From an uncultured Faecalibacterium sp. (GTDB lineage: Bacteria; Bacillota; Clostridia; Oscillospirales; Ruminococcaceae): a stretch of DNA of 26,353 bases. The translations under genes and the position numbers were made by a program. This document shows, piece by piece, positions 1 to 26,353 of the stretch. The notes below the pieces were generated by a model. That model was not told where the DNA came from and made no database searches. It was given only the letters and a program-made list of their open reading frames with translations. Every line of letters begins with the position of its first letter. Position 1 is the first letter of the stretch. The stretch covers positions 1 to 26,353 of the forward strand of contig CAKTCY010000028.1 of the NCBI GenBank assembly GCA_934540955.1, read 5' to 3'.

Positions 1-16
1 CATAATCATACCCTCC
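1..16 (-). promoter_or_regulatory. Ribosome binding site and start codon of a gene leaving the window
   Basis: On the minus strand a GGAGGG motif (16 to 11) is followed after seven bases by ATG at 3 to 1. This is a standard Shine-Dalgarno arrangement, so a minus-strand gene probably begins at the left edge and continues outside the window. A nearer ATG at 9 to 7 is too close to the motif. Nothing can be said about the product, and I found no convincing promoter between this start and the tRNA terminator. Confidence 0.35.
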
Positions 17-105
17 AAATCTTGTTATCGGCTTACGGTCTATGACAAGGTATCGGAGTTTTGCGCCGTCCACGGGAACCTTCATTCTCAAACCCGAAGA
101 AAACG

Positions 106-149
106 AAAAATCCGAACCCTTCTCCAATCGGAAATAGGTTCGGATTTTT
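106..149 (-). terminator. Rho-independent terminator of tRNA-Tyr
   Basis: Two 13-base arms (106-118 and 137-149) pair as AAAAATCCGAACC with GGTTCGGATTTTT around an 18-base loop. On the minus strand the stem runs into a T-rich tail. It lies directly after the 3' end of the tRNA gene. Confidence 0.8.
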
Positions 150-155
150 CTTGTT

Positions 156-240
156 TGGTGGGCGCGGGTGGATTCGAACCACCGAAGCTGAAAGCAGCAG
201 ATTTACAGTCTGTCCCCATTGGCCACTCGGGAACACGCCC
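156..240 (-). tRNA. tRNA-Tyr (anticodon GTA), CCA encoded
   Basis: The minus strand folds as a class II tRNA. The acceptor arm is GGGCGTG with CGCGCCC, the discriminator is A, and an encoded CCA sits at 158 to 156. The anticodon loop CTGTAAA carries GTA, there is a short variable arm (GCT-TTC-AGC), and the T arm is GGTGG-TTCGAAT-CCACC. Length is about 85 nt including CCA, as expected for bacterial tRNA-Tyr. One oddity is that the base-27 to base-43 position of the anticodon stem is A opposite C, where E. coli and B. subtilis have G-C. A consensus promoter lies upstream and a terminator follows, so it looks like a single-gene transcription unit. Confidence 0.97.
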
Positions 241-281
241 ATATTCATTTGTTGCGCATCCGTTTGCCGGACGACTTGTTT

Positions 282-310
282 ATTTTAGCATGAGAAAGGG
301 GTTTTGTCAA
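282..310 (-). promoter_or_regulatory. Promoter of tRNA-Tyr
   Basis: Minus strand TTGACA (310-305), 17-base spacer, TAAAAT (287-282). This is a near-consensus sigma-A promoter about 40 bp upstream of the mature tRNA 5' end, as expected for a strongly expressed stable RNA. Confidence 0.85.
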
Positions 311-368
311 CTACCTTTTTCACTTTTTTTCGGCAAGGAGTATTGAAGGCAAGCTGCTGCTGTTCTGC

Positions 369-417
369 GCCCTCACCTGTCACCTGCGGTGACATTCCTC
401 CCCGGCGCGAGGAGGCT
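369..417. repeat. Diverged partial copy of the ilvC-ilvD intergenic repeat
   Basis: The order GCCCTC, GTCAC, small hairpin, GTGAC, CCTCCCC, GGAGGCT matches the left half of the element at 3116-3268. Both internal stems are kept (GTCACC/GGTGAC and CCTCC/GGAGG) although the bases between differ. No other gene or site was seen in the 311-481 gap between the tRNA promoter and the sugar transferase promoter. Confidence 0.45.
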
Positions 418-481
418 CCTGTCCCGTCCGGGAAAACCTTTATGCGGAAAAATGATTTCCGCGCTGCCGCGCTTTATCCGG

Positions 482-510
482 TTGAATTGCGTCCTGTTTT
501 ATGTTAAAAT
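482..510 (+). promoter_or_regulatory. Promoter of the sugar transferase gene
   Basis: TTGAAT (482-487), 17-base spacer, TAAAAT (505-510). A short inverted repeat TGTAAA/TTTACA (513-518 and 531-536) lies around and just after the expected start of transcription and could be an operator, although it is too short to be sure. The 5' leader would be about 40 nt. Confidence 0.7.
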
Positions 511-555
511 AATGTAAAGATTCTACACATTTTACAGGCAGGAGTGGGTCATTGC

Positions 556-1227
556 ATGGAGTCAACAATCAACGCCGCCCCGCAAATTTTTATCGACCGG
601 GAAAAGACGCTGCGCAGCCATCGGCGTTACTGGGTGCTGCGGCGTGCACAGGACATCGTATTCTCCCTGCTGGCGCTGATCCTGCTTGCGCCGCTGGCGC
701 TGCTGATCAGCCTTGCCATCGTGCTGGACAGCCCCGGAGACGGAGCCATTTTCCGGCAGCGGCGGGTAGGGCGGGACGGCAAGCTGTTCTGGCTGTATAA
801 GTTCCGCACCATGTGCCCGGACGCCGAGGAGCAGCTGAATGATTTGCTGAGCAAGAACCAGATGGACGGCCCGGTGTTCAAGATCAAGGGCGACCCCCGC
901 ATTACCCGGGTGGGGCATTTTCTGCGCAAGACCAGTCTGGACGAGCTGCCCCAACTGCTCAACGTGCTGCGGGGCGACATGAGCATCGTGGGGCCGCGCC
1001 CCGCGCTGCCCCGGGAGGTAGAGCTGTACAACGACTACCAGCGTCAGCGGCTGTACGTCACCCCCGGGCTGAGCTGCTACTGGCAGATCGCACCCCACCG
1101 CAACGAGATGAGCTTTGACGAGTGGGTAGCGCTGGATCTGAAATACATTCAGGAGCGCAGCTTCTGGGTGGACTGGAAGATCATCTTCCTCACCGTCCGC
1201 GCCATCTTCATGAAATACGGAGAGTAG
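556..1227 (+). CDS. Polyprenyl-phosphate sugar-1-phosphate transferase (bacterial sugar transferase family)
   Basis: This 223-residue protein belongs to the monotopic phosphoglycosyl transferase family (WcaJ/PglC-like catalytic domain). Such enzymes move a sugar phosphate from a nucleotide sugar onto undecaprenyl phosphate at the inner membrane face, the first step of exopolysaccharide or glycan assembly. Visible marks are one hydrophobic N-terminal segment (about 34-57), KFRTM (82-86), DPRITRVGHFLRKTSLDELPQ (113-133) and VGPRPALP (145-152). It is the short form, lacking the extra N-terminal membrane bundle of WcaJ. The ATG at 556 is chosen because AGGAG (540-544) lies 11 bases ahead; an in-frame GTG at 544 overlaps that site. 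No other glycan genes are adjacent, so the sugar and polymer cannot be inferred. Confidence 0.92.
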   Translation: MESTINAAPQIFIDREKTLRSHRRYWVLRRAQDIVFSLLALILLAPLALLISLAIVLDSPGDGAIFRQRRVGRDGKLFWLYKFRTMCPDAEEQLNDLLSKNQMDGPVFKIKGDPRITRVGHFLRKTSLDELPQLLNVLRGDMSIVGPRPALPREVELYNDYQRQRLYVTPGLSCYWQIAPHRNEMSFDEWVALDLKYIQERSFWVDWKIIFLTVRAIFMKYGE

Positions 1228-1260
1228 CACTTTTATAATGGCCTCCGCTTACGCTCTGGC

Positions 1261-1349
1261 CATATTCAGAGGAATATATCTTTTTCAAAACAAATCCGGG
1301 CAGACTGCGGTCTGCCCGGATTTGCATTTTTACAGAAAGGGTCGTAAAG
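1261..1349 (+). repeat. Conserved-flank hairpin element, copy 1 (contains the terminator of the sugar transferase)
   Basis: The element begins CATATTCAGAGGAA and ends with a 24-base block (1326-1349) finishing GGGTCGTAAAG. Between them is a strong hairpin (arms 1292-1305 and 1310-1323) followed by GCATTTTT, which should terminate plus-strand transcription from the sugar transferase gene. The element at 21360-21450 has the same flanks, with 20 of 24 bases identical in the right block, but an unrelated stem sequence. Confidence 0.6.
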
Positions 1350-1374
1350 AAACCCGACAGCTTTCCATGTATGC

Positions 1375-1418
1375 AAAAGAGGCTGCTACACAAGATCCTG
1401 TGCAGCAGCCCCTCTTTT
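1375..1418 (-). terminator. Terminator of the ilv operon
   Basis: Paired arms carry GAGGCTGCTACACA and TGTGCAGCAGCCCCTC with A/T runs on both sides. On the minus strand it lies about 10 bp after the ilvD stop. The stem core GGCTGCTGCAC is shared with the terminators at 21477-21521 and 24962-25000. Confidence 0.8.
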
Positions 1419-1427
1419 ATTGGTTTC

Positions 1428-3086
1428 TTATTTCAGCACCGCACCCAGATTTGCACTGGTGACCATGCGGGCGTAGCGGCTGAGCCAGCCGGTCTTGATG
1501 TTGGGCTCGGGCGCAACGTACTTTGCCTTGCGCTCAGCCAGCACTGCATCGCTGACCTCCAGCGTGATGGAGGCGTTGGGGATGTCGATGGTGATGGTAT
1601 CCCCTTCCTCGATCAGGCCGATGGGGCCGCCGGAGGCTGCCTCCGGGCTGACGTGGCCGATGGCGGCACCGCGGGATGCGCCGGAGAAGCGGCCGTCGGT
1701 GATAAGAGCAACCGTCTTATCCAGCTTCATGCCTGCCAGCGCAGAGGTGGGGTTGAGCATCTCCCGCATACCCGGGCCGCCCTTGGGACCCTCGTAGCGG
1801 ATGACCACCACATCGCCCGGGACGATCTTGCCTGCGTAGATGGCGGCAATGGCCTCCTCCTCGCTGTTGAACACCCGCGCCGGGCCGGAATGCTGCTGCA
1901 TCTCCGGGGCGACAGCGCTGCGCTTGACAACGCACCCGTCCGGGGCAATGTTGCCCCACAGGATCTGCAGACCGCCGGTCTCAGAGTAGGGGTTCTCGAT
2001 GGGACGGATGGCCTTTTCGTTCAGGATATGGGCGCCCTTGATGTTCTCGCCAAGGGTCTTGCCGGTAACGGTGGGCACATCCAAGTCCAGCAGGCCCTTC
2101 TTGGCCAGCTCTGCCTGTACTGCCGGGATGCCGCCCGCTGCGTACAGATCCGGCATATGGGTGGGGCCTGCCGGTGCCAGATGGCACAGGTTGGGGGTCT
2201 TGGCGCTGATCTCGTTGAACAGCTTCAGGTCGATGGGCACACCGGCCTCGTAGGCGATAGCCAGCAGGTGCAGCACCGTGTTGGTGGAGCAGCCCAGCGC
2301 CATATCGCAGGTCAGTGCGTTGCGGATAGAGCGCTCGTTGATGATCTGGCGTGCGGTGATGCCCTTGCGCACCATCTCCATCACAGCCATACCGGCGTGC
2401 TTTGCCAGCTGCAGGCGCTTGGAGTACACAGCCGGGATGGTGCCGTTGCCGGGCAGGGCGATGCCGATGGCCTCGCACAGGCAGTTCATGCTGTTGGCGG
2501 TGTACATACCGGAGCAGCTGCCGCAGCTGGGGCAGCAGTTGCAGGTGCAGTCCTCCAGCTGCTCGTCGGTGATCATACCGGCCTTATAGGCACCCACGGC
2601 CTCGAACATCTTGGAAAGGCTCACTTCCTCGCCGCCGTAGCTGCCGGCCAGCATGGGGCCGCCGGAGCAGACCACAGCGGGCACATCCATGCGCACCGCT
2701 GCCATCACCATGCCGGGCACGATCTTATCGCAGTTGGGCACCAGCACAAGGCCGTCCAGCTGGTGTGCCATCAGCATGGTCTCCACGCTGTCGCAGATCA
2801 GCTCACGGGAGGCCAGAGAGTACTTCATGCCCACATGACCCATGGCGATGCCGTCGCACACGCCGATGGCGGGGATCAGGATGGGCGTACCACCGGCCAT
2901 CTGCACACCGGCCTTGACGGCCTCGGCGATCTTATCCAGATTCATGTGTCCGGGCACGATCTCGCTGTGGGCGCTCACCACGCCGATGAGGGGGCGCTCC
3001 AGCTCCTCCGGAGTGTAGCCCAGCGCATAAAACAGGCTGCGGTTGGGCGCACGCTCCGAGCCCTTGGTCACGTTGTCACTTCTCAT
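1428..3086 (-). CDS. ilvD: Dihydroxy-acid dehydratase
   Basis: IlvD dehydrates 2,3-dihydroxy-isovalerate and 2,3-dihydroxy-3-methylvalerate to the 2-oxo acids that precede valine and isoleucine. The 552-residue length is normal. Metal and cluster ligands are visible: Asp78 (CDGIAMGH), Cys119-Asp120-Lys121 (NCDK, where Lys is carbamylated in the family) and Cys191 in [21 protein letters not shown] with the active-site serine is near the C-terminus. The first cysteine of the 2Fe-2S class is replaced by Gly-His (GHMNL, 46-50), as in the E. coli 4Fe-4S enzyme, which suggests an oxygen-sensitive cluster suited to an anaerobe. AGAGG lies seven bases before the ATG. It is the last gene of the ilv operon, separated from ilvC by a folded repeat. 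Confidence 0.97.
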
Positions 3087-3115
3087 TTCAGTACCTCTTT
3101 TCTACCGATAAAAAT

Positions 3116-3268
3116 GCCCTCTCGGTCAAGTCGCTCGCCCTCTCCGTCACGGCTGCGCCGTGCCACCTCCCCCAAAGTGGGAGGCTTTGGCATTGCGGAT
3201 AAGTTACCCGTTCTGCCAAGGGCTCTCCCTTTGGGAGAGCTGTCGAGCGAATGCGAGACTGAGAGGGC
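3116..3268. repeat. 153-bp intergenic repeat with terminal inverted repeats, between ilvC and ilvD
   Basis: The ends GCCCTCTCGGTC (3116-3127) and GACTGAGAGGGC (3257-3268) are inverted repeats matching at 11 of 12 positions. Inside are further pairings: CGCTCG/CGAGCG, CACGGC-TGC-GCCGTG, a CCTCCC/GGGAGG stem, and GCTCTCCC-TTT-GGGAGAGC. There is no coding content. It lies inside the ilv transcript, where the fold could act as an RNA processing or attenuation site. I recall similar GCCCTCTCCGTC-type sequences as abundant repeats in this bacterial group, but could not check this. Confidence 0.75.
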
Positions 3269-3283
3269 GAGGACGTTTTCCTC

Positions 3284-4375
<1,092 letters not shown>

Positions 4376-4402
4376 TCACCCTGAGCGGAAAAGCAATGTG
4401 AT

Positions 4403-4966
4403 TTATGCCCGTCTTGCGCCCGGCGGGGGCAGCTGGACGGAGCGCACCTCCTGCGGCGGCTTCTGGATATGCTGGTGCATCCCGCCGCGCTCCAGTGCGG
4501 TAACGCCGGTGCGGCACTGCTCAAGGATGTTGTAGCCCTCGAACATTTTTAAGAATGCGTCCAGCTTGTCCGGCCGGCCGATGAGTTCAAACACCATGCT
4601 GTCCGGGGAAAGATCAATGATCTTTGCCTTGTAGATGCAGGCGATCTCCCGCAGCTCGGTGCGGTTGTGCACGTCCGATTCCACCTTGAGCAGCAGCAGC
4701 TCCCGCTCCAGCGATTTTTCGCTGTCCAGCACGAACACCTGCCGGGTGACTTCCAGACGCTCGGTCTGCAATACCAGCTGCTGCAAAGCCTTTTCGTCGC
4801 TGGTAATGGTCACCGTGATGCGGCTGACTGCCGGGTCGTTGGTGGCGGACACCGTAAGGCTGTCGATGTTGAAGCCGCGGCGGCAGAACAGGTTGGACAC
4901 CCGGGCCAGAACGCCGCTCTGGTTGTCCACCAGCAGGCTGATGACCCTGCGCTGATCAGATTCCAT
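4403..4966 (-). CDS. ilvN: Acetolactate synthase small (regulatory) subunit
   Basis: This is the regulatory partner of IlvB, which gives the enzyme valine sensitivity and full activity. An ACT domain covers about 8-80 (RVISLLVDNQSGVLARVSNLF and the NIDSLTV strand), followed by the C-terminal ALS domain ending near 160 (CRTGVTALERG). At 187 residues it is about 20 longer than many homologues. The extra tail is Pro/Arg-rich, ends PPPGARRA, and has no recognised function. AAGGAGG precedes the ATG by ten bases, and the gene starts 15 bp after the ilvB stop, consistent with co-expression. Confidence 0.95.
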   Translation of the reverse strand: MESDQRRVISLLVDNQSGVLARVSNLFCRRGFNIDSLTVSATNDPAVSRITVTITSDEKALQQLVLQTERLEVTRQVFVLDSEKSLERELLLLKVESDVHNRTELREIACIYKAKIIDLSPDSMVFELIGRPDKLDAFLKMFEGYNILEQCRTGVTALERGGMHQHIQKPPQEVRSVQLPPPGARRA

Positions 4967-4981
4967 GATGCTGTGTCCTCC

Positions 4982-6646
4982 TTATTCCATGATGATGTCG
5001 TTGATATCGCCGCCGCCGGGGATCATGGGCAGCACCTTTTCGTCCTTGTCAATGATGCACTCGATCCAAGTGGGGCCTTTCTGCTGCAAGGCATCCGCAA
5101 AGGCTTCCTGAAACTCCGGCAGGTTGGTGCAGCGGTAGCCCTTCAGGCCAAAGCCGTCTGCCAGCTTGACAAAATCGGTCTTGCGGTGGGGGTCGGTCTG
5201 GCTGTAGCGCTTGCCGTAAAAGCTGGTCTGCCACTGGCGCACCATGCCCAGCACAGAGTTATTGAAGATGACCGTGATGATGGGCAGCTCGTAGCTGACG
5301 GCGGTACAGGCCTCGTTCAGGTTCATGTGGAAGGAGCCGTCACCGGTAAACATCACCACCCGCTGCTGGCGCCCCAGTGCCATCTGGGCACCAATGGCAG
5401 CGCCGTAGCCAAAGCCCATGGTGCCAAGGCCGCCGCTGGTGATAAAACCGCGGCTCTTGGTGTGGCGCAGATACTGCGCCGCCCACATCTGGTGCTGCCC
5501 CACGTCGGTAACGTACACGGCCTCGGGGCCGCACTGGTTGCACACCTCGCCGATGACCTGATGCGGCATCAGCCGGGTGGGGTCGGACACAGGGTGGTAA
5601 TCCTGTGCCTGCCAGCTCTGGATCGTCTTCATCCAGTCCGGGTGCTTGGCGGGCTTGATTTGGGGCAGCATGGCGTTCAGCACATAGGCTGCATCGCCCA
5701 CGATGGAAAGATCCACATCCACGTTCTTGCCCAGCTCGCTGGCGTCAATGTCGATCTGGATGATGGTGGCGTTTTTGGCAAAGGTCTTGGGGTTCAGCGC
5801 TACGCGGTCGGAAAAGCGGGTGCCCACCGCGATGAGCACATCGCACTCTGCCACCGCCCGGTTGGAGGTGTAGCAGCCGTGCATACCCAGCATTCCCAGA
5901 TTCATCGGGTCGCCGTAGGGCACAACGCCTGCGGCCATCAGGGTGTAGGTGGCGGGGATCTCCGCCTTGTGCAGCAGATCCCGCAACGGCTGGCAGCTGG
6001 CTGCGCTGCGCACACCGCCGCCAAAGTATACCAGCGGGCGCTGTGCGGCGTTGATGAGGTCTGCCGCCCAGTGCACCTGCTCCTCGTTATAGGTAGTCAC
6101 GGTGCGGATGGGCTCCGGCTGCTTGGGGGTGAACTCACACACTGCTGCGGTCACATCCTTGGGGATGTCCACCAGCACCGGGCCCTTGCGGCCGCTCTGC
6201 GCAATGCGGAAAGCTGCCCGCATGGTATCGGCCAAGTCCTCTACCCGGCGCACCGTGAAATTATGCTTTGTGATGGGCACCGTAATGCCCTCGATGTACG
6301 CTTCCTGAAAGCTGTCCCTGCCGATGCTGCTGGTGGGCACATTGCCGGTAAAGGCCACCATGGGCACCGAGTCCATATAGGCGGTGGCAATGCCGGTGAC
6401 CAGATTGGTAGCACCCGGGCCGCTGGTAGCCAGCACCACGCCGGTGCGGCCGGTGGCGCGGGCGTAGCCATCCGCGGCATGGGCTGCGCCCTGCTCGTGG
6501 GCGGTAAGCACATGGGTGATGCGGTCGGCATTCTTATACAGCTCGTCGTAAAGGTTCAGCACAGCGCCGCCGGGGTAGCCAAAAAGAGTGTCCACTCCCT
6601 GCTCGCACAGGACCTCTACAAAGATCTGAGAACCATTCAACTGCAT
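4982..6646 (-). CDS. ilvB: Acetolactate synthase large (catalytic) subunit, biosynthetic type
   Basis: This thiamine diphosphate enzyme condenses pyruvate with pyruvate or 2-oxobutyrate, the committed step of valine/leucine and isoleucine synthesis. The 554 residues include the catalytic Glu51 (AHEQGAAHAADGYARATG), an FAD/central domain, and the ThDP-Mg motif GDGSFHMNLNEA (435-446) followed by NNSVLGMVRQWQ. I place the start at 6646 (MQLNGSQIF) because AGGAG lies seven bases before it. An in-frame ATG 12 codons upstream (6682) has no good ribosome site and lies close behind the attenuator. It is the first gene of the operon, under T-box control. Confidence 0.97.
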   Translation of the reverse strand: MQLNGSQIFVEVLCEQGVDTLFGYPGGAVLNLYDELYKNADRITHVLTAHEQGAAHAADGYARATGRTGVVLATSGPGATNLVTGIATAYMDSVPMVAFTGNVPTSSIGRDSFQEAYIEGITVPITKHNFTVRRVEDLADTMRAAFRIAQSGRKGPVLVDIPKDVTAAVCEFTPKQPEPIRTVTTYNEEQVHWAADLINAAQRPLVYFGGGVRSAASCQPLRDLLHKAEIPATYTLMAAGVVPYGDPMNLGMLGMHGCYTSNRAVAECDVLIAVGTRFSDRVALNPKTFAKNATIIQIDIDASELGKNVDVDLSIVGDAAYVLNAMLPQIKPAKHPDWMKTIQSWQAQDYHPVSDPTRLMPHQVIGEVCNQCGPEAVYVTDVGQHQMWAAQYLRHTKSRGFITSGGLGTMGFGYGAAIGAQMALGRQQRVVMFTGDGSFHMNLNEACTAVSYELPIITVIFNNSVLGMVRQWQTSFYGKRYSQTDPHRKTDFVKLADGFGLKGYRCTNLPEFQEAFADALQQKGPTWIECIIDKDEKVLPMIPGGGDINDIIME

Positions 6647-6699
6647 GGTGTTGCTCCTATTCCTGTTCCACTTCTTATCCATTCCCTCAGGGAGAGCTT

Positions 6700-6752
6700 T
6701 TGAAAAAGAAAAAGAAAAAGCCCTTGTCCCCTGCTTCTTTCAAGAGACAAAG
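6700..6752 (-). terminator. T-box attenuator (intrinsic terminator)
   Basis: Minus-strand arms CTTTGTCTC (6752-6744) and GGGACAAGG (6730-6722) pair with G-T wobbles, followed by a long T-rich run (6721-6700). It sits between the conserved T-box sequence and ilvB, where the alternative terminator of a T-box switch belongs. Confidence 0.85.
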
Positions 6753-6998
6753 ACCTTGTAACATCAAGCTCTCTGCGGTACCACTCTCGTTGGCGTGCTG
6801 TGCACACCCTCTCACGGGCTTCCAACAAAGCCCTGCACGGTAACGGCTGCAACCGGCGCTGCTTACAAGGGTTTGCACCCGTTGGGCAGGCTGCTCCGGG
6901 ATGATTTTCCGCACGAAACGCTGACTGCCTTGCACCAGACGGCAGCTCTCTGAACAGTGGGGATCGTGTGGTACTTTTTCCCATCTGCGCATTTGTTG
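6700..6998 (-). ncRNA. T-box leader RNA with isoleucine specifier (AUC), controlling the ilv operon
   Basis: The roughly 300-nt leader has the standard T-box parts in order. Stem I begins near 6985 with an AAAAAGTA (AGTA loop-E) motif. Its distal part reads CAGAGAGCTGCCGTCTGGTG then CAAGGCAG. The specifier side reads GGAAAATCATCCCGGAG. The T-box proper is AGAGTGGTACCGCAG (6787-6773), followed by the attenuator. The specifier triplet is most likely AUC at 6905-6903, giving Ile, which suits an operon making isoleucine and valine. A second AUC is adjacent (6902-6900) and gives the same amino acid. By the known mechanism, uncharged tRNA-Ile should stabilise the antiterminator and allow ilvBNCD transcription. 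Confidence 0.93.
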
Positions 6999-7004
6999 AT
7001 GTAA

Positions 7005-7032
7005 ATTATACTATAAACCGGGCTTTTGTCAA
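7005..7032 (-). promoter_or_regulatory. Promoter of the ilv operon
   Basis: Minus strand TTGACA (7032-7027), 16-base spacer, TATAAT (7010-7005); both hexamers are perfect sigma-A consensus. A perfect inverted repeat TTGTC-AATC-GACAA (7026-7039) covers the -35 hexamer and could be an operator adding a second layer of control to the T-box. Confidence 0.9.
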
Positions 7033-7084
7033 TCGACAATTTGTAACCTGAATCACACCAAAGATGAAGCGTTTTTAACACCCC

Positions 7085-7113
7085 TTGCATCCCAGCCTGA
7101 ACCGCTGTATACT
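7085..7113 (+). promoter_or_regulatory. Promoter of the DUF815 ATPase gene
   Basis: TTGCAT (7085-7090), 17-base spacer, TATACT (7108-7113). It diverges from the ilv promoter, with about 50 bp between the two -35 boxes. Confidence 0.7.
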
Positions 7114-7176
7114 TTTGATATCCGCGTACCTGCGTTTTGTAGGGTATGTGCCAATGGAGAGGAAAAGGGATCACCT

Positions 7177-8394
7177 ATGAAATTAAGAGAATGGAATGCC
7201 CATCTGCATGGGCTTGTTGTGTTCCGCGCCCTGCTGAACGACCCTGTTGTGGCAAGGCTTTTAGACCTGACCGACCGCATGGAGGCCGGCAGCACCTCCT
7301 ACGGCCCGGTGTGCGATGCCGCAGCCGCCTTTGAGGCCGCGCTGTTTGAGTACACCACCAACTGGAGCAGCTACCTGAGCAATGCCGTGCTGGAGACCGA
7401 GACCATCTGCGTGCGGCAGGCCGCTGCCGGGCAGCTGGACGCGCTGCTGCAAAGCGCCTTGGACAGCGAGCTGCAGTTTTTGCAGCAGCTGTGCGGGCTG
7501 ACGCTGGACGATCTGTTCCAGACCGCCTACTCGGAGCAGGCGCAGCGGCCGGAGCTGGCGTTCCTGCCCCGGTGGCAGACCTGTGAGCTTGACCTTGCCG
7601 CCGCCTACGCCCAGCGCATGAGCGAGGTGGGCAAAAAGGGCTACGGTATGCTTGCAAAGCACCATGTATTCACGGTGGAGAACGGCCAGCTTGTGCCGGT
7701 AAAATACCCCGACCCGCAGCGCCTTTCCGAGCTGCCCGGCTACGAGAAGGAGCGGAAAAAGGTAATTGCCAACACTAAGGCGCTGCTGGCGGGGATGCCC
7801 GCCAACAATGTGCTGCTGTACGGCGATGCCGGTACCGGCAAGTCCAGCGCGGTAAAAGCCATTGCCAACGAGTTTGCGCCCGAGGGACTGCGGCTGGTGG
7901 AGGTGAAAAAGAACCAGCTGTACCAGATCCCCGACCTGATGGACAAGCTGGCGGCAAACCCGCTCAAGTTCATTTTGTTCATCGACGACCTGAGCTTTAC
8001 CGCCAACGACGACAACTTTGCCGCCCTGAAGGCTATTCTGGAGGGCAGCGTAGGCGGACGCGCCCAGAACATTGCGGTGTACGCCACCTCCAACCGCCGC
8101 CACCTCATCAAGGAGACTCTCTCGGACCGCACCGGTGATGACATCCACGAGGCCGACACCCGGCAGGAGCTGATGAGCCTTTCCGCCCGGTTCGGCCTGA
8201 CGGTCACCTTCCAGCGGCCGGAAAAAGCCCGGTTCGAGACCATTCTGGAGGAGCTGGCAAAGCAGCACAACATCCAGATGCCCACCGAGCAGCTGCTGCT
8301 CAAGGCCGAGGCCTTTGCCCTGCGTGCCGGTGGCCGCAGCCCCCGGGTGGCCAAGCAGTTCATCGAGCAATGCGAGGCCGGTGTGCAGAAGTAA
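7177..8394 (+). CDS. DUF815-family AAA+ ATPase
   Basis: This 405-residue protein has an N-terminal helical region of about 200 residues with no motif I recognise, then an AAA+ core. The Walker A motif GDAGTGKS is at 216-223, Walker B FILFIDD at 265-271, and the sensor region is VYATSNRRHLIKE. The C-terminal lid contains GGRSPRVAKQFIE. These marks match the DUF815 family of DnaA/Cdc6-like ATPases common in Firmicutes, whose substrate is unknown. The TDR and GDDIHEADTRQELMSLSARFGL stretch is typical of that family. The gene stands alone, divergent from ilv and convergent with ilvA-ridA, and ends at a shared terminator. Its function cannot be inferred from the neighbours. Confidence 0.88.
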   Translation: MKLREWNAHLHGLVVFRALLNDPVVARLLDLTDRMEAGSTSYGPVCDAAAAFEAALFEYTTNWSSYLSNAVLETETICVRQAAAGQLDALLQSALDSELQFLQQLCGLTLDDLFQTAYSEQAQRPELAFLPRWQTCELDLAAAYAQRMSEVGKKGYGMLAKHHVFTVENGQLVPVKYPDPQRLSELPGYEKERKKVIANTKALLAGMPANNVLLYGDAGTGKSSAVKAIANEFAPEGLRLVEVKKNQLYQIPDLMDKLAANPLKFILFIDDLSFTANDDNFAALKAILEGSVGGRAQNIAVYATSNRRHLIKETLSDRTGDDIHEADTRQELMSLSARFGLTVTFQRPEKARFETILEELAKQHNIQMPTEQLLLKAEAFALRAGGRSPRVAKQFIEQCEAGVQK

Positions 8395-8418
8395 AAACCG
8401 ATTTTTCGAATATTCTCC

Positions 8419-8468
8419 AAAAAAGCGGGACACCGAAGCGTCTTAGGATGCTCCGGTGTCCCGCTTTT
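8419..8468. terminator. Bidirectional terminator between the DUF815 gene and ridA
   Basis: A long stem, AAAAGCGGGACACCGAAGC with GCTCCGGTGTCCCGCTTTT, surrounds a short loop, with A-run and T-run on opposite sides. It serves the convergent genes ending at 8394 and 8486. The stem sequence GGGACACCGGAGCG is reused at 15379-15414. Confidence 0.85.
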
Positions 8469-8485
8469 GTTCTCTTATTTTTCGC

Positions 8486-8860
8486 TCAGTCCCGCACGGC
8501 GATGCACTCGATCTCCAGCTTTGCGCCCTTGGGGATGGCTGCCACCTGCACGCAGCTGCGGGCGGGGAACGGCTCGGCAAAAGCCTTGGCGTACTCTGCG
8601 TTCACTGCGGCAAAGTCGTTGATGTCGGCCAGAAAGATCACCGTCTTGACCACGTTGTTCATGGTCAGACCGGCCTCGGCCAGAATCGCCTTCAGGTTGG
8701 CAAGGCTCTGGGCGGCCTGCTGCTCCACGGTATCAGCCATGGTGCCGGTGGCGGGGTCTACCGGGATCTGCCCGGAAACAAACACCATATTGCCCAGATC
8801 CAGTGCCTGACTGTAAGGGCCGATGGCGGCAGGTGCGTTGGTGGTAGATACAACTTTCAT
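8486..8860 (-). CDS. ridA: RidA family 2-iminobutanoate/2-iminopropanoate deaminase
   Basis: RidA hydrolyses the reactive enamine/imine released by threonine deaminase and similar PLP enzymes, protecting other PLP enzymes from damage. The 124 residues include the family start IGPYSQA (13-19), SGQIP (29-33), the strictly conserved Arg101 that binds the substrate carboxylate, and Glu117. It lies 85 bp downstream of ilvA on the same strand, so the enzyme that makes the toxic intermediate and the one that removes it are paired. AGGAG is ten bases before the ATG. Confidence 0.96.
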   Translation of the reverse strand: MKVVSTTNAPAAIGPYSQALDLGNMVFVSGQIPVDPATGTMADTVEQQAAQSLANLKAILAEAGLTMNNVVKTVIFLADINDFAAVNAEYAKAFAEPFPARSCVQVAAIPKGAKLEIECIAVRD

Positions 8861-8900
8861 AGTATACTTTCTCCTCTATATTACTTTAAGTTTAGAGCAA

Positions 8901-8912
8901 ATTTTCGAAAAT
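8901..8912. promoter_or_regulatory. Perfect palindrome ATTTTCGAAAAT between ilvA and ridA
   Basis: This 12-bp perfect palindrome lies in the AT-rich 85-bp gap. It resembles the CodY box AATTTTCNGAAAATT but lacks the central base, so CodY binding is doubtful. It could be an operator for an internal ridA promoter or chance in AT-rich DNA. No clear -35/-10 pair was found for ridA. Confidence 0.3.
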
Positions 8913-8945
8913 GGTGAACGTGCGATTTAAAATAATTTTCCGCGT

Positions 8946-10151
8946 TTACACTCGCTCGCTGACCAGCTGGAAGCCGGCCTTGGTCAGCTCGGTGCGGATC
9001 TGCTCGATCTGGGCGGCATCGCGGGTCTCCAGCGTCAGCTTGAGGAAGCAGCTGGAGATGGGCATATTGGGGTCGGAGCCGTCATGCTGCACCGACACCA
9101 CGTTGCTGCCGCAGCGGGATACCACCTCGGCCACCTTTTTCAGCTGGCCGGGCTTGTCCTCCAGTGCGATGGTCAGGTTTGCCTTGCGGCCGCTCATCAC
9201 AAGACCGCGGGTGATGACGCGGTTCAGGATGTTCACATCAATGTTGCCGCCGGAGATGACGCAGGCCACCTTTTTGCCCTCCACCGGCAGCTTGTGGAAC
9301 AGCACCGCCGCCACCGGCACAGCGCCTGCACCCTCGGCAACCAGCTTCTGGTTCTCCATCAGGGAGAGGATGGCTGCTGCCGTCTCGTCCTCGGTCACGG
9401 TAACGATATCGTCCACGTACTGCTCGCACAGCTGATAGGTCAGCTCACCCGGGGTCTTGACCTGAATGCCGTCCGCAAAGGTGGAGGCAGCCTTCAGGGT
9501 CTGGTACTTGTGCTCGTGCAGGCTGCGGTACATACTGGGAGCACCCTCGGCCTGTACGCCGTACACCTTGACCTCCGGGCGCAGGGTCTTGATGGCAAAG
9601 GCTATGCCGGAGATCAGTCCGCCGCCGCCCACCGGCACCACCACAGCGTCCACATCCGGCAGCTGGTCGAGGATCTCCAGGCCGATGGTGCCCTGCCCGG
9701 CGATGACCTGCTCGTCATCGTAGGGGTGGATAAAGGTCATGTCGTACTCCTTTTGCAGCTGCACAGCCTTGTCGTGGGCTTCATCGTAGGTGCCGGGCAC
9801 AAGGCAGACCTCCGCGCCCAGATTTTTGGTGTTCTCCACCTTCATCAGGGGTGCACCGTCCGGCATACAGACGATGCTGCGGATGCCGCGCCGGGTAGCG
9901 GCCAGCGCCACGCCCTGCGCATGGTTGCCCGCAGAGCAGGCAATGACGCCCTTGGCGCTCTCCTCCTCGGAAAGCTGGCTGATTTTATAGTAAGCGCCCC
10001 GCACCTTAAAGCTGCCGGTGGCCTGCAGGTTCTCGGTCTTGAGGTACAGCTGGCAGTCCTTGGACAGCTTGGGGGCTTCGATGAGGTCGGTCTTGCTCGC
10101 CACGTCCTTCAGCACAAAGGCGGCGTGGTAGATCTTATCCAGAGTCAGCAT
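8946..10151 (-). CDS. ilvA: Threonine ammonia-lyase (threonine deaminase), single-ACT form
   Basis: This PLP enzyme converts threonine to 2-oxobutyrate and ammonia, the entry to isoleucine synthesis. The 401 residues carry the PLP lysine Lys49 (TGSFKVRGA), SAGNHAQG (73-80), the phosphate-binding GGGG (175-178), and one C-terminal ACT domain (about 326-401). The single short ACT domain places it with the roughly 400-residue TdcB/IlvA type rather than the 500-residue E. coli IlvA with two ACT-like domains, so its feedback behaviour is uncertain. I use the ATG at 10151 because AAGGAAG lies eight bases before it. The upstream in-frame ATG at 10184 is at or before the predicted transcription start. 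Confidence 0.95.
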   Translation of the reverse strand: MLTLDKIYHAAFVLKDVASKTDLIEAPKLSKDCQLYLKTENLQATGSFKVRGAYYKISQLSEEESAKGVIACSAGNHAQGVALAATRRGIRSIVCMPDGAPLMKVENTKNLGAEVCLVPGTYDEAHDKAVQLQKEYDMTFIHPYDDEQVIAGQGTIGLEILDQLPDVDAVVVPVGGGGLISGIAFAIKTLRPEVKVYGVQAEGAPSMYRSLHEHKYQTLKAASTFADGIQVKTPGELTYQLCEQYVDDIVTVTEDETAAAILSLMENQKLVAEGAGAVPVAAVLFHKLPVEGKKVACVISGGNIDVNILNRVITRGLVMSGRKANLTIALEDKPGQLKKVAEVVSRCGSNVVSVQHDGSDPNMPISSCFLKLTLETRDAAQIEQIRTELTKAGFQLVSERV

Positions 10152-10186
10152 GACAGATACTTCCTTTATTTTTCGTGATGCCATCC

Positions 10187-10215
10187 AGTATAAGTTACAA
10201 AAATTGTTTTGTCAA
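10187..10215 (-). promoter_or_regulatory. Promoter of ilvA-ridA
   Basis: Minus strand TTGACA (10215-10210), 17-base spacer, TATACT (10192-10187), giving a leader of only about 30 nt. There is no room for a T-box, so ilvA is not controlled the same way as ilvBNCD. Confidence 0.88.
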
Positions 10216-10242
10216 ATGAATTTCGTTCACGATAAAAGGCGC

Positions 10243-10288
10243 AAAAAAAAGAAAGGCAGTGGTAAAGCGCCACCGCCTTTCTCTTTTT
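10243..10288. terminator. Terminator of the xpaC-telA-lemA-TPM operon
   Basis: The arms GAAAGGCAGTGG (10251-10262) and CCACCGCCTTTC (10270-10281) pair with one mismatch. On the minus strand an eight-T run follows. A shorter T-run on the plus side could also stop plus-strand transcription. Confidence 0.85.
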
Positions 10289-10295
10289 ATTCTCA

Positions 10296-11273
10296 TTACC
10301 GCCCACGGCCACCGCCGCCGCCATGGAAGCTGCCGCCGCCCATGCCCCCGAAGGAGCCTCCGCCGCCAAAGCTGCCGCCGCCGAAACCGCCGCGCCCGGC
10401 ACCGCCCCCGAAGGAGCCGCCGCCCATGCCGCCAAAGCCGCCGCCGCGCGGAGGCCGGGGGCCGCGGGAGCCGCCGTAGTAGCCGCCCGGCGGGGGCGGC
10501 GGGTCATGCGGACCGCGCGGGCCGCGGGGGCCCCACCGTCTGCGGGGAGGACGGGGCCCGCCGAAGCACCACAGCCAGCCGCAGGGGCTGGCAAAAACAT
10601 AGGCCACCGACCGGATGATGACGATGAGCAGCACAACGCTGACCACAAGGGTCAGGATGTCGGTCACGGCGCTGCCGCCGCTGCTCTGGCTGCTCTGATG
10701 CCCGGACTGTACGGTGCTGCCGTTACCGGCACTGCCGGAAAGGCTGACCCCGTAGATGTCCGCGATGGTGTTTGCCACATTCCGGGCACAGGTGGTCACT
10801 GCGCCGTCATAATCCTTTGCGGCAAACTGATCTTCCATAGTCTGGGCAATGGCGCTGGCCTGCTTTTCTAGGGTAGTGTTGCGGAAGCCGTCACCTGTGG
10901 CAATATAGTAATCGCCGTCGGCGTACTGCTGGGTCTCCATTACCAACAGGATCAGCACACCATTTTTGCCGGTAGAAGAACCAATGCCCCAGGCATTGGC
11001 CGCCTGCACAGCGTAATCCTCTGTGGAATCATTGTCCGTGTATTCTACTGTCAGTACACCGATCTGTGCGCCGCTGCAGCTGGATTCCAGCTGGGCGTTC
11101 AGCTCGGTGATGGTCTGCACGGTGCTGCTGCTCAGCACACCGGCATCGTCCACCACGCACTCATCCTTGGGCAGGCTGGGCAGCTGGGCGGCAAAGGCCG
11201 CCGGGCACAGCACCGCCGCGCTGACCACCACGGCCAGCACCAGTGCGCTGATGCGTTTTGCAAAGTTTTTCAT
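10296..11273 (-). CDS. TPM-domain (DUF477) membrane-anchored protein with glycine-rich tail
   Basis: The 325-residue protein has a signal peptide (1-29, cleavage near AFA-AQ) and an exported TPM/DUF477 domain (about 34-180, containing VVDDAGVLSSS, GIGVLTVEYT-like strands and the GDGFRN stretch). A Ser/Gly linker follows, then one transmembrane segment (203-225). The C-terminal 95 residues are Arg/Pro-rich then almost pure Gly-Phe-Ser repeats. This matches the YgcG/TPM family, which is placed at the cell envelope and often sits beside lemA. In plant and cyanobacterial relatives the domain assists photosystem II repair, but the bacterial role is not settled. Its ATG overlaps the lemA stop (ATGA), so translation is probably coupled. 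Confidence 0.85.
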   Translation of the reverse strand: MKNFAKRISALVLAVVVSAAVLCPAAFAAQLPSLPKDECVVDDAGVLSSSTVQTITELNAQLESSCSGAQIGVLTVEYTDNDSTEDYAVQAANAWGIGSSTGKNGVLILLVMETQQYADGDYYIATGDGFRNTTLEKQASAIAQTMEDQFAAKDYDGAVTTCARNVANTIADIYGVSLSGSAGNGSTVQSGHQSSQSSGGSAVTDILTLVVSVVLLIVIIRSVAYVFASPCGWLWCFGGPRPPRRRWGPRGPRGPHDPPPPPGGYYGGSRGPRPPRGGGFGGMGGGSFGGGAGRGGFGGGSFGGGGSFGGMGGGSFHGGGGGRGR

Positions 11274-11992
11274 GCGAAGGGCTCAACCTCCTTCACGCCG
11301 GCTACAGCCCCCAGCACACTGGCCGGGAAGCCGCCGACATCCTTCTGATATTCATACACCGCCGTATTATACTGCAAGGTGCCGATGATGGTTGCTGCGC
11401 TGTTGAACTGGCCGTACTGTCCCTGCACTGCGCCCATCTTCATGGGGTCATCGGCCTGCTCCTGCAGCTTTGCATACAGCTGGTCGATGGCCGCCCCAAG
11501 GGTCTGATCGTCCTCATAGAGGGCGTGCAGCCGGGTCTTGCCCGCCTTTACACCGTCCAGATCATTGCTGAATACCGTCAGGGCATCCTGTGCAGCCAGC
11601 ACCTCGGCGCTATCTGCGCCCAGGGTGTTGGATGCAGTGGTGATGATGTTGGCCGCCGTATTCTCCCGGGTGGTCAGCTCCTCGCTCAGGTTATAGCCGT
11701 TGTCGGCGGCGACCCCTGCGGTGAACCACTGGCAGGCGGTGTTGTACTTGCCCCGCAGCTTGGCGCTGCCAAAGCCGAAAAAGGCAGCCAGCATCACCAC
11801 CACGCTCAAGGCCAGCGCCGCCGCCCGGGTGGAAAGCGCTGCGGGCAGCTTTGCCTCCAGTGCAGCCAGCCTCTGCTGGCGGGGGGTCAGTGTTACGGTC
11901 TGCTCCGGCTTTGCCTTTTCGCGGTAGCTGCCCGCGTCAAAGCCGCCGGGAGCGGCTTGTTTATTGTTCTGAGAAAAATCAGCGTTTGCCAT
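11270..11992 (-). CDS. LemA-family-like membrane protein
   Basis: This 240-residue protein has a 55-residue polar N-terminal region, one transmembrane segment (about 56-75), and a helical domain. The C-terminal part carries the LemA-like signature YNTAVYEYQKDVGGFPASVL (near 203-222). Standard LemA proteins start with the membrane helix; here a cytoplasmic N-terminal extension precedes it. LemA genes commonly neighbour TPM-domain genes, as here. The ATG lies one base after the telA stop and its ribosome site (GGAG) is inside the end of telA, so the genes are translated together. The molecular role of the LemA family is unknown. Confidence 0.75.
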   Translation of the reverse strand: MANADFSQNNKQAAPGGFDAGSYREKAKPEQTVTLTPRQQRLAALEAKLPAALSTRAAALALSVVVMLAAFFGFGSAKLRGKYNTACQWFTAGVAADNGYNLSEELTTRENTAANIITTASNTLGADSAEVLAAQDALTVFSNDLDGVKAGKTRLHALYEDDQTLGAAIDQLYAKLQEQADDPMKMGAVQGQYGQFNSAATIIGTLQYNTAVYEYQKDVGGFPASVLGAVAGVKEVEPFA

Positions 11993-11993
11993 T

Positions 11994-13145
11994 TCAGCTC
12001 CGGATCTCCATCATTTTGGTTTTCAACTCGTCCTCGATGCGGGTCAGCTCCTGCTCGGCGGCGGCGCGCTTTGCGCGGCCCTCGCTCTGGATCTTGTTCA
12101 GCTCGTCCAGCGTCTCGATCAGGCTCTTGTTGGTCTGCTGCAGGGTCTCGATATCCACGATGCCGCGCTGGCTCTCCTTGGCGGTCTCGATGGTGCCCAG
12201 CTTCAGCGCCTCGGCGTTCTTCTTCAGCAGGTCGTTGGTCATGTTGGTCACGGCGCGCTCAGCCTGCATGGCCTGCTGGCTGTGTGCCAGACCCAGTGCC
12301 AGCACCATCTGGTTCTTCCACAGCGGGATGGTGTTCACGATGGTGGACTGGATCTTCTCTGCCATCATGGTGTTGTTGTTCTGCAGCAGACGGATCTGGG
12401 GGCCCATCTGCAAACTGATGTTGCGGGTCAGCTCCAGATCATACAGCTTCTTTTCAAAGCGCTCGCACTGGTCGGCAAGGTCGCGGGCGGCCTGTGCGTC
12501 CTCCGGCAGACCGGAGGCCTTGGCCTTATCCATGGCCTGCTGCAATTCATTGGCACGCACATCGGCCAGCTTTTTCTTGCCGGCAAGGATATACATACTC
12601 AGCTCCTTGAAGTAGGCCATGTTCAACTCGTACATCTTGTCCAGCATGGCGATATCCTTGAGCAGCTGCACCTGATGTGCCTCCAGCATGGACTGGATCT
12701 TTTCCACGTTGGTCTCGGTCTTGTCGTACTTGGTCTTGAGGGCGTCCAGCTGGCTAGTCTTTTTCTTGAAGAAGCCTATGATGCCCTTCTGCTGCTCCTC
12801 GTTGGCATCAAAGCTCTTCAGCTCGCCGATGAGGTCGGTGATCATATCGCCCACCTCGCCCAGATCCTTGGTGGACACCTTGGAGAGGGCAGCCTCGGAG
12901 AAATCGCCGATCTTCTTCTGGCAGGCAGAGCCGTACTGCAGCACCTGCTGGCTGTTAGTGATGTCGATCTTCTGGGCAAACTGATCCACCATGGCCTGCT
13001 CCTCGGGGGTCAGGTTCACCTGTGCCTCCGGGGCAGGGGTAGCGGCGGGCTTTTCCTCCTGCGGCACAGCGGCGGGGGTGGGGTCCAGCGTCAGGGTGGG
13101 CACTGCGGGGGCATCCAGATCAAAGTTCAGGGTATTGTCAGCCAT
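11994..13145 (-). CDS. TelA-family toxic anion resistance protein
   Basis: This 383-residue, largely helical cytoplasmic protein matches the TelA/KlaA family (PF05816). It has an acidic, Pro/Ala-rich N-terminus (1-45) followed by long predicted coiled coils. Family marks include GIIGFFKKKTSQLDALKTKY (near 120-139), LLKDIAMLDKMYELN and NTIPLWKNQMVLALGL. The family is named for tellurite resistance but is widespread in bacteria with no tellurite exposure; links to envelope stress and cell-wall antibiotics are known for some members. Here it sits between an XpaC-like and a LemA-like gene, the common xpaC-telA pairing of Firmicutes, which argues for a membrane-associated stress function. Confidence 0.9.
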   Translation of the reverse strand: MADNTLNFDLDAPAVPTLTLDPTPAAVPQEEKPAATPAPEAQVNLTPEEQAMVDQFAQKIDITNSQQVLQYGSACQKKIGDFSEAALSKVSTKDLGEVGDMITDLIGELKSFDANEEQQKGIIGFFKKKTSQLDALKTKYDKTETNVEKIQSMLEAHQVQLLKDIAMLDKMYELNMAYFKELSMYILAGKKKLADVRANELQQAMDKAKASGLPEDAQAARDLADQCERFEKKLYDLELTRNISLQMGPQIRLLQNNNTMMAEKIQSTIVNTIPLWKNQMVLALGLAHSQQAMQAERAVTNMTNDLLKKNAEALKLGTIETAKESQRGIVDIETLQQTNKSLIETLDELNKIQSEGRAKRAAAEQELTRIEDELKTKMMEIRS

Positions 13146-13187
13146 AAGTGATTCCTTCCTTTCAAAATCCCAAGGGATATTTCAGAT

Positions 13188-13817
13188 TTACTTACTCAGC
13201 CCCTGCCCCTTCAGCATATTCTGCAAAACGGTCAGGTCTGCGGACAGGTCCATGCTCTCTGCCGCGTACAGGGCATCCAGCTGGTTTTCAAAGGCAGTGG
13301 CAATGGAGGCAGCGTTGTGCTCCACCTCGGCGCGGATGGCGGCGGCATTCTCGCCCCGCACACCCTGTTTTGCAAGCTTTGCGTACTGCTGCAAAACGTT
13401 TACGGCGTCCGGCAGGTAGTAGTTGGCAAACCGGCGTACCTGCTTTGCCTTGGCGGGGTTTGCCTCCACCGCCTCCACAATGGAGCGGCCCGCCTTTTCC
13501 ATGCGGGTCATGGCGGCAGACAGCTGCGGGTCGGGCAACGCCTCGTTCAGCGCGTGCAGGGTGTCCAGCTTTTGCTGGATGTCAGTCAGCATCTGGTCCA
13601 CATCCTCCACACCGGTGTGGAAGGGCACCTCGTGCTCCACCACCCGGGGCGGACAGACCTTCTGTGCCACGCCAAAGGCCACGGCGGCACCGCCCAGCGC
13701 CGCCAGCAGCGCCCATAATTTATACACCGGCAGCACCGCGCACAGCACCACAAACACCAGCGCCATTGCGTAAAAGGGCAGCACGCTGGGCTTTTGGGTG
13801 CGGATGATCTTGCTCAT
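13188..13817 (-). CDS. XpaC-like membrane protein (5-bromo-4-chloroindolyl phosphate hydrolysis family)
   Basis: This 209-residue protein has two closely spaced transmembrane segments (about 12-30 and 33-52), followed by a long helical cytoplasmic domain. The size and layout match the XpaC family that usually precedes telA. The family name reflects an old phosphatase-assay phenotype and no catalytic site is evident, so hydrolase activity should not be assumed. The ATG at 13817 is preferred, with AAGGAG eight bases ahead; an in-frame ATG two codons upstream is only two bases from that site. It is the first gene of the operon, 42 bp before telA. Confidence 0.8.
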   Translation of the reverse strand: MSKIIRTQKPSVLPFYAMALVFVVLCAVLPVYKLWALLAALGGAAVAFGVAQKVCPPRVVEHEVPFHTGVEDVDQMLTDIQQKLDTLHALNEALPDPQLSAAMTRMEKAGRSIVEAVEANPAKAKQVRRFANYYLPDAVNVLQQYAKLAKQGVRGENAAAIRAEVEHNAASIATAFENQLDALYAAESMDLSADLTVLQNMLKGQGLSK

Positions 13818-13861
13818 GGTCATTTCTCCTTGTCCGGGGCAGTGCGCCCCTTATGATATCC

Positions 13862-13889
13862 ATAATACAACGTCCGCAAAAAAACGCAA
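13862..13889 (-). promoter_or_regulatory. Promoter of the xpaC-telA-lemA-TPM operon
   Basis: Minus strand TTGCGT (13889-13884), 16-base spacer, TATTAT (13867-13862). A second TTGCGG nearby would give a poor spacing. The call is moderate because the -35 is weak. Confidence 0.55.
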
Positions 13890-13920
13890 GTATCCCGCAA
13901 AAGAATTTACAGCCTTGTCA

Positions 13921-14409
13921 TCATTTTACGATCCAATCTGCCAGCGCAGCGCCCCAAAGTTCCTCCAGCCGGGCGGGGCTGCAGGCGGCGTTGGCGGGGC
14001 TTGTACTGGGCAGACGGACAGCCGGGATGCCGGTAAGCGGCTGCTGATATTTTGTGTAGATACGGTATGCCGTAGCGCCGTTGCAGAACACCGCCCGGAT
14101 GGGTGCCTTGCGCAGCAGCCCGGCGATATCGTTGGGGACCACATCCCGGATGGAGGCGTCCGATGCGCCGGTGATGGTGCAGCTTTCCAGCGTATCCCAC
14201 AGCGCCAGCCCGTGGCGCAGAAGCAGCTGCTTTTTGGCGGCGATATCCTCCCGCGCGGGCAGCGGCTCCCCGGTCAGCGCCGCCAGCAGCGGCCAGAACC
14301 GGTTTTGCGGGTGGCCGTAGTAAAAGGCCATCTCCCGGCTTTTGGGGCTGGGCCATGTACCTAAAATCAGCGCCCGGCTGCGGTCATCGTATACCGGTGC
14401 AAAGCTCAT
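13921..14409 (-). CDS. DNA glycosylase of the hypoxanthine/deoxyinosine (UDG superfamily 6) type
   Basis: The family removes hypoxanthine, and in some members uracil, from damaged DNA for base-excision repair. The 162 residues show the first motif LGTWPSPKS (16-24) followed by YYGHPQNRFW (30-39), whose Asn36 lies in the catalytic HPxN segment of family 6. They also have GLALWDTLESCTITGASDASI (67-87) and the second motif LPSTSPAN (133-140). Lack of the HxSPLS motif argues against the Ung class. The ATG overlaps the stop of the upstream HAD gene (ATGA) and has no strong ribosome site, so translation likely depends on coupling. Confidence 0.88.
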   Translation of the reverse strand: MSFAPVYDDRSRALILGTWPSPKSREMAFYYGHPQNRFWPLLAALTGEPLPAREDIAAKKQLLLRHGLALWDTLESCTITGASDASIRDVVPNDIAGLLRKAPIRAVFCNGATAYRIYTKYQQPLTGIPAVRLPSTSPANAACSPARLEELWGAALADWIVK

Positions 14410-15299
14410 AAGCTGCCGCCTGCGCTTTCAATATTGCCCCATGCAGAGCCAAGGTCCTTGCCGGAGGGCTCCGCGCGGGGGCCGTCGAACCACAGTTCCT
14501 CGATCAGCGCCGCCACGCCATCCTCCCGCACGTCCCCGATGATCCGGTCGGCAGCGGCCTTGGCGTCCGGGGTGCCGTTTGCCATGCAGGCACTCAGGCC
14601 CGCGACTTTCAGCATCCCCACATCGTTGGCAGAATCACCCACAGCCACGGCATCCGCCAGCGTAAGCCCCATCTGTGCACACAGGTCGGCAAGCCCTACG
14701 CCCTTATCCATGCCGCCGCGCACGATATCGTAGTAGCAGTAGCCGTCCGCGTTCTGCGCGCCCGTCTGCATCCAGTGCAGGCCAAGGTAGCCGTATTTTT
14801 CGTGGAAGCGCTCCACCTCCTGCGGCGGCATGGCGGCAAAGGCGGCGTGGGGCATATCCACCAGATGCCTGTCCTGATCCTCGCCGTCCACGCAGTCCAG
14901 CCCGGGGCTGTTCATCATCTGATAGCCGGTGTGCAGATACTCGTACTCGCAGTAGGCGTAGTAGGCATCCCGGAAGTTGAATTGCAGCGGGTAGTTATAA
15001 TCCTCGCAGAAATCCACCAGCACATACATTTCCTCGCTGGTAAGCGGATGCTCGGCTATTACGTTGCCCTGCCTGTCCACCACGCAGGCACCGTTGCAGG
15101 TGATGGCGTAGTCAAACCGGATGCCGCCCAGCTGGTTTTTGTCCCGGATAGCGGGGTAGGAGCGGCCGGTGCTGAGCACGAACTTGCCCCCGGCGGCCTG
15201 CAGCTTTTTTACCGCTTTTACCACCGCCGGGCGGGGCTTCGCTTCCCCAAAGGGCATCAGCGTGTTGTCGTAATCGCTTGCCAGAATCTTATATTGCAT
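14406..15299 (-). CDS. Cof-type HAD-superfamily phosphatase
   Basis: This 297-residue member of the Cof/YwpJ type IIB HAD hydrolases would dephosphorylate small phosphorylated metabolites in the cytoplasm. Motif I is DYDNTL (Asp9 nucleophile, Asp11 acid/base), motif II is LSTGRSY (near 47), a lysine before GVGLADLC serves as motif III, and motif IV is VGDSANDVGML. The large cap lies between II and III. The substrate cannot be predicted. AGGAG is eight bases before the ATG at 15299; in-frame ATGs upstream lack this. It is co-transcribed with the DNA glycosylase by a four-base overlap, which could suggest handling of damaged nucleotides, but this is speculation. Confidence 0.88.
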   Translation of the reverse strand: MQYKILASDYDNTLMPFGEAKPRPAVVKAVKKLQAAGGKFVLSTGRSYPAIRDKNQLGGIRFDYAITCNGACVVDRQGNVIAEHPLTSEEMYVLVDFCEDYNYPLQFNFRDAYYAYCEYEYLHTGYQMMNSPGLDCVDGEDQDRHLVDMPHAAFAAMPPQEVERFHEKYGYLGLHWMQTGAQNADGYCYYDIVRGGMDKGVGLADLCAQMGLTLADAVAVGDSANDVGMLKVAGLSACMANGTPDAKAAADRIIGDVREDGVAALIEELWFDGPRAEPSGKDLGSAWGNIESAGGSL

Positions 15300-15331
15300 G
15301 GTCATCTCTCCTGTGTGCATCGTTTTCTCCC

Positions 15332-15340
15332 AGTATAACA
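15332..15340 (-). promoter_or_regulatory. Extended -10 promoter of the HAD-glycosylase pair
   Basis: Minus strand TG-T-TATACT (15340-15332) is an extended -10 element. The -35 region is poor, which extended -10 promoters tolerate. It lies about 30 bp before the start codon. Confidence 0.55.
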
Positions 15341-15366
15341 CATTTTAAAGTCCAGCGGGAGAGGGG

Positions 15367-15414
15367 GAAAAGAAAAATGGGACACCGGAGCGCCCTCAGA
15401 CGCTCCGGTGTCCC
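15367..15414 (-). terminator. Terminator of the metal exporter gene
   Basis: The arms GGGACACCGGAGCG (15379-15392) and CGCTCCGGTGTCCC (15401-15414) pair perfectly around an eight-base loop, with ATTTTTCTTTTCC following on the minus strand. The stem is nearly the same as the one at 8419-8468. Confidence 0.85.
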
Positions 15415-15436
15415 GAAATCCAAAATATTTTTATCT

Positions 15437-16324
15437 TCAGGCAAACACCGCCACGACCACCTGCATGGCTACGCCCACAAAGGCACCGGCGGCCCATGTC
15501 AGGCCGGTGATGAAGAGGTTCTGCTTCCACGAGGGGTTGGCACGCCACAGCACAGCCAAGCCCACACCCGCGCCGGTGCACAGCCCCGCCACAAGGCTGG
15601 AAAAGCGCAGCGCACCCTCCACATACAGCTGGGTCAGCAGCACGCTGGCAGCGCAGTTGGGGATCAGCCCCACCAGAGCCGCCACCACCGGCTGGAAGAA
15701 GCCCATGCCGCCCAGCACCTCGGCGAATACGTCCTCGCCCACGCCCTCCACGATCATGCCGAACACCAGACTGAAAACGAAGATGAACACAAAGATCTCC
15801 AGCGTGTGGCGCAGCGCCGCCTGCCAGATGGGCTTTTCGTTGCCCTCGGCATCGCTGTGCTCCTCGTGGCAGTCCACCTCGTCCGCATGGCCGGTGTAGC
15901 CGCCCCGCAGCCCCTTGGGCAGCACGCCCCGCAGCACAAAATCCAGCACAAAGCCCACCACGATGGCGTACAGCACCTTGATGACCATCAGGACAGCCAG
16001 CTTATCCCAGTAAGCGGGCATGGACACCAGCAGCGGGATAGCCTCATCGCTGGTGGCAAGGTACACCGCCATCAGCGTGCCCAGCGTGATGACTCGGGAG
16101 GCGTAGAAGTTAGACGCAATGGCGGAGAAGCCGCACTGCGGCACACAGCCCAGCACCGCGCCCGGCACAGCGCCCCAGCGCCCGCCGCCCGCCAGCAGCG
16201 CCTCGATGCGCTCACCGTGGCGGTGCTCGATATACTCGATCAGCAGATAGGCCAAAAATAGAAAGGGCAGCATCTTGGCGGTATCCACCAGGGTTTCGCC
16301 CAGAACATCCAGAAACAGTTCCAT
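15437..16324 (-). CDS. Predicted heavy-metal exporter (ArsP_2 / putative manganese transporter family)
   Basis: This 295-residue polytopic membrane protein is built as two related halves. The first contains GCVPQCGFSAIASNFYASRV (59-78) and LATSDEAIPLL (89-99); the second has LIPNCAASVLLTQLY (220-234) and AGLCTGAGVGLAVLW (246-260). Between them is a loop rich in His, Cys, Asp and Glu (GHADEVDCHEEHSDAEGNE, 145-163) that looks metal-binding. This pattern fits the PF11449 family annotated as heavy-metal or manganese exporter, whose true substrate is poorly known. The ATG at 16324 has GGAG nine bases before it; an in-frame TTG five codons upstream is less likely. Its promoter carries a TTGCAA cluster, which suggests a metal-sensing repressor. 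Confidence 0.82.
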   Translation of the reverse strand: MELFLDVLGETLVDTAKMLPFLFLAYLLIEYIEHRHGERIEALLAGGGRWGAVPGAVLGCVPQCGFSAIASNFYASRVITLGTLMAVYLATSDEAIPLLVSMPAYWDKLAVLMVIKVLYAIVVGFVLDFVLRGVLPKGLRGGYTGHADEVDCHEEHSDAEGNEKPIWQAALRHTLEIFVFIFVFSLVFGMIVEGVGEDVFAEVLGGMGFFQPVVAALVGLIPNCAASVLLTQLYVEGALRFSSLVAGLCTGAGVGLAVLWRANPSWKQNLFITGLTWAAGAFVGVAMQVVVAVFA

Positions 16325-16368
16325 AAATAATCGCTCCAAGGACCCGCAGGGGGTCGTCTCTCAACAAT

Positions 16369-16453
16369 TTGCAATCAGCTTGCATTTTCGTGCAGGGAAG
16401 ATTATACACGATATGCTTCCCAATTGCAATACCAAATTGCAAATTAGTTGCAA
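16369..16453. promoter_or_regulatory. Cluster of four TTGCAA motifs around the metal exporter promoter (putative operators)
   Basis: The self-palindromic hexamer TTGCAA occurs at 16369-16374, 16424-16429, 16437-16442 and 16448-16453. The third and fourth form an inverted repeat ATTGCAA-N5-TTGCAAT. One site coincides with the -35 box, two lie upstream and one lies just after the expected transcription start. Such a cluster around one promoter suggests binding of a dimeric regulator, possibly metal-sensing. No known consensus was matched with confidence. Confidence 0.6.
16401..16429 (-). promoter_or_regulatory. Promoter of the metal exporter gene
   Basis: Minus strand TTGCAA (16429-16424), 17-base spacer, TATAAT (16406-16401). 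The leader is about 70 nt and holds a small GACCC/GGGTC hairpin (16351-16365) just upstream of the ribosome site. Confidence 0.8.
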
Positions 16454-16490
16454 TTTTATGCTATGGAACGCTGCAGCGCGTAAATAGTAC

Positions 16491-16540
16491 GAAAAAAGAG
16501 GTTCTGAAAAGCCCATGGGCTTTTCAGAACCTCTTTTTTC
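16491..16540. terminator. 50-bp perfect palindrome, terminator of mnmA-tcdA
   Basis: Positions 16491-16515 are the exact reverse complement of 16516-16540, centred on CCATGG. In RNA it would form a stem of more than 20 bp with a minimal loop, ending in TTTTTT on either strand. It lies 36 bp after the tcdA stop. Confidence 0.88.
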
Positions 16541-16576
16541 AAATCGTCCCACGCAGCAAGGAAGCTGCGGTCTGTT

Positions 16577-17347
16577 TTACCCCTTCAGCGGTACAAAGCC
16601 CACAAGATCCTTGACCACCTCGCCGCCGATGATAAGCCCCGCTACCGAGGGCACAAAGGCGTTGGAGCCCGGCACGGTGCGCCGCGCGGTGCACTTGCGC
16701 TGGGTGCCCGGGGGGCAGATGCAGTGGTACTTGCAGCTGATGGAGTCGTCCTCGATGGGAGTCATGGCAGGCTCCTTGGAGTAGACCACCTTCAGGTGCT
16801 TGATCTTGCGCTTGCGGCACTCGATCCGCATCACCTTGGCCAGCGGGCAGACCGAGGTCTTGTAGATGTCGGTCACCTCAAAGCGGGTGGGGTCCATCTT
16901 GTTGCCTGCGCCCATGGAGCAGATGATGGGGGTGCCCGCCTCCTTGCACTTCATCACCAGCGCCAGCTTGCCGGTAACGGTGTCGATGGCGTCCACCACA
17001 TAGTCGTACTGGGTAAAATCGAAATCGTCCTGCGTCTCCGGGCCAAAGAAGCACCGGTGGGTGGTCACCTTGATGTTGGGATCGATATCGTGGATGCGCT
17101 GCTCCGCCACATCCACCTTATACTGTCCCACCGTGCTGCGGGTGGCAATGATCTGACGGTTGAGGTTGGTCAGGCAGACCCTATCATCGTCGATCAGATC
17201 CAGTGCGCCCACGCCGCTGCGTGCCAGCGCCTCCACCGTATAGCCGCCCACGCCGCCAATGCCAAACACTGCCACCCGGGCGTGGTGCAGCTTTTCCATA
17301 GCCTCTGCACCCAGCAGCAGCTGGGTGCGGGAATACTGATCCTGCAT
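16577..17347 (-). CDS. tcdA: tRNA threonylcarbamoyladenosine dehydratase
   Basis: TcdA (YgdL/CsdL) is an E1-like enzyme that uses ATP to cyclise the t6A base at position 37 of ANN-decoding tRNAs. The 256 residues have the nucleotide-binding GIGGVGGYT (29-37), DDD near 53-55, the LNRQ motif (62-65), and a C-terminal part with GSNAFVPSVAGLIIGGEVV. Paired cysteines near CICPPGTQRKC are of unknown purpose. The gene begins ten bases after the mnmA stop, with its AAGGAG next to that stop, so the two tRNA-modification genes form one unit. Confidence 0.93.
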   Translation of the reverse strand: MQDQYSRTQLLLGAEAMEKLHHARVAVFGIGGVGGYTVEALARSGVGALDLIDDDRVCLTNLNRQIIATRSTVGQYKVDVAEQRIHDIDPNIKVTTHRCFFGPETQDDFDFTQYDYVVDAIDTVTGKLALVMKCKEAGTPIICSMGAGNKMDPTRFEVTDIYKTSVCPLAKVMRIECRKRKIKHLKVVYSKEPAMTPIEDDSISCKYHCICPPGTQRKCTARRTVPGSNAFVPSVAGLIIGGEVVKDLVGFVPLKG

Positions 17348-17357
17348 TTTGTTCTCC

Positions 17358-18461
17358 TTACTTTTCTACGCGGGTGATGGTGCCGCCGCCCAGCACCACA
17401 TCGCCCTGATACAGCACGGCAGCCTGCCCCGGGGTGGGGGCACGCTGGGGCTGGTCAAATTCCAACCGGAAACCGTTCTCTGCGGGGTAAACGGTGGCCT
17501 GCTGCTCTGCCTGATGATACCGGGTGCGGGCGGTGACCCGCAGCGGCTCGGTCAGTTCCGGGATAGCGATCCAGTTCACATCCTCTGCGTAGACGATGCG
17601 GTCAAACAGTTCGCTTTCCGGCCCGACTGTAACGGTATTGGCCTGCATATCCTTGCCGCAGACGTATACCGGCGCACCCAGCGCAAGGCCAAGCCCCTTG
17701 CGCTGCCCCAGCGTGTAGCGCACAGCGCCGCTGTGGGTGCCCACCACCTTGCCGCTCTGATCCAGAAAATCTCCGGCGGGGTAGTGCTTGCCGGTAAACT
17801 GCTCCATAAAGCGGGCGTAGTCACCATCCGGCACAAAGCAGATATCCTGACTGTCGTGCTTCTGGGCGTTGATAAAACTGTGCTCCTGCGCGATCTTTCG
17901 CACCTCGGTCTTGTGCAGCGCACCCAGCGGCAGACGGATATGCGCCAGCTGCTCCTGCGTAAGGTTATACAGCACATAGCTCTGATCCTTGCCCTCGTCC
18001 AAGCCCTTTTTCAGCAGCCAGCGGCCGGTTTCTGCGTCCTGCTCCACCCGGGCGTAGTGGCCGGTGACCACATACTCCATGCCATGCTCCTCCGCCCAGT
18101 CCAGCAGGTGGCGAAACTTCATATATTTATTGCAGTCGATGCAGGGGTTGGGGGTACCGCCCGCCTCGTAGACGCGGATGAATTTTTCAATGATCTGCGC
18201 CCGGAAGTCAGCGGTGAAATCCAGCACCTGATACGGCATATCCAGCGCAAAAGCCACCTCGGCGGCGTCCTCGATATCCTTTTCCGAGCAGCAGGTCTGG
18301 TAGCCGGACTGTCCCAGCGTTTCGTTGTGGGTAAGCCGCATAGTGATGCCGGTGCAGTCGTAGCCCGCCTGCTGCATCAGACAGGCCGCCACCGAGCTGT
18401 CCACGCCGCCGCTCATGGCAATGAGGGCGCGGGGACGGTTTGCAGGGTTCTGAGTGGTCAT
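17358..18461 (-). CDS. mnmA: tRNA-specific 2-thiouridylase MnmA
   Basis: MnmA thiolates U34 of the tRNAs for Lys, Glu and Gln, using sulfur relayed from a cysteine desulfurase. The 367 residues show the ATP pyrophosphatase loop SGGVDSS (17-23), the catalytic Cys110 in GGTPNPCIDCNK (101-112), DSQDICFV with the persulfide Cys208, and LGQRKGLGL. A C-terminal beta-barrel domain follows. GAAGGAG lies just before the ATG. It is first in the mnmA-tcdA unit, behind its own promoter at the end of cca. Confidence 0.97.
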   Translation of the reverse strand: MTTQNPANRPRALIAMSGGVDSSVAACLMQQAGYDCTGITMRLTHNETLGQSGYQTCCSEKDIEDAAEVAFALDMPYQVLDFTADFRAQIIEKFIRVYEAGGTPNPCIDCNKYMKFRHLLDWAEEHGMEYVVTGHYARVEQDAETGRWLLKKGLDEGKDQSYVLYNLTQEQLAHIRLPLGALHKTEVRKIAQEHSFINAQKHDSQDICFVPDGDYARFMEQFTGKHYPAGDFLDQSGKVVGTHSGAVRYTLGQRKGLGLALGAPVYVCGKDMQANTVTVGPESELFDRIVYAEDVNWIAIPELTEPLRVTARTRYHQAEQQATVYPAENGFRLEFDQPQRAPTPGQAAVLYQGDVVLGGGTITRVEK

Positions 18462-18497
18462 AGGTTCTCCTTCAATGCGTTCAACATACTAAAGCAG

Positions 18498-18534
18498 TAG
18501 TATAATACTACCGCAGCATAAACCGCTTGTCAAG
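18498..18534 (-). promoter_or_regulatory. Promoter of mnmA-tcdA with a palindrome over the -10 box
   Basis: Minus strand TTGACA (18534-18529), 17-base spacer, TAGTAT (18511-18506). The cca stop codon TGA is part of the TTGACA hexamer. A 15-bp palindrome GTAGTAT-A-ATACTAC (18498-18512) covers the -10 box and may be an operator. Confidence 0.75.
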
Positions 18535-19978
18535 ACGCAGAAATTTTCTGCGCCGCAGCCAGCAGCGCCGATTTTTCGTTGGGGTATTCTGCGCGGATGA
18601 CGCCGTCCAGCAGCGCCTCCAGCACCCGGCGCAGCGCAGGCCCTGCCGGGATGCCCGCTGCCATCAGGTCGCGGCCGTTCACCGCCAGCTGGCTCACCCG
18701 GCAGCATACGCCGTCGGCCTCCAGTTGCCGCGCCCGCTGCGCCGCAAGGGCGCAAGCCGGGGCATTCTGCGGGTGCAGCGCCGCCCACAGCGCACACAGC
18801 CGCTCCACGGTGCACAGCCCGTACCGGCCTAAAAGCTGCCGGAGATGGATGTCACTGGCGCGTTCCGGGGCGTGTGCGGGAGTTTCTCCGAGGACCGTCC
18901 GCTGGGGTGGGACCCTGCTGCCGCAGGCAGTAGGGCGGGCGATGGAATGGCTTGCAACAGCAACGACTGCCGCCTGCGGCGGAAACAAGGAGTTGCTGTT
19001 GGGGCAGCGGCCAACAGGATGCGAGTGCTGCTCAAGGCACGAAGCATCCGTTGGGTGCCGCAACTCGAACTCGTGTCCGAGGAGAAAGCTCCCGCACACG
19101 CCCTCCCCTGCCGTTTCCCGCACCAGCACTGCGGTCTCCTCGATGCAGGCGTTGGAGCAGCGCAGCCGCTTGAGTACCCGGCGGGTGTCGGTCTCGCCCA
19201 GAGCGCCCAGCAGCGCCGCCCAGCGCACCGGCAGGTTTTCCACTCCCACCGGGCAGGCATCCACCACCGGCTTTGCGGCAGTCAGGGCTTCCGGGGTCAG
19301 CTCCGGCAGCACCACCGCCAGCACGGCGGGCTCCAGATACACCCCCGGCTGCGGGGCAGCCAGCAGCTTTGCCAGCTCCTCCTGAATGCGCTCGGCAGAG
19401 ATGCAGTCTAGGTGCGGTGCCAGCTGCCGCGCTGCCCGGGCGGTGGCTGCGTCCAGCGCAAAGCCGAACCTTGCGGCAAAGCGGTACAGCCGCAGAATGC
19501 GCAGCGCATCCTCGGTAAAGCGCTGCTGCGGCTCGCCTACCGCCCGCAGCAAACCGTTTTGCAGATCTGTCTGCCCGCCAAAGGGGTCTACCAGACCCTC
19601 GGCTTCATTATACGCCATGGCGTTGATGGTAAAATCCCGCCGGGCAAGATCCTCCCGCACGTCCGGTACGAACTGCACTGCGTCCGGGTGACGGCCATCG
19701 GTATAGCTGCCCTCGGTGCGGAAGGTGGTGGTCTCGTACAGCTGCCCGCCGTATTTGATGGTGACCGTGCCGTGCTGCAAGCCGGTGGGGATGCACTGCT
19801 CTGCCCCGAACAGCTCCATCACCTGCTGCGGCAGGGCACTGGTGCACAGGTCCCAGTCGTGGGCGGTGCGCCCCAAAAGACTGTCCCGCACGCAGCCGCC
19901 CACGGCATAGGCTGCGTAGCCCGCCGCGTGCAGGGTGTCCAGCAGGGCAGCTGCCCCGGGGTCAAGTGTCAGCTTCAT
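18530..19978 (-). CDS. cca: CCA tRNA nucleotidyltransferase carrying an in-frame palindromic insertion
   Basis: This class II nucleotidyltransferase adds or repairs the 3' CCA of tRNAs. The head domain shows AVGGCVRD (25-32), the metal-binding HDWDL (Asp41, Asp43) and RRDFTINAMAY (113-123); RILRLYRFAARFGF (160-173) and the neck/body helices follow. The total is 482 residues, of which about 293-370 come from a 236-bp inverted-repeat element (18868-19103) that keeps the frame. Without it the protein would be near 404. After the insert the sequence resumes as PERASDIHLRQLLGRYG, typical of the C-terminal region. The ATG overlaps the rnz stop (ATGA). Whether the element is kept in the protein as a surface loop is unknown; the active-site residues are intact. 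Confidence 0.92.
   Translation of the reverse strand: MKLTLDPGAAALLDTLHAAGYAAYAVGGCVRDSLLGRTAHDWDLCTSALPQQVMELFGAEQCIPTGLQHGTVTIKYGGQLYETTTFRTEGSYTDGRHPDAVQFVPDVREDLARRDFTINAMAYNEAEGLVDPFGGQTDLQNGLLRAVGEPQQRFTEDALRILRLYRFAARFGFALDAATARAARQLAPHLDCISAERIQEELAKLLAAPQPGVYLEPAVLAVVLPELTPEALTAAKPVVDACPVGVENLPVRWAALLGALGETDTRRVLKRLRCSNACIEETAVLVRETAGEGVCGSFLLGHEFELRHPTDASCLEQHSHPVGRCPNSNSLFPPQAAVVAVASHSIARPTACGSRVPPQRTVLGETPAHAPERASDIHLRQLLGRYGLCTVERLCALWAALHPQNAPACALAAQRARQLEADGVCCRVSQLAVNGRDLMAAGIPAGPALRRVLEALLDGVIRAEYPNEKSALLAAAQKISAS
18868..19103. mobile_element. Palindromic insertion element inside cca (non-autonomous, RPE-like)
   Basis: The left end (18868-18893) and right end (19077-19103) are inverted repeats, GGGCGTGTGCGGGAG paired with CTCCCGCACACGCCC, continuing through TTTCTCC/GGAGAAA. 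The 236-bp element has no transposase. Its central ~110 bp (18953-19064) recurs inverted at 21241-21351. No target-site duplication could be identified, so the exact ends are uncertain by a few bases. It encodes about 78 residues of the cca frame, rich in Ser, Cys, His and Pro and unlike the flanking helices. Confidence 0.8.
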
Positions 19979-20913
19979 TCCTCGTTCTCCTCGTAATGCA
20001 GGGTGATGCGCTTGCCGTCAAAGCCGCATTCTGCCGCCGGGAAGATGCTCTGCGCCTGTGCAAGCTGTTCCTCCGGGTCGGTGATCATGGGGGAATAGTG
20101 CACCAGCCACAGCCGCTTTGCCCCGGCTTTTGCCGCCAGCGCTGCGCTTTGGCCAAAGGTGCTGTGCCCCCACTGCGCGGCCTGCTCCTGCTGCTCCGGC
20201 AGGGCATAGGTGGCATCGCAGAGCAGCAGGTCTGCCCCCTGCGCCGCCTGCTCCAGCGCCAGGCAGGGCGCACTGTCGCCGGAAAAGACGAACCGCAGCC
20301 CTTTGCGGGGTGCGCCCAGCACCTCGGCGGGCTGCACCGTGCGCTCTGCCAGCGGGACAGCCTGTCCCCGCTGCAAAAGCCGCCACTGGGTCACCGGTAC
20401 GCCCAGCGCCCGCGCCTTTTCCGGGTCGAATCTGCCCGCCCGGGGCAGCTCCAGCCGGTAGCCCAGACTGCGTACCCGGTGCTTTGTTGCCACCGGCAGC
20501 AGCGCCGCCCCGGCGGGCCACCCCGCCGAGAGCGTTTCCAGCGCCACCGGCTGTCCGGCGCGGCAGACCAGCGGCTTTACCGCGTAGGGCAGCGGCCCGG
20601 TCAGGGCATACACCGCCCGCCAGACCTCCAAAAGCCCCTCCGGCCCCAGCAGGGTCAGCGGACGGGTACGTCCCTGCGCCCCAAGGGTCTGCAAAAGCCC
20701 GGGCAGACCAAAAATATGATCCCCGTGGTAGTGGGTCAGGCAGATGGCGTCCGCGCGCATCAGGTTCACCCCGGCGCGGCGGGCGGCGGTCTGGGTGCCC
20801 TCGCCGCAGTCCAGCAGCAGGCTGTGCCCGCCGCACTCCGCCACAGCGGCGGTCAGGGCGCGCTCCGGCAGCGGCATAGTAGCAGCCGTACCCAGCAGTG
20901 TAATGGTCAGCAT
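19975..20913 (-). CDS. rnz: Ribonuclease Z
   Basis: RNase Z cuts the 3' trailer of tRNA precursors, particularly those without encoded CCA, which Cca then completes; here the two genes overlap by four bases. The 312-residue metallo-beta-lactamase fold has the zinc motif HYHGDH (His61, His63, Asp65, His66), a later histidine in KHRVRSLGYRL, SGDSAP with the bridging Asp, HSTFGQSA, and LVHYSP near the C-terminus. Length matches the short bacterial form. GGAGG lies eight bases before the ATG. Confidence 0.95.
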   Translation of the reverse strand: MLTITLLGTAATMPLPERALTAAVAECGGHSLLLDCGEGTQTAARRAGVNLMRADAICLTHYHGDHIFGLPGLLQTLGAQGRTRPLTLLGPEGLLEVWRAVYALTGPLPYAVKPLVCRAGQPVALETLSAGWPAGAALLPVATKHRVRSLGYRLELPRAGRFDPEKARALGVPVTQWRLLQRGQAVPLAERTVQPAEVLGAPRKGLRFVFSGDSAPCLALEQAAQGADLLLCDATYALPEQQEQAAQWGHSTFGQSAALAAKAGAKRLWLVHYSPMITDPEEQLAQAQSIFPAAECGFDGKRITLHYEENEE

Positions 20914-20942
20914 AAGCAGTTCCTCCGTGGTTCTTCCCTGTT

Positions 20943-20971
20943 ATCTTACCACAAACCCCGCCGGTGCACAA
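20943..20971 (-). promoter_or_regulatory. Promoter of rnz-cca
   Basis: Minus strand TTGTGC (20971-20966), 17-base spacer, TAAGAT (20948-20943), about 30 bp before the rnz start. Both hexamers are imperfect. Confidence 0.5.
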
Positions 20972-21026
20972 TTCCTTCTGCTGCGGCATAAGCTGGGCAG
21001 AGCCTTGAAAAAGGAGGGCGCAGCCT

Positions 21027-21209
21027 ATGCAGCGAGACCGCAGAAAACGACATTCCCCCGCCCGGCATCCGGTACTTTTGCGCCGGGTGCTCTTGGTGCT
21101 GTGCATTCTGGCGGTGCTGTGGCTGGGGTACAGCTGCATGATGCCGCAGCTGCTTTTTTCCGCCCGGGGCACCATGATCTTTATGCCGGACCCGCCCTTT
21201 CGGGGGTAG
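21027..21209 (+). CDS. Small single-pass membrane protein, function unknown
   Basis: This 60-codon ORF has an excellent ribosome site (AAGGAGG at 21011-21017, nine bases before ATG), an Arg/His-rich N-terminus (1-20) and one hydrophobic segment (about 21-38, VLLVLCILAVLWLGYSCM). A short tail ends PDPPFRG. The positive start followed by one helix predicts a small inner-membrane protein with its N-terminus inside. It diverges from rnz and I do not recognise a family. No strong promoter was found, and the repeat-rich gap begins directly after its stop. It is probably a real gene because of the ribosome site and the clean membrane topology. Confidence 0.6.
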   Translation: MQRDRRKRHSPARHPVLLRRVLLVLCILAVLWLGYSCMMPQLLFSARGTMIFMPDPPFRG

Positions 21210-21240
21210 CGGGACGATTGGGAATGCGCGCCGCTTCCGG

Positions 21241-21351
21241 GTTGCGGCACCCAGCATCCGCTTCGTGCCTTGAACGGCACTCGCGTCTTACTGGCCGCTG
21301 CCCCAACAACTCCTCCCTGTTTCCGCCACTGGCGGCGGTCGTCGTTGTTGC
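21241..21351. repeat. Second copy (inverted) of the core of the cca insertion element
   Basis: The reverse complement of this stretch aligns with 18953-19064 in cca. Shared blocks include TTCAAGGCACGAAGC (one base differs), TTGGGGCAGCGGCCA, GGCGGAAACA and GGGTGCCGCAAC, with scattered substitutions and small length differences. The terminal inverted repeats of the cca copy are absent here. It lies in the 317-bp gene-free gap between the small membrane ORF and pyrB. Confidence 0.8.
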
Positions 21352-21359
21352 ACTTTGCA

Positions 21360-21450
21360 CATATTCAGCGGAAGAATTATTTATAATTTCGGGTTTCGGA
21401 AACGCCTGCGGGCGTTTCTGAAACCCATTTTCACGGGAGGGGTCGTAAAG
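21360..21450. repeat. Conserved-flank hairpin element, copy 2
   Basis: It starts CATATTCAGCGGAA, has a 15-16-bp hairpin (arms from 21391 and to 21426, GGGTTTC.GAAACGCC), and ends with a 24-base block (21427-21450) finishing GGGTCGTAAAG. The flanks match the element at 1261-1349, while the stem sequence does not. It adjoins the core repeat at 21241-21351 directly. Confidence 0.6.
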
Positions 21451-21476
21451 GGCGAGCCTGCAAAAATGCCAGACAC

Positions 21477-21521
21477 AAAAACAGGGCTGCTGCACGAGGT
21501 TTTGTGCAGCAGCCCTGTTTT
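21477..21521 (-). terminator. Terminator of purA-pyrB
   Basis: The arms AAAACAGGGCTGCTGCAC and GTGCAGCAGCCCTGTTTT are exact complements around an eight-base loop. On the minus strand a T-run follows, six bases after the pyrB stop. Confidence 0.85.
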
Positions 21522-21526
21522 CCAAC

Positions 21527-22477
21527 TTATATACTTTCCAGCACCTTTTTCCCGGTCAGCGGGTCGGGGATGCCCAGCAGTGCCAGAATAATTGCCATGC
21601 GGATATACACGCCGTTATGCACCTGATCGAAATAGGCGGCGCGGGGGTCGTTGTCCACGTCCGGCTTGATCTCGTCGATACGGGGGAGCGGATGCAGCAC
21701 CGGCATGGTGGGCGGTGCCAACTGCAGCAGCTTTTCGTCCAGCGCATAGCAGCCCTTCAACCGCAGATAGTCCTCCTCGTTGAAAAAGCGCTCCTTCTGG
21801 ATGCGGGTCATGTACAGCACATCCAGACCGGGCAGTTCGGCCTCAAGGTCGGCAGTCTCCTTATAGTCCTGGTGCAGCGGGGTCAGAGTCTCGTCCTTGA
21901 CGTACTGCGGGATGCGCAGCTCCTCAGGCGAGATGAACACGAACCGGTTGCCCTCGAACTGGCTCAGCGCGGCGGTGAGGGAGTGCACCGTCCGGCCGAA
22001 CTTGAGGTCGCCGCAGAAGCCGATGGTCAAATGATCCAGCCGCCCCTTGCGCTGGCGGATGGTCATCAGGTCGATCATGGTCTGGGAGGGGTGGGCGTGG
22101 CCGCCATCGCCTGCATTGATGACCGGCACCCGCGCATACATGGACGCCCGCAGCGGTGCGCCCTCCTTGGGGTGGCGCATGGCAATGACGTCTGCATAGT
22201 TGCTTACCACGCGGGCGGTATCGGCCACCGTTTCGCCCTTGCTGGCGCTGGAAAGCTGGGCCCCTGCAAAGCCCAGCGTCTTGCCGCCCAGCCGCAGCAT
22301 GGCGGATTCAAAGGAAAGCCGGGTGCGGGTGCTGGGCTCGTAGAACAAAGTGGCCAGAATGCGTCCGTCGCACAGATGGGCGTAGGGCGCGGGGTCGGCC
22401 TCCATCCGGTCGGCAAGGTCGAGCAGTGCCAGCTGCTCGGCCAGAGAAAAGCTGCCGGGCTCAATAAAATGTCTCAC
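21527..22477 (-). CDS. pyrB: Aspartate carbamoyltransferase catalytic chain
   Basis: ATCase joins carbamoyl phosphate and aspartate, the committed step of pyrimidine synthesis. Visible motifs are FYEPSTRTRLSFE (carbamoyl-phosphate loop), SSASKGET with the catalytic lysine, AMRHP, GDGGHAHPSQTMIDL, and HPLPR near the C-terminus. Length (316 residues) is normal, and no regulatory pyrI is adjacent. I prefer the GTG at 22477, giving MRHFIEPGSF as in clostridial homologues, with GGGAG seven bases ahead. The in-frame ATG at 22483 lies almost on that site. Either way the start overlaps the end of purA, so the two are translationally coupled. Confidence 0.95.
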   Translation of the reverse strand: MRHFIEPGSFSLAEQLALLDLADRMEADPAPYAHLCDGRILATLFYEPSTRTRLSFESAMLRLGGKTLGFAGAQLSSASKGETVADTARVVSNYADVIAMRHPKEGAPLRASMYARVPVINAGDGGHAHPSQTMIDLMTIRQRKGRLDHLTIGFCGDLKFGRTVHSLTAALSQFEGNRFVFISPEELRIPQYVKDETLTPLHQDYKETADLEAELPGLDVLYMTRIQKERFFNEEDYLRLKGCYALDEKLLQLAPPTMPVLHPLPRIDEIKPDVDNDPRAAYFDQVHNGVYIRMAIILALLGIPDPLTGKKVLESI

Positions 22478-23784
22478 AGCCATTCTCCCTTCAGCACAAA
22501 CCTTTCGCGCTCCGCGCCGGTGGAAACGAACTGGATCTCGTGCCCCAGCTGCTTTTCAAGGAACTCCACATAGGCCTTGGCTTCCTTGGGCAGCTCTGCC
22601 CAGCTGCGGCAGCCGGAGATATCCTTGTTCCAGCCCGGCAGCAGGGTGACCACCGGCTGCACACGGTCAAGGTCGGACAGGGTGTCGAAGCGGGGGACCT
22701 CCACACCGTCCAGCTTATAACCGGTGATGACCGGGATCTGCTTCATGCCGCTCAGCACATCCAGCTTGGTCAGCGCGATCTTATCCGCACCCTGACATTG
22801 CAGGCCGTAGCGGCTGGCAACGCAGTCAAAGGGACCCACCCGGCGGGGACGGCCGGTAGCCGCGCCGTACTCGCCGCCGGCCTTGCGCAGCTTTTCGTTC
22901 CACGCCTCGCCCATTGCGTTCTCTGCCGCAAAGGGGCCAGCGCCCACACAGGTGGAGTAGGCTTTCAGCACACCCACCACATGGTCCAGCTTGCAGTTGG
23001 GGATGCCCGCACCCAGCGGTGCGTAGGCTGCCAGCGTGTTGGAGCTGGAGGTGAACGGGAAGATGCCGTAGTCGATATCCCGCATTGCGCCCAGCTGCGC
23101 CTCCAGCACGATACGCTTGCCGCTGTCGTGCGCCTGCTGCAAGAAAGTGCCCACATCACAGATGAAGGGCGCAAAGTACGCAGCCTGCTGCCTGCACCAG
23201 TCCAGCAGGGCATCGTAGCTCATGGGCTCCTGATGGTAGCAGCCTGCCAGCTCCATATTTTTGGCGTCTAAGATCATGTGCAGACGGTTCTGGGTGCGCT
23301 CCTCGTCCAAATGCAGAAGGTCGCCCAGACGCAGGGTCTTTTTGCGGTACTTGTCGCTGTACGCGTAGGCGATGCCGCGCCGGGTAGAGCCGAACGCACT
23401 GCCCTTTTTGGCAAGGCGGTCCTCCTCCAGCCCGTCCTGTACCTTGTGCCACGGCATGGAGATGGTAGCCTTATCGGAGAGCTTCAGGTTCTCCGGCTCC
23501 ACCTTCACGCCGCGCGCCTCGATGGCCTCCATCTCCCCGGCCAGATGCTCAAGGTCGATCACCATACCGGTGCCCAGCACGCAGGTCACCTCCGGGTGCA
23601 GGATGCCGGAGGGCAGCAGATTCAGGATGAACTTGCCCTTCTCGGTCACAACGGTATGGCCGGCATTGTTGCCGCCCTGATAGCGCGCAACGATATCGGC
23701 ATTTTCGGCCAGCAGGTCGATGACGCGGCCCTTGCCCTCATCGCCCCAGTTGATTCCAGTAACAGCGGTCAGCATAAACTTCAT
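22474..23784 (-). CDS. purA: Adenylosuccinate synthetase (divergent subgroup)
   Basis: PurA uses GTP and aspartate to turn IMP into adenylosuccinate, the first step to AMP. The 436 residues keep the P-loop WGDEGKGR (13-20) with catalytic Asp15, and NNAGHT with His43. VGVLKAYSTCVGAGPF is also present. Several usually firm motifs are altered: GTTGRGIGPAY is GSTRRGIAYAY (132-142), the EGAQGxMLDIDHG stretch is EAQLGAMRDIDYG (228-240), and TSSNT is followed by LAAYAPLGAGIP rather than a Gly-rich loop. This suggests a diverged paralogue class rather than decay, as the frame is open and catalytic residues remain. It is the first gene of purA-pyrB. AAGG is close to the ATG at 23784; an in-frame ATG at 23775 is possible. 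Confidence 0.93.
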   Translation of the reverse strand: MKFMLTAVTGINWGDEGKGRVIDLLAENADIVARYQGGNNAGHTVVTEKGKFILNLLPSGILHPEVTCVLGTGMVIDLEHLAGEMEAIEARGVKVEPENLKLSDKATISMPWHKVQDGLEEDRLAKKGSAFGSTRRGIAYAYSDKYRKKTLRLGDLLHLDEERTQNRLHMILDAKNMELAGCYHQEPMSYDALLDWCRQQAAYFAPFICDVGTFLQQAHDSGKRIVLEAQLGAMRDIDYGIFPFTSSSNTLAAYAPLGAGIPNCKLDHVVGVLKAYSTCVGAGPFAAENAMGEAWNEKLRKAGGEYGAATGRPRRVGPFDCVASRYGLQCQGADKIALTKLDVLSGMKQIPVITGYKLDGVEVPRFDTLSDLDRVQPVVTLLPGWNKDISGCRSWAELPKEAKAYVEFLEKQLGHEIQFVSTGAERERFVLKGEWL

Positions 23785-23824
23785 TTACCTTCTTTTTCAT
23801 TCTTGATTCCTGTTCGCGGTGTAT

Positions 23825-23853
23825 ATTATACGAGCGTGTAGAGAATATGTAAA
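23825..23853 (-). promoter_or_regulatory. Promoter of purA-pyrB
   Basis: Minus strand TTTACA (23853-23848), 17-base spacer, TATAAT (23830-23825). No purine riboswitch or PurR-like site was recognised in the short leader. Confidence 0.8.
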
Positions 23854-23938
23854 AAGTATCCTGTGTATAGCAGCAATATGTTTTTTACATTGCAGAGGCT
23901 GCTGCCCGCATCCGGCACAGCCGCGCCGTAAAAAGCGC

Positions 23939-23966
23939 TTGCAATTCCGGCGCGCCGTGCTATGAT
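23939..23966 (+). promoter_or_regulatory. Promoter of the LysR-type regulator gene
   Basis: TTGCAA (23939-23944), 16-base spacer, TATGAT (23961-23966). It diverges from the purA promoter with about 85 bp between, a common place for autoregulation by LysR proteins. Confidence 0.65.
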
Positions 23967-24037
23967 ACAAGAAGAGCATAAAGCCGCTTCTGCCGCAGGC
24001 CGCGCCGGAAGCCCGACAGGAAAGAGGGGCTGCACCC

Positions 24038-24949
24038 ATGTATGTGGACTGGGAATACTACAAGATCTTCTACTATGTGGCAAAATATCAGAACTTTACC
24101 CGCGCGGCGCGGGTGCTGGGCAACAACCAGCCCAACATCACCCACGCCATGAACCGGCTGGAAAGCCAGCTGAACTGCGTGCTGTTCATCCGCTCCAACC
24201 GGGGCGTCACCTTGACGCCGGAGGGAGAGCTGCTGTATTCCCGCATTGCCTCGGCGGCGGTGCAGATCCAGGATGCAGAGGAGGAACTGAGCGCCAGCGC
24301 CACGCTGGAGCACGGTGCCATCAGCATCAGCGCCACCGAGACTGCCTTGAACATCTACCTGTCTGAAAAGCTGCGCGCCTTCCACACCGAGTACCCGGGC
24401 ATCCGGCTGCGCATCTCCAACCACTCCACCCCGCAGGCGGTGCAGGCAGTACGCAACGGCGAGGTGGATTTTGCCATCGTGACCACCCCCGCAGAGGTGG
24501 AAAATGGGCTAAAAATGGTAGAGCTGATGCCCTTTTACGAGGTCCTTGTGGGCGGCAGGACCTTTACGGCGCTGGCCAGCCAGACCCTGAGCCTGAAGGA
24601 GCTGGCCGGTTATCCCCTGATCTGCCTGAACGAGGAGAGCATGACCCGCAGCTTTTACCGGCAGTTCTTTCTGGAGCACGACGCGGTGCTGAAGCCGGAC
24701 ACCGAGGCCGCCACCACCGACCAGATGCTCACGCTGGTCAAAAGCGAGCTGGGACTTGCCTTTATGCCGGAGCCCATGGCAGCGCCGTTGCTGGCCAGCG
24801 GAGAGCTGGTGCAGCTGCATTTGCAGGAGATCATCCCCTCCCGCTCCATCTGCCTTGTCTACGACCATCACCGCCCGCTGAACACCGCCGCCCGGAAGTT
24901 CCAGCAGCTGCTGACCAAGGCCGGTGCCCGGAGCACAGAACGCAAATAA
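24038..24949 (+). CDS. LysR-family transcriptional regulator
   Basis: The 303-residue protein has an N-terminal winged helix-turn-helix (1-65: YYVAKYQNFTRAARVLGNNQ then PNITHAMNRLE as the recognition region and LFIRSNRGVTLTPEGELL as the wing). A linker helix and a periplasmic-binding-protein-like effector domain (about 92-290) follow. The effector cannot be read from the sequence. The gene is divergent from purA-pyrB and convergent with the yoaK-like gene. By the usual LysR rule the divergent neighbour is a candidate target, but control of a purine gene by LysR would be unusual. Confidence 0.93.
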   Translation: MYVDWEYYKIFYYVAKYQNFTRAARVLGNNQPNITHAMNRLESQLNCVLFIRSNRGVTLTPEGELLYSRIASAAVQIQDAEEELSASATLEHGAISISATETALNIYLSEKLRAFHTEYPGIRLRISNHSTPQAVQAVRNGEVDFAIVTTPAEVENGLKMVELMPFYEVLVGGRTFTALASQTLSLKELAGYPLICLNEESMTRSFYRQFFLEHDAVLKPDTEAATTDQMLTLVKSELGLAFMPEPMAAPLLASGELVQLHLQEIIPSRSICLVYDHHRPLNTAARKFQQLLTKAGARSTERK

Positions 24950-24961
24950 AGCCGATACAGC

Positions 24962-25000
24962 AAGGGGCTGCTGCACGCCATTGGTGCAGCAGCCCCTTTT
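24962..25000. terminator. Bidirectional terminator between the LysR gene and the YoaK-like gene
   Basis: AAGGGGCTGCTGCAC and GTGCAGCAGCCCCTTTT pair around a short loop. It serves both convergent genes and shares its stem core with the terminators at 1375-1418 and 21477-21521. Confidence 0.85.
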
Positions 25001-25003
25001 CTC

Positions 25004-25795
25004 TTATTTCCGGGCGCTCTGTTTCAGTTCCCGCTGCTCTTCCTGCAGCTCCTGCTTCAGGGTGCGGTCGATCTCCCGGGTCTCCTGCCGAATGGCAGTC
25101 AGGTCTTTTTCGATGACCGGGTTCTCCTCCAGCTCCTCCCGGATGAACATCAGCGCAAAGCTGACCAGCAAAAAGCAGCAGGAGAGCCAGATGGCTCTGC
25201 CGCCCAGCTGCGCCGCGCTCTTGCTGCCCAGCCCTGCCCCCAGCGCGAACAGCAGAATGATGCCGAAGTACCGCACCATCCTGTCCTTTGCGCGGGGCTC
25301 GTGGGTCTTGCGCCAGAGGCAGAAGGCCTCCACGCCGCTGCGCAGGTCGCCGATGCACATGGTGCTGGCAAAGGCATAGCCGTCCACCTTGCGGAAGGCC
25401 TGCACCTGCATGGCACAAGAAAAAGAAACGATGGCGTTGGCCAGCAGGTTCTGTGATTGGGGCAGAAAGCCCACCGCGAACAGCAGCAGCACCTCGCCCA
25501 GCACCACCAGCTGCCGCCAGTGCAGCCGCTGCATTGCCTGAAAGTGCTCCCGCATTTTTTCCGCAGCCAGAACTCCCAGCGCAAAGGCGCACAAAGGCAC
25601 CAGATAGTGCAGCACCTTATCCCACCGGCCATCCATGATATTGGCGCTCAGCAGCACGATATTGCCGGTCTGGGCATTGGCAAACACCTTGCCCCGGAAC
25701 AGATAGGTGTAGGCATCCTGCAGGCCGCCGGACAGCGAAAGGAACACCGCCGTAAGAAAGGACTCGGACATTTGTCCGCGATGCTTTGTTTTCAT
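25004..25795 (-). CDS. YoaK/DUF1275-family membrane protein
   Basis: The 263-residue protein has about six hydrophobic segments over the first 210 residues, with the family marks LSLSGGLQDAYTYLFRGKVFANAQTGN near the N-terminus and FASTMCIGDLRSG in the middle. A charged, Glu/Gln/Arg-rich C-terminal tail of about 50 residues looks like a coiled coil. The DUF1275 (YoaK) family is widespread and its transport substrate is not established. The ATG at 25795 has GAGGG seven bases ahead; the frame is open 12 codons further up but without a ribosome site. Confidence 0.88.
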   Translation of the reverse strand: MKTKHRGQMSESFLTAVFLSLSGGLQDAYTYLFRGKVFANAQTGNIVLLSANIMDGRWDKVLHYLVPLCAFALGVLAAEKMREHFQAMQRLHWRQLVVLGEVLLLFAVGFLPQSQNLLANAIVSFSCAMQVQAFRKVDGYAFASTMCIGDLRSGVEAFCLWRKTHEPRAKDRMVRYFGIILLFALGAGLGSKSAAQLGGRAIWLSCCFLLVSFALMFIREELEENPVIEKDLTAIRQETREIDRTLKQELQEEQRELKQSARK

Positions 25796-25819
25796 ACTTT
25801 TACCCTCTTTTCGGGCTCT

Positions 25820-25825
25820 ATTATA
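25820..25825 (-). promoter_or_regulatory. -10 box of the YoaK-like gene
   Basis: TATAAT on the minus strand (25825-25820), 25 bp before the start codon. The -35 region is weak, so the call rests on the -10 alone. Confidence 0.45.
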
Positions 25826-25890
25826 ATACATTTTACGGCAGTTTCTGATATCATTTTTACATACCGGCTATGTTTCCCGCCCCAAAAGGC

Positions 25891-25926
25891 GCAAAAACGG
25901 GCAGCCCGCGGGCTGCCCGTTTTTGC
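25891..25926. terminator. 36-bp perfect palindrome, terminator of the aldose epimerase gene
   Basis: Positions 25891-25908 are the exact reverse complement of 25909-25926 (GCAAAAACGGGCAGCCCG). On the minus strand the GC stem runs into TTTTTGC, 26 bp after the epimerase stop. Confidence 0.85.
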
Positions 25927-25951
25927 TAAAAAATGCTATTCAGAAAATTTT

Positions 25952-26353
25952 TCAGGCCTTCTCGATGGTGATGCTCCACTCGCTGGTCATGGCCTCGTCC
26001 GGCTCCAGCACCTCGTGCTTGCCGTCCTCGTTCACGCTGTTGGCCCAGCCGTTCCACGGCTCCATGCAGACAAAGCTCTCGGCATCCTGCTGCCACAGCA
26101 CGCCGTTGTCAAAGGTCTCGTCGGCGTCCACGGTCACCTTGTGGCCGTTGCCCTTGTCGGTAAAGGTCATGGGGAACTGCACACCGGTCAGCAGACAGAT
26201 GGTGTTGTCTGCGCCCTCCTTGCGGGTGAGGGTGATCTTTTCCGGGGCGGCGGGCTGCTCGCCCTTGGCGTTTTCGGAGCAGGTGGCGCACTTGATGTCG
26301 AACTCCACGTTCTCCAGCTTGGAGGCGGTAAAGTAGGGGTGGTAGCCAAAGCT
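25952..26353 (-). CDS. Aldose 1-epimerase family protein (C-terminal part only)
   Basis: The reading frame stays open to the right window edge, so the start is outside. The 133 visible residues begin SFGYHPYFTAS, where the His is the conserved catalytic histidine region of mutarotases. They later contain FVCMEPWNGWANS, whose Glu matches the catalytic base, and end with a typical beta-strand (MTSEWSITIEKA). The EPW.G form is closest to the LacX/YeaD-like branch, acting on sugar anomers or hexose-phosphates. Substrate specificity cannot be told from this part. Confidence 0.88.
   Translation of the reverse strand, partial: SFGYHPYFTASKLENVEFDIKCATCSENAKGEQPAAPEKITLTRKEGADNTICLLTGVQFPMTFTDKGNGHKVTVDADETFDNGVLWQQDAESFVCMEPWNGWANSVNEDGKHEVLEPDEAMTSEWSITIEKA

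Follow-up and report, generated by a model that had tools for sequence, protein, structure and literature searches.

A composite palindromic repeat of Faecalibacterium lies in frame, and in both orientations, in the cca gene

The window analyzed here is the whole 26,353-nt stretch of DNA from an uncultured Faecalibacterium sp., and it carries a cca gene for a CCA tRNA nucleotidyltransferase (Table 1). The frame of this gene comprises 482 codons without a stop, of which approximately codons 295-372 belong to a nested palindromic insert. The CCA-enzyme Pfam domains PF01743, PF12627 and PF13735 flank the insert on both sides, and the frame is left open, as the first-pass annotation of this DNA had held. 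That annotation had also placed inverted repeats at the bounds of 18868-19103, and its coordinates are right. Positions 18868-18885 pair with 19086-19103 as 18-nt inverted repeats of 94% complementarity, and the repeats continue inward (18883-18895 with 19075-19087, 85% complementary). The segment folds better than its dinucleotide shuffles, with z of -8.6 for the plus strand and -6.8 for the minus strand (0 of 200 as good, on either strand). The conserved LV and LLGR anchors are 95 residues apart in the window, compared to approximately 16-22 residues in relatives without the outer element described below (counted by hand from aligned cca sequences). This amounts to about 77 added residues, close to the 78 claimed earlier. 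Elsewhere in the window, a T-box leader (6740-6996, 106.4 bits) stands upstream of an acetolactate-synthase-like gene, and a perfect palindrome of two 25-nt arms (100% complementary, zero spacer) is located at 16491-16540. Two similar hairpin-like repeats with GGGACACCG...CGGTGTCCC, 81% alike, are found at 8421-8463 and 15373-15415.

Table 1. The cca gene and the repeat elements in and near it, in window coordinates.
Feature	Position	Strand	Basis
cca, CCA tRNA nucleotidyltransferase	18530..19978	minus	open frame; PF01743, PF12627, PF13735; dN/dS
Left arm of A	18868..18882	.	pairs with 19089-19103
A core, first part	18883..18951	+	core bounds; A-only copies in relatives
B nested in A	18952..19064	+	filled and empty copies differ by 114 nt; ends ambiguous by a few bases
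A core, second part	19065..19088	+	filled/empty comparison
Right arm of A	19089..19103	.	pairing with left arm
Lone intergenic copy of B	21241..21352	-	82% over 115 nt

The 236 bp are a nest of two repeat families, B inside A, and not the single element that had been proposed; relatives have the outer A alone at the same cca site. Element A consists of a 92-bp core between 15-bp arms, and element B, of 114 bp, sits at one fixed point within A. When the stretch was searched against 31 relatives, most matches covered either query positions 11-92 plus 212-251 (A) or 94-208 (B), and a few spanned A and B together. The cca genes of G001 (the nearest genome compared, with 27% of the window's sampled words in common) and of G004 have A only. 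Both elements are present in cca of the window's lineage and of G041, and close relatives have A alone. At three sites copies of A with and without B can be compared, and the junction is the same and the difference 114 nt in each: cca (G011/G041 and G042/window), an intergenic site (G001/G042) and a second intergenic site (G042/G001, also G043). The second copy reported earlier at 21241-21351 is real, but it corresponds to the inner element B without A (82% over 115 nt). This lone B seems to be inserted in a hairpin repeat of another kind, which spans approximately 21214-21430 of the window and is also found at L014, L022, L025 and L144. It combines a perfect hairpin of variable sequence with an AT-rich stretch and the motif TTCCGCTGAATATGGCC...AAGCGGAGGCCAT, the halves of which, judged by eye, could pair as a pseudoknot (CCGCT with AGCGG, ATGGC with GCCAT).

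We compared the cca site in the window and in 16 of the 19 genus genomes; G010, G019 and G012 were omitted, their cca-like loci aligning at 37-49%. In cca of the window and of G001, G004, G011, G017, G033, G041, G042 and G043, A is open and in frame. It is absent from cca of G015, G018, G003, G005, G016, G002, G014 and G009. With so many relatives lacking the insert, it is not an ancient insertion of the enzyme family, in keeping with the first-pass view. G006, G008 and G013 have short segments at the A site. In G007 a short remnant, GVSEEKASAH, is left, which a deletion between two copies of CGTGT could explain. In G033 (L063, 607-2001) an extra stretch, SEEEAPGTP, follows A; it resembles VSEEKASAH of the G007 remnant and is perhaps a second, partial A end. 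The arms of A at cca have a common GGGnGTGT-like pattern, which suggests a single ancestral insertion.

The A core does not keep one orientation. In cca it is inverted in G004 relative to G001, G042 and the window, and in G043 relative to G011, and it is open and in frame both ways. The flipped core of G004 reads SFSEDRPLGWDP... where the G001 type has SFLLGHESGHS.... At an intergenic site upstream of a thiI-like gene, the core of G004 and G007 is turned opposite to that of G001 and G042, and arms and flanks agree; the G042 copy also contains B. All of these flips are comparisons between species, not within one culture. They indicate that one loop of the CCA enzyme can have two unrelated sequences, depending on the orientation of A. 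It had been suggested that the family is tuned to be open in one orientation. This does not hold: both orientations are in frame in cca, and copies of A with 16-nt arms average 3.79 open frames of six (43 copies), compared to 2.78 in shuffles.

Outside the insert, dN/dS of cca was 0.10-0.21 in nine pairs, and the gene is under purifying selection. For the window and G011, dS in cca is 0.99. Between G001 and G011, 6 of the 93 positions of the A core are different, and four of the six form two complementary pairs. Such a small number of differences, despite a dS of 0.99, implies that, even within a gene, the nucleotide sequence of the core is maintained or copied anew. In proteins of 482 amino acids (123 of the 156 database proteins listed), the mean column entropy was 0.075 within the insert, 0.085 ahead of it and 0.155 behind it. 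At E of 0.01 or better, database proteins matched the nested insert region in 2770 of 2850 candidates and the flipped-A region in 1786 of 1796. CCA-enzyme domains were found in all of the best 120 of the 2770 and of the best 120 of the 1786. The AlphaFold model (11 rows) was weak overall (mean pLDDT 56.3, pTM 0.51). It rendered residues 292-372 as coil, with block means of approximately 23-28, preceded by a helix at 276-289 (86-87) and followed by helices from 371 on (58, 73, then 92). The insert is predicted by this model to be disordered between helices, which would fit the tolerance of foreign sequence.

The first-pass annotation had made mobility depend on further copies beyond 21241-21351, and such copies, counted across the relatives' genomes plus the window, are numerous in relatives. 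With A alone as the query, 14 of 31 genus genomes gave matches, 1 to 18 each (a nested copy can count twice). The nested A+B query matched 10 of 19 genomes of the genus and none of 12 other genomes. In a collection of 84,980 species, all 24 stretches that match an exact A-tip pattern are titled Faecalibacterium. The same pattern had 0 matches in a viral collection, and phage carriage of A was discarded on this count. Judged by these matches, A is confined to the genus Faecalibacterium among the genomes searched. No Rfam family matched A at threshold, and a shallow survey, mostly outside the subscription literature, found no published name for a repeat of this type in Faecalibacterium.

We collected 59 copies of A in which both ends are recognizable, with orthologues and the window counted and matches without a second end left out; 43 are A alone and 16 contain B. 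Calls by a custom, simple codon-usage gene caller placed 50 of the 59 between genes and nine within genes, every one of the nine in cca. The family does not look specialized for genes. The likeness to Rickettsia palindromic elements proposed earlier stands for the cca copy, a palindromic repeat in frame in a gene under purifying selection, where A acts like such an element; it fails for the family, whose copies are mostly intergenic. For 37 of the intergenic copies, the distance from a stop codon to the start of A is at most 60 nt and usually 17-37 nt. In these 37 the core is opposite to the upstream gene in 24 and in the same orientation in 13, an unevenness that hints at selection on the transcript.

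At the loci compared between relatives, no clean pair of empty and filled sites for A was found. In some spacers G011 and G041, otherwise nearly identical genomes, have entirely different sequence, and other repeats or simple hairpins occupy sites where A stands in other species. A third spacer repeat, CCTCTCC...CCAAAGGGAGAGGC...GGCTCTCCCTTTGGGAGAGCTG...GAGAGGG (L092, L093, L115, L124, L135, L155), stands behind the same genes in place of the A of other species. At the intergenic flip site, five species (G006, G008, G017, G036, G037) have a spacer of approximately 1 to 13 nt without arms (hand count), so the arms seem to have arrived with the insertion there. These armless spacers weaken the proposal that pre-existing host hairpins are the target of A. 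Among orthologues of L077, G001, G004 and G042 have a small hairpin with similar arms, so a host-hairpin target is possible at that locus. No gene for moving A was identified among the two candidates examined, DUF3800 and the Y1 transposase; DUF3800 genes occur in 3 of 31 genomes, two of them among the 14 with A, and were rejected as mobilizers. Fifteen partial or divergent copies, inspected with 130 nt of flank, included none with the long interior of an autonomous element or parent transposon.

The arms of A vary from site to site, and the core ends are far better conserved. The arms are not wholly random; a weak consensus, GGCnGGnGnGCCGGnAG, is seen in 37 copies. In a test of 21 sites, left after removal of 10 orthologous copies from 31, the flanks outside the core were complementary at 7.4 of 11 positions, compared to 4.0 for arms of different sites (0 of 10,000 permutations). 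Scores of 0 and 3 were obtained at one site each. In the L064/L013 copy of G008 there is no arm pairing past the first five positions, and the arms of the L084 copy pair only with an offset. Covariation was evaluated in an alignment (A1) of 37 of the 43 A-only copies, from which five repeats of included sites and, inadvertently, L013, with the poorest arms, were omitted. Two-sided change was found at 18 of 32 pairs (116 two-sided cells), with 95.5% of cells paired; 0 of 500 shuffles reached any of the measures, and all slid versions were also lower. With L013 included (38 copies), 95.1% of cells were paired and the ratio of one-sided to two-sided cells was 14:118; with all 43 copies the values were 95.4% and 15:141. 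By strand, the ratio for A was 14:116 and 54:144, compared to 51:59 in an alignment of RNase P RNA that covered 30 of the 31 genus genomes with 24 distinct rows. Fisher p values were 7.5e-10 and 0.001, for sequences that are related and not independent. Wobble mismatches were counted over 46 sites, with sites needing an arm offset left out. They fell 39 versus 23 cells, with more on the strand that is not usually sense, which gives no support to strand-specific RNA selection.

The insert is real and composite; A lies in frame in a gene under selection, occurs there in both orientations and hosts B at several sites, and we infer how its core flips. The reading that we prefer, and to which we give an even chance, is that A is a Faecalibacterium repeat with one ancestral insertion in cca, in which template switching keeps the arms paired and flips the core. 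The cca copies would go back to one insertion in an ancestor. Its tolerance would be due to a length change divisible by three, to the scarcity of stops in A and to the location of the site in a loop between helices. Together, the arms and the ends of the core make up one long hairpin, and template switching between the arms during replication could copy one arm onto the other. Such copying would keep the arms complementary while they drift, and the switching would occasionally invert the stretch between them. Template switching would explain why both orientations occur at the same site and why the one-sided share is low. Both outcomes, arm homogenization and spacer inversion, are attributed to template switching in yeast coding DNA in excerpts of PMC8604942. 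An excerpt of PMC8794818 describes template switching for arm repair in RNA stems, with the prediction of simultaneous two-sided change and few intermediates. The yeast spacer inversions change 2-5 bp (PMC8604942, in the same excerpts); considering that approximately 92 bp are inverted here, recombination or an invertase may be needed. A bolder version would make A a self-mending, self-inverting repeat, in which replication pairs the arms, flips the core and so recodes approximately 35 residues of an essential tRNA enzyme to and fro without a recombinase, and which receives a second element that adds exactly 38 codons. We regard this version as possible, if doubtful.

Three other explanations were weighed. 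In one, a transposase supplied in trans would mobilize A as it would a MITE; the opposite orientations in cca and at the intergenic site would then stem from separate insertions or from allele exchange between strains, and not from inversion. The short, dispersed form of A, its inverted ends and its restriction to one genus among the genomes searched are consistent with this, as are the different arms of A in G013 and in the G007 group at the intergenic flip site, which look like the result of separate acquisitions. The wholesale spacer differences between G011 and G041 would suit acquisition or exchange as well. Separate insertions, however, are at odds with the common arms and flanks of G001 and G004/G007 around an inverted core at that intergenic site. 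The candidate transposase of the Y1 family (PF01797) has no clear link to A, being present in 7 of the 14 genomes with A and in 4 of the 17 without it, and was rejected as the mobilizer. We consider this explanation unlikely. Same-site inversion, in cca and between genes, would also be expected if A were an inverton, with a site-specific recombinase flipping the segment at its conserved core ends and cca having two switchable forms. Elements of the inverton kind are known from gut bacteria (PMC11892184, in part of its text), and conservation is much stronger at the core ends than in the arms. Yet many copies stand between a stop codon and the next gene, and the paired arms differ from site to site. 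In our estimate an inverton is quite improbable.

The position behind stop codons argues in turn for a structured RNA. A would then be mainly an element of mRNA ends, stability or processing, selected in the transcript, and its copy in cca would be an accident. Compatible with this are the placement of intergenic copies behind stop codons (37 of 50 at no more than 60 nt, with one orientation to the gene in 24 of the 37), the strong covariation of pairs and the conservation of the core in cca far beyond synonymous sites (6 of 93 positions differ; dS 0.99). The wobble mismatches, however, show no preference for the usual sense strand (39 versus 23 cells), and RNase P RNA has a higher share of one-sided change than A. 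The orientation is not fixed, and no Rfam family matches at threshold. We think it rather improbable that A is mainly such an RNA. 

Whether or not template switching is the mechanism, the locus presents an in-frame palindromic insertion in a commensal Firmicute that is kept in several species. By database counts, CCA proteins with the insert are very many (2770 nested and 1786 flipped, the best 120 of each inspected). In cca, a tRNA enzyme tolerates a loop that is seemingly set by the mechanics of DNA and not by protein function. A in cca is a natural system for the upkeep of pairing in a coding hairpin and for the rate of flips of approximately 90 bp within genes. The analysis also brings to light genus-specific hairpin repeats behind stop codons, for which the searches made found no existing name.

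Compared by description, A resembles the Rickettsia palindromic elements (RPE) as an in-frame palindromic repeat within a gene that is kept. RPEs of several families are found in many genes, and nearly half of 44 copies in R. conorii are within ORFs (PMC10969869, in excerpt). In contrast, the genic copies of A, 9 of 59, are all in cca. RPE arms are said to lose identity with time in the available portion of PMC6649704, whereas those of A are kept paired; A occurs in both orientations in place, and the RPE text consulted makes no mention of inversion. The enterobacterial RU-1, RU-2 and RU-3 repeats, which are ERIC-like, are also intergenic hairpin repeats of approximately 100-170 bp with some in-frame genic copies (PMC2759123, partial text). 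By description they differ from A, whose arms differ between sites, and the words "inversion" and "orientation" are absent from the main text of PMC2759123 as available.

As a short dispersed repeat with terminal inverted repeats, A conforms to the description of a MITE. It does not follow the REP/RAYT pattern, since the Y1 transposase is not tied to A-bearing genomes (7 of 14 versus 4 of 17 without A). In intragenic invertons, inversion inside a gene yields two protein forms. A in cca likewise occurs in both orientations (G004/G001 and G043/G011), as seen between species; unlike an intragenic inverton, its arms vary between sites and its segment is a dispersed repeat. The DUF3800-IV RNA (RF02963) also has a long basal stem of free sequence and a conserved tip. 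It aligned at full length to one A copy (L157, 1792-1913) with 29.4 bits, below the gathering score of 60.7. Palindromes in mitochondrial coding sequences of Nematomorpha keep their arms complementary, for which template switching has been proposed; unlike A, they apparently form no dispersed family with intergenic copies (PMC6649704, in the portion available). The yeast inverted repeats show the same two outcomes within coding sequence: the arms become identical and the spacer is inverted. According to the excerpts of PMC8604942, these are unique repeats with spacer substitutions of 2-5 bp, whereas approximately 92 bp are inverted here, in a dispersed family.
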